From positions 330,124 through 394,123 of the forward strand of contig JAKLII010000003.1 in assembly GCA_022709695.1 (NCBI GenBank): a stretch of 64,000 nt of DNA, read 5' to 3'. This DNA is from Bacteroidota bacterium. Lineage in GTDB: Bacteria > Bacteroidota > Bacteroidia > Bacteroidales > SKPS01. Below the pieces are notes generated by a model that ran no database searches, had not been told where the DNA came from, and saw nothing but the letters and a program-made list of their open reading frames with translations. The stretch's first letter is position 1, and every line of letters begins with the position of its first letter. Of the stretch, positions 1 to 64,000 are shown one piece after another. The position numbers and the translations under genes are program-made.

Positions 1-2841
1 GCAATTATTTATCATATCCTAAGTAAACATCCTGAATTTCATTTATATAAACGAAAATTAAAAAGAATTTTTCAGTTGGATGTCAAAGACGAAAACTGGA
101 AATGGTGGATAGATTTTGTTGAAACGCAGTTGAGGGAAGAAATTGCCGTAAAATTCAATCATAAGTTAGACTCAACAGACGTAACTTATTGGGCATTATT
201 TAGGGTTTGTGAGAACAGATTTGGCAAAAATGAATTTAGAGATTATAGAAAATTAATAGGTGGCTTAAGAAAGTTACTTGCATCGATTTGTGTCTCTTAT
301 TTACAGCCTGATTTAATTATCATGGATGAATTCCAAAGATTTAAATATTTGATTGATTTGGATGAAGATAGTGAGGCAAAACTTATTACTGAAAGTCTAT
401 TGACAAATGATAAAATAAACATTTTACTACTGTCTGCAACCCCATATAAAATGTACGTTATGCAGTCAGAAGAAGATGACGGCGAATGCCACTTTGAAGA
501 ATTTAAATTCATTGTTGATTTCTTATTAAACGATGAAATCAAGAGAAAGCAGTTCGAAGAAGTATGGAAAATTTACTCCAACTCATTAATTCATTTACAA
601 CAAGGGAATTGGGATTTAATAAGAAATCAAAAGAATAAAGTTGAAAGAATTCTTAAAGATGTAATTGCAAGAACTGAGCGAATAACAGTTTCAGACGACA
701 GAAACACGATGTTACAACCATCAAAATCCGATATTCTGTGGATAAACCAGGATGATATTCTAAGTTTTATTTCTGCTGATACTGTTGCTTTAAAACTTAA
801 TAATGTAAACAGTCCCATTGAATATTGTAAATCATCAGCATTCCCTTTTTCATTTATGGAGGGTTACCAACTTCAAAAAATTACACTAAAAGAAATCGCA
901 AAAGGGAATGATGAACTAAAGTCTGCTTTAAGAAAGAATAGTCGATCATTTCTTCCTATTTCAGAAATGGATGATTACCAACAAATCGGAAGTCCTAATG
1001 CAAAATTGGCCTACCTTTTATACGACTCACTTTACAACGGTGGAAGCGATTTACTTTGGGTACCCCCCTCATTGCCATATTACGATTTTGAAGCACCATT
1101 CGCGGGAAATGAACTGTTTTCAAAAAGTTTGGTATTTTCTTCGTGGATAATGGTTCCAAAAATGATAGCAGCACTTTCATCTTATGAATGCGAAAGAATG
1201 ACAATTGGTGATGAAAATGCTATTAATAATGCTGAAGACAGAAGCCAAAGAAAATATTTTCAAACTGGTTCAGAAAGAAATCCAAAGGCACGATTAAGAT
1301 TCGGAATGGAAAGAAACAATTACAGCACACTTTCAAGTTATGCATTACTTTATCCGTGCATTACACTTACTAATCTTTGGAAGCCAGTTTTAAAAACCAT
1401 CAACCTAAGCAATTTAATTTCTAACCTTTCCACCCAAATCAATTCTTTAATAAGTGGAATTTCAATAAAGGAATTCATTTCTGAACCTAATAAAAAGAAT
1501 GATGACCGATGGGCATTAATTTATATGCTTCTGCTCGATAGAAAGTATAAAATGGAGCAAATTAATCACATTAAGGAAAGTGAAAGCGAATATGATTGGA
1601 ATTGGTTAAAAGGTGATTCAGAAGTGTCAGTTGCTAGTGAGTATTACAAGAAAGTGTTTACAGAAATTTTATTTGCTGAAAGACCAAAATTTATTCCAGC
1701 CTGGGAATTAGCTCGTGGTATTCGGCCTGAAAATGCAATACGAAATACATTAATTCAATTAAGGCTTGGGCAGCCACCTGCTGACATCGCACAAAAATTG
1801 GCATACCTTACAATTGCGTCACCTGCAATTTGCTCTTATCGGCTGTTAAACGCATTTTCAAAGCTGGAGAAAGATATTAATTACATCTCATTTTTTGGGG
1901 CATTTCAAATTGCAGATAGTTTCAGAAGGTTTTTTAATGTATCTGAGAACATTGCTGTAGTTGACAAATATGCCAAAAGAGATAAATCTTATTGGGAGAA
2001 TGTATTAATTTATTCAGCCTCGGGGAACTTTCAGTCAATGTTGGACGAATTTGCCAATGCTATGGTTGACCATAATGGCCTATGGAATATTACATGTAAA
2101 AATAAACTAGAAAAACTTATTACCATATTTTCCGAAAATATCGGCCTCAGGACTGTTTCAGTAGCAGGTCACACTTATGATAGTTTTGTTAAAGATACTA
2201 AACCTAAATACTTCCGTTGTCACTTTGGTGTTGCATTGAGCCAATCATTAGACAATGAAAAAAACGTTATACGAAGTGATAATGTTAGAGATGCCTTCAA
2301 TTCACCCTTCAGACCATTTATTTTAGCAACAACTTCAATTGGTCAGGAAGGTCTTGACTTTCACTTGTATTGTCGAAAAATATTGCACTGGAATCTGCCA
2401 GCAAATCCAGTTGATTTTGAGCAAAGAGAAGGAAGAATAAACCGTTTCAAAAATCTTGCTATCCGACAAAACCTTGCTTTGAAATACAGAAGCAAATTGG
2501 AAAAATTTGATTCCTCAAACATTTGGGAACAACTTTTTCAATTGGCGATAGACCATGAGAAAGGAAGCAAATCAGACCTTGTTCCTTACTGGCATGTTGA
2601 ACCAGAGCATGTCTTCATCGAACGACAGGTACCAACAATTCCTTATAGTAAGGAAGTCAAATATTTAAATAATCTACTGAAAACAATTTCTGTTTATCGA
2701 ATAGCATTAGGACAACCCAGACAAGAAGAACTTGTAAATCATTTGATTGAAAACTTTGAAACTGATGAAATAGAAAGGGTACAAGCAGAATTATTAATTA
2801 ATCTTTCACCATACAAAAAATATTATGAAAGCCAATCGTAA
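1..2841 (+). CDS. Superfamily 2 DEAD/DEAH-type helicase, 5' end outside window
   Basis: The reading frame is open from base 1, so the gene starts upstream of the window; the TTG at 76 is not needed as a start. Visible helicase motifs are a DExx box (IIMDEFQRF, about 319-345), SATP (433-444), and a motif V/VI block (QEGLDFHLYC at about 2341, then EQREGRINR at about 2419). The Walker A motif must lie upstream. This arrangement is that of SF2 DNA translocases or helicases, which are common in phage-defence islands, and a type I restriction-modification operon follows on the same strand. The gene is clearly more AT-rich than hsdR, which suggests separate acquisition. The defence role is inferred from the neighbourhood; the exact subfamily is not recognised. 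Confidence 0.75.
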   Translation, partial: AIIYHILSKHPEFHLYKRKLKRIFQLDVKDENWKWWIDFVETQLREEIAVKFNHKLDSTDVTYWALFRVCENRFGKNEFRDYRKLIGGLRKLLASICVSYLQPDLIIMDEFQRFKYLIDLDEDSEAKLITESLLTNDKINILLLSATPYKMYVMQSEEDDGECHFEEFKFIVDFLLNDEIKRKQFEEVWKIYSNSLIHLQQGNWDLIRNQKNKVERILKDVIARTERITVSDDRNTMLQPSKSDILWINQDDILSFISADTVALKLNNVNSPIEYCKSSAFPFSFMEGYQLQKITLKEIAKGNDELKSALRKNSRSFLPISEMDDYQQIGSPNAKLAYLLYDSLYNGGSDLLWVPPSLPYYDFEAPFAGNELFSKSLVFSSWIMVPKMIAALSSYECERMTIGDENAINNAEDRSQRKYFQTGSERNPKARLRFGMERNNYSTLSSYALLYPCITLTNLWKPVLKTINLSNLISNLSTQINSLISGISIKEFISEPNKKNDDRWALIYMLLLDRKYKMEQINHIKESESEYDWNWLKGDSEVSVASEYYKKVFTEILFAERPKFIPAWELARGIRPENAIRNTLIQLRLGQPPADIAQKLAYLTIASPAICSYRLLNAFSKLEKDINYISFFGAFQIADSFRRFFNVSENIAVVDKYAKRDKSYWENVLIYSASGNFQSMLDEFANAMVDHNGLWNITCKNKLEKLITIFSENIGLRTVSVAGHTYDSFVKDTKPKYFRCHFGVALSQSLDNEKNVIRSDNVRDAFNSPFRPFILATTSIGQEGLDFHLYCRKILHWNLPANPVDFEQREGRINRFKNLAIRQNLALKYRSKLEKFDSSNIWEQLFQLAIDHEKGSKSDLVPYWHVEPEHVFIERQVPTIPYSKEVKYLNNLLKTISVYRIALGQPRQEELVNHLIENFETDEIERVQAELLINLSPYKKYYESQS

Positions 2842-3206
2842 TTGCAAGCAAATTGCCAAAGCACCGAGATAAATTGTTTTATAGCATCTTCCAACACTTA
2901 AAATAACGCAGACACGAGCGATAGAAAAAGACAGAAACTTAAAATGACAATGAAACGGAAACTGAATAGCAACAATGGTTTACAAGACTAGAAGACAGAA
3001 CACCAGACGGTAATAGCCAAGCCTTAGTGTGTCTGAGGACCGGGGCCAAACTTGAAGCTGGATCGCATAAGACCCCTGCTCCTGTAACATGGTGTTATAC
3101 TCCCCCACAACAACCGTTTCCCTGAAAAATTCATCAGTCCCCCTGTGCAACCGATCTTAATCTTGTGTACATTTGACCTTTGATGGACTTCTGATGTAAT
3201 GGTTCC
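2842..3206. other. Intergenic gap between helicase and hsdR
   Basis: No credible gene on either strand; the antisense frame covering 3024-3482 lies mostly over hsdR. The left half is AT-rich like the helicase gene and the right half more balanced, so a composition boundary falls near 3000. The only recognisable site is the hsdR promoter near the right end. Confidence 0.6.
3168..3175 (+). promoter_or_regulatory. -7 element of the hsdR promoter
   Basis: TACATTTG matches the Bacteroidota -7 consensus TAnnTTTG and lies 31 nt before the hsdR ATG. The surrounding 15-16 nt recur almost unchanged upstream of the RhuM gene (9638-9645). I do not see a strong -33 TTTG. Confidence 0.55.
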
Positions 3207-5996
3207 ATGAAAAACGAAAAACTGACCAGGAAAGAGATCATTGATTACCGCCTGAAACAGGCGGACTGGAATGTTTCTGACCAAACCCAGGTGATTGAGG
3301 AATTTGATATTCATGTAACCGTTATCGAAGATCCTGCAACTCCGTACGCCGGGCACCAGTACAGCGACTATGTGTTGCTGGGCAGGGACGGGAAACCGCT
3401 TGCGGTGGTTGAAGCTAAAAAAACATCGGTGGATGCTGCACTCGGGCGGGAACAGGCCAAACAATACTGCTATAATATTCAATCAACGCAAGGGGGCAAT
3501 TTGCCTTTTTGCTTCTATACCAACGGATACGATATCTACTTCTGGGACCTGGAAAATTATCCACCCAAAAAAGTGTATGGTTTCCCTACCCGCGACGACC
3601 TTGAACGCTATCTCTACATCCGCAGGGCAAGAAAACAACTGGCAGGTGAACTGATCAATGCCAGGATTGCGGGCCGTAATTATCAGATCGCTTCGATTCG
3701 CGCCGTAATGGAAGCCATCGAAAAACGGAAACGCAAATTCCTGCTGGTGATGGCAACAGGAACCGGCAAAACAAGAACCTGTATTGCTCTGGTGGACGCA
3801 CTCATGAGAGCAGGCTGGGTGGAGAGAGTCCTGTTTCTGGTCGACAGAATTGCCCTCCGCGACCAGACCCTGGAAGCCTTCAAAGAGCATTTGCCCAACG
3901 AACCCCGCTGGCCAAAACAAAGCGAAAGGGAAATTGCCACCGACAGACGCATTTATGTTTCAACCTACCCAACCATGTTGAACATAATCCGCAACGAGGA
4001 GAAATCATTAAGCCCCCATTTCTTCGACCTGATTGTGGTGGATGAAAGCCACCGGAGCATTTACAATACCTATCAGGAAATCCTCGATTACTTCAATACC
4101 ATTACCCTTGGCTTAACCGCCACGCCAACCGATGTAATCGACCACAACACTTTTCAGTTGTTTGAGTGCGAAGATGGCGTTCCAACTTTCGCCTATTCGT
4201 ATGATGAAGCGGTAAACCATATTCCGCCCTTCCTGTGCAATTTTCAGGTAATGAAAATCAAAACCAGGTTCCAGGCCGAAGGGATCAACAAGCGGACAAT
4301 TTCTCTGGAAGACCAGCAAAAACTCATATTGGAAGGAAAAGAAATTGAAGAGATCAATTTTGAAGGAACCGAGATTGAAAAGAAGGTAATCAACAGGGGC
4401 ACAAACGCTTTGATAGTCCGTGAATTCATGGAGGAAAGCATCAAAGATGCCAACGGTGTATTGCCGGGAAAATCAATTGTCTTTTGCATCTCTAAAGCCC
4501 ATGCCAGGCGTGTTGAAGAGATTTTTGATGCGCTTTATCCCGAATACAAAGGGGAGCTGGCCAAAGTGCTGGTAAGCGAAGACCCGCGGGTTTACGGGAA
4601 AGGCGGTCTGCTCGACCAGTTTGTGCACAACGACATGCCTCGGGTGGCTGTGAGTGTTGATATGCTCGATACGGGTATTGATGTCCGTGAACTGGTGAAC
4701 CTGGTTTTTGCCAAACCTGTTTACAGCTATACCAAGTTCTGGCAGATGATAGGCAGGGGAACCCGTTTGCTGGAACCCGAAAAAATAAAGCCCTGGTGTA
4801 CCCAAAAAGACAATTTCCTGATTCTGGATTGCTGGGACAATTTCGAATATTTCAAACTCAATCCCGGAGGCAAAGAGTTGAAAGGACAGATTCCTTTGCC
4901 GGTTCGCCTGTTTGGCGTTCGGTTGGAAAAAATTGAAGAAGCGCAAACCCAGGGTAAATCCGAAATTGTCATCAAAGAGGTTCAGAAAATCAGAAAGCAG
5001 GTTGAAGCACTTCCTCAGCATTCGGTGGTCATTATGGAAGCCCGGAATGAACTGCAACGGCTGGAAGATGAAAACTTCTGGAACAACCTCACTTCCGACA
5101 AAATGAGATTTCTGGAATCCGTGGTAAAACCTTTGCTTCGTACCGTTTCGGATGTGGATTTCAAAGCCATGCGTTTTGAAAAGGACATCGTGGAGGTTTC
5201 ACTGGCCCATCTGGCTGCAGAACCGGAAAAATTTGAAGCGCTGAAAGAAAGCATCATGGAAGAGATTGGCGAACTGCCTCTGAGCATCAACATTGTGGCA
5301 AGAGAACAGGAGTTGATCCGCAAGTCGCAAACCAACCATTATTGGTCAACCATCAGCGAAGACAAGTTTGAGGAGCTGATTCAAAGGCTTTCCCCTCTGA
5401 TGAAGTTCCGTGAAGCGGTAATTCCGCTGGCTCCTGCCAGGTTCAACCTGAAAGACCTGGTTGCCGAAAAAGAATTTATAGAGTTTGGCCCGCAGCATGA
5501 GGCGTTGAGTGTTGCCAAATACCGTGAACTGGTTGAAAAGAAAATCAATGCACTGGTTTCAAGCAGTCCGATTTTACAGAAACTGAAACAAGGACAGGAA
5601 ATTACCGCAGAGGAAGCAGAGCAATTAGCCGAAGAGCTGCACAACGAGCATCCGCACATTACCATTGATTTGCTCCGCAAGGTGTACAACCACCGCAAAG
5701 CGGCATTGGTGCAGTTTATCAGGCATATTCTGGGCATTGAACAACTGGAAACCTTTGCCGAAACCGTGACCAGGGCCTTTGATGATTTTATTGCCATGCA
5801 CAGTTACCTCACCAGCCGGCAGCTTCAGTTTCTGGACCTGCTCAAAAATTTTGTGCTGGATAAAGGCGATGTGACCAAACGCAACCTGATAGAATCGCCC
5901 TTTACCATGCTTCACCCCGAAGGGATCAGAGGGATATTTAAGCAAAAAGAGATTGACGAAATTTTACATTTGACCGAACAAGTACTGGCAGCATAG
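3207..5996 (+). CDS. hsdR: Type I restriction enzyme R subunit (EcoEI-like)
   Basis: A 929-residue motor and nuclease subunit. In a type I complex it translocates DNA with ATP and cleaves far from the unmodified recognition site. The N-terminal PD-(D/E)xK nuclease has its Asp in YSDYVLLG and EAK near residue 70. Walker A (ATGTGKT) is near residue 185, the DEAD-like box (VVDESH) near 278, TATP near 302, and a C-terminal helicase lobe carries QMIGRGTRL. The rest resembles the EcoEI-type R C-terminal domain. Length fits a full gene. hsdM begins one base after the stop, so the two are co-transcribed. The start is set by the ATG after the TACATTTG promoter. The subunit assignment is secure; the recognition sequence cannot be read from this gene. 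Confidence 0.93.
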   Translation: MKNEKLTRKEIIDYRLKQADWNVSDQTQVIEEFDIHVTVIEDPATPYAGHQYSDYVLLGRDGKPLAVVEAKKTSVDAALGREQAKQYCYNIQSTQGGNLPFCFYTNGYDIYFWDLENYPPKKVYGFPTRDDLERYLYIRRARKQLAGELINARIAGRNYQIASIRAVMEAIEKRKRKFLLVMATGTGKTRTCIALVDALMRAGWVERVLFLVDRIALRDQTLEAFKEHLPNEPRWPKQSEREIATDRRIYVSTYPTMLNIIRNEEKSLSPHFFDLIVVDESHRSIYNTYQEILDYFNTITLGLTATPTDVIDHNTFQLFECEDGVPTFAYSYDEAVNHIPPFLCNFQVMKIKTRFQAEGINKRTISLEDQQKLILEGKEIEEINFEGTEIEKKVINRGTNALIVREFMEESIKDANGVLPGKSIVFCISKAHARRVEEIFDALYPEYKGELAKVLVSEDPRVYGKGGLLDQFVHNDMPRVAVSVDMLDTGIDVRELVNLVFAKPVYSYTKFWQMIGRGTRLLEPEKIKPWCTQKDNFLILDCWDNFEYFKLNPGGKELKGQIPLPVRLFGVRLEKIEEAQTQGKSEIVIKEVQKIRKQVEALPQHSVVIMEARNELQRLEDENFWNNLTSDKMRFLESVVKPLLRTVSDVDFKAMRFEKDIVEVSLAHLAAEPEKFEALKESIMEEIGELPLSINIVAREQELIRKSQTNHYWSTISEDKFEELIQRLSPLMKFREAVIPLAPARFNLKDLVAEKEFIEFGPQHEALSVAKYRELVEKKINALVSSSPILQKLKQGQEITAEEAEQLAEELHNEHPHITIDLLRKVYNHRKAALVQFIRHILGIEQLETFAETVTRAFDDFIAMHSYLTSRQLQFLDLLKNFVLDKGDVTKRNLIESPFTMLHPEGIRGIFKQKEIDEILHLTEQVLAA

Positions 5997-5997
5997 T

Positions 5998-7584
5998 ATG
6001 TTACAAAACAATACCCAATTAAAGTCGCTGATTGACAAGCTCTGGCAGAACTTCTGGGAAGGCGGCATCGCCAACCCTATCACTGCCATTGAGCAAATTA
6101 CCTATCTCATTTTTATGAAACGTTTGGACGATCTGGAAGCCAAACGTGAACGGGATGCAGCATTTACAGGAGAAAAATATGTTTCCAGGTTTTCCGGCAG
6201 GTTCCAGGTTCCGGGCAGCGAAGAAATCATCAACAAAAACGAACTGCGCTGGAGTGTTTTCAAACACAAGCCCGCAAACGAAATGCTGATGCATGTGCAA
6301 ATGAAAGTGTTTCCGTTTCTGAAAGAACTGAACGGAGAAACCTCACCATTTACCAAACACATGGCCAATGCCGTGTTTATTATGCCCAAAGCCAGTTTGC
6401 TGGTTTCGGCCACCCACATTGTGGAAGAAATTTTCAGGGAAATTGAAAAGGATGCCACCGAAGGCGGACATGCTTTTCAGGACATACAGGGCGATGTGTA
6501 TGAAATGCTGTTGAGTGAGATTGCCACGGCAGGGAAAAACGGACAGTTCCGAACCCCCCGCCACATCATCAAACTCATGGCTGAGCTGGTGGCTCCGCAG
6601 CTGGGGCAACGCATCGCCGACCCTGCCTGCGGAACAGGCGGTTTCTTACTTGGCTCATATCAATACATTCTCACCGATCTGGTGCGCACCTCGGCTTCGC
6701 TCAGTGCCCTCGAACCACCTCAGCTGAGCAAGGATGAAGACGGTTTTGAACGTGCGGCCATCAGTGCCGTGCTTACGCAAAAGGTAAAAACCATACTCGA
6801 CCAGAGTTTTGTAGGGTATGATATAGATACCACCATGGTGCGGCTGGGTTTGATGAACCTGATGATGCACGGCATCGACGAACCCAAAATTGACTACAAA
6901 GACACCCTGAGCAAAACCTACAACGAAGACAACCAGTTCGATGTGATCATGGCAAACCCGCCCTTTACGGGCAATATCGACAAAGGCGACATAAACGAAG
7001 GATTAAAACTGCCCACCACCAAAACGGAATTGCTTTTCGTGGAACGCATCTTTAACATGCTGAAAAAGGGGGGAACCGCTGCCGTGATTGTGCCTCAAGG
7101 TGTTTTATTTGGAACAGGTAAAGCATTTACTACTCTTCGAAAAATGCTAATTGAAAAGTCTGAATTAAAAGCTGTCATATCTATCCCGGGTGGAGTTTTC
7201 AAACCTTACGCAGGAGTGGCAACAGCAATTCTTTTATTTACCAAAGGTGGAGAGACCAATCAAGTTTGGTTTTATGACATGCAAGCCGATGGCTATAGTT
7301 TAGATGACAAGCGAATGAAAATTACCGAAAGTGATTTGCCAGATATTGTGCAACGCTATAAAGCAAGAGATGAAATTAAAGTAAGTGATAGAAGTGAGAA
7401 ATCCTTTTTTATACATAGGAAAGAGATTATTGATAATGACTATGATTTAAGTTTTGGGAAGTATAAAAAAGAGATTTATGAAGAAATAGTCTATCGAAAA
7501 CCAAACGAAATATTAAGTCAAATAGAAAATATTGAGGTTGAAATTCAAAATGGAATTTCAGAATTAAAATCTCTCATAGGATGA
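5998..7584 (+). CDS. hsdM: Type I modification methyltransferase M subunit
   Basis: A 528-residue N6-adenine methyltransferase subunit. It has the HsdM N-terminal helical domain, the SAM-binding motif DPACGTGGF near residue 208 and the catalytic NPPF near residue 320. With HsdS it methylates the host target; with HsdR it completes the restriction complex. It is separated from hsdR by a single base and overlaps hsdS by 4 bp (ATGA), as in a translationally coupled operon. Base composition changes inside the gene near 7090: the upstream part is balanced, the last ~160 codons are AT-rich and continue so into hsdS, which suggests a recombination join. Confidence 0.94.
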   Translation: MLQNNTQLKSLIDKLWQNFWEGGIANPITAIEQITYLIFMKRLDDLEAKRERDAAFTGEKYVSRFSGRFQVPGSEEIINKNELRWSVFKHKPANEMLMHVQMKVFPFLKELNGETSPFTKHMANAVFIMPKASLLVSATHIVEEIFREIEKDATEGGHAFQDIQGDVYEMLLSEIATAGKNGQFRTPRHIIKLMAELVAPQLGQRIADPACGTGGFLLGSYQYILTDLVRTSASLSALEPPQLSKDEDGFERAAISAVLTQKVKTILDQSFVGYDIDTTMVRLGLMNLMMHGIDEPKIDYKDTLSKTYNEDNQFDVIMANPPFTGNIDKGDINEGLKLPTTKTELLFVERIFNMLKKGGTAAVIVPQGVLFGTGKAFTTLRKMLIEKSELKAVISIPGGVFKPYAGVATAILLFTKGGETNQVWFYDMQADGYSLDDKRMKITESDLPDIVQRYKARDEIKVSDRSEKSFFIHRKEIIDNDYDLSFGKYKKEIYEEIVYRKPNEILSQIENIEVEIQNGISELKSLIG

Positions 7585-8762
7585 AATTTGAAAAATTAGG
7601 AAATATTGCCCGAATCCAAATCGGCAAAACACCACCGAGAGGAGTTTCAAAATATTGGGGAAAAGGTAATTCTTGGGTCAGTATATCTGACTTAAAGAGT
7701 GCAACGATTAATTCGACTAAGGAAGAAATAACTGATTTGGCAATTAGTGAATGTGGATGCAAAGTGATACCGAAAGGCACGCTGATGATGAGTTTCAAAT
7801 TAAGTATCGGAAAAGTTGCTTTCGCGGGCAGGGATTTGTTTACAAATGAAGCGATTTGTGGAATTATTCTGAAAGATAAATCAAAGGTCGCGGCTGAATA
7901 CTTATTCTATGCTCTGAAAAACACTAAGTTTGTTGGTTCTAATGTTGCTGTAAAAGGCTCAACACTAAATACTTCGTCACTCAATGCATTGCAAATTCCC
8001 ATTATTGAAGGTAAAAAGAACCAACTCCACATTGCCGACCTCCTCAGCAAAGCCGAAAACCTGATAGCCCGGCGCAAAGAAAGCATCCGCCTGCTGGATG
8101 AATTTTTGAAAAGCACGTTTTTCGAGATGTTTGGGGATCCTGTGAGGAATGAGAAGGGATTTAAAAGGTGCAGATTTGATGATTTCATAATTGAAATTGT
8201 TGCAGGGTCAAGCTATGGTGGGGAGCAAAAGGGATTTCTGAAAGATGATGAATACGGAGTATTAAAAGTAAGTGCGGTAACATGGGGAGTTTTCAATCCC
8301 AAAGAATTCAAAGTCGTAAACAAAAAAGACATACGCGGAGAAATAATTCATCCGAAAAAAGGCAATTTATTATTTAGCCGCGCAAATACTAGAGAACTTG
8401 TTGGCGCAACTTGTATTGTTGATAATGATTATCCCAGATTATTTATTCCAGACAAGCTTTGGAAACTAGTATTAAAGGCGGAAGAGTTGAACAATGTGTT
8501 CACCCATTATTTATTTCAGAATAAGTCCTTTAAAAACACTCTAACTAGAGAAGCAAGTGGAACAAGTAGTTCTATGCTTAATATCTCAATGGAAAAATTG
8601 AAAAAAATAAATTTTTATAAGCCCCCCATCGAACTCCAATCAACATTTGCCCAAATCGTTGAAAAAACCGAAGCCCTCAAAACCCAATACCAGCAAAGCT
8701 TGCAGGAGTTGGAGAATTTGTACGGCAGTTTAAGCCAGCGGGCGTTTAGGGGGGAGTTGTAA
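7581..8762 (+). CDS. hsdS: Type I specificity subunit S
   Basis: A 393-residue DNA-recognition subunit with the usual two-fold plan. The first target-recognition domain covers roughly residues 1-150, then a central conserved helix (residues ~150-195, containing ADLLSKAENLIARRKESI), a second recognition domain (~195-355), and a C-terminal conserved helix that ends in QRAFRGEL. Each recognition domain reads half of a bipartite site and the helices set the spacing. The two recognition domains are AT-rich while the helix-coding segments are more GC-rich, so the gene is a mosaic. This is expected of a gene whose specificity is swapped by domain exchange. The start overlaps the hsdM stop. No second hsdS or invertase gene is present in the window. 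Confidence 0.92.
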   Translation: MKFEKLGNIARIQIGKTPPRGVSKYWGKGNSWVSISDLKSATINSTKEEITDLAISECGCKVIPKGTLMMSFKLSIGKVAFAGRDLFTNEAICGIILKDKSKVAAEYLFYALKNTKFVGSNVAVKGSTLNTSSLNALQIPIIEGKKNQLHIADLLSKAENLIARRKESIRLLDEFLKSTFFEMFGDPVRNEKGFKRCRFDDFIIEIVAGSSYGGEQKGFLKDDEYGVLKVSAVTWGVFNPKEFKVVNKKDIRGEIIHPKKGNLLFSRANTRELVGATCIVDNDYPRLFIPDKLWKLVLKAEELNNVFTHYLFQNKSFKNTLTREASGTSSSMLNISMEKLKKINFYKPPIELQSTFAQIVEKTEALKTQYQQSLQELENLYGSLSQRAFRGEL

Positions 8763-8772
8763 AGCAAAACAT

Positions 8773-9186
8773 ATGAAAAGACATCTCATATTGATAGCAA
8801 TGGTTTTACTGGCTTCTTGTCAGGCGAATCAATCCGGGTTGTATGACGAGGTCAGTCAGATGGCTGGATTTGATAAAATCGGCAAACCCGAATTAATTCA
8901 GTATGGAAAAGAAGAGGGATTTTTCAAGCCTATAATGACTTATGGAATATTTAAAGTGGATTCTCATGATTTTGAAAAACTATTAAGTTCAATCATGAAG
9001 AACGAAAAATTCAAAGCGGGAAGCTACTATTTGAATATTGAATTGGACGATTATATGCGAAAAAACAACCTGGATATTTTGAACATTTCCAGGTCAGAAA
9101 TAACACAGAATAAATATACGAATACATACCGGATTTATTTGCTTTCGGACAGACAGACTTTCGTTATATGTAAGATAAACCATTGA
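8773..9186 (+). CDS. Small predicted lipoprotein, unknown function
   Basis: A 137-residue protein that starts 10 bp after hsdS and is probably on the same transcript. The N-terminus (MKRHLILIAMVLLASC) is a lipoprotein signal peptide with lipobox LASC, so the mature protein should be lipid-anchored in the envelope. No domain is recognised. The mature part is rich in charged residues, with a YMRKNNLDILNIS segment and a predicted beta-rich C-terminus. A lipoprotein trailing a restriction operon is unusual, and it may be an unrelated passenger. Confidence 0.7.
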   Translation: MKRHLILIAMVLLASCQANQSGLYDEVSQMAGFDKIGKPELIQYGKEEGFFKPIMTYGIFKVDSHDFEKLLSSIMKNEKFKAGSYYLNIELDDYMRKNNLDILNISRSEITQNKYTNTYRIYLLSDRQTFVICKINH

Positions 9187-9426
9187 TCTATAGCATACAA
9201 AACGCTTTTCAACTACGGTTACGATAACATGGCAATGCGTATTCGGCAGAAAAGTGGGCAATTCGTTCACACTTCATTTTCAGATGTACAGCGAAGCGCT
9301 CCGAAATTTTGTCACGTTTTTTGCCAGGCCGTTGTTACCAGACAGAACCATAAGCAGATGCCTTCGAAGGGCAACAATGATGTTTTTAAACCCAATCGTA
9401 TTGGATATATGGGGCTTATCCTCTTC

Positions 9427-9516
9427 AACCCACTTCGTGGGTTGCGGGGGAGCAGGGGCACATCGTTTCCCCGGATTCAATCCGGGGCTAATCCTGTTCA
9501 ACCCACTTCGTGGGTT
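9427..9516. repeat. REP-like cluster of three hairpins
   Basis: Two copies of a hairpin (AACCCAC, loop TTC, GTGGGTT at 9427-9443 and 9500-9516) flank a third perfect one (CCCCGGAT, loop TCA, ATCCGGGG at 9469-9487). All have 3-nt loops. The symmetry and the intergenic position are those of REP-type elements; no RAYT transposase is nearby. Confidence 0.65.
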
Positions 9517-9555
9517 TGGGGGCAGTATGCTTTGCTGAAAACAAACCCACCTTTC

Positions 9556-9588
9556 AATTTCTAATTTCTAATTTCTCATTTCTAATTT
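9556..9588. repeat. 7-bp tandem repeat (aatttct)
   Basis: Four full copies of a 7-bp unit, one with a single change, followed by a partial copy. AT-rich simple repeat with no clear function. Confidence 0.6.
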
Positions 9589-9637
9589 AATGGATGCCAT
9601 CCGGGGCGGATCCTGTTCACCCCATCCCAAACTTTTG

Positions 9638-9645
9638 TACATTTG
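9638..9645 (+). promoter_or_regulatory. -7 element upstream of the RhuM gene
   Basis: TACATTTG fits TAnnTTTG. It is 117 nt from the ATG, so the leader would be long. The block CTT-TGTACATTTGA matches the hsdR promoter at 15 of 16 positions. Confidence 0.45.
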
Positions 9646-9762
9646 ATCCTCAGATGGCCGGAATGACTGGTATCATATTCCGGAATAGCCATCAGGTTAG
9701 GATTAACTGTGAGCAAATGAAGGAAGAGATACCGGAGATTAGGATAATAGAAGGAGGCAGTA

Positions 9763-10743
9763 ATGGAAAATAAATCATCGTTTATTTTATTCAAAACAGA
9801 AGACGAAAAAATATCGGTGGATGTTCGGTTGGAAGATGAAACCGTGTGGCTTTCGCAGGAGCAAATGGCTAGGTTGTTTGAAAGGGACAGAACAGTAATT
9901 GTAAAGCATATCGCCAACATATTCACAGAGGGAGAATTGGATGAAAAAAGCAATGTGCAATTTTTGCACATTCCAAATTCTGATAAACCTGTGAAATTTT
10001 ACAACCTGAACGTAATAATTTCTGTAGGGTATCGTGTGAAATCGATTCGGGGCACCCAGTTTCGTATTTGGGCTACCAAACGACTGAACGAATACATCCG
10101 CAAAGGTTTTACGATGGACGATGAACGCCTGAAAAATCTGGGCGGCGGCGGTTATTGGAAAGAACTGCTGCAACGCATACGGGATATCCGGGCATCCGAA
10201 AAGGTGTTTTACCGGCAGATACTCGATATTTACGCAACCAGTATCGATTACGACCCCAAAGCTGAGGTTTCCGTAGAGTTTTTCAAAAAGGTGCAAAACA
10301 AAATTCATTATGCGGTGCATGGGCAAACAGCAGCCGAAGTGATGTATACCCGTGCCGGTGCCGAAAAAGAATTTATGGGCCTGATGACTTTCCCGGGCAG
10401 TCGCCCGTACCTCAAAGATGTGGTTGTGGCAAAAAATTATCTCAGCGAAAAAGAACTTCGTTCACTCGGACAAATCGTATCGGGGTATCTCGATTTTGCC
10501 GAACGCCAGGCCGAACGTGAACAGACCATGACGATGAAAGACTGGGCAGAACATCTGGACAGAATATTGACCATGAGCGGTGAACAATTACTGAAAGATG
10601 CAGGTTCAGTAAGCCACGAAATGGCCATTGACAAGGCTACCACAGAATATAAAAAATACCAGCAAAAAACCTTGAGCGAAGCAGAAAAAAACTACCTGGA
10701 AAGTTTGAAAATGCTGGAAAACAAAGCGAAAAAGAAACAATGA
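9763..10743 (+). CDS. RhuM-family (virulence RhuM) protein
   Basis: A 326-residue member of the RhuM family, widespread in accessory regions and named after a Salmonella pathogenicity-island gene; its biochemical role is not settled. The N-terminus carries the typical sequence ETVWLSQEQMARLFERDR, a predicted DNA-binding helix-turn-helix. It is followed by the conserved block RIWATKRLNEYIRKGFTMD and a helical C-terminal half ending in a lysine-rich tail. Length is typical and the gene looks intact. A clear AGGAGG ribosome-binding site precedes the ATG. It shares a promoter motif with hsdR. Some relatives are fused to Fic/DOC or sit in defence islands; no Fic motif HxFx(D/E)GN is present here. 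Confidence 0.88.
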   Translation: MENKSSFILFKTEDEKISVDVRLEDETVWLSQEQMARLFERDRTVIVKHIANIFTEGELDEKSNVQFLHIPNSDKPVKFYNLNVIISVGYRVKSIRGTQFRIWATKRLNEYIRKGFTMDDERLKNLGGGGYWKELLQRIRDIRASEKVFYRQILDIYATSIDYDPKAEVSVEFFKKVQNKIHYAVHGQTAAEVMYTRAGAEKEFMGLMTFPGSRPYLKDVVVAKNYLSEKELRSLGQIVSGYLDFAERQAEREQTMTMKDWAEHLDRILTMSGEQLLKDAGSVSHEMAIDKATTEYKKYQQKTLSEAEKNYLESLKMLENKAKKKQ

Positions 10744-10843
10744 AAACACCCGACCGGGAACCAAAAGAACTTTTATTTTACCGGGATGCCTGATGCCACA
10801 AAAGGTACGCTCCCTTCGGCAGGCTCAGGGCATCGGCTTCGCT

Positions 10844-11176
10844 GCTACCGATATTACGCTCCTACGGAGCTACCGATATTACGCTCCTACGGAGCTACCG
10901 ATATTACGCTCCTACGGAGCTACCGATATTACGCTCCTACGGAGCTACCGATATTACGCTCCTACGGAGCTACCGATATTACGCTCTTATGGAGCTACCG
11001 ATATTACGCTCCTACGGAGCTACCGATATTACGCTCCTACGGAGCTACCGATATTACGCTCCTACGGAGCTACCGAAATCGAAATTTCGCTGCTTCGCTG
11101 CTACCGATATTATGCTCCTACGGAGCTGCCGAAATTACGCTGCTACCGATATTACGCTCCTTCGGAGCTACAAACG
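10844..11176. repeat. 25-bp tandem repeat array (REP-like)
   Basis: Nine contiguous 25-bp units start at 10844, 10869, 10894, 10919, 10944, 10969, 10994, 11019 and 11044. All are identical apart from two changes in the sixth. Three or four degenerate units follow to about 11176. Each unit holds a small hairpin, GCTCC-TAC-GGAGC, next to the block CTACCGATATTACG. Related single units recur at 12130-12310 and 13480-13560. No spacers lie between units, so this is not a CRISPR array. The near-identity suggests recent expansion by slippage or unequal crossover of a REP-like unit. Confidence 0.85.
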
Positions 11177-11206
11177 CCCTGAACATTTGAACCTCTTGAA
11201 CCTCTT

Positions 11207-11251
11207 GAACATTGATCTTTGATCATTGAACCGCGCTCGCGCCAGCGAGCG
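11207..11251. repeat. 45-bp direct repeat, copy 1
   Basis: Matches 13593-13637 at 44 of 45 positions. It contains a perfect 7-bp-stem hairpin (CGCTCGC, loop GCCA, GCGAGCG at 11234-11251). Together the two copies bracket the HigBA pair and the lipoprotein gene. Confidence 0.8.
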
Positions 11252-11321
11252 TCCTGAACCTCTTCAACCTTAAAAATCCCGTCAGAAAAAAAAACTCCAC
11301 CGGATTCAAAAAAAATCATCA

Positions 11322-11345
11322 AATGTTTCTAAATATGGAAACATT
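11322..11345. promoter_or_regulatory. Inverted-repeat operator of the HigBA operon
   Basis: Perfect 8-bp arms (AATGTTTC and GAAACATT) are separated by 8 bp. The site ends 3 bp before the -7 element, so a bound protein would block RNA polymerase. The helix-turn-helix antitoxin at 11727 is the obvious candidate ligand. Confidence 0.7.
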
Positions 11346-11348
11346 CAT

Positions 11349-11356
11349 TACCTTTG
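11349..11356 (+). promoter_or_regulatory. -7 element of the HigBA promoter
   Basis: TACCTTTG fits TAnnTTTG, 24 nt before the toxin ATG and directly after the inverted-repeat operator. Confidence 0.65.
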
Positions 11357-11380
11357 TCCCGTTAAACAATCTGGTAGTAG

Positions 11381-11713
11381 ATGAAATATTTTGAAACGAA
11401 ATTCCTGGATGAAGCGAAAGAGTTCATTGCAAGTCTTGATCCCAAAACAATAAAAAAAATGTTATACAATATTGATCTTGCGGAGCAAACGAATGACCCT
11501 AAGCTTTTTAAGAAACTGCAAAGTGAGATTTGGGAGTTTAGGACAAAATATGCAGGGCTTCGGGTTAGACTCCTGGCATTTTGGGACAAAACTGATAGCA
11601 AAGAAACTTTGGTGATAGCAACACATGGATTTATCAAGAAGGTTGACAAAGTTCCTGCAAATGAAATAAACCGGGCAATAAGACTTAGAGAAGAGTATTT
11701 TAAGAAAATTTAA
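11381..11713 (+). CDS. higB: HigB/RelE-superfamily toxin (phage Gp49-like)
   Basis: A 110-residue toxin of the HigB/Gp49-like branch of the RelE superfamily, whose members are ribosome-dependent mRNA endonucleases. Supporting blocks are EIWEFRTKYAGLRVRLLAFW, which includes conserved basic positions, and the ATHGFIKKVDKVPANEI strand-helix segment typical of the family. The antitoxin gene follows after 13 bp. Toxin-first order is usual for HigBA. The gene sits behind an operator-promoter pair (11322-11356). It is AT-rich compared with the surrounding repeats. The symbol is given by family and gene order. Confidence 0.88.
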   Translation: MKYFETKFLDEAKEFIASLDPKTIKKMLYNIDLAEQTNDPKLFKKLQSEIWEFRTKYAGLRVRLLAFWDKTDSKETLVIATHGFIKKVDKVPANEINRAIRLREEYFKKI

Positions 11714-11726
11714 AGAAGAGAATCAT

Positions 11727-12053
11727 ATGGCAACTAAAGGACTGAGAACGTATTCACTTGCCGAAATGAAAGACAAGTATATTGGCAATGTAGGGACAAA
11801 AGAACGGGATGAATACGAATATGAACTCCAGATGGAAGTTTTGGGCAGAATGATTAAAGCTGCAAGACAAGAACGAAATCTGACACAAGAAGAACTCGGA
11901 CAACTTGTTGGGGTTCAGAAAGCTCAAATCTCAAAACTTGAAAGCAGCGCAAACAGTGCAACAATAGATACCATAATTAAAGTTTTCAAAGCATTGAAGG
12001 CAGAGATTAATTTTAATGTGAAACTTGAAAATAACTTTGTGAAACTCGCATGA
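11727..12053 (+). CDS. higA: HigA-like XRE antitoxin
   Basis: A 108-residue antitoxin and DNA-binding repressor. A Cro/C1-type helix-turn-helix lies in the middle (IKAARQERNLTQEELGQLVG, then KAQISKLESSANSATIDTI). An N-terminal segment of about 45 residues precedes it and a short beta-like C-terminal tail follows. It should neutralise the toxin encoded upstream and bind the inverted repeat at 11322-11345 to repress the operon. Length and order match HigA-type partners of Gp49-like toxins. A ribosome-binding site (AAAGAAGAG) precedes the ATG. Confidence 0.88.
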   Translation: MATKGLRTYSLAEMKDKYIGNVGTKERDEYEYELQMEVLGRMIKAARQERNLTQEELGQLVGVQKAQISKLESSANSATIDTIIKVFKALKAEINFNVKLENNFVKLA

Positions 12054-12172
12054 CAGAAAATCCGGGCACACAATAAATTGGACTCTGAGCGGTACCTGAA
12101 CTTTACCCGGACCTGTTCAACCCGTTACCAATATTGCGCTCCCTTCAGCAAGCTCAGGGCATCGTCTTCGGG

Positions 12173-12253
12173 GCTACAAATGGTACGCTGCTACGCAGCT
12201 GATGGTTCGGTGGTGCTCCTTCGATGCTACAAATAGGACGCTGCTCTGCAGCT
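12173..12253. repeat. 81-bp direct repeat, copy 1
   Basis: Same length as 13480-13560 and different at about 6 positions by hand alignment. It contains GCTGC-TAC-GCAGC hairpins related to the hairpin of the 25-bp array. Confidence 0.8.
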
Positions 12254-12389
12254 TTTGGATTTGTCGGGATGCCTGATGCTACCGAAATTACGCTCCTATG
12301 GAGCTTTTAAATTTGTATGTGTCCTTCCTGAGGAATTTTTTGCAACCGGTAATGATATTGCTGATGAAGAGCAAAAAAAGACCCTATCA

Positions 12390-12495
12390 GTAGCTGCGGA
12401 GCGACCTAGGCTGGAGCGGTCACGCCGCAGGCGTGATCATTCCTGAGCCGAAGGCGCAAGGAATGAAGCTCCAGGCGCAGTCGCGGAGCAGCTAC
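12390..12495. repeat. Cloverleaf-like palindromic element
   Basis: Nested complementary segments: outer stem 12390-12397 with 12488-12495 (GTAGCTGC/GCAGCTAC), middle stem 12411-12417 with 12468-12474 (CTGGAGC/GCTCCAG), then two terminal hairpins, 12420-12436 (TCACGCC, loop GCA, GGCGTGA) and 12439-12464 (ATTCCT/AGGAAT). It could be a non-autonomous mobile palindrome or a structured RNA. No transcription signal is visible immediately before it. Confidence 0.6.
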
Positions 12496-12634
12496 GCGGC
12501 CTCACGGCCGTGGAGAAAAAAAAGAGAGCATGACGAAAAAGAATCGCCCCTGAGGGCGCTCGGGGGGCAAGTTCTCCCCGGATGCGATAAAAAGTTGCTT
12601 TTTAAACCGCAACCCGAAAAAGGTTTTTTTACCC

Positions 12635-12642
12635 TATCTTTG
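12635..12642 (+). promoter_or_regulatory. -7 element upstream of the 12767 lipoprotein gene
   Basis: TATCTTTG is a full match to TAnnTTTG, preceded by a T-run. The leader to the chosen ATG would be about 118 nt. Confidence 0.55.
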
Positions 12643-12766
12643 GTGCAGCAGCTCCTGATGATGGCAATTGAAAAAAGTGGTAATGATCCGGTTCAGCGGT
12701 GCATCCCCCTGGTTCAATGACCTTCATCGGGCATCATTCGGATATTCCAAACGAAAAGCGCTGGCT

Positions 12767-13477
12767 ATGAAGAGGTATGAGATTTTTGTTTTTCCCGTTG
12801 CGATTGCGATAGCTTTATTATCAAGCGCATGCAGTATGATTGAGAAGGCCTCCCTCCATGGTTTCAACAGTGGATATTATACAATGAACTATGAAGGTAA
12901 GGTCCAAAAAGTGTATGTGGATATGAAAGAGGATTCGATTGACGTGTACCACCAAACGGGAACCACGCCTTACACCGTCAAATTCCTCTCAATCCCTTCC
13001 AGACCTGCCGATAGTCCGTTGAAAACCCCGCTGGTATTTGGAAAACAGAGTCTTGACATAGACATTACCTCGGTTCTGTTGAAATATCGTCCGTCTGTCA
13101 ATGGGTTGCCTCCTCAGTTGACCTCAGAATTCAATGCCGCGCTGTATGCCGGATGGAGACACGACCGGTATAAAATCGTAACCGAAACAGACCCGTTGGG
13201 CAAGATGTACAACAGAACCAACCGCCATGGATATGATCTTGGTGTATTTGCAGGCCCCGGGGTTACCCTGATCAGTCCGTTCTCTACCAATTACCTGAGT
13301 GCGGATGAATACAGCGGAATGACGATTCAGACGGGTATTGCAGGTTTCCTGGAGACCGATATGGCCAGTTTTGGATTGGTCGTCGGATTTGATTATCTCC
13401 TGAATCGCGACAGAGACATCTGGATCTACCAGAATAAACCCTGGATCGGATTCATGGTGGGGATTGCATTGAATTAA
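12767..13477 (+). CDS. Predicted lipoprotein or outer-membrane-associated protein, unknown
   Basis: A 236-residue protein when started at the ATG at 12767. That start gives a clean lipoprotein signal (MKRYEIFVFPVAIAIALL then SSAC), which the longer frame from 12668 would bury. The C-terminal two thirds have alternating hydrophobic residues and aromatic/glycine-rich strands (for example GVFAGPGVTLISPF and FGLVVGFDYLL), suggesting a small beta-barrel or beta-sandwich at the outer membrane. No family is recognised. The gene is bracketed by 81-bp direct repeats and, further out, 45-bp repeats, so it may have been duplicated or transferred with them. Confidence 0.65.
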   Translation: MKRYEIFVFPVAIAIALLSSACSMIEKASLHGFNSGYYTMNYEGKVQKVYVDMKEDSIDVYHQTGTTPYTVKFLSIPSRPADSPLKTPLVFGKQSLDIDITSVLLKYRPSVNGLPPQLTSEFNAALYAGWRHDRYKIVTETDPLGKMYNRTNRHGYDLGVFAGPGVTLISPFSTNYLSADEYSGMTIQTGIAGFLETDMASFGLVVGFDYLLNRDRDIWIYQNKPWIGFMVGIALN

Positions 13478-13479
13478 AT

Positions 13480-13560
13480 GCTACAAAAGGTACGCTGCTA
13501 CGCAGCTGATGGTTAGGTGGTACTCCTTCGTTGCTACAAATAGGACGCTGCTACGCAGCT
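13480..13560. repeat. 81-bp direct repeat, copy 2
   Basis: Second copy of the 12173-12253 repeat, starting 3 bp after the stop of the lipoprotein gene. Confidence 0.8.
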
Positions 13561-13592
13561 GTTGAAACCTGGAACCTGGATCCTGAAGCTTT

Positions 13593-13637
13593 GAACATTG
13601 ATCGTTGATCATTGAACCGCGCTCGCGCCAGCGAGCG
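13593..13637. repeat. 45-bp direct repeat, copy 2
   Basis: Second copy of 11207-11251 with one mismatch, including the same CGCTCGC/GCGAGCG hairpin. A run of 9-bp tandem units (cttgaacct type) follows at about 13640-13690 and also accompanies copy 1. Confidence 0.8.
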
Positions 13638-13741
13638 CCCTGAACATTTGAACCTCTTGAACCTCTTGAACCTTGATCCTTGATCTTTGATCTTTGAACT
13701 TTTCCCACGCTCAGATGTACGCAGTGAAAAAACACCTCGCC

Positions 13742-15928
13742 ATGAATACGAAAAAATTTGCTATTGTGTGGGTTGTCGCCCTGCTGCTACCGGCCGGACA
13801 GATGCATGCCCAGTTTGCCCTTACCTCCGAATCGTGGGACCGCGCCGAGAATGCCCGCACCGGCCGCCCTGCTCCTCCCGCTAATGCCATCTACCAGGTT
13901 ACCGAGCTGGCAGTACATGCCGCCATCCACAACCAGGTGGCTACCGTAAATGTGTCGCAAACCCTGCATAACATCGCCGGGCGCGATGTGGAGGTGGAGC
14001 TGCTGTTTCCCCTCCCCGCCGGCGCCGCCGTACAGAACTTTGTGCTGATGGTGGATGGCAGTGAGGTGCCGGGACAGCTCCTGAGCCGTGAGGAGGCACG
14101 CACCATTTACGAAGGGATCGTACGCAGAAAACAGGATCCGGCCCTGATGGAGTATGCCGGCTACGGCCTCTATAAAACTTCGGTGTTCCCGGTACCCGCC
14201 GGAAGAAATCGCACCATCTCGCTGAAATACACGGTGATGTGCACCCGCAAGGATGGAAACGTGCAGTTCATCTACCCCTTCGGCACCCAGAAGTTCTCGG
14301 GCGACCGCATCAGCACCGTGAAGTTCACGGGCACCATCACCTCCGATAAAGACGTTCGCAATGTGTTCAGCCCTACCCATACCGTGGCCATCGACAGCCG
14401 CCAGCCGAAGCGGGTGGGGGTGAGCTGGACCGAGAACAACACCCTGCAGGTGCAGGACTTCAAACTGTACTTCACCCCCAGCGACGCCGAAGTGAGCGTA
14501 ACCGCCATGAGCCACATGGTCCCTGATGAGAACCAGGGCTCCTTTCTGCTGCTGATCAACCCGGCCATCAAAGCCCAGCAGTCGAAGCGGGTGGCAAAGG
14601 ACGTGATCCTCGTGCTCGACAAGTCGGGATCGATGTCGGGACAGAAGATCGAACAGGCGAAAAATGCAGCAGAATTTGTGCTGAACAACCTCAACGAGGG
14701 CGACCGCTTTACCATGGTGGTGTATGAGAGCACCCTTTCGTGCTACAGCGCCGCCCTGCTGCCCGCTACCGGCAAGGAGATAAGCGACGCGCTGGGGTAT
14801 GTTAACAACATCACCTCCTCCGGAGGTACCAACATCAACGATGCCCTCACCAAAGCACTCTCCTACACCTCGCAGTCGGAGAGGCCGCAATACATCCTCT
14901 TCATCACCGACGGAATGCCCACCGTGGGCATCACCGACGAGGCTGCCATCGCCGCCAATGCCCTGCGGGCCAATAAACACGGGGTACGCATCCATTCCTT
15001 CGGGGTGGGGTACGACGTAAACGCCCGGTTGCTCGACCGCATCGCCGAGCAACATGGAGGAACCGTAACCTACGTGAAGCCGGGTGAAAACCTGGAAGTG
15101 GCCGTTTCGGAATTTTACAAAAGCATCCAGACGCCGGTGCTTACCGATATCAGCATTACCTTCGAAGGCGGACAAGTGACCGAAGTGTACCCGGTCAGGA
15201 TTCCCGATTTCTTCGAAGGGAGCCGCATCGATGTGGCCGGGCGTTACGGCAAGCCCGGTAAAACCAAAGTGGTGCTGAAGGGGAAATCGTACGGCGAGAC
15301 CCGGACCTTTGAATACGAGGTGACGCTGGGGGCAAAAGGGGAAAATCCCGAATATGCCCACATCGGCACCATCTGGGCCACCCGGAAAATCGGGTACCTC
15401 ATCGACCAGATCGACCTGCACGGGCAAAATCCCGAACTGGTGGCATCGCTCACAGAACTGAGTAAAAAATACGGCATCATCACCCCGTACACCTCCTTCC
15501 TGGCCCGCGAGGATGTGAACCTCTACGATACCCACATCAACGTGCAGCAAACCTCACAGCAGCTTATGCAGCTCGATGAGGTGAGTGGCAGCGCCGCAGT
15601 GAACCAGCGGGCCAGCAAGTCGGTGATGAAGTCCAGCAGCAAGGCCGTGGCCGCAGGCAAGGCAGAATATGCCGATGCCGAAGGGGTGGTTACAAAGGTG
15701 GAAACGGTGAAAAATGTGGGCGGACAGGCGTTCTTCTACAAAGAAAACCGCTGGGTGGATGCCACCCTGAACGAAGGGGAAGTGAAAAATGCCACCTCCG
15801 TGAAGCAGTTCTCAGACACCTGGTTCGAGCTCTCGCGCTCCAATGAGGCCGGGATGAACCAGCTGCTCACCTTCGACAGTGAGGTGGTGGTAAGGATGAA
15901 CGGCCAGGTGTACCGGATTGTCAAATAG
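13742..15928 (+). CDS. VIT and von Willebrand factor A domain protein, secreted
   Basis: A 728-residue exported protein from the ATG at 13742, which gives a good signal peptide (MNTKKFAIVWVVALLLPAG, cleavage after HAQ). Upstream in-frame starts at 13694 and 13715 only add residues before it. A VIT domain (about residues 40-180, with VELLFPLPAGAAV and GYGLYKTSVFPVPAG) is followed by a VWA domain whose MIDAS motif DKSGSMS lies near residue 293. The C-terminal ~200 residues resemble the tail of inter-alpha-trypsin-inhibitor-like bacterial proteins. VWA domains bind metal and protein ligands; the partner is unknown. The gene is noticeably GC-rich and its antisense strand also carries long open frames. 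Confidence 0.88.
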   Translation: MNTKKFAIVWVVALLLPAGQMHAQFALTSESWDRAENARTGRPAPPANAIYQVTELAVHAAIHNQVATVNVSQTLHNIAGRDVEVELLFPLPAGAAVQNFVLMVDGSEVPGQLLSREEARTIYEGIVRRKQDPALMEYAGYGLYKTSVFPVPAGRNRTISLKYTVMCTRKDGNVQFIYPFGTQKFSGDRISTVKFTGTITSDKDVRNVFSPTHTVAIDSRQPKRVGVSWTENNTLQVQDFKLYFTPSDAEVSVTAMSHMVPDENQGSFLLLINPAIKAQQSKRVAKDVILVLDKSGSMSGQKIEQAKNAAEFVLNNLNEGDRFTMVVYESTLSCYSAALLPATGKEISDALGYVNNITSSGGTNINDALTKALSYTSQSERPQYILFITDGMPTVGITDEAAIAANALRANKHGVRIHSFGVGYDVNARLLDRIAEQHGGTVTYVKPGENLEVAVSEFYKSIQTPVLTDISITFEGGQVTEVYPVRIPDFFEGSRIDVAGRYGKPGKTKVVLKGKSYGETRTFEYEVTLGAKGENPEYAHIGTIWATRKIGYLIDQIDLHGQNPELVASLTELSKKYGIITPYTSFLAREDVNLYDTHINVQQTSQQLMQLDEVSGSAAVNQRASKSVMKSSSKAVAAGKAEYADAEGVVTKVETVKNVGGQAFFYKENRWVDATLNEGEVKNATSVKQFSDTWFELSRSNEAGMNQLLTFDSEVVVRMNGQVYRIVK

Positions 15929-16146
15929 GGGATCGAATAACTGCAAAAATGCCATAATGGCACGAGTGTAATGCCCGTACTGACATAATGGCAATCCTGA
16001 AAAATCGGTTGTTGTAAATCAAAATATTGAAAATCAATAGTATAATAAAATCCGGAAGAAATCATCGAAAAACTGGAATACAGATTGCCGGCAAGGGTTC
16101 AACCAACACAAAATGTCAAACTAAAAACCAATAGGAGGACCAAGCC

Positions 16147-16578
16147 ATGTTACCAGTAATGCACAGAAGAGTGAACCCCAGCCTGTTCAACAGTATGCTC
16201 GACGACGATTTCTTCACCGGATTTTTCGGTGACACCAACCAGGGCACCATGCCGGCCGTAAACATCTCGGAAACCAACGATGAGTTCAATATCGAGCTGG
16301 CCGCACCCGGGTACAAAAAGGATGATTTCAGGATCAACCTCGACAAGAACGTACTGACCGTTTCGGTTGAGCACAGGGAGAAGAAAGAGGAGAAGGAGGA
16401 CAAAAAGATGCTCCGCTGCGAGTACCGTTACAATGCCTTCTCGAGGGCTTTTACCCTGCCCGACAGCGCCAACAGCGACAAGATCAGCGCAGCCTACAAC
16501 GAAGGGGTGTTAACGGTTGTGATTCCCAAGCACGACACAGCCAAAACAAAACCTGCAAGGGAAATATCGATTAAATAA
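16147..16578 (+). CDS. Small heat shock protein, Hsp20 family
   Basis: A 143-residue alpha-crystallin-type chaperone that holds unfolding proteins in the cytoplasm. The alpha-crystallin domain covers about residues 36-135, with the typical ELAAPGYKKDDFRINLD and YNEGVLTVVIPK segments, and the short tail ends in ISIK, a variant of the IxI oligomerisation motif. A strong AGGAGG ribosome-binding site precedes the ATG and an intrinsic terminator follows the stop, so it is a single-gene unit. The 218-bp upstream gap shows no TAnnTTTG promoter or CIRCE element that I can identify, so its heat-shock control is unclear. Confidence 0.93.
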   Translation: MLPVMHRRVNPSLFNSMLDDDFFTGFFGDTNQGTMPAVNISETNDEFNIELAAPGYKKDDFRINLDKNVLTVSVEHREKKEEKEDKKMLRCEYRYNAFSRAFTLPDSANSDKISAAYNEGVLTVVIPKHDTAKTKPAREISIK

Positions 16579-16585
16579 CGAAAGG

Positions 16586-16610
16586 GGCCGGCTGCATGCC
16601 GGCCTTTTTA
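16586..16610 (+). terminator. Intrinsic terminator after hsp20
   Basis: A perfect 7-bp stem (GGCCGGC/GCCGGCC) with loop TGCAT, followed by TTTTT. Confidence 0.9.
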
Positions 16611-16699
16611 TTTGAACCCTTTTGCCACAAATCTGTTTACTTTGCGCAATCTTTCGGGTTTTTGGTTGTCAAAAGCCCTGTACAATTTCAAGGATCAGG

Positions 16700-19168
16700 A
16701 TGAAGAAGTTTCTTTTTACAACCTGCCTGATAGCAGGTTTCTCTTTTTTAGCCGGTGCCCAGCCTGTGAACCAGGCATCCGGGAGTGTGAGTGGTAAAGT
16801 ACTGGACCACAGGACCCAGCTGCCGGTTGAATATGCCAACGTGGTGCTGTACCAGGTATCTGATTCGGGCCTGGTGAATGGCAGCGTTACCAACAACGAA
16901 GGGGTATTCTACCTGAACCAGGTCCCTTTTGGCGATTACAGGCTCAGGGTGAGTTTCATCGGATACAAAGACCTTTGGATCGATACCGTTTTCATCAACC
17001 CGCGCAGCCGCAACCTGCAGTTTGAACGGATCTTGCTGCAGGAATCAGCCTCGGTGCTGGGAAAGGTGGAGGTGACGGCAAAACAGGGGGTGATGGAGAT
17101 GCATATCGACAAAAGGGTGTTCAATGTCGACCAGAGTATCGTAAGCCAGGGACAGACGGCCACCGAGGTGCTCGAAACGGTCCCTTCGGTGGAGGTGGAC
17201 ATGGATGGCAACGTAAGTCTGAGGGGGAGCGGCAACGTCACCATCCTGATCGACGGAAGGCCATCGGCCATGCTGAGCGGCGACATTGCCACTGCCCTGA
17301 AACAGATCCCGGCGAATATCGTTGAAAGCATTGAGATTATCACCAATCCCTCGGCCAAATACGACCCGGAAGGGATGTCGGGGATTGTAAACATCAAGCT
17401 TAAGAAAGACCGCAGGGGCGGCATCAACGGTGTGGTGTCGGCAGGATATGGCACCTGGGGCAAATACAATGGCTCCCTGAACCTGAACTACCGGACGCAG
17501 AAATTCAATGTGTTTGGCAGTTACAGCCTCAACCGGGGCAGCATGTACCATTTCGGAACTACCAACACGGTGAACAGCCAAAACCCCGACTCTCTGTTCT
17601 ATACCGATCAGGAGCTGAATATGGTGGGACAAAGAAGGTCGCAGATGGTCCGTGTCGGGGCTGACTGGTTCATCAACAAAAAGAACACTCTGTCGGGCAC
17701 TTTTTCAACGAACCTCAGCAAACACACCGACGACGATACCGTTTTCACGGTGTTCAGGGATGTAAACCGGCTGATTTCAGACCGGAGTAACCGGATATCG
17801 GGCAGCACCGAAGATGAGACCGGATATTCGGCTGGCCTCACCTGGCAGCGCCAGTTCGGGCGTCAGGGGCAGGAGCTTCTGGTGGATGCAAACCTATCGG
17901 TGCGGGATGAAACGGAGGAAACATCATATACAGATGAAATTCTCTATGCCGGTTATTCCGATGTTTCATTTTACGACTACAGCAACAGGCGCACTTTTGA
18001 TGTGAACCGGGTGGCCTCCCTGCAGGCCGACTACACCCATCCGATCAACTCCCGGTCGAAGATTGAGGCCGGGGCCAGGATCGGCTACCGGATGCTCGAC
18101 GACGACCAGTACACCAACAATTTCGATACAGCCACCGGATTGTGGATCCCGGATACCAACCGGACCTATCAGTACATATTCTCTGAAATGATCCCCGCCC
18201 TCTATGCCACCTGGTCGGGCAGCCTCAGCAAGCTCAGCTACAAGGCAGGCCTCAGGTTGGAACACACCCTCATTCACGGGGACCTCCCTGAAGATGCAGA
18301 GGATTTCAGCCGGAATTACCCCTCCCTTTTCCCCAGCATCCATCTGTCGTATAAACAGGATAAGAGTACGGAATACCTCATCAGCTACTCACGCAGGATC
18401 TCACGCCCCCGGTCGGGAATGCTCAATCCGTTCACCGATTACTCCGATCCCATGAATATCCGTACCGGAAACCCCTATCTCGATCCCGAATTCACCCATT
18501 CGATAGAAGTAGGGTATTCAAGGTTTTTCAAAAAATTCAGCATCATCAGCAGCATTTTCTACCGGCAGTCGAACGATCAGATTGAGCGGTTCAAGGAGAT
18601 TGACTCCACCGGGGTTACCATCATGACCTTCAGGAACCTCAGCAGCGGCATCTCCTACGGATATGAGTTCATCGGCACCTACCACCCGGCGAAATGGTGG
18701 AGTATCAACGGCAACTTCAACCTCAACCAGCGCATCATCAATGCCGACAAAATCCAGGAGGGGTTGCGCAACAGCGGGCTGATGTGGTCGGTGAAACTGA
18801 TGTCGACCATGAACCTCTCCACCGGAACCTCCATTCAGATTACCGGAAACTATACTTCTCCGAGAATCCTTACGCTTGGCACCTCTGCCCCACGCTATGT
18901 GGTCGATCTCGGGGTCCGGCAGTCGGTGCTGAAGAACCGCGGCACCCTGAGCCTGCGGGTAAGCGACGTATTCTATACCTCGAACTGGATCCAGAGTCTG
19001 GAAGGCGCAGGTTTCAGCCAGGAGATTGAGCGTTATTTCGACTCGAGGGTCGCCTTCCTTACCTTCACCTGGCAATTTGGGAAACAGCAGAAAGAAAACG
19101 GAAATAAAAAGCGGAACGTCCGCGAGCAGGGCGACGAAGGTGAAGGGGGCGGGGAAATGATGTTCTGA
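16700..19168 (+). CDS. Outer-membrane beta-barrel protein, TonB-receptor-like
   Basis: An 822-residue protein from the ATG at 16700, chosen because it starts a clear signal peptide (MKKFLFTTCLIAGFSFLAGA). After this come a carboxypeptidase-regulatory-like domain (about residues 28-115, GKVLDHRTQLPVEYANVVLY), a TonB-receptor plug-like region (about 130-240, with VLIDGRPSAML-type sequence read as ILIDGRPSAML) and a large beta-barrel of the OMP_b-brl_3 type. Related proteins are common in Bacteroidota without a SusD partner, as here, so the substrate is unknown. The C-terminus ends in a charged, glycine-rich tail (GDEGEGGGEMMF) after the last barrel strand, which is unusual. It is transcribed alone. 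Confidence 0.88.
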   Translation: MKKFLFTTCLIAGFSFLAGAQPVNQASGSVSGKVLDHRTQLPVEYANVVLYQVSDSGLVNGSVTNNEGVFYLNQVPFGDYRLRVSFIGYKDLWIDTVFINPRSRNLQFERILLQESASVLGKVEVTAKQGVMEMHIDKRVFNVDQSIVSQGQTATEVLETVPSVEVDMDGNVSLRGSGNVTILIDGRPSAMLSGDIATALKQIPANIVESIEIITNPSAKYDPEGMSGIVNIKLKKDRRGGINGVVSAGYGTWGKYNGSLNLNYRTQKFNVFGSYSLNRGSMYHFGTTNTVNSQNPDSLFYTDQELNMVGQRRSQMVRVGADWFINKKNTLSGTFSTNLSKHTDDDTVFTVFRDVNRLISDRSNRISGSTEDETGYSAGLTWQRQFGRQGQELLVDANLSVRDETEETSYTDEILYAGYSDVSFYDYSNRRTFDVNRVASLQADYTHPINSRSKIEAGARIGYRMLDDDQYTNNFDTATGLWIPDTNRTYQYIFSEMIPALYATWSGSLSKLSYKAGLRLEHTLIHGDLPEDAEDFSRNYPSLFPSIHLSYKQDKSTEYLISYSRRISRPRSGMLNPFTDYSDPMNIRTGNPYLDPEFTHSIEVGYSRFFKKFSIISSIFYRQSNDQIERFKEIDSTGVTIMTFRNLSSGISYGYEFIGTYHPAKWWSINGNFNLNQRIINADKIQEGLRNSGLMWSVKLMSTMNLSTGTSIQITGNYTSPRILTLGTSAPRYVVDLGVRQSVLKNRGTLSLRVSDVFYTSNWIQSLEGAGFSQEIERYFDSRVAFLTFTWQFGKQQKENGNKKRNVREQGDEGEGGGEMMF

Positions 19169-19232
19169 CGCTTTTGTAAAATCCCCCTGAATATTCACAA
19201 AGGCCGGGGATCACTATTACGAAGGCGAGGTC

Positions 19233-19835
19233 TCAGCTGCCTGATGCCAGGTACATCTCATCAGGCCTGAGGACATGGAGGATTGGCCCCAGAAAATATT
19301 CGAGGGCAATCACTTTTTTCAGCACCGGATCACTGAACTGCTGCTCATCCACAGACTTGATGAACTCCCTGGCCAGCACCTCAGGGGAAACGGAGTGCTG
19401 CGGCATGATCTCCCGGAACCGGTGCATCATCCAGTCGTTGGGGTAGGAGAGTTCAAGCACGCAATGCGTAATCTCTTCACGGTACATCATTTCAGCGAAA
19501 TTGAGTTGTTCCATCCGGGTAAGAAGAGACTCCAGTTCGTTCACGCGAAATTTCCAGGTACTGTCCATCCCTTTCCCTTCCAGCAGGAAACCCAGCCAGT
19601 TTTTATAACCCTTAAGCAGCTCCTTATCGCTGCGGCAGAATCTGTTGTCAATCAGAAAGACCCCAAAAGCCTCCGTCAACTGGTCCAGCGTTTCATTGTA
19701 ATCGTTTCCGATGCAGCTGTCGAGCTGCTGGTCCCTGGCCACCAGGTCTTTGTGGCTTTGGTTACGGCACCCTGTGCCTGCCTGCAGCAACAGCAGCAGA
19801 ACGACCGGAAAAAGAACGGTACTGAATTTACGCAT
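19233..19835 (-). CDS. Predicted lipoprotein downstream of response regulator
   Basis: A 200-residue protein with a lipoprotein signal (MRKFSTVLFPVVLLLLLQ, lipobox AGTGC). The mature part is mainly helical, with no recognised domain. Its start overlaps the end of the response regulator gene by 8 bp, so it belongs to the same operon and is probably translationally coupled. It could be an envelope sensor accessory or a target of the two-component system; this is inferred from position only. Confidence 0.75.
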   Translation of the reverse strand: MRKFSTVLFPVVLLLLLQAGTGCRNQSHKDLVARDQQLDSCIGNDYNETLDQLTEAFGVFLIDNRFCRSDKELLKGYKNWLGFLLEGKGMDSTWKFRVNELESLLTRMEQLNFAEMMYREEITHCVLELSYPNDWMMHRFREIMPQHSVSPEVLAREFIKSVDEQQFSDPVLKKVIALEYFLGPILHVLRPDEMYLASGS

Positions 19836-20532
19836 GGGGGGGACATTTGAGTTTGAATCCTATGCCGTGTATATTTTCGATGGTAACCGAAGGGTCTTCA
19901 CGCAGGTATTTCCTGAGTCGGGACACGAACACATCCAGGCTCCTGCTGATGAAAAAATCGCTGTTTTTCCAGACGGCATCCAGGATATCCTCCCTCTCAA
20001 GCACCTGATTGGGGTGGCGGGCAAAAAAGGCCAGCAGTTCAGCCTCCCTGAGGGTGAGCGATTGCTCTTTCTTCTGGATTTTAAGGAGCTGGTTGGGCAG
20101 ATCAAGCGAGTATTTTCCCAGGGTAAACACCTGAGGCAGTTCCTGTGGGGTGGCTTTTTTGGGCCTGTTCAGGAAAATGTTGATTTTGAGCTGCAGCTCT
20201 TCGATCGAAAAAGGTTTGGTAAGGTAATCATCCGCCCCGATCTTCAGTCCGTGGATCCGGTCTTCCTTCATCGAGCGTGCCGTAAGGAAGATAATGGGAA
20301 TGTGGGTATTTATCTTTCTGATCTTCCGGGCCAGGTCAAAGCCGTCTGAGCCGGGCAGCATCACATCCAGGATGCACAGATCGAAAGTATCACGGTGAAA
20401 AGCCTTCCAGCCCTCCAGCCCGTCGGAGCACCAGGTGATCGAAAATCCGAACATCTCCAGGTTGTCGCGGGTCACAAAACTCAGGGCTTCATCATCCTCC
20501 ACATACAGTATTCTGGGTCTCTTTTCGTTCAT
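19828..20532 (-). CDS. OmpR/PhoB-type response regulator, RprY-like
   Basis: A 234-residue response regulator. The receiver domain (residues 1-120) has the acidic pair at 13-14, the phosphoacceptor Asp56 in LDVMLP and Lys in TKPF. The C-terminal winged-helix DNA-binding domain (about 135-230) ends in RLRKYLREDPSVTIENIHG. The sequence and partner kinase resemble the RprX/RprY pair of Bacteroides. The gene is 30 bp downstream of the kinase gene and overlaps the lipoprotein gene after it. A second pair with the same architecture lies at 53190-55220. Confidence 0.92.
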   Translation of the reverse strand: MNEKRPRILYVEDDEALSFVTRDNLEMFGFSITWCSDGLEGWKAFHRDTFDLCILDVMLPGSDGFDLARKIRKINTHIPIIFLTARSMKEDRIHGLKIGADDYLTKPFSIEELQLKINIFLNRPKKATPQELPQVFTLGKYSLDLPNQLLKIQKKEQSLTLREAELLAFFARHPNQVLEREDILDAVWKNSDFFISRSLDVFVSRLRKYLREDPSVTIENIHGIGFKLKCPPHA

Positions 20533-20562
20533 CAGGATAGGATAAGGTTTATTGCAGGATTG

Positions 20563-21861
20563 CTACAGGGTTTGTGATGCAGGGCTTATGAGGCTGCCGG
20601 ACGGAATCTTGATGGTAAATTCCGAACCTGAGCCGGGCTGGCTTTTCAGCAGGATTTTCCAGCCATGGACCCTCACCACATGATACACATAGTGAAGCCC
20701 GAGGCCAAATCCTTTTACGTTGTATATATCTCCGGCAGGGACCCTGAAAAACCGGTCGAAGATCCTTTTCTGGTACCTTTTTTCGATGCCGATGCCCTGG
20801 TCGGCCACTGCCAGGTAAACCGTTTTACCCTCCTTCCGGAGCGTAAGGGTGATATGTGGAGCCCCCCGGCTGTATTTCATGGCGTTATCGATCAGATTGA
20901 CAAGAATATTGGTGAGGTGCACGGGGTCTGCCATCACCTGTGGGATACCGGTTCCCAACTCTACCTTAAGAGCGCCGTTTTGTTCCCTGATCCGGGTCTC
21001 GAAGGTCTCAGCCACGGTTTTCAGCAGCTCCACCAAATCCACAGGTTCCTTTTCCAGCACCGGCTTTTTCCTTTCAGTGCCTGCTGCCTGCAGCACCTTA
21101 TCCACCTGTTCGCGAAGGCGCTGGTTTTGCTCGGCGATGATCCGGGCATAGTTGTGAATACGTGTTACATCGGTGCCCGAGGGTTCTTTCTGGATGACCT
21201 CAGCACTGATAGCAATGGTGGATATCGGAGTGCGAAACTCATGGGTCATGTTGTTGACGAAATCCCGCTGGATCTCCGATAGGCGTTTCTGCCGGAACAC
21301 CAGCCAGAGCGACCAGCCAAAAAAGGCAACAGCCGATAACATAATGAACGACGAGATGAACCATTCGTTCATATTGCTGATCAGGTAATTACGTTTGCCG
21401 GGGAAGTGAATCCCGAAATAGTAGGTGCAGGTGGGGCATTTGGCAAACACATGGCCGGTGGCAATGGTATCTGCCGGGTCACCCGTGTTTACGTACCTCC
21501 CGTACACCATCTCGTTGGCGTGGCAATCGTATATGGCATATTCATAGTCCAGTTTCAGGTTCCTGCGGTCAAATTCCCTTCGGAGCAGCAGCTCCAGGAT
21601 GTCCTTGTCCAGCACATCGTTCACCTCAACAATAAAATAATTTGATGATACCTGATTTACCGGGGCTTTCACCTGCAATACCGATTTGTTGAAATCGGCA
21701 ATTTTGGATGCCACATCAAACAGGGCGACACTCATCGTCTGGTTAAACTGGTGATCTCCTGTGTCGTAGGCTTTCTTTACCCAGTATACCTGAAAGAAAA
21801 GGATCCCTGATAAGGTAATGATCCCAAAGATGATTAATAGTCTGATGCCGTGGCTTTTCAT
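20563..21861 (-). CDS. Sensor histidine kinase, RprX-like
   Basis: A 432-residue membrane kinase. One transmembrane helix is at residues ~7-27 and a second at ~165-190, enclosing a periplasmic sensor region with several cysteines (FAKCPTCTYYFG). The dimerisation/phosphoacceptor box MTHEFRTPIS lies near residue 207. The HATPase domain follows with N (NLIDNAMKYS), G1 (VADQGIGIEKRY) and G2 (GFGLGLHYV) boxes. It phosphorylates the regulator encoded just downstream. The CxxC in the sensor region suggests redox or metal sensing, but this is only an inference. Confidence 0.92.
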   Translation of the reverse strand: MKSHGIRLLIIFGIITLSGILFFQVYWVKKAYDTGDHQFNQTMSVALFDVASKIADFNKSVLQVKAPVNQVSSNYFIVEVNDVLDKDILELLLRREFDRRNLKLDYEYAIYDCHANEMVYGRYVNTGDPADTIATGHVFAKCPTCTYYFGIHFPGKRNYLISNMNEWFISSFIMLSAVAFFGWSLWLVFRQKRLSEIQRDFVNNMTHEFRTPISTIAISAEVIQKEPSGTDVTRIHNYARIIAEQNQRLREQVDKVLQAAGTERKKPVLEKEPVDLVELLKTVAETFETRIREQNGALKVELGTGIPQVMADPVHLTNILVNLIDNAMKYSRGAPHITLTLRKEGKTVYLAVADQGIGIEKRYQKRIFDRFFRVPAGDIYNVKGFGLGLHYVYHVVRVHGWKILLKSQPGSGSEFTIKIPSGSLISPASQTL

Positions 21862-21952
21862 AAATCAGTCCGGAATAACTGCGTAAATTGTGGTGTAAAG
21901 GTAGTAATTCCTGAGCACCTGCCGGCGGACCGGTATGCTGATCAGATCAATG

Positions 21953-21971
21953 TTTTACATTTTGTTTACAA
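21953..21971 (-). promoter_or_regulatory. Possible response-regulator direct repeat
   Basis: Two TGTAAA half-sites on the minus strand, 11 bp apart, lie about 90 bp upstream of the kinase ATG. An 11-bp period is typical for OmpR/PhoB-family binding sites. Weak support with only two copies. Confidence 0.3.
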
Positions 21972-22011
21972 CTTTTTAGGGGTGATTAACAGGATCCCGA
22001 CCCTGGAAGGC

Positions 22012-22019
22012 TACCTTTA
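22012..22019 (+). promoter_or_regulatory. Possible -7 element of DUF1573 gene
   Basis: TACCTTTA differs from TAnnTTTG at the last base, 60 nt before the ATG. Confidence 0.35.
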
Positions 22020-22078
22020 CCCCGCAACAGGCAACCTTTTTGCAGCCTGGATTGTTATGGATCAAACACCATTTGGAT

Positions 22079-22480
22079 ATGAAGCAGAAATTCTTTCAGA
22101 TCAACCGTGTTCCGATGCTCCTGGCAGCGTTGTTTTTCCTTATTGCAGGTTTCGTGCAGGCTCCCCGCAATTCTGACGACGGGTTGATAAAATGGCAGAA
22201 AGTAACCCACGATTTTGGGACCATCCAGCACAATAAGCCGGTGATGGCTGAATTCAGGTTTACCAATATCAGCAAGGATCCGGTTGTGATTACCAGGGTT
22301 GTGGCCTCCTGCGGATGCACGGTGCCAAAGTATGATGAACTTCCGATCCTCCCCGGAAAGGAAGGGGTGATCAGGACCAGCTTCGATGCCGAGACCAGAG
22401 GGGTGTTTCACAAGAAGATCACCGTGCTGATGGACGTGGGAACCTATGAGATCTTCATCAAGGGGGTTGTTGCCGATTAA
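22079..22480 (+). CDS. DUF1573 domain protein
   Basis: A 133-residue exported protein from the ATG at 22079, which gives a proper signal peptide (MKQKFFQINRVPMLLAALF); the longer frame from 22040 does not. The DUF1573 domain contains HDFGTIQHNKPVMAEFRFTN and VVASCGCTVPKY, with the family's conserved paired cysteines in SCGCT. DUF1573 proteins are abundant in Bacteroidota and have an immunoglobulin-like fold related to ASPM/SPD-2/Hydin domains; the function is unknown. It is a single-gene unit with its own terminator. Confidence 0.9.
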   Translation: MKQKFFQINRVPMLLAALFFLIAGFVQAPRNSDDGLIKWQKVTHDFGTIQHNKPVMAEFRFTNISKDPVVITRVVASCGCTVPKYDELPILPGKEGVIRTSFDAETRGVFHKKITVLMDVGTYEIFIKGVVAD

Positions 22481-22489
22481 CCCCTCCGG

Positions 22490-22509
22490 GCCCGAAAGGG
22501 CTTTTTTTT
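22490..22509 (+). terminator. Intrinsic terminator after the DUF1573 gene
   Basis: Stem GCCC/GGGC with a GAAA tetraloop, followed by eight T. Confidence 0.85.
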
Positions 22510-22545
22510 CACAGTTCCATCACCCCAAGTCAAGGTAAAGTGGCG

Positions 22546-22553
22546 TATCTTTG
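22546..22553 (+). promoter_or_regulatory. -7 element of the mlaE operon
   Basis: TATCTTTG is a full match to TAnnTTTG, 21 nt before the permease ATG and just after the previous terminator. Confidence 0.65.
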
Positions 22554-22573
22554 CAGTCAGGCAAGCCCGTCAC

Positions 22574-23323
22574 ATGTATCCGATACACTTTTTCTTTCAT
22601 CTCGGCCGTTACCTGATGCTCATGCGGAAAACCTTCGTCCGTAGCGAAAAACGGGCGATTTTCTGGCAACAGGTGAGGGATGAATTCATGCATCTGGGGA
22701 TCGGCTCACTCTGGATTGTGCTCATCATTTCGGTGTTTATGGGTGCGGTGGTTGCCATCCAGATCTCCTTTAACATGGGCAATCCATTGCTTCCGAGATA
22801 TACGGTAGGCTATATTACAGCCCAGAGCATCATCCTGGAATTCAGCCCAACCATTATGGCCCTGATCCTGGCAGGTAAGGTAGGAAGCAGGATTGCTTCT
22901 GAGATCGGAACCATGCGTGTTACCGAACAGATTGATGCACTGGATATTATGGGAATCAATTCGGCCAACTTCCTCATCCTTCCGAAGATTGTGGCTGCCT
23001 TGTTTGCCAACCCCATGCTGATTGTAATTTCCATGTTTCTGGGGGTATTCGGAGGCTGGGGCGCTGTAGCTGCCACAGGACTGTACAGTTCCGGTGATTA
23101 TATCTTTGGGATCCAGTCGTTTTTCGAAACCATACAGGTTATCTATGCCCTTACCAAAACGGTGGTATTTGGTTTTCTCATAACCTCCATTTCCGGGTAC
23201 CACGGATACTACACCTCCGGAGGTGCCCTTGAGGTGGGACGTGCCAGCACCAGGGCCGTGGTGGCAAGCTGCATTATGATCATCTGCTTCAACCTGATAC
23301 TTACACAACTTTTCCTCGGATGA
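22574..23323 (+). CDS. mlaE: MlaE-family ABC transporter permease
   Basis: A 249-residue inner-membrane permease of the MlaE/YrbE family, which moves phospholipid between the inner membrane and a periplasmic MCE-domain partner. It has five or six predicted hydrophobic segments and the family signature around ALILAGKVGSRIASEIGTM (about residues 95-115). It overlaps the ATPase gene by 4 bp. No MlaD/MCE protein gene is in the window, so the MCE subunit must be elsewhere. Confidence 0.92.
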   Translation: MYPIHFFFHLGRYLMLMRKTFVRSEKRAIFWQQVRDEFMHLGIGSLWIVLIISVFMGAVVAIQISFNMGNPLLPRYTVGYITAQSIILEFSPTIMALILAGKVGSRIASEIGTMRVTEQIDALDIMGINSANFLILPKIVAALFANPMLIVISMFLGVFGGWGAVAATGLYSSGDYIFGIQSFFETIQVIYALTKTVVFGFLITSISGYHGYYTSGGALEVGRASTRAVVASCIMIICFNLILTQLFLG

Positions 23324-24108
23324 TCAGGGCGGTAAACATATCAAAGCGTTTCGACGGTCACCAGGTACTGGATGGTATAAGCATTCAGTTTGAACCCGGT
23401 CTCACCAACCTGATCATCGGAGAGAGCGGCTCAGGAAAAACCGTGCTGATGAAATGCATCGTCGGGCTGTTTAAAGTGGACTCAGGTACCGTGTATTACG
23501 ATAACAGGGATTTCACTGCCATGAAGCACCATGAGATGAAGTTGCTGCGGAAGGAGATCGGGATGCTTTTTCAGGGAGCTGCGCTGTTTGATTCCATGAC
23601 CGTGCTGGACAATGTGATGTTCCCGCTGAAGATGCTTACCAACCTCACGTATAAGCAAAGGGTAAAAAGGGCTATTGAATGCCTCGACAGGGTGAATCTG
23701 CATGGGAGCAACCGGTTGCTTCCTGCCGAGATCAGCGGGGGTATGAAGAAACGGGTGGCCATTGCCCGTGCCATCGCCATCAATCCCAGGTACCTCTTCT
23801 GCGACGAGCCCAACTCGGGCCTGGACCCCAGAACGGCTACCCTGATCGATAACCTGATTGCCGAAATCACAAAAGAGTATGGCATGACCACCATCGTGAA
23901 TACCCACGATATGAACTCGGTGATCGGCATAGGGGATAAGATCAGTTTTATCCACGAGGGCAAACTCTGGTGGGATGGCGACCGCCATTCAGTGCTGGAA
24001 GCTTCCAACCCCGAGATCCGCAAATTCCTCTATACCAATCAGATCCTGAAACATTTCCGTCCCGAACCACCGGAAAATCCCGATTCACCACCTATGTATT
24101 CCGTATGA
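23320..24108 (+). CDS. mlaF: MlaF-family ABC transporter ATPase
   Basis: A 262-residue ATPase of the Mla phospholipid transporter. Walker A is GESGSGKTV (about residues 33-41), the signature is ISGGMKKRVAIARA (about 138-151) and Walker B ends in LFCDEP (about 160-165). The SGGM version of the signature is typical of the MlaF group. It is translationally coupled to mlaE upstream and to the CvpA-family gene downstream (4-bp overlaps on both sides). Confidence 0.92.
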   Translation: MIRAVNISKRFDGHQVLDGISIQFEPGLTNLIIGESGSGKTVLMKCIVGLFKVDSGTVYYDNRDFTAMKHHEMKLLRKEIGMLFQGAALFDSMTVLDNVMFPLKMLTNLTYKQRVKRAIECLDRVNLHGSNRLLPAEISGGMKKRVAIARAIAINPRYLFCDEPNSGLDPRTATLIDNLIAEITKEYGMTTIVNTHDMNSVIGIGDKISFIHEGKLWWDGDRHSVLEASNPEIRKFLYTNQILKHFRPEPPENPDSPPMYSV

Positions 24109-24629
24109 ATTTTCTTGATATTTTATTTGTCATTCCCCTGCTCTGGTTTGCCTGGAAAGGATTTTCCAAAGGGCTTATTGTCGAAATCGCAAGTCTGGCT
24201 GCACTGATTGCAGGCATTTACCTCGCCATGAACTTCTCGTGGTATGTGGGAGGCTATCTCGGGAACCTCTTCGATGGAAATCCGAAGTACATCACCCTTG
24301 CCGCCTTTGCCATTACCTTCCTGGGGGTGGTAATCCTGGTGCAGCTTGTGGGGCGCCTGGTAAGCAGGAGCGTGGAGAAGATGGCGATGGGTTTTCTGAA
24401 CAAGCTGGGAGGCGCAGCCTTTAGTGTACTGAAGGTAGCCTTCATTCTCAGCATCCTGATCAATTACTATGGCATGATCGACACCCGTCAGAAGCTCATC
24501 CCGCCGAAGATGCGGGAAGAATCGCTGTTGTACAAACCGCTGGAAAAGGTATCTCCGCTGATTGCCCCCAGGCTGAAGGCCATTGGCAGCGAAATTCAGG
24601 AATCCCGGGAGAAGGAAACACAGATCTGA
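24105..24629 (+). CDS. CvpA-family membrane protein
   Basis: A 174-residue protein from the ATG at 24105, which overlaps the mlaF stop (ATGA); the long upstream extension of this frame lies inside mlaF. It has four predicted transmembrane helices typical of CvpA/colicin V production proteins, beginning MNFLDILFVIPLLWFAWKG, with GLIVEIASLAALIAGIYLA and a conserved RLVSRSVEK loop. CvpA proteins influence envelope integrity and, in enterobacteria, colicin V export; the direct activity is unknown. Coupling to mlaEF suggests an envelope role. Confidence 0.85.
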   Translation: MNFLDILFVIPLLWFAWKGFSKGLIVEIASLAALIAGIYLAMNFSWYVGGYLGNLFDGNPKYITLAAFAITFLGVVILVQLVGRLVSRSVEKMAMGFLNKLGGAAFSVLKVAFILSILINYYGMIDTRQKLIPPKMREESLLYKPLEKVSPLIAPRLKAIGSEIQESREKETQI

Positions 24630-24648
24630 GGCAGAACAGGATCCCGCT

Positions 24649-26565
24649 ATGTATTCAGTAAACAACCTCTCCATCCATTTCACCGGCGAAGACCTGTTCA
24701 GGGATGTGTCGTTTTTAATCCAGCCGCGAGACCGGATCGGGCTGGTGGGGCGCAATGGTGCCGGAAAAACCACCCTGCTGAGAATGATCAGTGGTGAGCA
24801 GTTGCCTGATTCTGGTGAGGTGGTGATACCCGGAGGGAAAACCATCGGGTTCCTGCCCCAGGAGGTTCAGTTTGCCCCCACCCTTACCGTACGCGAAGAG
24901 ACCCTGAAGGCTTTCGAGGAGATCAACCGGATCGAAAGCAGGATCAGCGAATGGTCTCATGAAGCAGATTCACGTACAGATTATGATTCTGAAGAGTACC
25001 ACAGGCTGATCTCCGGTTTGGCGGACCTGACCGAACACTACCATCTGCTGGGAGGTCAGAACCGGGATGAAGAAACCGAGAAGGTGCTGCTGGGGCTGGG
25101 GTTTACACATGCAGATTTCGACAAGCTGCTGGCCACTTTCAGCGGAGGATGGCAGATGCGGGTAGTGCTGGCAAAACTCATTCTGCAGCGTCCTGATCTG
25201 CTGATGCTTGATGAGCCCACCAACCACCTTGATATAGAGTCGATTACCTGGCTCGAAACCTACCTGAAGGACTATCCCGGCGCTGTCATCCTGGTGTCGC
25301 ACGACCGTGCCTTTCTCGACAATGTGTCGATCCGTACCATCGAAATCAGCGGAGGGAAAATCTATGACTTCAAGGCCCCCTATTCCCGGTACGTGGAACT
25401 GAGGGAACAGCAGCTGGAGCATCAGCAGTCGGTGTGGGCCAACCAGCAGCAGGAGGTGAAGGAGATTGAGAGGTTCATCGAGCGGTTCAGGTATAAATCG
25501 ACCAAAGCCAAGCAGGTGCAGTCGAGGATAAAGATGCTCGAAAAAATGGATACCCGGATTCCGGATGCCCTGGACCAGTCGGCCATCCATTTCAGGTTTC
25601 CGCCTGCCCCTCCCAGCGGGAAGGTGGTGTTCGAAGCAGCCGGGCTGGGCAAAGCCTATGGCAGCCATACGGTATTTGAAAACCTTGATTTTGCGGTGCT
25701 GAAAGGGGATGCCATCGCCTTTGTGGGGCGTAACGGAGAGGGGAAGACCACCCTGTCGCGCATCATTGTGGGGGAACTGGACCATGAAGGAAACGCAAAG
25801 CTTGGCCACAATGTCCGGATCGGGTATTTTGCCCAGAACCAGGCACAGCTCCTTAACGGAAGCCTTACCGTTTTACAGACGCTGGAAGAGGTGGCCGATG
25901 AATCGGTACGTACCCGGTTGCGCACCATTCTGGGAGGTTTTTTGTTTCATGGCGACGATGTGGATAAACGTGTCAGCGTTCTTTCCGGAGGCGAGAAAAC
26001 CCGGCTTGCGCTGGCACGAATGCTCCTTACGCCGGTAAACCTGCTGGTGCTGGATGAGCCTACCAACCACCTCGATATGCGGTCGAAGGATATCCTGAAA
26101 AATGCGCTGATCCATTTTAACGGTACCCTGATTGTGGTTTCCCACGACCGGGATTTTCTGCAGGGGCTCACCTCCAGGGTATTCGAGTTTAAAAACCGGA
26201 CCATCCGGCAGCATCTGGGCGATGTGTATGACTTTCTGGAAGTCAGGAATATTGAAAACCTGCGAGCGCTGGAAGCCGGTAACAGGAACAACTCCCCGCA
26301 GCGGGAAGCGATGCCCTCAGAGAACAAATTGCGCTATGTCCAGAAAAAGGAGGAGGAGCGGGAGCTTCGGAAGAAGAAAAATGAGATCGGCCGCATAGAA
26401 AACGAGATCGAAAAGATGGAGGCCGAACGCCATTCCATCGAAAAAATCCTGGCAGAACCTGAAGCCAACAGTGCAATCCTGAACGACGGAAAACTCTTCA
26501 GCCGCTATGCCGAACTTGAGCAGCTGATCGCCGGTTTGTATGAATCGCTGGATGCACTGCACTGA
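24649..26565 (+). CDS. ABC-F family ATPase
   Basis: A 638-residue soluble ABC-F protein with two ATPase domains and no membrane part. Walker A motifs are GRNGAGKTT (near residue 37) and GRNGEGKTT (near 363). Signature motifs are FSGGWQMRV and LSGGEKTRL. The interdomain linker (IERFIERFRYKSTKAKQVQS, about 281-300) is the P-site tRNA interaction motif of ABC-F translation factors. A C-terminal charged coiled coil (about 550-638) resembles that of Uup. Members act on stalled or recycling ribosomes. The ATG at 24649 is preferred over the longer frame from 24583, which overlaps the CvpA gene. Confidence 0.92.
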   Translation: MYSVNNLSIHFTGEDLFRDVSFLIQPRDRIGLVGRNGAGKTTLLRMISGEQLPDSGEVVIPGGKTIGFLPQEVQFAPTLTVREETLKAFEEINRIESRISEWSHEADSRTDYDSEEYHRLISGLADLTEHYHLLGGQNRDEETEKVLLGLGFTHADFDKLLATFSGGWQMRVVLAKLILQRPDLLMLDEPTNHLDIESITWLETYLKDYPGAVILVSHDRAFLDNVSIRTIEISGGKIYDFKAPYSRYVELREQQLEHQQSVWANQQQEVKEIERFIERFRYKSTKAKQVQSRIKMLEKMDTRIPDALDQSAIHFRFPPAPPSGKVVFEAAGLGKAYGSHTVFENLDFAVLKGDAIAFVGRNGEGKTTLSRIIVGELDHEGNAKLGHNVRIGYFAQNQAQLLNGSLTVLQTLEEVADESVRTRLRTILGGFLFHGDDVDKRVSVLSGGEKTRLALARMLLTPVNLLVLDEPTNHLDMRSKDILKNALIHFNGTLIVVSHDRDFLQGLTSRVFEFKNRTIRQHLGDVYDFLEVRNIENLRALEAGNRNNSPQREAMPSENKLRYVQKKEEERELRKKKNEIGRIENEIEKMEAERHSIEKILAEPEANSAILNDGKLFSRYAELEQLIAGLYESLDALH

Positions 26566-26654
26566 TGGCTGAAGCCGGTTTCATGATGCCCTGATGCACA
26601 TTTCATCAGGAAAAAAAATATTGCAGGGTATTGATTTTTAGGATCGTTCTGTTG

Positions 26655-26662
26655 TAACTTTA
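26655..26662 (+). promoter_or_regulatory. -7-like element of T9SS cargo gene
   Basis: TAACTTTA, one base off TAnnTTTG, 38 nt before the ATG; a TTG at 26631-26633 could serve as -33. Confidence 0.45.
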
Positions 26663-26700
26663 CAGTATTGTTACAACACAAACCCTAATCCTGCCAGGCA

Positions 26701-27720
26701 ATGAAAAAACTGTTACCCTTTCTGTTTTTTGTGTCGTTTTCCATGGCACTTTTCAGTCAGCCGGTGATCAACGCTTCCTTTAACCCGGCACCGGGCGACA
26801 ACTACAAGTATCATCCGGTAAATACGGTAATCACCCCGGGGGCTTCAGGCGCCAATGTCACCTGGGATTTTTCAACGGTGCAGATCATCTACAATCCTAT
26901 AACAGGCAAGTACATGAGCCCTTCCGCTACCCCGTACAACAACGACTTTCCGGGTTGCAACGTTGCCTATGAGGACTTTTTTGTGGCAGGTACCTATCAC
27001 TATTATGAAACCACAGCTTCGAAAATGGAAAAGAAAGGGTACGCCTCGGTGCTGGTGGTTGCCAACTACAGTGACCCCCAGATTATGTTTACCTATCCCT
27101 TTACCTACAACACGGTTGTGAGCGACAGCTTCAAATGCAGTGCACCGGTAGGGACCATGGTTCTGGATAAAACAGGGCATTGGGAAGCCAAAGGGGATGC
27201 CTATGGCACCCTCAGGCTACCGTCAGGGAACTACAGCAATGTATTAAGAATCCGTACAACTTCCTATACCCTTGATGATTACGGCTCCAGTGTGGGGAAT
27301 TATGAGGTGGATGCAGAGGAGTACCTGTGGGTATCCACCACCACCAAGGTCCCCTTGTTGCGCATTGCAGTGGAATACCATTTTGCCAACGGTTCTCCGG
27401 TGGATACCATTGAGTATATCAGGGTTTCGGATGAGGTTTCAGGGGTGGGTGACCCGGAAGGCAACATAACCCATCTGCAACTCTATCCAAACCCTGCTTC
27501 CGGAACGGTTAACCTCGAATTCCGGCTGAACAGGCCTTCGGCTGTAGCACTTACCCTGCTAAGTGCCGACGGAAAGATCATCAGGACACAAAGTGAGGCT
27601 GATGGTTCAACCGGTTTCATGCGCCGGGAAATGGACATCAGCCTTCTGCCCAAAGGCCTCTATTTCCTGAAGTTCGAAGCCGATGGGGTAAACCGGGTGT
27701 TCAAGGTGCTGAAGAACTGA
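26701..27720 (+). CDS. Secreted protein with type IX secretion C-terminal sorting domain
   Basis: A 339-residue exported protein. A signal peptide (MKKLLPFLFFVSFSMALFS) starts it. The last ~80 residues are a type A T9SS sorting domain, with the typical LQLYPNPASGTVNLEF opening, the internal LLSADGKII segment and the closing LPKGLYFLKFEADG block. It should cross the outer membrane by the PorSS machinery and be surface-attached or released. The central part (about 20-250) is beta-rich, begins after INASFNPAPGDNYKYH, and has no recognised domain. Its stop is immediately followed by the stop of the convergent prenyltransferase gene, with no gap. Confidence 0.9.
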   Translation: MKKLLPFLFFVSFSMALFSQPVINASFNPAPGDNYKYHPVNTVITPGASGANVTWDFSTVQIIYNPITGKYMSPSATPYNNDFPGCNVAYEDFFVAGTYHYYETTASKMEKKGYASVLVVANYSDPQIMFTYPFTYNTVVSDSFKCSAPVGTMVLDKTGHWEAKGDAYGTLRLPSGNYSNVLRIRTTSYTLDDYGSSVGNYEVDAEEYLWVSTTTKVPLLRIAVEYHFANGSPVDTIEYIRVSDEVSGVGDPEGNITHLQLYPNPASGTVNLEFRLNRPSAVALTLLSADGKIIRTQSEADGSTGFMRREMDISLLPKGLYFLKFEADGVNRVFKVLKN

Positions 27721-28692
27721 TTACAGATCCCTCAGTTTCATCGATTCCAGCATTTGATGCAGGGGAATCAGTTTCGCTTCGCCGGCGTGTAACTGCCGAA
27801 GGAATTCCAGGCCTTCGGAGTTCAGTTGTTCAATGGCACGGTCTGTAAGTTTATCAATGGAATATTTTCTGAACAGGGCTGTGATGGTCTGAATTTTCCG
27901 TTCAGGTTCATCATGTTTTGCCATCCACCGGATGATCTCCCCGCGATCCTGAGGTGTGGCTGCTTCCAGGCAGCTTATTAACAGAAAGGTTTTTTTGTTG
28001 GTGAGGATATCATTGCCGGTTTTCTTCCCAAACCTGCTTTCGTCGCCAAACACATCCAGCAGATCATCCTTCAGCTGAAAGGCAAGCCCGATTTTTTCCC
28101 CGAAACGGTAAAGCAACTCCACCTCATCCGCAGGGGCTCCGGCAATCTGGGCTCCCATTTTCAGGGCTCCGGCAATCAGCACGGAGGTCTTTAGCCGGAT
28201 CATCTCCATATATTCAGGGATGGAAACCGATGCGCTGGTCTCGAAATCCATGTCGTACTGCTGCCCTTCACACACCTCACGGGCTGTCTGGTTAAAGGTA
28301 CCCAGCACATCCGTAAGATGGTCGGTCGGGGTTTTTAAAAGAAGGTCATAAGCCAGCACCATCATGGTGTCGCCTGAAAGAATGGCTGTATTGACATCCC
28401 ATTTCGTATGGACGGTCTCCCTGCCCCTTCGCATGGGCGCATGATCCATAATATCATCATGCATCAGCGTGAAGTTGTGGAAAACCTCAATGCCGATGGC
28501 TGCATCGAGGACACTTTCGGGCTTTCGGCCATACATCTGGGCCGCCAGTAACAGCAATACAGGCCTGAGCCTTTTTCCACCCAGGGACATGATATACGCA
28601 ATCGGTTCATACAGGGTGGAAGGGATTCCGGAAAAATGCTCCTCCTGAAGCTTTTCTCCCACCAGCCGGTGCAATTCGTCGAGTGATTTCAT
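27721..28692 (-). CDS. Polyprenyl synthetase (trans-isoprenyl diphosphate synthase)
   Basis: A 323-residue short- or medium-chain isoprenyl diphosphate synthase. It condenses isopentenyl diphosphate with allylic diphosphates for quinone, carrier or other isoprenoids. It has the family motif GGKRLRPVLLLL, the first aspartate-rich motif DDIMD (in LMHDDIMDHAPMRRG) and the second DDLLD (in LKDDLLDVFGD). The residues before the first motif (FHNFTLMH) include aromatic side chains that would limit chain length, so a C15-C20 product is plausible but not provable. A TACCTTCG -7-like site lies at 28731-28738 on the minus strand. Confidence 0.92.
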   Translation of the reverse strand: MKSLDELHRLVGEKLQEEHFSGIPSTLYEPIAYIMSLGGKRLRPVLLLLAAQMYGRKPESVLDAAIGIEVFHNFTLMHDDIMDHAPMRRGRETVHTKWDVNTAILSGDTMMVLAYDLLLKTPTDHLTDVLGTFNQTAREVCEGQQYDMDFETSASVSIPEYMEMIRLKTSVLIAGALKMGAQIAGAPADEVELLYRFGEKIGLAFQLKDDLLDVFGDESRFGKKTGNDILTNKKTFLLISCLEAATPQDRGEIIRWMAKHDEPERKIQTITALFRKYSIDKLTDRAIEQLNSEGLEFLRQLHAGEAKLIPLHQMLESMKLRDL

Positions 28693-28766
28693 ACCGGGTC
28701 AAACAAGGTTTGATGCAAAAAGTTTGGAGCCGAAGGTATAAAAAAACTTCTGATACCCGCGATATG

Positions 28767-28774
28767 TATCTTTC
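28767..28774 (+). promoter_or_regulatory. -7-like element of mobA
   Basis: TATCTTTC, one base off TAnnTTTG, 19 nt before the ATG; a second match (TATTTTTG, 28778-28785) is too close to the start. Confidence 0.4.
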
Positions 28775-28792
28775 TGCTATTTTTGATGAACC

Positions 28793-29413
28793 ATGACAGA
28801 CAGTGCTCCGTTACCCCTCTCCATTGCCTTACTGGCAGGTGGATCCGGCAGCCGGCTGGGCGGAACCCAGAAAGCCCTGATTCCATGGAAAGAAGGTACA
28901 TTGCTGTCAGAATTCCTGAATGCCTTTACAAACCTCACCAGCGATCTTTTTATCATCGCCAATCATCCTCTGCCTAAACCCTATCATACGGTTCCGGCCT
29001 ACCCTGACCTGATTCCCGGTAAAGGACCCCTGTCGGGTATCCACGCAGCCTTGTCTGCTGCCCGGAACCCCCTGGTGCTGATTGTTGCCTGCGATATGCC
29101 GTTCATCACACCGGATGCAGCCGGATGGCTGATGCCGTATGTATTAAAAAACCCGGGAAAGGTAATCATCCCGTTGGGCATCCGGGGGCCCGAACCGATG
29201 TTTGGCATCTGGCCGGTAGCAGTTCTGACGCTTCTTGAGAGCTGGCTGCAAAAGGACAAGCCACTGAAAATCATGCATTTCCTTGAATTTCACGACCTGC
29301 CGTCCCTGATTCCGTTCAGGGTGGATCCTTCTGCAGAAAACTTTTTTTTCAACATTAACTCACCTGACGACCTGACAAGAGCCGCCCGGTTTCCGGATGA
29401 GTCCGGTACCTGA
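28793..29413 (+). CDS. mobA: Molybdenum cofactor guanylyltransferase
   Basis: A 206-residue nucleotidyltransferase that joins GMP to molybdopterin to give the guanine dinucleotide cofactor needed by formate dehydrogenases. The N-terminus carries LAGGSGSRLGG followed by QKAL, the nucleotide-binding loop of the family. Other conserved blocks are PLSGIHAAL and ACDMPF, with the metal-binding Asp, and the NINSPDDL motif near the C-terminus. It lies 106 bp upstream of the formate dehydrogenase genes on the same strand, which suits a cofactor supply role. Confidence 0.92.
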   Translation: MTDSAPLPLSIALLAGGSGSRLGGTQKALIPWKEGTLLSEFLNAFTNLTSDLFIIANHPLPKPYHTVPAYPDLIPGKGPLSGIHAALSAARNPLVLIVACDMPFITPDAAGWLMPYVLKNPGKVIIPLGIRGPEPMFGIWPVAVLTLLESWLQKDKPLKIMHFLEFHDLPSLIPFRVDPSAENFFFNINSPDDLTRAARFPDESGT

Positions 29414-29451
29414 AGGATTATAAACAACCCATCTGGTGTTACGTAAATGTA

Positions 29452-29459
29452 TATATTTG
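29452..29459 (+). promoter_or_regulatory. -7 element upstream of the formate dehydrogenase operon
   Basis: TATATTTG, a full match to TAnnTTTG, 60 nt before the first ATG. Confidence 0.55.
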
Positions 29460-29519
29460 ACTATCTGAATAAGTCCACAGAATGAACCTGCTCCCAATAT
29501 TCCGGTAAATTATAACCCT

Positions 29520-29978
29520 ATGGATATCAAGAATATTCTTACGAAATACCCCCCATCCAGAGAATATCTTCTCGAGGTATTGCATGAGATTCAGGAAGCT
29601 GACCCCCAAAATCATGTGAGTACGGAGGCCATGACCGAAGTGGCAGCATGGATGAAAATTCCCCTCTCTGCGGTGTATGGTGTGCTGAAGTATTATTCGA
29701 TGTACAGTTCGGCACCCCGCGGGAAGCATATTGTACGGGTATGTAATTCAGTGGTTTGTGCCATGAAGGGAGGTGAAGGGATCAAATCGGCTCTTGAAAA
29801 CCGGTATCCGGCAAATACCGGAACCTACCCATCCGGAAGTTTTTCAGTCGAATTTACAGAATGTCTGGGGCATTGCGAGCAGGCTCCTGCCATGATGATT
29901 GATGCCGGGGTATTGGGCAATCTGGATCCGGAGTCTGCCATAGCTGCATTGAATTCGTTAAATGACAACACTTTATGA
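29520..29978 (+). CDS. NuoE-like [2Fe-2S] subunit of NAD-dependent formate dehydrogenase
   Basis: A 152-residue thioredoxin-fold iron-sulfur subunit. Four cysteines in CNSVVC (C-x4-C) and CLGHC (C-x3-C) match the NuoE/HoxE/HydC [2Fe-2S] site. The N-terminal helical domain begins with LTKYPPSREYLLEVLHEIQ. It passes electrons between the FMN-bearing NuoF-like subunit and other clusters. It overlaps the NuoF-like gene by 4 bp. With the catalytic subunit downstream it forms a soluble NAD-linked formate dehydrogenase rather than respiratory complex I; no other nuo genes are present. Confidence 0.9.
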   Translation: MDIKNILTKYPPSREYLLEVLHEIQEADPQNHVSTEAMTEVAAWMKIPLSAVYGVLKYYSMYSSAPRGKHIVRVCNSVVCAMKGGEGIKSALENRYPANTGTYPSGSFSVEFTECLGHCEQAPAMMIDAGVLGNLDPESAIAALNSLNDNTL

Positions 29979-31219
29979 AAGCACCTGGAACACCTGTCGT
30001 GATTTCGCTCCGCGGATTGGGACAACTGGCTCCGCTTGATTTACAGGGCTACCGGAATAGCGGAGGTTTTTCTTCATTGGCGCAGGCTTTGACAACCGGT
30101 GCCCCGGAAATTATTCAGATGGTTACTGCTTCCGGTCTCAGAGGGCGGGGTGGCGCCGGATTTCCCACCGGGATGAAGTGGAAATTTGCTGCTGCCGAGC
30201 CATCTCCGGAGAAATATGTGATCGCCAATGCCGACGAAGGGGAGCCCGGGACTTTCAAGGACCGGTATATCATGGAGGGGGTTCCGTTCAGGTTTCTCGA
30301 GGGGCTGATGATTGCCGCACTGGCAGTGGGTGCTGAAGAGGCATGGATCTATATCCGAAAGGAGTACACCAGATCCATCGGGGTGCTGAAACAGGCCATC
30401 GGGATGCTGTATGAAGCCGGGCTGGCCGGGGATGACATCGGGCAGAGCGGCAGAAAACTGGATGTGTACCTGACCGCCGGGGCAGGATCCTACCTGTGCG
30501 GTGATGAGACCACGCTGCTGGAGTCTATGGAGGGTAAGAGGGGAAACCCCCGCTATAAGCCCCCGTTTCCGGCGCAGAAAGGATTCCGTGGGAAACCTTC
30601 GGTGGTCAATAACGTGGAGACCCTTTCGCATGTCCCCGATATCATTCTGAACGGCCCCGACTGGTACAGGCAGGTGGGTACCGAAAAGTCGCCCGGCACC
30701 AAGCTGTATTGCCTGAGCGGAACGGTGGCAAAACCCGGGGTATATGAACTTCCCATGGGGACCACCCTCCGGCAGCTCCTGTACGATTATGGGGGTGGCA
30801 TGGCCGATGGTGCTGCCTTCAAAGGGGCGTTGATGGGGGGTGCCGCCGGCACCTTCGCCGATGCCTCCCTGCTGGATATCCCGATGGATTATGATGAGCT
30901 GAAGAGCAGGGGGGCAACCCTGGGCTCCGGTGCGATGATCATCATGGGGATGGAAGACAGCGCGCCTGCGATGCTACATAATATCCTCAAATTCTTCAGA
31001 CACGAATCCTGCGGCAAATGCGTACCATGCCGTATCGGTTGTCACAGGCTCGAGGAGATGTCGGAGGAGCTGCTGGGCGGTTCTCCTGATAAAACAATGA
31101 TCATGCAACGCATGGCCAAAGAGTCGCAGATGATGGCCAGGACCTCCCTCTGCGGACTCGGGCAATCACCGGTATTGCCTGTTACCAGTGTTTTCCGTTA
31201 TTTTTCAGCAGATTTCTAA
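29975..31219 (+). CDS. NuoF-like NADH-binding flavoprotein subunit of formate dehydrogenase
   Basis: A 414-residue flavoprotein that binds FMN and NAD(H). The NADH/FMN loop GRGGAGFPTGMKW lies near residues 52-64 and the conserved NADEGEPGTFKDR follows. The [4Fe-4S] site is SCGKCVPCRIGC near residue 345, with the fourth Cys in SLCGLGQ near the C-terminus. Compared with some homologues it lacks an extra N-terminal thioredoxin-like domain and the C-terminal ferredoxin domain. It is coupled to the NuoE-like gene and followed after 15 bp by the catalytic subunit gene. Confidence 0.92.
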   Translation: MKAPGTPVVISLRGLGQLAPLDLQGYRNSGGFSSLAQALTTGAPEIIQMVTASGLRGRGGAGFPTGMKWKFAAAEPSPEKYVIANADEGEPGTFKDRYIMEGVPFRFLEGLMIAALAVGAEEAWIYIRKEYTRSIGVLKQAIGMLYEAGLAGDDIGQSGRKLDVYLTAGAGSYLCGDETTLLESMEGKRGNPRYKPPFPAQKGFRGKPSVVNNVETLSHVPDIILNGPDWYRQVGTEKSPGTKLYCLSGTVAKPGVYELPMGTTLRQLLYDYGGGMADGAAFKGALMGGAAGTFADASLLDIPMDYDELKSRGATLGSGAMIIMGMEDSAPAMLHNILKFFRHESCGKCVPCRIGCHRLEEMSEELLGGSPDKTMIMQRMAKESQMMARTSLCGLGQSPVLPVTSVFRYFSADF

Positions 31220-31234
31220 AACCACAGAATTTAT

Positions 31235-33988
31235 ATGAACCAGGAGAAAATCTCTATAACCATTGATGGCAGGAGGATTGAAACCCTCGCAGGGGATAAT
31301 CTGCTCAGGGTTGCCAGAGCGAATGGTTTCGATATCCCGGGGCTTTGCTATCATCACAAACTTACCCCGACAGGCGCCTGCAGGTTGTGTCTGGTAAAGA
31401 TCAACGACAATCCGGGTATGGTAACGGCATGCACCACCCCGGTGCAGGAGGGGATGCGGGTAACTGCTTTTGATGCTGAGTTGGAGGAGGCGCGCAGTTT
31501 TTTGATTGACTATCTGCTGGCGGAGCATAATGCTGATGACGATGGAACTTACAGCGACGAGCTTTTGGCGCTTGCCCGGCGCTATGGACTTGAGAATGCG
31601 GCGGCAAGAAAGTTCAGCCCGTTCTGGCAGCAGATGGATAATCCCCTGGATGACTCCGCTCCGGTGCTAACCTACGATGCCTCAAAGTGTATCCGCTGCT
31701 TCCGGTGCATCAAGGCCTGTGATGAGGTGCAGGGGAAAAACGTGCTCTCGGTTGCCCACAGGGGAACCCACAGCTATATCATCGGGGGTGCCGGCATTTG
31801 GGGGCAATCGGAGTGCGACGGCTGCGGTGAATGTATCCAGCTTTGTCCCACGGGCGCCATCGTGGAAAAGCTGCACCGCGGTGAGATCGCTTTCCCCAGG
31901 ACCCATCCGATGGAGGTGGCAGGCATTGACAAAAGGGTGGTAACCACCTGCCCCTATTGCGGGGTGGGATGCCGCATCGAACTGTGGGTAAAAAACGGCA
32001 GGATCGTCCGGTCCAACGGCGTAGAAGGTATCTCGCCCAACGATGGCCGTCTGTGCGTTAAGGGTCGCTTCGGATATGATTTTATCCACAGCCCCGAAAG
32101 GCTTACCGTGCCCCTGATCCGGAAGGACGGGGTGTTCACGGAAGCATCATGGGATGAGGCACTCGGACTTGTTGCCCGGAAATTGTCCGAAATCCGGAAT
32201 ACTTACGGCCCCGGTGCCCTGGCAGGCTATTCGTCGGCCAAATGCACCAACGAAGACAATTACATCTTCCAGAAGTTCGTAAGGATCGCCTTCGGCACCA
32301 ACAATGTTGACTATTGCACCCGCCTGTGCCATGCCTCCACGGTGGTGGCCATGCTCCGCTCCATCGGCGACGGAGCGGGCAGCAATTCCATTGAGGATTT
32401 TGAGACTACCGACCTGCTGGTGGTCATTGGCAACAATATCATCGAAACCCACCCCATCACCGCCACCTATGTGAAAAGGGGCATCAAAAAGGGGATGAAG
32501 GTGCTCGTGATCGATCCGAAATGGACACCGCTGGTGCCCATGGCCACCCTCGCCCTGCAACCCAGGCTTGGTACCGACGTGGCGCTGCTCAACGGAATGA
32601 TCCGTGTGATCATTCAGGAGGGCCTCTATGATGAAGACTTCATCCGCAAACGGGTGGACAAGGGGATGGAGGCTTTTGAGGCGCTGAAGGAACTGACGGA
32701 AAAATACACCCCTGAAGTCACGGAAACCATTACCGGGGTCAAGGCAGCAGATATCGTGAAAGCTGCCCGGATGTATGCCACCTCCCCTACGGCCATGATT
32801 GCCACCGGTATGGGGATGAGCCAGCAGGTTACCGGTTCCAACAATGTGTTTTCGCTGATCAATATAATGCTGATTTCAGGGCAGATCGGAAAGGAAAGGG
32901 TGGGGATCGATCCGCCACGCGGACAAAACAACGTGCAGGGTGCCACCGATGTGGGTGCATCACCGGTGAACTACCCCGGTTATATTCCGGTAACCAACGC
33001 AGAAAACCGCCGTAAAGTGGCCGGCGTATGGGGCGTGCCTTTTGAGTCCCTTTCGGGCACCCCGGGACTTACCACGGTGGAGATTGCCAAAGCAGCCTAC
33101 GACGGAAAGGTCAAGGGGCTGTATATCATGGGGGAAAACCCGATGGTGACCGATCCCAACCTGAACCATACAGAGGAGGCATTCCGCAAACTCGATTTCC
33201 TGGTGGTGCAGGACATTTTCATGACCCAGACTGCCCGCCTTGCCGATGTGGTGCTCCCCGCCTCTGCCTTTGCCGAAAAGGACGGCACCTTCGTAAACTC
33301 CGACCGCAGGGTGAACCGTGTGCGCTGGGCAGTGGAGATGCCCGGCGAAGCCCGCGAAGACTGGCAGATCCTCCTGGAGGTCTCCCGCAGGATGGGATAC
33401 CCCATGCCCGAATACCGCGATGCCTCGGAAATCTTCGACGAAATTGCACGGGTAACCCCGATGATGGCAGGCATCAGCTATAACCGCATCGAACATGAGG
33501 GAATCCAGTGGCCCTGTCCGACACCTGACCATCCCGGTACAGGCACCCTCTTCCTCGACCGGTTCAATACCCCCAACGGGCTGGCGGTCATCAACCCGGT
33601 GGATTATGTGCCCCAGACTGAAAAGGTATCGGACGACTATCCCTTCCTGCTCAATTCGGGCCGAATCCTGTTCCAGTACCACTCCAGCACCATGTCGGGG
33701 CGCAACGATGCCCTCAACGCCTACGCCAGCGAATCGTATGTGATTGTCCATCCACATGATGCACTGAAGCAGGGCCTTTCTGAAGGATGTACCGTGAGAA
33801 TCTGGTCGAAGCAGGGTGAATTGACCACCCGTGTGTCCATCAGGGAAGAGGTGCTCGAAGGTGAGCTGTTCATGCCGTTCCATTTCGGGGATGCCCTGGT
33901 GAATAAGCTCACCCGCGACGATCTCGATCCCTTCTCAAAAATTGCCCCTTTTAAGCTTTCAGCGGTAAATCTGCAAAAGATCGGCTGA
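31235..33988 (+). CDS. Formate dehydrogenase catalytic subunit (Mo/W-bis-MGD)
   Basis: A 917-residue molybdopterin oxidoreductase that interconverts formate and CO2. The N-terminus has a [2Fe-2S] ferredoxin domain with Cys in GLCYHH and GACRLC, followed by two [4Fe-4S] motifs in CIRCFRCIKAC and CDGCGECIQLC. The FeS-molybdopterin core then starts at TCPYCGVGC. The active-site residue is Cys365 (TGC at 32327-32329, in RLCHAS), where selenoenzymes have Sec; the next His is kept. The C-terminal domain is the MGD-binding fold. With the NuoE/F-like subunits it forms a cytoplasmic NAD-linked complex; no twin-arginine signal is present. Homologues are named FdhA or FdsA, and this sequence does not settle which. 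Confidence 0.92.
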   Translation: MNQEKISITIDGRRIETLAGDNLLRVARANGFDIPGLCYHHKLTPTGACRLCLVKINDNPGMVTACTTPVQEGMRVTAFDAELEEARSFLIDYLLAEHNADDDGTYSDELLALARRYGLENAAARKFSPFWQQMDNPLDDSAPVLTYDASKCIRCFRCIKACDEVQGKNVLSVAHRGTHSYIIGGAGIWGQSECDGCGECIQLCPTGAIVEKLHRGEIAFPRTHPMEVAGIDKRVVTTCPYCGVGCRIELWVKNGRIVRSNGVEGISPNDGRLCVKGRFGYDFIHSPERLTVPLIRKDGVFTEASWDEALGLVARKLSEIRNTYGPGALAGYSSAKCTNEDNYIFQKFVRIAFGTNNVDYCTRLCHASTVVAMLRSIGDGAGSNSIEDFETTDLLVVIGNNIIETHPITATYVKRGIKKGMKVLVIDPKWTPLVPMATLALQPRLGTDVALLNGMIRVIIQEGLYDEDFIRKRVDKGMEAFEALKELTEKYTPEVTETITGVKAADIVKAARMYATSPTAMIATGMGMSQQVTGSNNVFSLINIMLISGQIGKERVGIDPPRGQNNVQGATDVGASPVNYPGYIPVTNAENRRKVAGVWGVPFESLSGTPGLTTVEIAKAAYDGKVKGLYIMGENPMVTDPNLNHTEEAFRKLDFLVVQDIFMTQTARLADVVLPASAFAEKDGTFVNSDRRVNRVRWAVEMPGEAREDWQILLEVSRRMGYPMPEYRDASEIFDEIARVTPMMAGISYNRIEHEGIQWPCPTPDHPGTGTLFLDRFNTPNGLAVINPVDYVPQTEKVSDDYPFLLNSGRILFQYHSSTMSGRNDALNAYASESYVIVHPHDALKQGLSEGCTVRIWSKQGELTTRVSIREEVLEGELFMPFHFGDALVNKLTRDDLDPFSKIAPFKLSAVNLQKIG

Positions 33989-34080
33989 ATCATCCGACTC
34001 CGGTAAACATTTTTCGGGTGGAGTTGTTATAGGGTTGTTAATCAAATCAAACCCGTAACCCACACTTAATCCACCCCATT

Positions 34081-35751
34081 ATGCAGAGTGATATCGACAT
34101 CGCCAGGGCGGCGAAAATCAGGCCCATCGGAGAGATAGCCGCAAAACTCGGAATTGATACCGAGCATCTGGAGTATTATGGCAAGTACAAGGCAAAGCTC
34201 CCGCTTAACCTTATCGACGAAAAGAAGGTAAAGAAAGGGAAGCTCATCCTGGTAACAGCCATCACCCCAACGCCAGCTGGTGAAGGGAAAACCACCACCT
34301 CCATTGCCCTTACCCAGGCGATGAACCGGATCGGTAAGCAGACCACCGTAGTGCTGCGTGAGCCCTCACTGGGGCCGGTATTCGGTATCAAGGGGGGTGC
34401 AGCCGGAGGGGGCTATTCTCAGGTGATCCCGATGGAAGATATCAACCTGCACTTCACCGGCGACCTTGCCGCCGTGGAAAAGGCACACAACCTGCTGGCA
34501 GCACTCATCGACAATAACCTGCAGAACAAGAAACATTCACTGGGCATCGACCCCAGGTCGGTGCGGTGGAGAAGGGTGATGGACATGAACGAACGTGCCC
34601 TGCGCCGCATTGTCATCGGACTGGGGGGTGAGAAGGAAGGGGTACCACGGGAGTCGGGATTCGACATCACTGCAGCCTCCGAAGTGATGGCCACCCTGTG
34701 CATGTCGAAAGACCTGATGGACCTCAAGGAACGGCTTGGCAACATTTATATCGGACACACCTTCGATGATAAACCGGTTTTTGCGCGCGACCTGAAGGCC
34801 AATGGTGCCATGGCCGTCCTGCTCAAGGATGCCATCAAGCCCAACCTGGTGCAGACCCTGGAAGGAAATCCGGCTATCATCCACGGAGGTCCCTTTGCCA
34901 ACATTGCCCAGGGAACCAATACCCTTATTGCCACCAAGATGGGTCTGAGCCATTCGGAATTTGTGGTAACGGAAGCCGGTTTTGCCTCTGAGCTGGGGGC
35001 TGAAAAGTTTTTCAACCTGAAATGTCAGATCGGCGGTTTGAAACCCCGTGCCGTAGTGCTGGTGGCTACCATCCGCGCCCTGAAATACCACGGAGGCTCC
35101 AAACTGGCCGACCTCAACAACGAAAACCTTGCCGCCCTGGCTAAAGGTTTCGACAACCTCGACAAACACATCGAGAACATGCAGCTCTTTGGCTTCAAAC
35201 CGGTGATAGCCGTGAACAGGTTCCCGTCGGATACCCTGGCAGAGATTGAAGCCCTGAAAGCCCATTGCGCCGAAATGGGTGTGAATGTGGCACTTAGTGA
35301 AGGGTGGGCCAAAGGGGGCGAAGGAGCCATTGAACTGGCCGAAAAAGTCGTGGAAGCCACCAAAAGCTGCCCGAGCTGCTTCAACCCGATCTACGATTTT
35401 GAATGGGACATCGAAAAGAAAATCCACACCATCGCCACCCAGATGTATGGTGCCAGCGGCGTGGAATATGAGCTGCAGGCCAAGAAAGACCTGGAGACCA
35501 TCAAAAAGCTGGGCTTCGAAAACCTGGGGATCTGCATGGCCAAAACCCAGAAATCCATCTCCGACGACCAGTACAAAAAGGGAAGGCCCAGAAACTTCAC
35601 CGTGCTGATCAGGCAGATCGAAATCACCTCGGGGGCAGGCTTTGTGGTGCCCATCTCAGGTAGTATCATGCGTATGCCCGGCCTCCCCACAGAACCCTCT
35701 GCCGAGGTGATCGACATCGACGCCGACGGCAACATCAGCGGGTTGTTCTGA
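34081..35751 (+). CDS. fhs: Formate-tetrahydrofolate ligase
   Basis: A 556-residue enzyme that makes 10-formyltetrahydrofolate from formate, THF and ATP, and can run backwards to give ATP. Length is typical. The ATP-binding loop is TPTPAGEGKTTTS (about residues 61-73), followed by REPSLGPVFGIKGGAAGGG and the conserved FTGDLAA segment. The C-terminal half has the family block GAGFVVPISGSIMRMPGLP. It lies 92 bp downstream of the formate dehydrogenase gene, which puts formate production or use next to its entry into one-carbon folate metabolism. Confidence 0.95.
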   Translation: MQSDIDIARAAKIRPIGEIAAKLGIDTEHLEYYGKYKAKLPLNLIDEKKVKKGKLILVTAITPTPAGEGKTTTSIALTQAMNRIGKQTTVVLREPSLGPVFGIKGGAAGGGYSQVIPMEDINLHFTGDLAAVEKAHNLLAALIDNNLQNKKHSLGIDPRSVRWRRVMDMNERALRRIVIGLGGEKEGVPRESGFDITAASEVMATLCMSKDLMDLKERLGNIYIGHTFDDKPVFARDLKANGAMAVLLKDAIKPNLVQTLEGNPAIIHGGPFANIAQGTNTLIATKMGLSHSEFVVTEAGFASELGAEKFFNLKCQIGGLKPRAVVLVATIRALKYHGGSKLADLNNENLAALAKGFDNLDKHIENMQLFGFKPVIAVNRFPSDTLAEIEALKAHCAEMGVNVALSEGWAKGGEGAIELAEKVVEATKSCPSCFNPIYDFEWDIEKKIHTIATQMYGASGVEYELQAKKDLETIKKLGFENLGICMAKTQKSISDDQYKKGRPRNFTVLIRQIEITSGAGFVVPISGSIMRMPGLPTEPSAEVIDIDADGNISGLF

Positions 35752-35783
35752 TGCGGGAAATACATCCCAGGGCGAAAAAATCG

Positions 35784-35791
35784 TATCTTTG
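35784..35791 (+). promoter_or_regulatory. -7 element of the mntA-hepT operon
   Basis: TATCTTTG, full match, 14 nt before the ATG. Confidence 0.6.
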
Positions 35792-35805
35792 CTAAAAAGA
35801 AGGCG

Positions 35806-36090
35806 ATGAATCAGGAGATCAAAAATATCATTATCAACACTTTACAGGATTACAGTCCTGAGATGATCGGAATTTTCGGGTCTTTTGCCAGAAATGAAAA
35901 TACCAGGTCCAGTGATATTGATATACTTGTGCGATTCAAAGCCACCTTGTCGCTGCTTCAACTTGTGCAGATTGAACATCTTATTTCTCAGAAGCTGGGA
36001 ATCAGGGTAGATCTGGTTACTGAAGGTGCCGTGAAAAATAGAGTCCTGAAAGAAAACATTCTGCGTGATCTTCAAATTATCTATCAATAA
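35806..36090 (+). CDS. mntA: MntA-like nucleotidyltransferase antitoxin
   Basis: A 94-residue minimal nucleotidyltransferase. The motif GSFARNENTRSSDIDILV (about residues 22-39) carries the GS and D-x-D catalytic residues of the polymerase-beta fold; the third acidic residue lies in VDLVTE. In type VII toxin-antitoxin pairs this enzyme adds AMP to a tyrosine of the HEPN toxin and so inactivates it. Its stop and the next start share one base (TAATG). AT-rich relative to its neighbours. Confidence 0.87.
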   Translation: MNQEIKNIIINTLQDYSPEMIGIFGSFARNENTRSSDIDILVRFKATLSLLQLVQIEHLISQKLGIRVDLVTEGAVKNRVLKENILRDLQIIYQ

Positions 36091-36413
36091 TGAAGAATGA
36101 TCAGGTTTATATTGACCATATCCTTGGCGCCATCGAAAAGATTGAGGGCTTTGTTGCCGGAATCAGCAGAAGTGATTTTAATCAAAGTACATTGATACAG
36201 GACGCTATCATAAGAAACTTCGAAATCATTGGAGAAGCAACAAAGAAGATCTCAAAATCCTTCACCCAGAGCCATCCGGAAATTCCATGGTCATCAATGG
36301 CCGGGATGAGAGATAAGCTTATCCATGATTATCTGGATGTAGATCTTGATGTTGTATGGAAGTCGGTAGAAATTGATATACCACTATTAAAAGATCTTAT
36401 CTCAGAACTTTAA
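36090..36413 (+). CDS. hepT: HepT-like HEPN RNase toxin (DUF86)
   Basis: A 107-residue all-helical HEPN-domain protein of the DUF86 type. The catalytic and target motif RDKLIHDY (about residues 79-86) matches the R-x4-H-x-Y signature; the Tyr is the residue AMPylated by MntA in characterised pairs. HepT acts as an RNase or RNA-processing toxin when unmodified. It follows mntA directly. The conserved Arg, His and Tyr are all present, so the toxin should be active. Confidence 0.88.
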   Translation: MKNDQVYIDHILGAIEKIEGFVAGISRSDFNQSTLIQDAIIRNFEIIGEATKKISKSFTQSHPEIPWSSMAGMRDKLIHDYLDVDLDVVWKSVEIDIPLLKDLISEL

Positions 36414-36521
36414 TTCCATTATCCTTCCAGGAGTGTTCCGAAGAGATGCGACACCCCAGTAAATATCCCGGGATCATCCATTGCCAATGAAGCACGAATC
36501 CCCGGGGAAGGCCCTTTTTAC

Positions 36522-36529
36522 TACTTTTG
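36522..36529 (+). promoter_or_regulatory. -7 element of thiL
   Basis: TACTTTTG, full match to TAnnTTTG, 22 nt before the ATG. Confidence 0.6.
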
Positions 36530-36551
36530 CACAACATTTCAACCATTTGCA

Positions 36552-37589
36552 ATGCAAGACCCAAATCTGACCCCCCTCTCCTCCCTCGGCGAATTCGGAC
36601 TGATAGACAGGCTTACCGGTGCCTATAAACCCTCCAACCCCTCCACCCTGAAAGGGATCGGTGATGATGCGGCCGTGCTGGACTACCCGGACAGGAAGGT
36701 ACTCATTTCCACCGACCTGCTGATCGAAGGGGTGCATTTCGACCTTACCTATTACCCGCTCAAACATCTGGGATACAAGGCTGTGGCTGTGAATTTGTCG
36801 GACATATACGCCATGAACGGCACCCCGGAACAAATCACGGTGAGCCTGGCCATATCGAGCCGGTTTTCGCTCGAAGCCATCGAAGAGATTTACAGCGGAA
36901 TCTACCTGGCCTGCCAGACCTACGGTGTGGACCTTGTGGGTGGCGATACCACTTCGAGCCGGATCGGTCTGGTGATTTCGGTGACCGTGGTGGGCTCAGC
37001 TCCCGCCGGCGAAATCGTGTACCGTTCCGGGGCCAAGGAGAACGATCTGGTGTGTGTTTCGGGAGATCTGGGAGCCGCCTACGCCGGATTGCTGATCCTG
37101 GAACGGGAGAAATCGGTGTTCAAAGCCGACCCATCCATGCAGCCGGAGCTGGAAGGGCTGGATTACCTGCTCCAGAGGCAACTTAAACCGGAACCCCGTG
37201 CCGATATCATCAATGATCTCCGCAAAGCCGGGGTACAACCCACCGCCATGATCGACGTTTCTGACGGGGTAGCCTCCGATATCCGGCATATCGCAAAACA
37301 GTCGGGACTGGGATGTGTGATTTTCGAGGATAAACTCCCCATTTTTCAGACCGCCTATGACCAGCTGGCAGAAATGCAGATCGACCCCACCACGGCAGCA
37401 CTCAACGGAGGCGAAGATTACGAACTGCTCTTCACCATCAGCCAGGCAGATTACGACAAAATCAAAGACCATAACGATATCAGCATCATTGGATACATGA
37501 CCACCAGAGAGGAAGGTTATCATCTCATCAGTAAATCAGGAACCAAAGTCGAACTCAAAGCCCAGGGCTGGGATGCATTAAAATCATAA
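36552..37589 (+). CDS. thiL: Thiamine-monophosphate kinase
   Basis: A 345-residue kinase that turns thiamine monophosphate into thiamine diphosphate with ATP, the last step of cofactor synthesis. The AIR-synthase-like N-terminal domain has GIGDDAAVL (about residues 36-44) and the metal-binding STDLLIEGVHF, then VAVNLSDIYAM and LVGGDTTSS. The C-terminal domain has the AMIDVSDGVASD and LNGGEDYELLF motifs. Full length. It is followed after 30 bp by a dehydrogenase gene in the same direction. Confidence 0.93.
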   Translation: MQDPNLTPLSSLGEFGLIDRLTGAYKPSNPSTLKGIGDDAAVLDYPDRKVLISTDLLIEGVHFDLTYYPLKHLGYKAVAVNLSDIYAMNGTPEQITVSLAISSRFSLEAIEEIYSGIYLACQTYGVDLVGGDTTSSRIGLVISVTVVGSAPAGEIVYRSGAKENDLVCVSGDLGAAYAGLLILEREKSVFKADPSMQPELEGLDYLLQRQLKPEPRADIINDLRKAGVQPTAMIDVSDGVASDIRHIAKQSGLGCVIFEDKLPIFQTAYDQLAEMQIDPTTAALNGGEDYELLFTISQADYDKIKDHNDISIIGYMTTREEGYHLISKSGTKVELKAQGWDALKS

Positions 37590-37619
37590 TAATCAGCGTC
37601 ATCAGCGTTCCATAAAAAA

Positions 37620-38558
37620 ATGAAGCCAAAAATCCTTTTTATCGATACCGTGCACCCACTGATAAAGGAGCGCCTGGAACAACACGGCTACCAGTGCGAC
37701 TGGCTGCCCGGCAAAGGCTATCCTTATTATGAAAGCATCATAGGTGATTACACCGGCATCGTGATCCGCAGCGGCATCACCCTCGACCGGAATATCCTGG
37801 AAAAAGGTACCGCTCTGAAGTTCATAGCACGGCTTGGTTCCGGTTTGGAAAACATCGACGTGGCATTTGCCGGATCCAGGGGCATCAGGTGCCTCAATTC
37901 GCCCGAAGGGAACCGGGATGCAGTGGGGGAGCATGCCGTTGGGATGCTGCTGGCCCTGATGAACCGGCTGCTGATCGCCGACCGTGAGGTGAGAAACGGT
38001 ATCTGGAAGCGCGAAGAGAACCGCGGCACCGAGATCAGGGGGAAAACCGTGGCCATCATCGGATACGGCAATATGGGCAGCGCATTTGCACAAAGGCTCA
38101 GCGGATTCGGGTGCCGCACCATCGCATTCGACAAATATAAAACCGGCTTTGAGAATGCATGGGTGGAAGAGGTTACGATGGAAGAGGTATTTGCAGAAGC
38201 TGATGTTGTGAGTCTCCATATTCCACTCACCGGTGAGACCCGCTACCTGGTGGAAGAGAGCTGGATCCGCAGCTTCCGGAAACCCTTCATCCTGATCAAC
38301 ACCTCACGCGGCCCGGTGGTGAACACTGCCGACCTGACTGCTTCCCTGGAACAGGATCTTGTTACCGGTGCTGCCCTCGACGTGATCGAATACGAAGAAA
38401 GCTCCTTCGAGGTGCTGCAGTCCGAAAACCTGCCCGCCCCGTTTCAGTATCTGAAACGCTCAGATCGGGTTCTGCTTTCGCCCCACATCGCCGGATGGAC
38501 CCACGAGTCGAAAATCAGGCTCGCAGAGGTGTTGGTGGAGAAGATCCTCTTATTGTAA
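37620..38558 (+). CDS. D-2-hydroxyacid dehydrogenase (phosphoglycerate dehydrogenase-like)
   Basis: A 312-residue NAD-dependent D-2-hydroxyacid dehydrogenase. The substrate domain has RLGSGLENID with the catalytic Arg in ARLGS or INTSRGPVVN. The Rossmann fold has GYGNMGSAFAQ (about residues 144-154). The catalytic Glu is expected in the VIEYEES region and the His in LSPHIAGWT. No ACT or other regulatory C-terminal domain is present, so it is a short type. Substrate cannot be told from the sequence; 3-phosphoglycerate or a related 2-oxoacid is possible. It may be co-transcribed with thiL. Confidence 0.87.
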   Translation: MKPKILFIDTVHPLIKERLEQHGYQCDWLPGKGYPYYESIIGDYTGIVIRSGITLDRNILEKGTALKFIARLGSGLENIDVAFAGSRGIRCLNSPEGNRDAVGEHAVGMLLALMNRLLIADREVRNGIWKREENRGTEIRGKTVAIIGYGNMGSAFAQRLSGFGCRTIAFDKYKTGFENAWVEEVTMEEVFAEADVVSLHIPLTGETRYLVEESWIRSFRKPFILINTSRGPVVNTADLTASLEQDLVTGAALDVIEYEESSFEVLQSENLPAPFQYLKRSDRVLLSPHIAGWTHESKIRLAEVLVEKILLL

Positions 38559-38594
38559 AGGATTTTTACCCGTAAATGAATCTCAAATCTCAGT

Positions 38595-39773
38595 TCAGTG
38601 GGCCAATCCCATCTTTTTGAGATGAAATAACAGCCTTGCAAGACTTGTAACGGTTTTCGATTCATCAAGGGGATAGTCTTCAGTTGCCGATGGGGTGACA
38701 TACAGCAAAGGAATATTGCCAAGGTCTTTGGCAGCAAGGGTATTGCCACGCAAAGGGCGTGGGTTATTGGAGTATTTTACCTCAATGCCCAATTGTGGAG
38801 TATTTCCTTTTGTAAGTATCAGATCGATTTCAGATCCATCCTGCGTCCGGTAAAACCAGGGAGAAACCTCAGTTGTCAGATGGGTAATAACCTGCTGAAT
38901 GACAAATCCTTCCCAGGAGTTACCTTTATACGGAAACCCCTCGAGATCCTCCAGGCTTACGATGCCCTGAATGGCATGCAACAATCCGGAATCACGGAAA
39001 AATACCTTCGGTGATTTGACAAGCCTTTTCGAAACATTTGAATAATATGGGGATAGTTTTCGAATAATATAGGCATGTTCAAAAAAATCAATACAATGCT
39101 TCACCTGATCCACTCTGATACCCAGTGAACGTGACAGATCAGTATAATTCAACAGATTTCCATGAAGATGTGCGAGCATTCTCAACAGGTTTCTGAGGAT
39201 ATTCGGTGAAACCGGCAATCCCAGCATCGGCAACTCCCGCTCAACGTACGTTGTGATAAGATCAAGCCTGTTCCGGTAAGATGTCATTCCATCCACTGCC
39301 ATCAGCATCTCGGGGTATCCTCCACGTAACCATAACTGATCTATCGGGAGCAATGATTTCACCTCTTCGTATACAAATGGGTTTACCTCTAAATAGGAGA
39401 TCCTACCTGCCAGACTCTCAGAACTGCCTGCCATCAGTTCAGGGGATGCTGACCCCAATAGCAGAAATCGACCGTTGCTCCGGTTTCGGTCGATAACAGA
39501 TCGCAACAGGGGAAATAATCCGGGCATTCGCTGTGCTTCGTCAATAATCACAAGCATTTCTGCACGGTCGTTCAGATATCGTTCAGGAGCACTTAACCGG
39601 TTTATGTCTTCCGGCGACTCAAGGTCAAGGTATACCGCCTCACGTTCTGACCGCTGCATTAACTGTTTTGCAAGGGTCGTTTTGCCTGCTTGCCGGGCAC
39701 CGGTAAGGGCAACTGCAGGGATAGATCTCAGCCTTTCCTGAACAGCGGGAAGAATAAATCTTTCAAGGGTCAT
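38595..39773 (-). CDS. AAA_14 ATPase with DUF4143 domain
   Basis: A 392-residue ATPase of the widespread AAA_14/DUF4143 family. Walker A is GARQAGKTT (about residues 25-33), Walker B is MLVIIDEAQR near 75, and LLLGSASPEL is the sensor segment. The C-terminal DUF4143 domain ends with a PD-(D/E)xK-like core (DGSEIDLILTKGN then GIEVKYS), although nuclease activity is not established. These genes are strain-variable in Bacteroidota and are suspected to take part in defence or conflict. A full -7 match lies just upstream. Confidence 0.9.
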   Translation of the reverse strand: MTLERFILPAVQERLRSIPAVALTGARQAGKTTLAKQLMQRSEREAVYLDLESPEDINRLSAPERYLNDRAEMLVIIDEAQRMPGLFPLLRSVIDRNRSNGRFLLLGSASPELMAGSSESLAGRISYLEVNPFVYEEVKSLLPIDQLWLRGGYPEMLMAVDGMTSYRNRLDLITTYVERELPMLGLPVSPNILRNLLRMLAHLHGNLLNYTDLSRSLGIRVDQVKHCIDFFEHAYIIRKLSPYYSNVSKRLVKSPKVFFRDSGLLHAIQGIVSLEDLEGFPYKGNSWEGFVIQQVITHLTTEVSPWFYRTQDGSEIDLILTKGNTPQLGIEVKYSNNPRPLRGNTLAAKDLGNIPLLYVTPSATEDYPLDESKTVTSLARLLFHLKKMGLAH

Positions 39774-39792
39774 CCTTTGATGTTTTTGGCTG

Positions 39793-39800
39793 CAAATATA
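39793..39800 (-). promoter_or_regulatory. -7 element of the AAA_14 gene
   Basis: TATATTTG on the minus strand, 20 nt before the ATG. Confidence 0.6.
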
Positions 39801-39974
39801 ACATAATATTTATGAATTACGGTATTAAATGACAAATTAAGCCGTAAATCGACTCTATTATTTAGAATTACCGGTATTAATTTGAAAAATATTCCAAAAA
39901 GATGTATAATAACCTCTGGTTTATAATAAAGGTTGATCGTTATGCCAGGATTTTAGCATCTGTATGAAATGGTG

Positions 39975-39982
39975 TATTTTTG
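39975..39982 (+). promoter_or_regulatory. -7 element of the phosphofructokinase gene
   Basis: TATTTTTG, full match to TAnnTTTG, 33 nt before the ATG. Confidence 0.6.
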
Positions 39983-40015
39983 CAGCCACTGCAAAATCAA
40001 TCAACACGATACACT

Positions 40016-41251
40016 ATGACCAGAAAACTTTATTCGGGAAAAACCCTTGCGATCCTTACCGGAGGTGGTGATACACCGGCACTTAACTCCAGCATCGAAT
40101 CAATCCGCAACCGCGCTTCATTGCTCGGGTACCGGGTGTACGGCATCCGCAAGGGGTGGAAGGGGCTGCTCGGGGATGGCGACATTGTGGATCTTTCACA
40201 CCAGCCCTACGACGGATGGTACGGCGGTACCGCGCTGCTGTCGAGCCGCACCAATCCTTTCCCCTCCAAAAAAAACCCTGAGAGCCGTGTACCCCAGGTA
40301 TTGCGCAATCTCGAGCGGTACGGCATCGATGTATTGGTTACCATCGGTGGCGACGACACCAACGGAGCGGCCAAGCGCCTCTACGAAACCGAAGGAATTC
40401 CGGTGATCGGGTTTCCGAAAACCATCGATAACGACCTGAAAACACGTACGATGCACTATGTGGATGACCATATCCTCGAAGCAGTGCTGTGCCCCGGATT
40501 CCCCTCAGCGGCCAAAGCCATCGCCGAGTTTACCGCCAATATCAAAACCACGGCCGAGTCGCATCAGCGCATCATGGTGATGGAGGTGATGGGGCGCGAT
40601 GCCGGCTGGCTTACCGGAACCACCACCTTTGGCGGTGCTACCATGGCCCTGGTGCCTGAGGTGCACATGACCCGCGAACGGAAGGATCTGTTCTTTGAAC
40701 TGGTGAAGGAGAATTACATGCGCCACCCGAAAAAGGCCCTGATTATTGCCGTATCCGAAGGGGTCCGCTGGTACGACGAAGCAAAGGACAAAGTGGATGT
40801 GGTGCACGCCTCCTCCGAAACCGATGAGTTTGGCCATCCCCGTTTCGGGGGCATCAGCGGTATAATCGCCTCCGAAATCACACAGAAACTGGGTCTGGAA
40901 GCCCGGGCTCAGATCACAGGTTACTATCCCCGCGCCGGACAGTGCCGCAACTACGACCGCCGTCTTACCCAAACGCTGGCAGATAAAGTGGTGGAACTGC
41001 TTCTGAACAAAGACTATGGTAAGATGCCGGTGATGAAGAAGATCGTACCTTTCCAGGAGCTGGAAGAATTCAATACCTCCGCCATCGATATGGGCGACAT
41101 CGGAAACCAGCCGCTGCCTATTGAATACTACGACCTGGATGAGTTCACTTTCTCCGACCTCTATTCCGACTTCCTTAGAAACATCCTCCGCGAAGTCCAC
41201 TACCACGACTTCGATACCGACTTCCCGGTGGTGCTGCCTAAGGAAGGTTGA
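40016..41251 (+). CDS. 6-phosphofructokinase, pyrophosphate-type signature
   Basis: A 411-residue phosphofructokinase from the ATG at 40016, downstream of the promoter. The phosphoryl-donor loop reads GGDDT (about residue 106) and the catalytic loop PKTIDND (about 129). ATP enzymes have Gly at both positions (GGDGS, PGTIDND); Asp and Lys mark pyrophosphate-dependent enzymes. It should therefore interconvert fructose 6-phosphate and fructose 1,6-bisphosphate reversibly with PPi, serving glycolysis and gluconeogenesis. Other conserved blocks are MEVMGRDAGWLTG and the substrate site PRAGQCRNYDRR. Length fits the ~400-residue class. Confidence 0.9.
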   Translation: MTRKLYSGKTLAILTGGGDTPALNSSIESIRNRASLLGYRVYGIRKGWKGLLGDGDIVDLSHQPYDGWYGGTALLSSRTNPFPSKKNPESRVPQVLRNLERYGIDVLVTIGGDDTNGAAKRLYETEGIPVIGFPKTIDNDLKTRTMHYVDDHILEAVLCPGFPSAAKAIAEFTANIKTTAESHQRIMVMEVMGRDAGWLTGTTTFGGATMALVPEVHMTRERKDLFFELVKENYMRHPKKALIIAVSEGVRWYDEAKDKVDVVHASSETDEFGHPRFGGISGIIASEITQKLGLEARAQITGYYPRAGQCRNYDRRLTQTLADKVVELLLNKDYGKMPVMKKIVPFQELEEFNTSAIDMGDIGNQPLPIEYYDLDEFTFSDLYSDFLRNILREVHYHDFDTDFPVVLPKEG

Positions 41252-41317
41252 GGATGTTTAGTTGTTCATCGTTCAGTTGTTTAGTTGAAGGCAGACAATC
41301 CTGCAGGAGTGAATTAC

Positions 41318-41452
41318 CTAATCCGGGACATCATCCAGGGATGCCTAATCCATCCAAACCTGACAGCCCCGTAGGGGCGAAATCTCCTAACACGGGACAC
41401 CGTCCCGGGTGGCAAAATGCATCCAACATCATAAGCCCCGCAGGGGCGACAG
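41318..41452. repeat. Two tandem ~67-bp REP-like units
   Basis: Unit 1 covers 41318-41386 and unit 2 41387-41452. Each has a variable first hairpin region (in unit 2 CGGGAC/GTCCCG) and ends in a constant one (GCCCC-GTA-GGGGC in unit 1, GCCCC-GCA-GGGGC in unit 2). The shared skeleton with differing loops suggests an old tandem duplication. Confidence 0.75.
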
Positions 41453-41493
41453 AAAAAAAATCGCAAAAAAGCTTGCACAGTAAAAATTTGTCG

Positions 41494-41501
41494 TATATTT
41501 G
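41494..41501 (+). promoter_or_regulatory. -7 element of the tetR-exporter operon
   Basis: TATATTTG, full match, 58 nt before the tetR ATG. Confidence 0.6.
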
Positions 41502-41508
41502 TCCAACT

Positions 41509-41543
41509 GGTTAAACCATATAGTTTATCCAATAGTTTAATCC
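41509..41543. promoter_or_regulatory. Probable TetR-family operator
   Basis: Imperfect inverted repeat GGTTAAAC (41509-41516) and GTTTATCC (41523-41530), followed by a further half-site TAGTTTAATCC. Position just after the -7 element would allow autorepression by the regulator encoded next. Confidence 0.5.
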
Positions 41544-41558
41544 AAAGGGTCAGATGAT

Positions 41559-42191
41559 ATGACTGAACATGACAAACTTACCGAGGAGAAAATCTTTGAA
41601 TCGGCCACAGAAGTGTTCCTCGACAAGGGAATGGATGGTGCCCGGATGCAGGATATCGCCAACCATGCGGGCATCAACAAAGCGCTGCTGCATTATTATT
41701 ACCGGACCAAAGACCGGCTGTTCGATATGGTGTTTGAGAAGATTGCCGGGCTGATGTTTAAAAAGTTTGCACCGGTATTCGATGAAACCCTTACACTGGA
41801 TGACAAAATCCGGTTTTTCTTCCGTGAGCACATCACTTTTTTACAGAAGAACCCCAGGCTTCCCCTGTTTATCCTGAACGAGCTGAACCGTAACCCTGCC
41901 AGGATGCGAAGGCTGCTGGAAAATATCCCCGTGAAAACGCTATGGGAGAAGCTGGAGGATCAGCATCCGGAGGAGATCAAAGCGATGAACCTTACCCGCG
42001 AGAAAATACCACAGTTGATGACCACCATCGCTTCGATGAGCGTTTTCCCCTTTGCCGCCAGAAGCGTCATTGGGGCGATCATGGAAAAGGCGGGGTACGA
42101 CTTTGACCGCTACATCGAGGAGCGGAAAGATTATGCCGCCGAATTTGTGATTGCTGCCTTAAAAAATCCGAAGGACAACCCAACGATATGA
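41559..42191 (+). CDS. TetR-family regulator of the exporter operon
   Basis: A 210-residue TetR-family repressor. The N-terminal helix-turn-helix covers about residues 8-55, with GARMQDIANHAGINKALLHYYY as recognition region (read as two blocks, GARMQDIANHAG and INKALLHYYY). The C-terminal ligand domain is helical. It resembles CecR/YbiH, which controls the ybhGFSR exporter in Escherichia coli. It is the first gene of the operon, overlaps the tolC-like gene by 4 bp and probably binds 41509-41543. Confidence 0.9.
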   Translation: MTEHDKLTEEKIFESATEVFLDKGMDGARMQDIANHAGINKALLHYYYRTKDRLFDMVFEKIAGLMFKKFAPVFDETLTLDDKIRFFFREHITFLQKNPRLPLFILNELNRNPARMRRLLENIPVKTLWEKLEDQHPEEIKAMNLTREKIPQLMTTIASMSVFPFAARSVIGAIMEKAGYDFDRYIEERKDYAAEFVIAALKNPKDNPTI

Positions 42192-43492
42192 AAAAGCGCA
42201 TCGTAATCAGTGTTTTAGCCCTTCTGGCAGGGATATCCGGCATCCGTGCACAGGAGGTTTTAACCCTGCAGCAGTGTTATCAAAAGGCACTGGAACATTC
42301 GCCACTCGCCTCCGAGCTGCAAAGCCTGCAGGAGATCAGGAACCTGAAAGACAGGAATCTCGCGGCCGGCTGGTACCCCACACTTGATGCGGGGGGCAGT
42401 TTTGTCTACAACACCACGGTGGTGGATCTCTCCTCCACGCTCGGTTCCCTTCCTATCCCCGGTATCGGGGATAAACTGGAGGCATTGCCGCACGAACAGT
42501 ACAGAGTTACCCTGGAGTTGAACCAGATGATCTGGGACGGAGGCGCCGTTAAATGTGCAAAAGCATTGGAAAGTGCAGACCTGCAGGTAAATGCAAAGCT
42601 GTTGGATGCAGAGCTCTATAAGCTCCGTGGTCAGGTAAATCAGTACTATTTCTCCATCCTGTTGCTCGACCGTCAGAAAGACCTGCTGCTCACCTGCCTG
42701 GATCTGATAGACGAGCATATTCGTACGGTGGGGTCGGCCCGGGCTGAAGGCGCCGCCCTGAAAACCGATCTGGACCGGCTTCGGGGTGAACAGGTAAAAC
42801 TGCTGCAGCAGCTCAGAGAGAACAGGATCAGCCGGGGAGCAAACCTGAGGATGTTGTCGGAAATCACCGGCACCCCCGCCGACACAACGGCGGAACTTGC
42901 TTTACCCATCTTTGAGATTGCGGGTCAGCCGGAGCTGAACAGGCCGGAGCTGCAGGTCTTTGACCTGAAAAATGAGCAACTGAATGCCTCCCTGGAGATG
43001 ATCCAAAGCCGGAGGATGCCCAGAGCTTTCGTTTTCGCCACCGCAGGGATGGGGAACCCGCCGGGCAACGATTTTTTCAGCAACGAGTTTGCCCCCTATG
43101 GCGTGGCAGGGGTAGGGATCAAATGGAATATCTTCGACTGGAACAAAGCGGAACATGAAAAAAGGATTGTGTTGCTGCAGAAAGAGATGCTGCAGGGGCG
43201 CAAGGCCGACCTGGCCGCAGCCCTGATTCGCCAGCTTGAAGCAAAAAGGGCTGAAATAGAGGGCATTGAGGCACTTCTGAAGACCGACAACGAGCTGATC
43301 GCGCTGAGGACCACCATTGCAGCCACCACCCTGTCCCAATACCGGAACGGCACCATTACCCTGGCAGAATACCTGAAAGATCTTCAGGCTGAGCAGGAAG
43401 CAATGCTTACCCGTGAACTGCACCGCATAAGCCTGGCACGTGCAAAAACCGAATACCTTACCATTGCAGGGCAGGATCTCCATTCCAATTAA
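42188..43492 (+). CDS. TolC-family outer-membrane efflux protein
   Basis: A 434-residue outer-membrane channel protein. The signal peptide (MKKRIVISVLALLAGISGI) ends at about RAQ. The rest shows the long helical repeats of TolC-type proteins, with opening LTLQQCYQKALEHSP and the LDRQKDLLLTCLDLIDEH and NGTITLAEYLKDLQAEQEA segments. It connects to the adaptor encoded 8 bp downstream to give a route across both membranes. Coupled to tetR by a 4-bp overlap. Confidence 0.9.
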   Translation: MKKRIVISVLALLAGISGIRAQEVLTLQQCYQKALEHSPLASELQSLQEIRNLKDRNLAAGWYPTLDAGGSFVYNTTVVDLSSTLGSLPIPGIGDKLEALPHEQYRVTLELNQMIWDGGAVKCAKALESADLQVNAKLLDAELYKLRGQVNQYYFSILLLDRQKDLLLTCLDLIDEHIRTVGSARAEGAALKTDLDRLRGEQVKLLQQLRENRISRGANLRMLSEITGTPADTTAELALPIFEIAGQPELNRPELQVFDLKNEQLNASLEMIQSRRMPRAFVFATAGMGNPPGNDFFSNEFAPYGVAGVGIKWNIFDWNKAEHEKRIVLLQKEMLQGRKADLAAALIRQLEAKRAEIEGIEALLKTDNELIALRTTIAATTLSQYRNGTITLAEYLKDLQAEQEAMLTRELHRISLARAKTEYLTIAGQDLHSN

Positions 43493-43500
43493 TAAAAGAA

Positions 43501-44382
43501 ATGATGAAGCACAAATTCTGGATTGCCATTGCACTGAGCCTGGCCTGGGGCTGCAGCAGCAAAACGGATCAGGCAGACGCCTACGGTACTTTTGAAGCAC
43601 AGGAGGTGACCGTTTCGGCACAAACCGGTGGACAGATTCTGGCATTTGAGGCACAGGAGGGTGCCCCCGTGGAAGAAGGTGCTCTTATCGCTTTGATTGA
43701 CACTACGTTATACAAACTTCAGCTGGAGGAACTCTATGCGGGTATGGGAGGGGTAAAATCGAAAGTTGTTACCATTGGGGCACAGAATGAGATTCTGAAG
43801 GAGCAGATTGCCAACCTGAAAGTGAATATTGCCAGGGTGGAAAAAATGCTGAAGGAAGATGCCGCCACCCGGAAACAGTACGATGATCTTACCGGGCAGG
43901 TAGCAGTGCTGGAAAAGCAGATTGCCGCAAACACCACGCAGATGAACTCGGTAAATGCTGAGCTGTTGGTGATGCAGGCAAAAAAGAACCTGGTACTGGA
44001 ACAGTTCAGCCGCAGCAGGGTATGCAGTCCTATCAGCGGCGTAGTGATTGAGAAATATGCTGAAGCCGGGGAGATTACGGCTGCCGGAAAACCTCTGGCC
44101 AAGGTAGCCAACCTCTCACTGATGAAACTGAAGGTATACGTGAGCGGGGCCCAGCTCGGAAAACTGAAAACCGGCCACGCCTGTACCGTGCGGATCGATG
44201 ACGGGGAAAAGGGGTACCGCACCTTCAGGGGGAGAATCAGCCGGGTATCGGAGAAGGCGGAATTTACCCCGAAGATCATCCAGACCAAGGAGGAACGGGT
44301 AACGCTGGTGTATGCCGTTACCATTGAGGTGCCCAACGATGGAACCCTCAAGGCGGGCATGCCCGGAGAAGCAATCTTTTAG
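43501..44382 (+). CDS. HlyD-type periplasmic adaptor lipoprotein (YbhG-like)
   Basis: A 293-residue membrane fusion protein. The N-terminal signal ends in WGCSS, so it is probably a lipoprotein. A biotinyl-lipoyl half-motif (VSAQTGGQILAFEAQEGAPV) is followed by a ~90-residue coiled-coil hairpin (about residues 75-170), then the second lipoyl half (CSPISGVVIEKYAEAGE) and a beta-barrel domain. It bridges the inner-membrane ABC transporter and the TolC-like channel. Closest organisation known to me is YbhG. Confidence 0.88.
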   Translation: MMKHKFWIAIALSLAWGCSSKTDQADAYGTFEAQEVTVSAQTGGQILAFEAQEGAPVEEGALIALIDTTLYKLQLEELYAGMGGVKSKVVTIGAQNEILKEQIANLKVNIARVEKMLKEDAATRKQYDDLTGQVAVLEKQIAANTTQMNSVNAELLVMQAKKNLVLEQFSRSRVCSPISGVVIEKYAEAGEITAAGKPLAKVANLSLMKLKVYVSGAQLGKLKTGHACTVRIDDGEKGYRTFRGRISRVSEKAEFTPKIIQTKEERVTLVYAVTIEVPNDGTLKAGMPGEAIF

Positions 44383-44386
44383 CCAT

Positions 44387-45343
44387 ATGCAACCCGTGGT
44401 TCAGGCATTGGGAATTGGGAAAAGCTTCGGCACCACCGTGGCGCTCAGGGATATCAGTTTTGAGGTGCTGCCGGGGGAGGTCTTCGGATTCATCGGCCCG
44501 GATGGCGCCGGCAAAACCACGCTGTTCAGGATCATAACCACCCTTCTGCTGCCCGATGCAGGGGAGATACAGGTAATGGGGTTCGATGTCCGGAGAGATT
44601 ACCGCGGGATCAGGAAAAATATCGGGTACATGCCGGGCCGGTTCAGCCTCTACATGGATCTTACCGTGGAAGAAAACCTCCGGTTCTATGCCACGGTTTT
44701 CGGAACCACGGTGGAGGAAAACTACGACCTGATCCGCGACATCTATTCCCAGATCGAACCCTTTAAGCATCGGATGGCAGGCAAACTGTCCGGAGGCATG
44801 AAACAGAAACTGGCCCTGTCGTGCGCCCTGATTCACAAACCCTCCCTGCTGATCCTGGACGAGCCCACCACAGGGGTGGATGCCGTATCGCGGGCTGAAT
44901 TCTGGGAGATGCTGAAAAAGCTGAAAGCACACAACATCACCATTGTGGTATCCACACCCTATATGGATGAGGCTACGCGTTGCGACCGGGTAGCGCTGAT
45001 CCAGAATGGCCGTATCTTTTCGGTTGACACTCCGGATCATATCACCGCCGGATTCAGCCGGCCGCTGTTGCAGGTGAAATCTGCCTCAAAACACCTTCTG
45101 ATGAATGCCCTGAAAAAGTATCCGGGTACCTTATCTGTCTGGCCCTTTGGCGAATATGTGCACCTTACCCTCAGGGATGTGCTGCCGGAGGAGCCGCTCC
45201 CCCGTTTTCTGGAGCGGCATGGAATCCGGGATGCCACCCTTATGGAAGCAAAACCGGGCATCGAAGACCGGTTTCTGGAGCTGATGAGCGGCGCTGAGCC
45301 TGTTCCGGAATACAGAAAGGAGGTAAATGATGACCAGCCGTGA
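44387..45343 (+). CDS. ABC exporter ATPase, first half of a split YbhF-like protein
   Basis: A 318-residue ATPase from the ATG at 44387, which directly follows the adaptor gene; the longer frame would overlap it. Walker A is GPDGAGKTT (about residues 36-44), the signature is LSGGMKQKLALSCA, and Walker B is LLILDEP. The Walker A loop has Asp in place of the usual Asn. A C-terminal extension of ~90 residues follows the ATPase core. E. coli YbhF carries two ATPase domains in one chain; here the second is a separate gene that overlaps this one by 17 bp. Confidence 0.88.
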   Translation: MQPVVQALGIGKSFGTTVALRDISFEVLPGEVFGFIGPDGAGKTTLFRIITTLLLPDAGEIQVMGFDVRRDYRGIRKNIGYMPGRFSLYMDLTVEENLRFYATVFGTTVEENYDLIRDIYSQIEPFKHRMAGKLSGGMKQKLALSCALIHKPSLLILDEPTTGVDAVSRAEFWEMLKKLKAHNITIVVSTPYMDEATRCDRVALIQNGRIFSVDTPDHITAGFSRPLLQVKSASKHLLMNALKKYPGTLSVWPFGEYVHLTLRDVLPEEPLPRFLERHGIRDATLMEAKPGIEDRFLELMSGAEPVPEYRKEVNDDQP

Positions 45344-46079
45344 ACCGGTGATTACGGTACAGAACCTGGTGAAGAGGTTTGGCAGCTTTGTGGCCAACGA
45401 TAACCTGAATTTCGAGGTGTATGCCGGCGAGATCTTCGGATTTCTGGGGGCCAACGGTGCCGGAAAAACCACCGCCCTGCGAATCCTGTCCGGATTATCG
45501 GCTCCCACCTCGGGAAAGGTGATGGTGGCCGGGGTGGATGCAGGGCGCAATCCTGAAAGAATTAAAAGAAATATCGGGTATATGTGCCAGCGGTTTTCGC
45601 TGTATGAGGACCTTACGGTTACAGAGAACATCACCCTTTACGGGGGGATCTACGGCATGAAAAGGAATGAGATCCGGGGAAAAACCGCTGCATTGCTGGA
45701 GCGGCTTCAGTTTGGAGCTTACGGCAACACCCTTATCTCCGCACTGCCGCTGGGGTTGCGCCAGAAACTGGCTTTCGCGGTGGCAGTGCTCCATCAGCCA
45801 AAAATCGTATTTCTGGATGAACCCACCGGAGGGGTTGACCCCATCACCCGCAGGCAGTTCTGGGAAATGATCTACGAAACCGCTGCAGGGGGTATCACCG
45901 TGTTTGTTACCACCCACTACATGGATGAGGCAGAATACTGCGACCGGGTCTCTATCATGAGCGAAGGAAAAATCGTAGCACTGGATACTCCCGCAGCCCT
46001 CAAAAAGCAGTACGGAGTTTCTTCGGTAGAGGAGGTATTTGTTAAAATCGCCCGTCCCGGCCAACAACTGATCCCATGA
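45327..46079 (+). CDS. ABC exporter ATPase, second half of a split YbhF-like protein
   Basis: A 250-residue ATPase. Walker A is GANGAGKTT (about residues 40-48) and Walker B is IVFLDEP followed by TGGVDP. The signature region reads ALPLGLRQKLAFAVA: the usual LSGG is changed to LPLG, so this domain may be weak in ATP hydrolysis, a common asymmetry in paired ABC exporters. A good AAGGAGG ribosome-binding site lies inside the end of the previous gene. The ATG at 45330 is an alternative start. Confidence 0.88.
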   Translation: MMTSREPVITVQNLVKRFGSFVANDNLNFEVYAGEIFGFLGANGAGKTTALRILSGLSAPTSGKVMVAGVDAGRNPERIKRNIGYMCQRFSLYEDLTVTENITLYGGIYGMKRNEIRGKTAALLERLQFGAYGNTLISALPLGLRQKLAFAVAVLHQPKIVFLDEPTGGVDPITRRQFWEMIYETAAGGITVFVTTHYMDEAEYCDRVSIMSEGKIVALDTPAALKKQYGVSSVEEVFVKIARPGQQLIP

Positions 46080-47185
46080 AAAGATTCCTCGGATTCGTAA
46101 GAAAAGAGTTTCTCCATATTTTCAGGGATCCCCTTACCATGATCATCATCTTTGGCATCCCGGCGGTACAGATCCTGCTGTTTGGTTTTGTGGTGAGTAC
46201 CGATCTGAAAGAGACCAAAGTAGCCTTCCTCGACCTTTCGAAGGATGAAATCACCCGCACCCTGTCCGGAAAAATCTGCTCTTCGGGCTTTTTTGAATTG
46301 GGAGCCGACCTCACCGGATACCACGAGGCAGAGCACGTGTTGCGGAAAAACAAAATCAAGGCGGTGATTGTGTTTGAAAAGGATTTCGGAAGGAGACTGA
46401 TCAGCGATGGCACCGCTTCGGTACATATTATTGCCGACGGTTCCGAGCCCAACATGGCTACCCTCATCACCAGCCATATCTCGGCCATCATCGCCGATTA
46501 TAACCGGGAGCTGGCAGGGGCCGGACTGCAGCAGGTATTGCTGGTACAGCCCGAGGTAAGGATGTTCTACAACCCCACCCTGAAAGGGCAGTTTATGTTT
46601 GTGCCGGGAGTCATCACTCTGATTATGCTGCTGATATGTGCCCTGATGACCTCCATCACCATCACCCGCGAAAAGGAGTTCGGTACCATGGAGGTGCTGC
46701 TGGTGTCACCCCTGCGGCCTGCGCAGATCATCCTGGGCAAGGTGTTGCCCTATTTCATCCTTTCGTTCGTGGATGTGATCCTGATCCTGCTCCTTTCGTG
46801 GTTCGTATTTGAGCTGCCGGTGAAGGGGAGCCTGGCACTGCTGCTGGCCGAGCTGATGCTCTACATCCTCATGAGCCTGTCGCTGGGAATCCTGATCTCT
46901 ACCGTGGCGAAGAACATGCAGCAGGCCATCTTTATTTCCCTGGTGGGAATGATGCTCCCAACGGTGCTGCTATCAGGATTTATCATCCCGGTAGAGAGCA
47001 TGCCCATGCCCTACCAGTGGGTCAGCAAAATCCTGCCCCCGGCCTACTTTATCACCATCATAAAAAACATCATGATCAAGGGAACCGGGTTTTTGTATGT
47101 GTGGAAGGAAACCCTCTTCCTGCTGGTGTTCACCCTGGCAGCCATAGGTCTCAGTATTCGAAATTTCAAAATCCGACTTCAATAA
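46076..47185 (+). CDS. ABC-2 type permease (YbhS-like)
   Basis: A 369-residue inner-membrane permease of the ABC-2 family. One N-terminal transmembrane helix is followed by a ~150-residue periplasmic domain, then five C-terminal helices. The region EKEFGTMEVLLVSPLRP (about residues 199-215) is the typical coupling segment. It overlaps the upstream ATPase gene by 4 bp. With the next permease it forms the heterodimeric membrane part of the exporter. Confidence 0.9.
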   Translation: MKRFLGFVRKEFLHIFRDPLTMIIIFGIPAVQILLFGFVVSTDLKETKVAFLDLSKDEITRTLSGKICSSGFFELGADLTGYHEAEHVLRKNKIKAVIVFEKDFGRRLISDGTASVHIIADGSEPNMATLITSHISAIIADYNRELAGAGLQQVLLVQPEVRMFYNPTLKGQFMFVPGVITLIMLLICALMTSITITREKEFGTMEVLLVSPLRPAQIILGKVLPYFILSFVDVILILLLSWFVFELPVKGSLALLLAELMLYILMSLSLGILISTVAKNMQQAIFISLVGMMLPTVLLSGFIIPVESMPMPYQWVSKILPPAYFITIIKNIMIKGTGFLYVWKETLFLLVFTLAAIGLSIRNFKIRLQ

Positions 47186-47202
47186 AAACCGGGAGGAAAA
47201 AG

Positions 47203-48321
47203 ATGAAGGTGATTCTGTACCTGATCAGAAAGGAATTTTTGCAGATCTTCCGCGACCGGTTTCTGGGCAAGGCGATCTTTGCCGTGCCCGTTGTGCAGAT
47301 GCTGCTGCTGGTGCCGGCGGTAACTTTCGAAATCAGGCATGTAAACCTGTGCGTCATCGACCGGGATATGACCCCTGCCTCCCGTGAACTCACCGGCCAG
47401 CTCGAAGGTTCCTCCTTTTTCAGGATTACCCGTAAAACCTTTTCGGAGGAAGAAGCCCGGACAATGATGCACCGAAATCGTTGCGACCTGATCCTGCAGA
47501 TTCCCGAAGGGTTTGGTCGGAACATCGCCAGGGGCATCCCGGTACCTGTACAGGTGGGTGTAAACGCCATCAACGCCTCCAATGCGCAGCTCTCCTGGGG
47601 CTACCTCAATGGGGTGATTCAGAATTATAACCTCAACCGCCTGAAGAAAGGGGCCGGTATGCCCGCCGGGGTGCAGCTGCAGCAGGTTTCGCTGAGCAAC
47701 CGCTACTGGTACAACGAGATGCTCAACTACCGGCACTACATGATGCCCGGGGTGCTGGGCATTCTGGTGCTGGCCATCGGGTTTATCCTCGCCGGGCTTA
47801 ATCTGGTGAAGGAGAAGGAGTCGGGCACCATAGAGCAGATCAACGTAACGCCTGTGAAGAAATACCAGTTTATCCTGGGCAAGATGACCCCTTTTCTGCT
47901 CATCGGACTGGTGGATCTGGCCATCGGACTCACCATCGGCATTTTCACCTTCGGGGTTCCGTTTCAGGGAAGCATTCTGTTGCTTTTCCTCAGTTCCGCC
48001 GTGTTTCTGGTAGGGGTGCTCGGACTCGCCCTCTTTATGTCCACCTTTGCCCGTACCCAGCAGCAGTTTATGTTTACCGGGTTTTTCTTCATCATTGTGT
48101 TTGTGCTGATGAGCGGCATCTTTACCCCACTCGAAAGTATGCCGCTGTGGGCGCAGAAAATCGACCTGGTGAACCCCATGGCCTATATCATGCGCATCAA
48201 CCGGATGATCATGCTGAAAGGATCAGGATTTCATGACCTGCGGAACGATCTCCTGGCTTTGGTGCTGATTGCCACGGCGTTTACCACACTGGCGGTGTGG
48301 CGGTACAGGAAGACTGCGTGA
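47203..48321 (+). CDS. ABC-2 type permease (YbhR-like)
   Basis: A 372-residue permease from the ATG at 47203, which has a GGGAGG ribosome-binding site; the longer frame from 47017 runs inside the previous gene. Architecture equals that of its neighbour: one N-terminal helix, a large periplasmic domain and C-terminal helices, with EKESGTIEQINVTPVKK as the coupling segment. The two permeases share their architecture, as in YbhS/YbhR. Last gene of the operon; no clear terminator hairpin with T-run follows. Confidence 0.9.
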   Translation: MKVILYLIRKEFLQIFRDRFLGKAIFAVPVVQMLLLVPAVTFEIRHVNLCVIDRDMTPASRELTGQLEGSSFFRITRKTFSEEEARTMMHRNRCDLILQIPEGFGRNIARGIPVPVQVGVNAINASNAQLSWGYLNGVIQNYNLNRLKKGAGMPAGVQLQQVSLSNRYWYNEMLNYRHYMMPGVLGILVLAIGFILAGLNLVKEKESGTIEQINVTPVKKYQFILGKMTPFLLIGLVDLAIGLTIGIFTFGVPFQGSILLLFLSSAVFLVGVLGLALFMSTFARTQQQFMFTGFFFIIVFVLMSGIFTPLESMPLWAQKIDLVNPMAYIMRINRMIMLKGSGFHDLRNDLLALVLIATAFTTLAVWRYRKTA

Positions 48322-48339
48322 ATAATGTGAAAATGCTGA

Positions 48340-48375
48340 GCAAAGCGAAGTCCCGGGAGCGAAGCGATCCGGGAT
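48340..48375. repeat. REP-like inverted repeat
   Basis: TCCCGG (about 48351-48356) and CCGGGA flank GAGCGAAGCGAT. A GC-rich island in an otherwise AT-rich gap. Confidence 0.45.
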
Positions 48376-48460
48376 GAAAATATGAAAATGTGGAAATGTG
48401 GAAATGTGAAAATGTGGAAATGTGGAAATGTGAAAATGTTGAGATGTGAAAATGTGAAAT
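48376..48460. repeat. 8/9-bp tandem repeat (gaaaatgtg type)
   Basis: About nine units alternate between gaaaatgtg and gaaatgtg. Purine-rich on this strand. Simple sequence repeat between the exporter operon and the convergent small gene. Confidence 0.75.
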
Positions 48461-48545
48461 ATTATCAGAGGCTACGTCCTGTCGTGGTGGAAATTAGAGT
48501 ATTTTGCAGATTTTAAGAGGGATAATTGAAATGACCCCCTTTCTG

Positions 48546-49082
48546 TCATGTTTGCCTACCAATAAAATACTCAGGGTCTGATTGATTTGCTTCAATAATA
48601 TTAAACATGCGTTCAAAATCATCGGAACATGATCCTGATTCTAAAAGAAACCCAATCAAGGACATTCCATAGCCTAATGGGATGACCATTAATGGAAGGA
48701 TTGAGTCAGAAATACCGCCATAATCAGTCCCGGAATATTTATCTAAAAGGTAGAAAAGGATTATACTCCCGATCCCAATGGTGTAAAAGATCTTCATAAT
48801 ACTGTTCAAACTGGTTTTCATTCTTAATACTGTTACCTTTGCAACCATTTTTGTCTTTCCTTTGATTTCGATGAATGGAAGTTTGGTTGGAAAAGCTAAC
48901 AGAAAGTCTGATATGTAATGCAATTCAAAACCATCGGCATATATTTCTCCATCAATATTTTGATTCTTTTCTATGTACCTATTGATTCCCAATAATAAAG
49001 ACTCTTCAGAGAGATATGTTTCATAATAGACAATTCTTCTGAGAGCGAAGAAATTCGATAGATTGATGATGGCCTTCATCAT
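48546..49082 (-). CDS. Small membrane protein, unknown function
   Basis: A 178-residue protein, AT-rich compared with its neighbours. Two hydrophobic segments lie at about residues 98-114 (IFYTIGIGSIILFYLL) and 128-148 (ILPLMVIPLGYGMSLIGFLL). The N-terminal ~90 residues and the C-terminus are hydrophilic. No family is recognised. An unusual base composition and lack of homology to known families suggest an orphan or transferred gene. The coding call rests on a clean long frame and plausible membrane topology. Confidence 0.55.
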   Translation of the reverse strand: MMKAIINLSNFFALRRIVYYETYLSEESLLLGINRYIEKNQNIDGEIYADGFELHYISDFLLAFPTKLPFIEIKGKTKMVAKVTVLRMKTSLNSIMKIFYTIGIGSIILFYLLDKYSGTDYGGISDSILPLMVIPLGYGMSLIGFLLESGSCSDDFERMFNIIEANQSDPEYFIGRQT

Positions 49083-49337
49083 GAACCAGCTTTTGTTTAT
49101 ATTGATTATTTCTAAAGCACTCTTTTTGAAGGTATACCAAGATGTGCATACAGATCTCGTTGCTCATCGAGTACACAATAAACACCTGAAAAACATCTGT
49201 GCGTCAAATTTATAAGTTTTCCGAAATTATTTCCTCTGTTCGATTGGGAATTTCAAAACTATTTTAACCCCCTACGTCAGAAACATCACGGCAGGCATGG
49301 CGGTGATACCAGGTGCCAAAGATTTGATTTCCATTTA

Positions 49338-49376
49338 TGGCGTATTATCGGTGATTGTAAGTACAATTATACGCCA
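49338..49376. repeat. Nested inverted repeat upstream of mfd
   Basis: Outer arms TGGCGTAT (49338-49345) and ATACGCCA (49369-49376) enclose a second hairpin, ATTGTA-AG-TACAAT (49354-49367). Both stems are perfect. Confidence 0.65.
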
Positions 49377-49495
49377 ATATTTATCATTTTCAACAGGAGG
49401 ATACCTATTGGCAAAACAATTCCATAGCCGTTTCAAGCCAGCACAAAGGTTAACCCTACTATCAGCTGTCGACTCCCGACTATCGACTGAAATTC

Positions 49496-49503
49496 TATCT
49501 TTG
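49496..49503 (+). promoter_or_regulatory. -7 element of mfd
   Basis: TATCTTTG, full match to TAnnTTTG. It argues for translation starting at or after about 49510. Confidence 0.6.
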
Positions 49504-49521
49504 CACAAAATTTCGGGCCCT

Positions 49522-52500
49522 GTGATCCATCCGCTGCTGAACCTTTTCCTGAACCATCCCTTGCAACCTGAGGTTCTTGCGGCTCTGCGACAGCTGGGTG
49601 CCTCCCTGCACTGGAAGGGTACCCTCCCTTCCGCACTGGCGCTCCATGTGGCGGCAGTGGAATCGGCTACGGAAGTGCCGCAGCTGATCCTGCTTAACGA
49701 ATACGATGAAGTACAGGCCTTTCACAGCGATCTGGAAAACGCCTTCGGTGAGAAGGAGTATGAGTTCTACCGAAAAAATATCCTGTTTTTCCCGCCCCCC
49801 GACAAAGCCGGTGCAGGTACCGGAACTCCCGATCCCAACCATGTGCTCATGCGCACAGAAGTGCTCAAAAGGCTCGGTTCAGGCCAGCGCAGGATCATCA
49901 TTGTGGCCCCGGTATCGGCCCTTGCCGACCGGGTGGTGTCGCAGCAGTTTCTCACTGAAAATACCTTCAGGCTGAAGCAGGGGGAGATGGTGGACCTGGA
50001 CTTTGTGGCCGATTTTCTGCTGGAAGAGGAGTTTGAACGGGTCGACTTTGTGGCCGAACCGGGACAGTTTGCCATCCGCGGAGGTATCGTGGACGTGTTC
50101 TCCTTCTCCAACGACTACCCCTACCGCATCCAGTTTATCGGCGATGAAATAGACTCCATCCGCTCATTCGATCCCGCCACCCAGCTGTCGAAAGAGCGGG
50201 TGGACCATATCACCATTGTGCCCGACCTGCACCGCAATGGCACTGCAGTGGCCCGCCAGAGCCTGTTCGACTTTCTCCCGCCGTCGGCCATCCTCTGGTG
50301 CCAGAACCCTGGCTTTGCCATCGACCAGCTGGAACACCTCCATGCCGGACGCAAAGCCACAGGGGCACTGGTAGCCGTAAACGATTTCACCGGGGCAGAC
50401 CTGAAGGAGGCATTCCAGCAATTCCGCGTGATCGACTGCGGTTCGGCCCCTTTCTTCCCGGATTCTGTGGAAATAGCTGCTGAACAGGCGCCACAACCTG
50501 CTTTCAATAAAAAATTCGACTTGCTGTCGGCCGACCTGCGGCAGTGGCACGACAAAGGGTACACCAACTACATCCTTTCCGACAATCCCAAGCAGATCGA
50601 GAGGCTCCGGAATATCTTCGATGATATCTCCAGGGGAAACGTTCCGGTGCATTACACCACGGCACTCCCCTCGTTGCACCACGGCTTTATCGATCACCAC
50701 CTGAAGCTGGTATGTTATACCGACCACCAGATCTTTGAGCGGTACCGGAAGACCGGGCTGCAGGAGGGTTATAAAAGGCGGGAAGCGATCACCATCAAGG
50801 AATTACTGAGCCTTGAGCCGGGTGATTACATTACCCACATCGACCATGGCATCGGACGCTTCGGGGGGCTGGAAACCATCGACAACAACGGGAGGCAGCA
50901 GGAGACCGTGCGGCTGATATACCGCAACAACGACGTGGTGTACGTGAGCATCCACTCGCTGCATCGCATTGCCCGCTATACCGGTTCGGAAGGGAAAGTG
51001 CCCGAACTCGACAAGCTGGGGTCGGGTGCCTGGAAACGGCTGAAAGAGAAGACCAAATCGAAGGTTAAGGACATCGCCCGCGACCTGATCAGGCTCTATG
51101 CCCGCCGCCTGGCGGCAAAGGGCTTCGCCTTTGCCCCCGACACCTACCTGCAGCATGAGCTGGAGGCCTCCTTCATCTTCGAGGATACCCCCGACCAGAT
51201 CAGGGCCACAGCCGATGTGAAAGAGGATATGGAGAAGGGCTACCCGATGGACCGGCTGATCTGCGGCGATGTGGGGTTTGGCAAAACCGAAGTGGCCATC
51301 CGGGCAGCCTTCAAAGCAGTAACTGACAGCAAACAGGTGGCAGTGCTGGTGCCTACCACTATCCTGGCGCTGCAGCACTACCACACCTTCCGCAGCCGCC
51401 TGAAGGATTTCCCGGTTACCATCGACTACATCAACCGGTTCAGGAGTGCCAAAGATCAGAAGGAGACCCTGAAAAAGCTCGAAGCGGGCAAACTCGATAT
51501 CATCATCGGCACCCACCGCCTGGTTGGCAGCGACGTTAAGTTCAAAGATCTGGGATTGCTGATCGTTGACGAAGAGCAGAAATTCGGGGTGTCGGTAAAA
51601 GAGAAGCTGAAACAGCTCAGGGTGAATGTGGATACCCTCACACTCACTGCCACCCCGATCCCGAGAACATTGCAGTTTTCACTCATGGGCGCCAGGGACC
51701 TGTCGGTAATCAGCACTCCGCCTCCCAACCGCCATCCGGTGCAGACACAGCTTCGCGGCTTCAGCGAAGAGCTGATCAGGGAAGCCATTCAGCAGGAACT
51801 GAACCGGGGCGGCCAGGTATTCTTCCTCCACAACCGCATCCAGAGCATCAACGAAATGGCAGCCATGGTGGAGCGGGTGGTGCCGGGGGTGAGCGTGGCG
51901 GTGGGTCATGGCCAGATGGAAGGGGAGAAGCTGGAGCAGGTGATGATGGATTTCATCGAGGGAAACTACGACGTATTAGTATCTACCAGCATCATCGAAT
52001 CGGGGCTCGATATCCCCAATGCCAACACCATTATCATCAGCGATGCCCACATGTACGGACTCAGCGACCTTCACCAGCTCCGTGGTCGGGTTGGGCGGTC
52101 GAACAAAAAAGCCTACTGCTATCTGATCACACCGCCCCTTACCGTACTCACCCCCGAAGCCCGCAAACGGCTCAAAGCCATCGAGGAGTTCTCAGACCTC
52201 GGCAGCGGATTCAACATCGCCATGCGCGACCTCGACATCCGGGGCGCCGGCAACATCCTGGGTGCAGAGCAGAGCGGCTTCATCGCCGATATTGGTTACG
52301 AGATGTACCAGAAGATCCTGAAGGAGGCGATGCAGGAACTGCGCATGGCCGAATTCCCCGAGCTGGCCGATCACAGCCCCGAAAAACGGTGGAAGCCCGG
52401 CAAAGAGTGCCAGATCGAAACCGACCTGGAGATCCTGCTGCCCCCCGACTATGTGGAAGCTTCCGGAGAACGGCTGCTGCTGTACCGTGAGCTGGATGAG

Positions 52501-52848
52501 CTGGACGACGAAGAGGCGCTGCAGGCCTTTGCCGGCAGGCTCTCCGACCGTTTCGGGCCGATGCCTGCCGAAGCCGAAGCGCTGCTGCAAACCATCCGCC
52601 TCCGGTGGCTGGCCGCTTCACTGGGATTCGAAAAAATCGTTCTGAAGAACAACCGGTTTAACGGACAGTTCCCCGAAAACCAGATGCACCCCTTCTACCA
52701 GAGCGAAGGGTTCGGCAGTATCCTGGAGTTTGTGAAGAACCACCCCAGGCGCTGCCTGCTCAAAGAGCACAACGGAAAACTCAACCTGATCTTCCCCGAG
52801 GTTTTTTCGGTGCAGCAGGCGCTTGAGGTGCTGGGGAGGATTGTTTAG
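49522..52848 (+). CDS. mfd: Transcription-repair coupling factor
   Basis: A protein of about 1,108 residues (GTG at 49522) or 1,183 (frame open from 49297). Mfd removes stalled RNA polymerase from damaged DNA and recruits UvrA. Domains seen in order are a UvrB-homology region (including FAIRGGIVDVFSF), the RNA polymerase interaction domain after EPGDYITHIDHGIGRFGG, and an SF2 translocase with Walker A GDVGFGKTEVA, DEEQ box (LIVDEEQKFGV) and TATPIPRTLQ. The translocation motif region SGFIADIGYEMYQ and the C-terminal TRCF domain follow. The later start is preferred because a promoter lies inside the extension and the shorter length fits Bacteroidota homologues. The exact start is uncertain. Confidence 0.93.
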   Translation: MIHPLLNLFLNHPLQPEVLAALRQLGASLHWKGTLPSALALHVAAVESATEVPQLILLNEYDEVQAFHSDLENAFGEKEYEFYRKNILFFPPPDKAGAGTGTPDPNHVLMRTEVLKRLGSGQRRIIIVAPVSALADRVVSQQFLTENTFRLKQGEMVDLDFVADFLLEEEFERVDFVAEPGQFAIRGGIVDVFSFSNDYPYRIQFIGDEIDSIRSFDPATQLSKERVDHITIVPDLHRNGTAVARQSLFDFLPPSAILWCQNPGFAIDQLEHLHAGRKATGALVAVNDFTGADLKEAFQQFRVIDCGSAPFFPDSVEIAAEQAPQPAFNKKFDLLSADLRQWHDKGYTNYILSDNPKQIERLRNIFDDISRGNVPVHYTTALPSLHHGFIDHHLKLVCYTDHQIFERYRKTGLQEGYKRREAITIKELLSLEPGDYITHIDHGIGRFGGLETIDNNGRQQETVRLIYRNNDVVYVSIHSLHRIARYTGSEGKVPELDKLGSGAWKRLKEKTKSKVKDIARDLIRLYARRLAAKGFAFAPDTYLQHELEASFIFEDTPDQIRATADVKEDMEKGYPMDRLICGDVGFGKTEVAIRAAFKAVTDSKQVAVLVPTTILALQHYHTFRSRLKDFPVTIDYINRFRSAKDQKETLKKLEAGKLDIIIGTHRLVGSDVKFKDLGLLIVDEEQKFGVSVKEKLKQLRVNVDTLTLTATPIPRTLQFSLMGARDLSVISTPPPNRHPVQTQLRGFSEELIREAIQQELNRGGQVFFLHNRIQSINEMAAMVERVVPGVSVAVGHGQMEGEKLEQVMMDFIEGNYDVLVSTSIIESGLDIPNANTIIISDAHMYGLSDLHQLRGRVGRSNKKAYCYLITPPLTVLTPEARKRLKAIEEFSDLGSGFNIAMRDLDIRGAGNILGAEQSGFIADIGYEMYQKILKEAMQELRMAEFPELADHSPEKRWKPGKECQIETDLEILLPPDYVEASGERLLLYRELDELDDEEALQAFAGRLSDRFGPMPAEAEALLQTIRLRWLAASLGFEKIVLKNNRFNGQFPENQMHPFYQSEGFGSILEFVKNHPRRCLLKEHNGKLNLIFPEVFSVQQALEVLGRIV

Positions 52849-53189
52849 GAAGTTTAGGAAGTTGAGGTGGTTGAGGAGGTTGGTTTGTTGATATGTTTAT
52901 TTGTTTATTTGTTTAGTCGTAAAAGCTTATATGCGCAGTATTTGCGCAGCCCCAATGCCAACCTGAAGCTGATACAGACTAACATGATTCCCGAGCATTT
53001 ACCAGCACCCGATCTTTTCGCAGTACCTGTAGCCTTGTTCGGATACAATTTCAATTAAGTTAAATGAGGCATGGCTCACCGTATGTTATTGGTTTTCTTG
53101 TGAATGTACTTTGCCATTCCCGAAAACATTTTGCGGTAAATAATCGAATTATTCACCGCAAATCTGCGGTGAATATAGAGATTGAATTT
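52849..53189. other. Intergenic gap after mfd
   Basis: Simple ggaagtt- and tttatttg-type repeats directly after mfd (about 52850-52916), then no recognisable feature. The short open frames here show no recognisable domain or signal. Confidence 0.55.
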
Positions 53190-53897
53190 CTATTCCGGCA
53201 CTTCGAGCCTGAACCCTACTCCGTGAACGTTTGTGATGGCGATGGAGGGATCGCCTTTGAGGTGTTTGCGTAGCTTGGTGATGAATACGTCCATGCTGCG
53301 GCCAATGAAGTAATCGTCGGTGCCCCAGATGGTTTTCAGGGTAAACTCCCGGGTGAGCAGCTGGTTTTTGTGCCTGGCAAGCAACAGTAGCAGGTCGGCC
53401 TCTTTCCGCGTAAGTGTGGCACTCTCCTGTCCCAGTTTAAGGGTCAGGTTGCCGTGGTCGAATGAATAGAGGCCAATCTGAATCAGGTCGCCAACCTGCC
53501 AGGGGAGGGATTTGGTATTGCGCTGGCACCGCCTCAGGATCGCTTCGATGCGCAACTGCAGCTCTTCGGTACTGAAGGGTTTGGTGATATAGTCGTCGCA
53601 ACCTGCCTTAAATCCTTTCACACGGTCTTCGGGAAGGGATTTGGCGGTAAGGAAAATCACCGGCACCAGAGGGTTTTTTGCCCGTATCTCAGACGATAGC
53701 GTAAACCCGTCCATACGGGGCATCATTACGTCCAGCACACAAATATCCACCTGTTCGGTGAAGCCGGCAAGGGCGGCAATCCCGTCGGTGTAATGCAAAA
53801 CTTTATATCCTACAATTTGCAGGAAGTCCCTCAGCAGAATCCCAAGGTTGGGGTCGTCTTCTGCAAGTAGTATCGTGGTTTCCGTAGACTGACTCAT
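53190..53897 (-). CDS. OmpR/PhoB-type response regulator, RprY-like (second system)
   Basis: A 235-residue regulator from the ATG at 53897; an in-frame ATG at 53921 adds eight residues. The receiver has Asp14/Asp15, phosphoacceptor Asp56 in VLDVMMP and Lys in TKPF. The winged-helix domain ends in KLRKHLKGDPSIAITNVHG, closely similar to the regulator at 19828-20532, so the two systems are paralogous. It is encoded just downstream of its kinase. Confidence 0.92.
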   Translation of the reverse strand: MSQSTETTILLAEDDPNLGILLRDFLQIVGYKVLHYTDGIAALAGFTEQVDICVLDVMMPRMDGFTLSSEIRAKNPLVPVIFLTAKSLPEDRVKGFKAGCDDYITKPFSTEELQLRIEAILRRCQRNTKSLPWQVGDLIQIGLYSFDHGNLTLKLGQESATLTRKEADLLLLLARHKNQLLTREFTLKTIWGTDDYFIGRSMDVFITKLRKHLKGDPSIAITNVHGVGFRLEVPE

Positions 53898-53939
53898 CAA
53901 TGGGGTTTTTAGCAATAACAAACAGCAGATGAAATAGTT

Positions 53940-55220
53940 TTACCCGGCAGGTTCAAATGGGATAAAAACGGTGAAACAACTCCCCTCACCGGGGGTGCTT
54001 TTTACCATAATACTGCCCGAATGGCTTTCTATCACACGCTTAACGTAATACAACCCGATGCCGGTACCGGGGGTGCGGTACAAATCCCCGACAGGAACCC
54101 TGTACAACCGGTCGAAGATGCGCTGCTGCTGGTCAGCAGGAATTCCAATGCCCTTGTCAATGAAATCGATTTCTGCTCCGGAAGGCATCGTTCGGATGGA
54201 AACCCGGATCTCCGGAGTGTCGGCAGAGTACTTGATGCTGTTTTCGATGAGGTTGTTGAACACATTGGCCAGGTGCATCTGATCCGCCACCACAGGTTCG
54301 CTGCAGTGCCCCTGTAGGGTAATGGTGCCCCCTGTTTCACGAAGGATCAGCCGGTTGGTTTCAATGCAGCGTTCCAACAGAATATTGATGTCCAGGGGTT
54401 TCATGGTGAAGCGGTAATTCTCCTCCTCCAGCAGAGATGCTGCCATCACCTGATCTACCTGATGCTGAATCCTTTTATTCTCCTCGAAAATAATACCTGC
54501 ATACTTTTCAAGCTGCCCTTCAGGCATATTTTTCCTGTGCTGCATAATCATCTCAGCGGCGATGGAAATAGTAGCCAGGGGGGTTTTAAACTCATGGGTG
54601 ATGTTGTTGATGAAATCGCGCTGCACCGTGGTGATCTTTTTCTGCATCTTCAGCTTGGCAACGGAAATAAAATACCCGGCAATGATCCCGATAAACAGCA
54701 GGAGCGACAACAACAGCAACCAGTTATCCTGCCCTTTGAGCGTAAGTACGCGCTCATTCGGGAACCATACCACCACGCTGTACCTGTCGGTGGGCAGAAT
54801 GCCCCGGAGGTTTCTCCGGTAAGGGCTGCCCAGGATCAGGTTTGTCCGCTCCTCAGAAGCAGATGATAGCGCCAGCTTTCCCGTGCGATGATCTATTATA
54901 CCATACTCGTAATCGTGGTGCAGCTCGTAGTGGCGGTATTCATTCTGCATCAGGGCAAAGAAAACCTTTCTGCAGAAAAGCGAATCAGGAGGAATAAGCC
55001 GGTCGGAATCGATCCTGTTGCCCAGTCTATCCCTGTACTCAGAAAAAATCATGTCATCACTCTGCTGCACCAGGCTTCTCAAAGCCGAGCTGTTCATCTG
55101 CCGGAACGATTCATCGGCAGCCCGAAAAGCCCCCATCACCCAGAACACCTGGGCTGCAAGAAACCCTGCAAGTGAAATGGTGAACAACACCATCAGTGTA
55201 TTCAGCTGTCTTTTGTTCAT
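53940..55220 (-). CDS. Sensor histidine kinase, RprX-like (second system)
   Basis: A 426-residue membrane kinase. Transmembrane helices lie at about residues 8-28 and 167-190, enclosing a periplasmic domain. The phosphoacceptor box ITHEFKTPLA lies near residue 210. HATPase boxes are NLIENSIKYS, DKGIGIPADQQ and GTGIGLYYV. Topology and box sequences parallel the kinase at 20563-21861. It is divergent from the Cys-rich protein gene at 55546, across a region with direct repeats that could bind its regulator. Confidence 0.92.
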   Translation of the reverse strand: MNKRQLNTLMVLFTISLAGFLAAQVFWVMGAFRAADESFRQMNSSALRSLVQQSDDMIFSEYRDRLGNRIDSDRLIPPDSLFCRKVFFALMQNEYRHYELHHDYEYGIIDHRTGKLALSSASEERTNLILGSPYRRNLRGILPTDRYSVVVWFPNERVLTLKGQDNWLLLLSLLLFIGIIAGYFISVAKLKMQKKITTVQRDFINNITHEFKTPLATISIAAEMIMQHRKNMPEGQLEKYAGIIFEENKRIQHQVDQVMAASLLEEENYRFTMKPLDINILLERCIETNRLILRETGGTITLQGHCSEPVVADQMHLANVFNNLIENSIKYSADTPEIRVSIRTMPSGAEIDFIDKGIGIPADQQQRIFDRLYRVPVGDLYRTPGTGIGLYYVKRVIESHSGSIMVKSTPGEGSCFTVFIPFEPAG

Positions 55221-55421
55221 CTTCTTATATACCCCCGAAAAACTTCATAAAACTAAACTGTTTTCGTATTGAAATCACCCGGTAAGGGTAAAAGTTATTT
55301 CTTTACCGCAAAGTTGTTCGTATACCGGCAGAATCTGAAAAAATCCAAATCGCATATAATCAATATATTAAATGAAATCCGCACGTTCTGTCAGCAGTTT
55401 GTTATTTAGAATTATTCTTAA

Positions 55422-55459
55422 TTAACACAACGTTAACACAGTTAAACAGCTTTTAACAC
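55422..55459 (+). promoter_or_regulatory. Four-copy TTAACAC direct repeat, likely response-regulator site
   Basis: Half-sites start at 55422 (TTAACACA), 55433 (TTAACACA), 55442 (TTAAACAG) and 55453 (TTAACACT), with 11, 9 and 11 bp steps. One helical turn between tandem half-sites is the binding mode of OmpR/PhoB-family regulators. The block lies just upstream of the -7 element at 55480. Confidence 0.55.
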
Positions 55460-55479
55460 TTGATATTTCGGAACGTTTT

Positions 55480-55487
55480 TATTTTTG
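55480..55487 (+). promoter_or_regulatory. -7 element of the Cys-rich protein gene
   Basis: TATTTTTG, full match, with TTG at 55460-55462 as a possible -33; 58 nt before the chosen ATG. Confidence 0.6.
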
Positions 55488-55545
55488 TGCTGTGAACAAA
55501 GAGACCGGAAATCGGTTTAGCAGTTTGAAACAAAAACAAAAATTT

Positions 55546-55932
55546 ATGAAGAAAGCTATTTCAGTGTTGATGATCGGTCTGATGGTGATAGCGGTTAGCA
55601 TATTTGCAGTTAACGCATCAAATGCAAATCCCGATAAGGACCCAAAGGCCAAGGAATCAAAGGAAAAAACATGTTGCAAGGATGACAAATCGGCTACCAA
55701 AGATGGTAAGTCGTGCTGCGCTGACAACAAGGACGGAAAATCGGGCTGTGCCGACAAGAAGGATGGCAAGTCATGCTGCTCCGAAAAGAAAGAAGGCGCC
55801 TCAGGATGTTCAGGCAAGAGCGAAAGCAAATCATGTGGCAGCAAATCTGAGACCGGCAGTGCCTCAGCAGCTCCTGCAGATCAGAGTGCATCAGCCGGCA
55901 AGACCAATTGCGCAAGAACCAAGTGCCAATAA
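55546..55932 (+). CDS. Secreted Cys/Lys-rich repeat protein
   Basis: A 128-residue protein from the ATG at 55546, which gives a signal peptide (MKKAISVLMIGLMVIAVSIF, cleavage near NAS-NA); the frame from 55492 adds a hydrophilic stretch before it. The mature part is low-complexity, built of degenerate ~11-residue repeats such as KDGKSCCADN, KDGKSGCADK and KDGKSCCSEK. Cys-Cys pairs recur among Lys, Ser and Gly. No family is recognised. Such spacing could bind soft metals or form disulfides in the periplasm. It sits behind a candidate response-regulator site, divergent from an RprXY-like system, and has its own terminator. Confidence 0.75.
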   Translation: MKKAISVLMIGLMVIAVSIFAVNASNANPDKDPKAKESKEKTCCKDDKSATKDGKSCCADNKDGKSGCADKKDGKSCCSEKKEGASGCSGKSESKSCGSKSETGSASAAPADQSASAGKTNCARTKCQ

Positions 55933-55963
55933 GAGATAATGATTCATTTTCATCGTGTGTGGG

Positions 55964-55989
55964 ACCCGCAGGGATGCGGGTTTTTTTTT
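55964..55989 (+). terminator. Intrinsic terminator after the Cys-rich protein gene
   Basis: Perfect 7-bp stem ACCCGCA/TGCGGGT with loop GGGA, followed by a T-run to 55989. Confidence 0.9.
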
Positions 55990-56020
55990 GCCCTGAAGTC
56001 TGGTTTTTCTGCACGACACA

Positions 56021-56050
56021 TATAAAAACAGAAGCGGGAAGCGCTTCTGT
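56021..56050 (-). terminator. Minus-strand intrinsic terminator of the candidate RNA
   Basis: Read on the minus strand, ACAGAAGC and GCTTCTGT form a perfect 8-bp stem with loop GCTTCCC, followed by TTTTTATA. Confidence 0.75.
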
Positions 56051-56497
56051 CTGAAGGGCTTCCCGCCGAACCTCCCTCTGGCCGTAGCCATTGGGTGCCA
56101 TCAGGTTATTGTTATTCCGGCTGATCCTTCCCTGGCGCGAACGCCCTGGTTCCGGATCCGGCGCTGCTTTCTCCCTTTCGGGTTCCGGCAGATCGCCCGG
56201 CTGTTGCCAGCCCCGGTGGCCCTTCTCCCGTAGGAGGGTGCTACCGGCTTGTTTAGCAGAACCGGCGGCAGTGCCGCCATCCTCTAAACCTTTTCCCCGG
56301 ATCAGACTCCTTAACGGCTATACCGAAAAGGTGGGTCTTTCGTTGGTGCCGCCTGCGCGCCACCTGAACAGGCTTGGGTAAGCTCCGCAACATTTGCTCT
56401 GCCTTCCGGCTTTTTCTCCTGCTGCTTCGGGCCTTGCTCCGGATTGCTCCTTCGCGCAGGCCCCCGTACCCGGGGTTCGCCTTTTATCGCTCACCTG
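56021..56497 (-). ncRNA. Candidate large structured non-coding RNA, family unknown
   Basis: About 480 nt on the minus strand between a strong promoter (56504-56534) and an intrinsic terminator (56021-56050). It has many short perfect stems capped by stable tetraloops: CCCCG-GGTA-CGGGG (near 56462-56474), CTCC-TACG-GGAG, GGCTG-GCAA-CAGCC, CCC-GAAA-GGG and GGCG-TTCG-CGCC, plus GGCGGC-ACT-GCCGCC inside a GTTTAG/CTAAAC stem. A 9-bp long-range helix pairs 56453-56461 with 56351-56359. It lacks the RNase P core sequence GAGGAAAGUCC, tmRNA termini and a 4.5S-like core. GC-rich, unlike the gaps around it. Function unknown. Confidence 0.65.
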
Positions 56498-56503
56498 ACG
56501 AAA

Positions 56504-56534
56504 CAAAGATACACCCCGGTGGAGGGTTTGTCAA
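56504..56534 (-). promoter_or_regulatory. Promoter of the candidate RNA
   Basis: On the minus strand TTGACA (56529-56534) is followed after 17 nt by TATCTTTG (56504-56511), a full -7 match. It is one of the best promoter matches in the window and points away from relA into sequence with no gene. Confidence 0.7.
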
Positions 56535-56588
56535 GGGTTTTTTCAGCCAATTAACCCACAAAGATTCAACATAAGTTATGAACAATTG

Positions 56589-58742
56589 TTAATAACTCTG
56601 CACCACCTGCCGGGTCACTTTTTCAACGCCGTTGATGCGCCGGATTTTCTTTATGATCCACCCTATCTGCGGGTTATCTCTGGCTATAAGCTGGATGGTC
56701 CCTTTGAAACGCCCCTCAACGGCTTCGAATGTTGCAGAGCGCGTCATCACTTTCAGATCCCCCGAAAGGACATCGGTAATGTCGCGGATGATACCGAGCC
56801 GGTCGCGCCCCGTCACGGCGAGAGCCACCTGGATCCCCCCACCTGCCGGCTCATGGGTCCAGCGGCTCGGGATGATCCGGTAGGGGTAACGGGTTTTCAT
56901 CTCCGCGGCATTGGGGCAATGGATCCGGTGGATACGGATTCCTTTGCCCACCGTCACAAACCCGAAAATTTCATCTCCAAAAACCGGGTTGCAGCATTTT
57001 GCCAACTGGTAATCGCGGGTGGGCATTTCATCGTTGATCATGAGCACCTCTTCCCCGGTGGTGAGCCAGCTGCGTCCTTCGAGCGGCGGGAGGATCTCCT
57101 TTCTTACCGGGTCTTCCTGTGAGGGTTCCTCTTTTGCCAGTGCATCCCTTAGCCTCGCGGTGGTGATTTTTTCCTCAGCGATCATCCGGTAAAATTCCCC
57201 GGCATCCCTGATCCTGAAGTGTTGCATCAGCCAGTTAACCTTTTCATCCAGCGACCCTGCCTTCCACTGCCTGAGTTTTCGCTCCAGCAGTTCCTTCCCC
57301 TGCATGATCCCGGCATCCTTGCGCTCCTGGAGGGCTTTGCGGATCCGGTTCCTGGCTTTGGACGAAATCACAATTTTAAGCCAGTCTTCCGACACATTGG
57401 GGGTTTTAGCCGTGAGCACTTCCACCTTATCACCGTTTGCCAGGGTATGTCTGATGGGCATCATCTTCCCGTTCACCACTGCCCCCTTGCACCTGAGGCC
57501 TACATCGCTGTGCACCTCGAAGGCAAAATCCAGGATGGTGGCGCCCTTCTTCAGCCTGACAAGGTCGCCACCGGGGGTTACGGTAAATATTTCACCGGAA
57601 ACCGGGTTGTGCATTCCGCGGGCATCTGCTTCAACAGGTGCCTCAAGGAGTTTTCTGGCCCTGGCAAGCCATTCGCCGGCATCTTTTTTGGCCCCCTCCT
57701 TATAGCGCCAGTGGGCTGCCGGCCCCTCTTCTGCCTGCCGGTCCATCCGCAGGGTGCGGATCTGCACCTCGACCCACCGGCTGCCGGGCCCTTTTACGGT
57801 GGTGTGGAGCGATTCGTACCCACTGGGGCGGGGTACCGAAATCCAGTCGCGAAGCCTCTCGGGATCAGGTGGATACAGATCGGTTACCAATGAGTAGATC
57901 TCCCAGCACCGCCGTTTTTCGTCTCCCTCAGGAGCAGGGTCAATGATCCGGATGGCAAACACATCAAAAACCTCCTCCAGTCCCACCTGCTGTGTGCGCA
58001 TCTTTCTCCAGATGGACGCAACCGATTTGATTCTGTACCGGATTTCAGGCGCAAATCCCTTTGCCCTGAGCCGTTCATTCAGGGGAGCAATGAAACGTTC
58101 GATGTACCTGTGCCGCTCCTGTTCAGTATCTGCGAGATCACGGGAGATTTTGCCGTAGATGTCCGGATGCTTCTGCAGCATCACAAAGTCTTCCATTTCC
58201 GATTTAATCCGGTACAGCCCTAACCGGTGTGTAAGGGGAAGGTACAGGTGCTCCAGATCGGAGAGGAGTGCCTCCCTGAGGGAATCAGGGATGGTATCAA
58301 AATGACGGAGCTGCCAGATCCTGTGCCCCAGCACAGCCAGCAACGCCTGCATCTCTTCTGCCAGCAGGAGCAGCATTTTCATGAAATTTTCGCTCTGAAG
58401 ATTGGCCCGGCGGGTGTTCAGTGCTTCCACAGCCCTGATCCCTCTTAGCAGCGTAAGTATATGCGGATCTGTTACTTTCAGATCTTTCTCCCCTGCACCA
58501 GGCATCAGGAAGAGCATAAGGGCTGCAGCTCCGTGCGGGCTCACACCGGTTTCGATCAATGCGGTAAGGGCCATCTGATGGATCCGTGCAGCCTCATCTC
58601 CCGATCCGGAGGCCTGCAGCTTGTCTGTTACCCTTTCGGGGAAATGATGCAGCCATGGCTCCTCTTCCGGGAAAAGCCGGATCAGGTGCTCATATGCTCC
58701 GGGATCATCCATCCTGCTGTGCTTCCGAGGCCTTGGCCTCAT
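56589..58742 (-). CDS. RelA/SpoT-family (p)ppGpp synthetase, RelA-like
   Basis: A 717-residue stringent-response enzyme. The N-terminal region aligns with the HD hydrolase domain but has no HD pair (AAALMLFLMPGAG where hydrolases have LLHD), so hydrolysis is unlikely. The synthetase domain is intact: IKSVASIWRKM, DVFAIRIID, GYESLHTTVKG, EVQIRT and EEGPAAHWRYKEG. TGS (GEIFTVTPGGDLVRLKKGAT) and a C-terminal ACT domain (VTGRDRLGIIRDIT) follow. It should make (p)ppGpp on amino-acid starvation. It overlaps mazG upstream; an ATG at 58712 is an alternative start that would reduce the overlap from 38 to 8 bp. Confidence 0.9.
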   Translation of the reverse strand: MRPRPRKHSRMDDPGAYEHLIRLFPEEEPWLHHFPERVTDKLQASGSGDEAARIHQMALTALIETGVSPHGAAALMLFLMPGAGEKDLKVTDPHILTLLRGIRAVEALNTRRANLQSENFMKMLLLLAEEMQALLAVLGHRIWQLRHFDTIPDSLREALLSDLEHLYLPLTHRLGLYRIKSEMEDFVMLQKHPDIYGKISRDLADTEQERHRYIERFIAPLNERLRAKGFAPEIRYRIKSVASIWRKMRTQQVGLEEVFDVFAIRIIDPAPEGDEKRRCWEIYSLVTDLYPPDPERLRDWISVPRPSGYESLHTTVKGPGSRWVEVQIRTLRMDRQAEEGPAAHWRYKEGAKKDAGEWLARARKLLEAPVEADARGMHNPVSGEIFTVTPGGDLVRLKKGATILDFAFEVHSDVGLRCKGAVVNGKMMPIRHTLANGDKVEVLTAKTPNVSEDWLKIVISSKARNRIRKALQERKDAGIMQGKELLERKLRQWKAGSLDEKVNWLMQHFRIRDAGEFYRMIAEEKITTARLRDALAKEEPSQEDPVRKEILPPLEGRSWLTTGEEVLMINDEMPTRDYQLAKCCNPVFGDEIFGFVTVGKGIRIHRIHCPNAAEMKTRYPYRIIPSRWTHEPAGGGIQVALAVTGRDRLGIIRDITDVLSGDLKVMTRSATFEAVEGRFKGTIQLIARDNPQIGWIIKKIRRINGVEKVTRQVVQSY

Positions 58743-59496
58743 CCCACCAGAGGTCCATCTCTGCCAGGGTCATGTCATGTAAATTCCGTCCATCCTGCAA
58801 TGCCCTGTTTTCAAGATGTTTAAAACGCCGGATAAACTTACGGTTGGTTTTTTCCAGGGCATCTTCGGGGTTAATACCTATAAAACGGGAATAATTGATC
58901 AGGGCAAAGAGCAGGTCACCGAACTCCTCTTCGGCACGTGATCCCGGAACATCTCCTTTCTCAAGCTCCCGGGTCAGCTCATCAAGCTCTTCCAGAACTT
59001 TTTCGCGTACCTGGGAGGTCTTCTCCCAGTCGAATCCCACTCCGCGTGCTTTCTCCTGTATCCGGTAGGCTTTTACCATGGCCGGCAGCGACATGGGAAC
59101 CCCTTCCAGCACACTCTTCTTCCCTTCACCCAGCTTGATCCTTTCCCAGTTGTTTTTCACCGTTTCAGCATCATTGGCTTCTACATTACCGTAAATATGC
59201 GGATGGCGGTGCACCAGTTTACTGTTGATGGAATCGATCACATCTGCAATGGAGAATGCCCCTTTCTCCTCACCGATTCTGGCATAGAACACCACGTGCA
59301 GCAACAGGTCTCCCAGCTCCTTTTTTACCATATCAAGATCCCCCTCAAGGATCGCATCGGAAAGCTCGTACACCTCCTCAATACTCAGGTACCTCAGCGA
59401 TTCGAGGGTTTGCTCACGGTCCCACGGGCACTGTGAACGGAGATCGTTCATGATCCCAAGAAGTTTGTTAAAATTCTCCAGCGCTTTCTCGTGCAT
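58705..59496 (-). CDS. mazG: Nucleoside triphosphate pyrophosphohydrolase
   Basis: A 263-residue MazG with two MazG-type helical domains. It hydrolyses (d)NTPs to monophosphates and pyrophosphate. The first domain has CPWDREQTLESLRYLSIEE and KELGDLLLHVVF (the acidic ExxE and ExxD metal sites); the second has KVLEELDEL and EEEFGDLLFALIN. The ATG at 59496 is chosen because a perfect -7 element lies just upstream within the longer frame. It is coupled to relA, recalling the relA-mazEF-mazG neighbourhood in E. coli, where MazG lowers (p)ppGpp effects. Confidence 0.92.
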   Translation of the reverse strand: MHEKALENFNKLLGIMNDLRSQCPWDREQTLESLRYLSIEEVYELSDAILEGDLDMVKKELGDLLLHVVFYARIGEEKGAFSIADVIDSINSKLVHRHPHIYGNVEANDAETVKNNWERIKLGEGKKSVLEGVPMSLPAMVKAYRIQEKARGVGFDWEKTSQVREKVLEELDELTRELEKGDVPGSRAEEEFGDLLFALINYSRFIGINPEDALEKTNRKFIRRFKHLENRALQDGRNLHDMTLAEMDLWWDEAKASEAQQDG

Positions 59497-59519
59497 AGTT
59501 CTCTGTTTTTTACAGGCTG

Positions 59520-59527
59520 CAAAGGTA
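59520..59527 (-). promoter_or_regulatory. -7 element of the mazG-relA operon
   Basis: TACCTTTG on the minus strand, 23 nt before the chosen mazG ATG. Confidence 0.6.
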
Positions 59528-59562
59528 CACAATCAAAAGCGCTCCCTGTCGCTGAAAAGGTG

Positions 59563-59570
59563 TAATTTCG
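59563..59570 (+). promoter_or_regulatory. -7-like element of the TlpA-like gene
   Basis: TAATTTCG, one base off TAnnTTTG, 19 nt before the ATG at 59590. It is divergent from the mazG promoter. Confidence 0.4.
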
Positions 59571-59589
59571 CTTCGTGAGACTAACAGCT

Positions 59590-60798
59590 ATGGATCGTAC
59601 CCTGACAAAGCCTGCCAGCAGGCTGCTTTTATATTGCCTGGTAACCCTTTTTACCGTGCTGCATTACAGTTGCCGCAGACAGGGCGATGATGCCGGTGCC
59701 TCCGTCTGGTTGAAAGTAAAAGGCAGCAATGGTGAAACCATCTGGTTGCACAGGATCACCCTTGAGGAACCCGTGGTGGTGGACAGTGCCCGGCTGGACC
59801 GTCAGGGAGAGGCGAGGTTCAGCATTACCACCGGTGATTTTGATTTTTTCCTGCTGAAAATGGGTCAGGCCCGGCCAATCCTGCTATCGGTGGAGGCAGG
59901 TGAACAGATTGAGATTTACACTTCTGCAAGTCGATTTGGCGAGGAGTACGATGTCCAGGGATCAGGTGCATCATCGCTGTTAAAGGAGCTGGATGCCCGC
60001 AAATCTCTGCTGCGATACCAGCTTGATTCACTGGGGAATACCTGGAACAGGGTTGAATATGCCGATGATAAGCTGGAACAGAAAAGGATTCTGGACAGTA
60101 TGGCAGATGTGTTTCAGACTGCACATAAAAACTGGCTGTCCGATTTTATCGGACGATATCCGGAGTCTCCGGCCTCGATTCTTGCACTCTACCAGATTGC
60201 AGGCCCCTCAGGGCCGGTATTTACCCTGCAAAATGATTCATCCCTGTTCTTTGGACTTGGAAAAACCCTGCTGGCCCGGTATCCAGGAAATATCCATGTG
60301 AAGGATCTCGTAAAGCGAAACGAAGTATACAGGGAAGAGGTCGCTGCCTGGAGATTGCGTGAACAGTTGCTTGAACCCGGAAAAGATGCTCCGCCGGCAG
60401 ACCTCATTACTACTTCCGGAGAGAAGCTGTCACTCTCTTCACAGCAGGGGAACATCGTTCTGCTCTATTTCTGGGATGCCCGTAAAAAAGAGTGCTGGGA
60501 CATCAACCTGCAACTTGCCGGATTATACAAACTTTACAACAACCAGGGGTTCAGGATCTGGGGGATCTATACCGGCGAAGACAAACAGTTGCTGTATAAT
60601 GCCATTCAGATCGACCGGCTCCCCTGGACCCACCTTTTTGCCACCAGCGGAGTGGTGAAGACCTACAATGCAGACCCGGTTCCTTCAATGACCCTGGTGG
60701 GGCGAGATGGGAAGATACTGCTAAGAAATTTCACCGTACAGCAGCTTTCCGGCCGGTTACCCTACCTGCTGCAGCAAACACAGCCTAACGTGAATTAA
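59590..60798 (+). CDS. TlpA-like thioredoxin-fold protein lacking the CxxC pair
   Basis: A 402-residue exported protein from the ATG at 59590. The N-terminal hydrophobic segment ends in HYSC, possibly a weak lipobox. Residues ~35-135 resemble the DUF4369 domain often fused to Bacteroidota TlpA proteins. The C-terminal ~140 residues have the TlpA/AhpC-TSA fold (PADLITTSGEKLSLSS, VPSMTLVGRDGKIL-like VPSMTLVGRDGK), but the active site reads FWDARKKECWD where FWASWCGPC is expected. Only the second Cys remains, so dithiol oxidoreductase activity is unlikely. It is followed by the M1-like gene after 7 bp. Confidence 0.82.
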   Translation: MDRTLTKPASRLLLYCLVTLFTVLHYSCRRQGDDAGASVWLKVKGSNGETIWLHRITLEEPVVVDSARLDRQGEARFSITTGDFDFFLLKMGQARPILLSVEAGEQIEIYTSASRFGEEYDVQGSGASSLLKELDARKSLLRYQLDSLGNTWNRVEYADDKLEQKRILDSMADVFQTAHKNWLSDFIGRYPESPASILALYQIAGPSGPVFTLQNDSSLFFGLGKTLLARYPGNIHVKDLVKRNEVYREEVAAWRLREQLLEPGKDAPPADLITTSGEKLSLSSQQGNIVLLYFWDARKKECWDINLQLAGLYKLYNNQGFRIWGIYTGEDKQLLYNAIQIDRLPWTHLFATSGVVKTYNADPVPSMTLVGRDGKILLRNFTVQQLSGRLPYLLQQTQPNVN

Positions 60799-60805
60799 CG
60801 CCCCG

Positions 60806-63800
60806 ATGCTCATTCAGGATACAACCCTTTCAAAGCAACAACCTGCCACAGGCCTTTTCAGGTCGTTTATAACAGTGCCGGTGCTGACATTCCTCCTTTT
60901 CTTTTCTTTGCTGAAGTCCGGAGCACAACCCGTTGCACAACATCATATTACTGCAGAGCTGGATGATATCAGGCATGCCATTTCAGCTTCCGATTCCCTT
61001 ATTTACCTGAATACCACACGGGATACCCTGTACAGGATCCGGTTCAGCCTGTATCCGAATGTGCTCCAACCCGGTTCAATTCTCGACCGGCAACTGCTCC
61101 GCCAGGGCAATACTACCCTTGCCCATGCACCCATTGAACAGCAGGGAGCCATTACCGGTTTGATATTCAGGTCGGAAGGCAGGGCACTGAGGTGGGAGTA
61201 CGACCCGTTCGATACAGGGTTGTGTGAAGTACAACTCCTTAAGCCTCTGCCTCCGGGCGGTTCTGTTACCTTCCTGATCTTTTTCAGGGTGGCCATTCCC
61301 GAAAAATCATCAGGGATGATGGGACATGGTTCGCAATCCTATTTTTTATCGGAATGGTTCCCCAAACCGCTCATCCGTGATACCGGCGGCGTGAAGATGA
61401 ATCCCATGTACCTCGATGGAGCAGCCCGCAGCCCGGAAAGCAGTTTCAGGGTAACCATCACCCTGCCAAAGAACTATGTGGTGGCTGCCTCCGGCATTTT
61501 GGCCGGGGATCCGGAGGAGGAGAAATGGCTAGCCAACCTCGAAGAGAAAACCCGGAAGATGAACCGGTGGGGCAGAAAGGAGCAGGCTGCATTTCCTGTT
61601 TCTGCCCAAAAAACAAAAACACTGACATACACCCTTCTTCAGGCGGAAGACTTTGCTTTCTGCGCCGACAAACGGTTCTTCTATCTGTACGATACCCTCC
61701 ATGACGGACATTCGGGAAAGGTAATATCCCTCCATTTGCTCTTCACCTCTTTTGAAGCATCCCAATGGAGCAGATCCACCCTGTTTATTAAGGATGCCCT
61801 CCGTTATATGACAGATAAGGCGGGAGCATATCCCTATCCACAGCTTACCCTGGTACAAACCCCATGGGAAAACGGAGGCTCCTCGCACCCCGGGCTGATC
61901 AGGCTTGGGTCCTTCATGAGTGAACAGCTTCTGCAGGAGGAGATCATCCGGCAGATCGCATCCCAGTGGTTCGGTACTTCCCTGTCACTCGACAGAAATG
62001 ATGACTACTGGTTTCACAAGGGACTGTCAGGGTATTATGCTGCCAGGTTTCTGAGAGACCGGCACCGTGATACCCTCTTCATGCAGGGGCTGCTCCTCGA
62101 CACCCTGGTCCGGATAAATGTTGCAGGGCTGAAAAGCCACCCCTGGTCCCGGCTCGATTATTTCAGATTTGCCTGGCTGCTGGATGAGGAATTGCAGCCC
62201 ACCTCAACTCCGGCAGATGGATTAACCCGGAAGAACTTCGTGGCGGTGGGGCAACTCAGGAGTGCCATGACATTTAATACCCTGGCAGGTTTGATGGGAG
62301 AGGAGGCTTTCGACGGGATGATGAGAGGATTTTATGCGGAATGGCAGGGGAAATTTCCGGAATATCTGGATTTTATAAACTATGTGGAGCGCTCTTCCGG
62401 CCGTGGGGCTCTGCTGCAGTCGCTGCTGGTGGAATCGGCATTGCCCGATTTTGCCGTGAGCGGATGTAAAAAAACAGCCGAAGGGTACCAGATCACCCTA
62501 AAGAACCGCAGCAGATCAAAAACGCCTTATCCGGTCACCCTGAGTTACCCGGGGTACACGCAAACCCAATGGATTCCGGGGCATGAGGGAACCTACCGGC
62601 TGGCGGTAGCGGATACAGGGCATTCCCTCCGGAAGATCACCATCGACCGTGATTATCAGATCCCTGAACTGCACCGTTCGGATAATACCATCCGTACTAC
62701 CGGTTTCCTGAGACGTATTGAGAAGCCACGGCTGACGCTGGGAGCTGCACTCCCCGATATGGATCACACCCGGATCAACTACTTTCCGGTTGTCGGGTGG
62801 AATGCTGCCAATGGGGCAATGGCCGGGTTGGCGCTCTATTCCAATCCCCTGATCCGTCCTGCTACCGAGTATCTGGTGATGCCCATGTTCGGATTTTTAA
62901 ACCGGCAGCCCGCAGGAATCGTGCGGATTCAGCATGCCTTCCGTATCAATGAAGGCCCTGTCAGCAGGGTTGAAGCTGCGTTCGAAGCCAAAAGGTTCGG
63001 ACTGCTGAACCAACCCTCTGTCACTTACTACCAGCGATTCGCCCCTTCGGTCATGCTGCAGATCCGGAAACGGAATCCCCTGGATCCGGCAAGGCACCGC
63101 TGGATGATTCGCTCCCTGTGGTTTTCCCGCGGGGAACCCTCTCTTGTCGATTCTGCCGAAAATATCTGGCGAACCGATCATCAAAGCCGGTGGTACGTGA
63201 ATGAAATCTCATGGCGGTACCGGAATACCGATCCGGGTTTGCCCTTCCGGTCGGCTGTATCGCTGCAGCAGTCGGAAGGATTGATTCGTGCTTTTGGGGA
63301 AGCGACCATGAAATTCCCCTACCGGAAGGGAAACAAGGGGTTTTCTGTACGCTCCTTTGCCGGAATGGTAGTGATGAAACCCTCCGGTGAGCTCCCCTGG
63401 GACTATCGCTTTTCCACGGCCGGGGTGGCTATGCAAACACGCACTTACTTTCGCCCGCATGACCCTCTGTTCGACCAGCTGTATCTGGGCAGAAACAATG
63501 CTGAAGGGATTCTCCGCCAACATTTTTACCCGTATGAGGGGGGCTTTAAGCGGGCTACTACGGTAGGCAATACGGAGCGATGGATGTGGACGGTGAATTT
63601 GAGCACGGCATTCCCCGGCAGAATTCCTGCTGAACTGTGGCTCGATGCGGGAATCTTCGCCGACGACTCACAGGATGAATTTTTCAAAGGGGTCTTCCTC
63701 TTCAGCTCCGGAGTAAAGCTGATTCTGGTTCGTGACGTGGCAGAAATCTGTTTCCCGTTCACTTTCTTTGAGTCGGAAGCGATCCGTGAACGGGAGAAGC

Positions 63801-63898
63801 TGAATAACATCAACCCCTCATACCTGCAAACCATCCGCTTTGTGCTGAATTTGCCGGTATTAAACCCCCTTCTGCTGCCCGGTAGGGTCAGGCTTTGA
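60806..63898 (+). CDS. M1 aminopeptidase-like protein without the zinc site
   Basis: A 1,030-residue exported protein with a signal anchor (about residues 20-40, ending SGAQ). The N-terminal part resembles the beta domain of M1 peptidases and ~300-560 the catalytic domain. At the expected HExxH position the sequence is RQIASQWFG (canonical HELAHQWFG), and the downstream NEG-type Glu is replaced in HKGLSGYYAA; the GAMEN-like exopeptidase motif reads GGSSHPG. All three zinc ligands are thus lost. The C-terminal ~400 residues are beta-rich with barrel-like strands, possibly an outer-membrane domain. It is probably a non-catalytic surface protein. Confidence 0.78.
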   Translation: MLIQDTTLSKQQPATGLFRSFITVPVLTFLLFFSLLKSGAQPVAQHHITAELDDIRHAISASDSLIYLNTTRDTLYRIRFSLYPNVLQPGSILDRQLLRQGNTTLAHAPIEQQGAITGLIFRSEGRALRWEYDPFDTGLCEVQLLKPLPPGGSVTFLIFFRVAIPEKSSGMMGHGSQSYFLSEWFPKPLIRDTGGVKMNPMYLDGAARSPESSFRVTITLPKNYVVAASGILAGDPEEEKWLANLEEKTRKMNRWGRKEQAAFPVSAQKTKTLTYTLLQAEDFAFCADKRFFYLYDTLHDGHSGKVISLHLLFTSFEASQWSRSTLFIKDALRYMTDKAGAYPYPQLTLVQTPWENGGSSHPGLIRLGSFMSEQLLQEEIIRQIASQWFGTSLSLDRNDDYWFHKGLSGYYAARFLRDRHRDTLFMQGLLLDTLVRINVAGLKSHPWSRLDYFRFAWLLDEELQPTSTPADGLTRKNFVAVGQLRSAMTFNTLAGLMGEEAFDGMMRGFYAEWQGKFPEYLDFINYVERSSGRGALLQSLLVESALPDFAVSGCKKTAEGYQITLKNRSRSKTPYPVTLSYPGYTQTQWIPGHEGTYRLAVADTGHSLRKITIDRDYQIPELHRSDNTIRTTGFLRRIEKPRLTLGAALPDMDHTRINYFPVVGWNAANGAMAGLALYSNPLIRPATEYLVMPMFGFLNRQPAGIVRIQHAFRINEGPVSRVEAAFEAKRFGLLNQPSVTYYQRFAPSVMLQIRKRNPLDPARHRWMIRSLWFSRGEPSLVDSAENIWRTDHQSRWYVNEISWRYRNTDPGLPFRSAVSLQQSEGLIRAFGEATMKFPYRKGNKGFSVRSFAGMVVMKPSGELPWDYRFSTAGVAMQTRTYFRPHDPLFDQLYLGRNNAEGILRQHFYPYEGGFKRATTVGNTERWMWTVNLSTAFPGRIPAELWLDAGIFADDSQDEFFKGVFLFSSGVKLILVRDVAEICFPFTFFESEAIREREKLNNINPSYLQTIRFVLNLPVLNPLLLPGRVRL

Positions 63899-63907
63899 TT
63901 TTTTTTA

Positions 63908-63915
63908 TATGTTTG
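63908..63915 (+). promoter_or_regulatory. -7 element of the last gene
   Basis: TATGTTTG, full match to TAnnTTTG, 26 nt before the TTG start. Confidence 0.5.
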
Positions 63916-63941
63916 CCTGTGTAACCTCTCAACCAACGCAA

Positions 63942-64000
63942 TTGGAGACCCGTACAAAAACCTACTTTGCTTCAGATTTCCACCTGGGCGTGCCCTCCGG
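63942..64000 (+). CDS. Metallophosphoesterase, LpxH-like, 3' end outside window
   Basis: Only the first ~20 codons are inside the window. They read LETRTKTYFASDFHLG, with the SDFHLG metal-binding motif of calcineurin-like phosphoesterases; the same start is typical of Bacteroidota UDP-2,3-diacylglucosamine diphosphatases of lipid A synthesis. I place the start at the TTG at 63942 because the in-frame ATG at 63909 lies inside the -7 element. Too little is visible to confirm the substrate. Confidence 0.6.
   Translation, partial: METRTKTYFASDFHLGVPS

Follow-up and report, generated by a model that had tools for sequence, protein, structure and literature searches.

A predicted gene for a large structured RNA with a promoter and terminator of its own, apparently restricted to one genus of Bacteroidota

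The window, a stretch of 64,000 nucleotides of contig JAKLII010000003.1 from a Bacteroidota bacterium of the order Bacteroidales (assembly GCA_022709695.1), carries on its minus strand, at positions 56024-56499, what is almost certainly a real structured RNA gene, and the RNA is apparently undescribed, without an Rfam family and restricted to one genus. The predicted gene is about 476 nt long, runs from a predicted start at G56499 to a U tract and is intergenic, as judged from a read of the minus strand between 55600 and 56900. It would stand alone as a transcription unit and give rise to a large, structured non-coding RNA. An earlier note, made from the sequence alone, had proposed that a structured RNA not yet described is encoded here between a promoter and a terminator of its own, and this core claim is supported by the lack of any Rfam match, by the absence of codon-type conservation and by the retention of the fold in a diverged homolog.

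That note had described about 480 nt without a credible gene, in agreement with the coding analysis: the open reading frames are short and none is common to the homolog. The longest one, in frame +0 of the RNA itself, has 99 codons but is interrupted in the homolog by stop codons and indels (1, 2 and 14 nt), and a two-sequence frame comparison found no reading frame common to both RNAs. Codon-type conservation, the pattern that the note had set against an RNA gene, was looked for in the same pair and was absent. The RNA is GC-rich as claimed (59-63% GC vs. about 50% for the contig), although the gap that surrounds it is just moderately AT-rich.

When 198 relatives were searched by blastn, a single further copy was detected, and it lies in the one other member of the genus among the genomes searched. 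This homolog belongs to a congeneric Lentimicrobiaceae MAG (contig SKPS01000015.1, isolate CSSed162cmA_391); CSSed-named MAGs come from Cock Soda Lake sediment (PMC6704655), a site to which the homolog is linked by its name. The two RNAs are 70% identical, whereas the RSH (RelA/SpoT) genes that adjoin them are 59% identical at the nucleotide level and 39% at third codon positions. Thus, the RNA has been held by selection while silent RSH sites drifted far.

Selection acts on the RNA fold. Folded separately, the two RNAs gave structures with 84 exact pairs in common, compared to 33 ± 13 in a null in which the substituted letters were permuted among the substituted sites, and none of the 400 trials reached the observed value. 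With a tolerance of 3 columns, 125 of 144 pairs were common to both folds (null 48 ± 17, reached by 0/400). A helix-wise match of 119 pairs classified 87 as unchanged, 10 as changed on one side, 17 as changed on both sides but still paired and 5 as broken; as the helix offsets in this match of two sequences were set by hand, it is the permutation test of shared pairs that carries the weight. Excess compensation was not significant when one minimum free energy structure was projected through a sequence-only alignment (pairing retained in 10 of the 22 pairs with both letters changed, p 0.14-0.37), probably because MAFFT misaligned the rewritten hairpins, and the compensatory signal is visible only with hairpins matched as structures. 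It is highly improbable that the locus is not an RNA gene but a GC-rich spacer or a decayed coding sequence folding by chance. A GC-rich sequence always folds to some extent, and the 99 open codons of frame +0 could be read as a coding remnant, but the shared pairs stand above the null, 17 pairs show two-sided compensation, the loop classes have been kept, the sequence is more constrained than its neighbours and both promoter and terminator are conserved.

The predicted fold has a minimum free energy of -219 kcal/mol and a z-score of -5.49 relative to dinucleotide shuffles (0/100 equally stable); the z-score of the homolog fold is -3.12. Its architecture is a nested multibranch one, in which P1 and P2 close the molecule and P3 bounds P4-P8, followed by P9-P13, P14 and the terminator. 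At least six stems with stable tetraloops had been reported before, and 12 hairpins were found, 7 of them capped by GNRA or UNCG loops, against a mean of 0.21 and a maximum of 2 in 150 dinucleotide shuffles. Long-range pairing is also present as reported, but in place of the single 9-bp helix there are two, P1 and P3. The closing helix P1 (7-8 bp; 56100-56499, minus strand as for all the elements that follow) pairs 56499-56493 with 56106-56100, and P3 (8 bp; 56295-56475) pairs 56475-56468 with 56302-56295, with one two-sided and one one-sided compensatory change and one mismatch in the homolog. Between them, P2 (56119-56481) pairs 56481-56479 with 56121-56119.

Within the 5' multibranch domain closed by P3, P4 (56429-56463) has a conserved GCAA loop and one two-sided compensatory change, P5 (56387-56425) has four such changes and a GGAA loop that is GCAA in the homolog, and P6 (56372-56383), which reads GCUU-ACCC-AAGC, is invariant. 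P7 (56345-56364) is mostly rewritten in the homolog, with four two-sided compensatory changes and one mismatch, and the hairpin is retained; P8 (56304-56338), with a CGG-UAUA-CCG apex, shows one two-sided and one one-sided change. The best conserved block of the RNA is P9-P11. Two two-sided G-C to C-G flips and a one-sided change were detected in P9 (56251-56289), one two-sided change and one mismatch in P10 (56213-56247), which has a UACG loop, and comparison of loop and helix in P11 (56199-56212) revealed a GCAA loop replaced by GUAA. Within P10, CUCCUACGGGAG (56225-56236) has the same 12 letters as the 338/341 primer-site hairpin of 16S rRNA, probably a convergent use of the UACG loop. P12 (56160-56197), with one two-sided and one one-sided change, carries a GAAA loop that is GCAA in the homolog, where the aligned region is longer by 14 nt, so that in P5, P11 and P12 alike the GNRA loop has been exchanged within its class. 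The outer GAUCC/GGAUC of P13 (56123-56158; UUCG loop) is invariant and its inner part has been replaced. An unpaired A-rich joining segment, GGAATAACAATA (56107-56118), lies between P2 and P1 and is conserved in the homolog, and P14 (56070-56098; UACG loop) shows one two-sided and one one-sided change. Pseudoknots were also considered, the sole candidate conserved in all five pairs involving the U-tract region and not being convincing, and CsrA-type GGA motifs are, by estimate, no more frequent than composition predicts.

The RNA is preceded by the minus-strand promoter that the earlier note had pointed out, in which TTGACA and TATCTTTG are separated by a 17-nt spacer (56534-56504). The -33 element TTGACA (56529-56534) is also present in the homolog, and the -7 element TATCTTTG (56504-56511), TACTTTTG in the homolog, is of the Bacteroidota TAnnTTTG type (consensus in PMC9723704). 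No other TTGACA-N16-19-TAnnTTTG site was found on the 434-kb contig, for which 0.5 would be expected by chance. Both boxes and their distance to GUCAGG are kept in the homolog, as is the sequence context of the start site; the spacer, counted there by hand as 18, differs in sequence between the two genomes. As the -7 box TAnnTTTG of flavobacterial sigma-A is located at -12 to -5 (PMC9723704), this published box-to-start rule predicts transcription to start at G56499, the first base of GUCAGG, which is the 5' strand of P1. The predicted start would then coincide with the first base of the closing helix. At the other end, the intrinsic terminator recognised in the same note (56024-56067), with a 14-bp stem and a U tract at 56028-56024, is present and conserved in the homolog, with one two-sided and one one-sided change.

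A 22-bp palindrome, GTTATTAACAATTGTTCATAAC (56575-56596), overlaps the RSH stop codon about 40 bp upstream of the promoter and is a candidate operator. It is found upstream of the RNA promoter in both genomes, although in the homolog the RSH stop is farther away, and no second copy with up to 3 mismatches was found in the genome. This unique and conserved palindrome suggests that the RNA may be controlled by a dedicated regulator. Its reading as an origin of replication, with DnaA-like TTATNAACA boxes, was not supported, as there is neither a box cluster nor a GC-skew switch on the contig.

The covariance search proposed earlier was run with all 4227 models of Rfam 15 on the whole window and no family reached its gathering threshold, so novelty was not refuted; even with E values up to 10, only short chance matches were obtained on the RNA and on its homolog. 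Sub-threshold matches such as those to OmrA-B, RyhB and BTnc231, among others, lay on the plus-strand terminator or were short chance matches. RNase P RNA and tmRNA, which the note had also set aside, were found elsewhere in the genome (RF00010 at G000:C3:104342-104725, 253.9 bits, and RF00023 at G000:C4:5613-6008, 131.5 bits), and ARAGORN detected no tmRNA in the window. The RNA resembles class A RNase P RNA and tmRNA in its length, its many stable tetraloops and its long-range closing helix, but the genome's own copies of these are on other contigs. 6S RNA consists of one rod-like structure about 180 nt long; like it, the RNA would be a stand-alone regulatory RNA with its own promoter, but it is multibranch and 476 nt long. 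No match to 6S RNA was obtained in the genome with a model that also misses the Bacteroides control.

A highly diverged RNase P RNA, tmRNA, group I/II intron, OLE, ROOL, GOLLD or HEARO RNA missed by Rfam is therefore considered quite unlikely. The size and multibranch architecture are alike and Rfam models can miss strongly diverged members, but RNase P RNA and tmRNA are accounted for elsewhere and neither of the two sequences has a convincing match up to an E value of 10. Against an intron stand the promoter and terminator of the RNA and its intergenic position, with no interrupted gene. The typed neighbours include no HNH/IscB-type gene.

The search for relatives was extended with R1, a covariance model that was built from the two sequences and spans the central 200 columns; a second model, of the 3' half, was dropped since P12 and P13 were misaligned by MAFFT. 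In overlapping samples of genomes from the order (393), the class (395), the phylum (395) and the nearest relatives (39), R1 detected just the two known copies. No credible homolog was seen in about 1,000 other Bacteroidota genomes, although a two-sequence model may miss distant relatives. Weak matches inside an M56/BlaR1-like gene of G105 (20.1 bits) and inside an FtsL-like gene of G908 were judged to be due to chance. A 22-base pattern found only the known homolog in the GTDB 220 genomes, from which the window's own genome records were possibly excluded, and a pattern search that allowed 3 mismatches across the order yielded an overwhelming number of chance matches. Phage, plasmid and viral collections gave no match either, by blastn for plasmids and phages and by exact-pattern scans for viral contigs. 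Hence the proposal of a conserved Bacteroidota RNA stands as far as conservation in a diverged homolog is concerned, but not for the phylum, the homologs found all belonging to one genus.

The RNA follows a co-oriented RSH gene (56589-58742, minus strand; Pfam RelA_SpoT, TGS and ACT_4), and the order histidine kinase, Cys-rich ORF, RNA, RSH, mazG and TlpA-like gene is common to both genomes. The typed neighbours are RSH, MazG, the histidine kinase and a response regulator, the Cys-rich ORF being untyped. A second RSH gene of the genome (G000:C20:175913-177829) is 38% identical to the one adjoining the RNA. The RNA might regulate the upstream mazG-RSH genes, in cis or as a 3'-UTR-linked element, being expressed from its own promoter and by read-through and tuning (p)ppGpp metabolism, for example through binding of the RSH protein or mRNA, but this is unlikely. 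In both genomes it immediately follows RSH and mazG in the same orientation, and no convincing terminator was seen between RSH and the RNA promoter; however, as the entire block is syntenic, this adjacency carries little information. In addition, R1 gave no convincing match beside RSH at 28 other RSH loci of the order, and the RNA has its own promoter, with a predicted start exactly at P1.

The next gene downstream (55492-55932, plus strand) is convergent in both genomes. It is a small Cys-rich ORF that looks secreted, contains repeated CC/K/D-rich units and has no Pfam family, and a similar ORF occupies the corresponding position in the homolog (L003 828-1202). The terminator of this ORF lies at 55961-55984 and the neighbouring CACACGATGAAAATGAATCATTAT, with a flanking sequence that is conserved in both genomes. 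A structured RNA that ends in an intrinsic terminator is reminiscent of transcriptional riboswitches, but there is no coding sequence past the terminator on which such an element could act, so that orientation excludes a role as riboswitch or leader for a gene downstream, which we regard as the least credible reading of all. The same lack of a co-oriented gene after the terminator points to an action in trans.

By behaviour, the nearest kind would be the large ornate RNAs OLE, ROOL and GOLLD. OLE is an ornate, stand-alone bacterial RNA of about 600 nt with conserved unpaired segments, from extremophiles (PMC9723947), and ROOL and GOLLD are large RNAs with extensive covariation-supported stems (PMC12286853); the functions of all three are themselves poorly understood (PMC12286853, PMC9723947). 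Elaborate secondary structure with comparative support, as in these RNAs, was found here from two sequences. The likeness to OLE includes the large size, ornate fold, stand-alone gene and conserved unpaired segments, and the name of the homolog's MAG points to soda-lake sediment (PMC6704655), but the RNA is about 476 nt long, belongs to Bacteroidota instead of Gram-positive bacteria, matches no Rfam family and has no oapA-like gene among its typed neighbours. As with ROOL and GOLLD, it is a large multibranch RNA without a protein product, but it differs from them in its length and in the lack of Rfam and of phage, plasmid or viral matches.

By this analogy, the reading that we favour, with modest confidence, is a stand-alone, trans-acting large RNA that serves as an RNP scaffold or forms a multimer, in the manner of OLE, ROOL and GOLLD but not homologous to them. 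The body of GNRA- and UNCG-capped arms could bind proteins as an RNP scaffold or self-assemble, and tertiary, protein or intermolecular contacts would probably be made by the conserved A-rich joining segments and the GNRA loops of P4, P5, P11 and P12. More tentatively, and with a rather low probability, the same analogy may extend to a new class of large RNA in one uncultured Bacteroidota lineage, either a protein-free multimer or the core of a dedicated RNP.

Since almost the same fold has been kept in the sister species despite 30% sequence divergence, the RNA matters to the cell. Few large structured RNAs are known from bacteria, and among them are several that proved to act as ribozymes, RNP cores or RNA cages. 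In the present case, the fold is clear in two species, the ends are defined and Rfam contains no relative, and the boundaries suit transcription, probing and cryo-EM. Its apparent one-genus range suggests that large RNAs of this ornate kind may be of recent origin or evolve quickly, so that phylum-wide searches miss them and, if it does represent a new class, ornate RNAs would have arisen independently in Bacteroidota.
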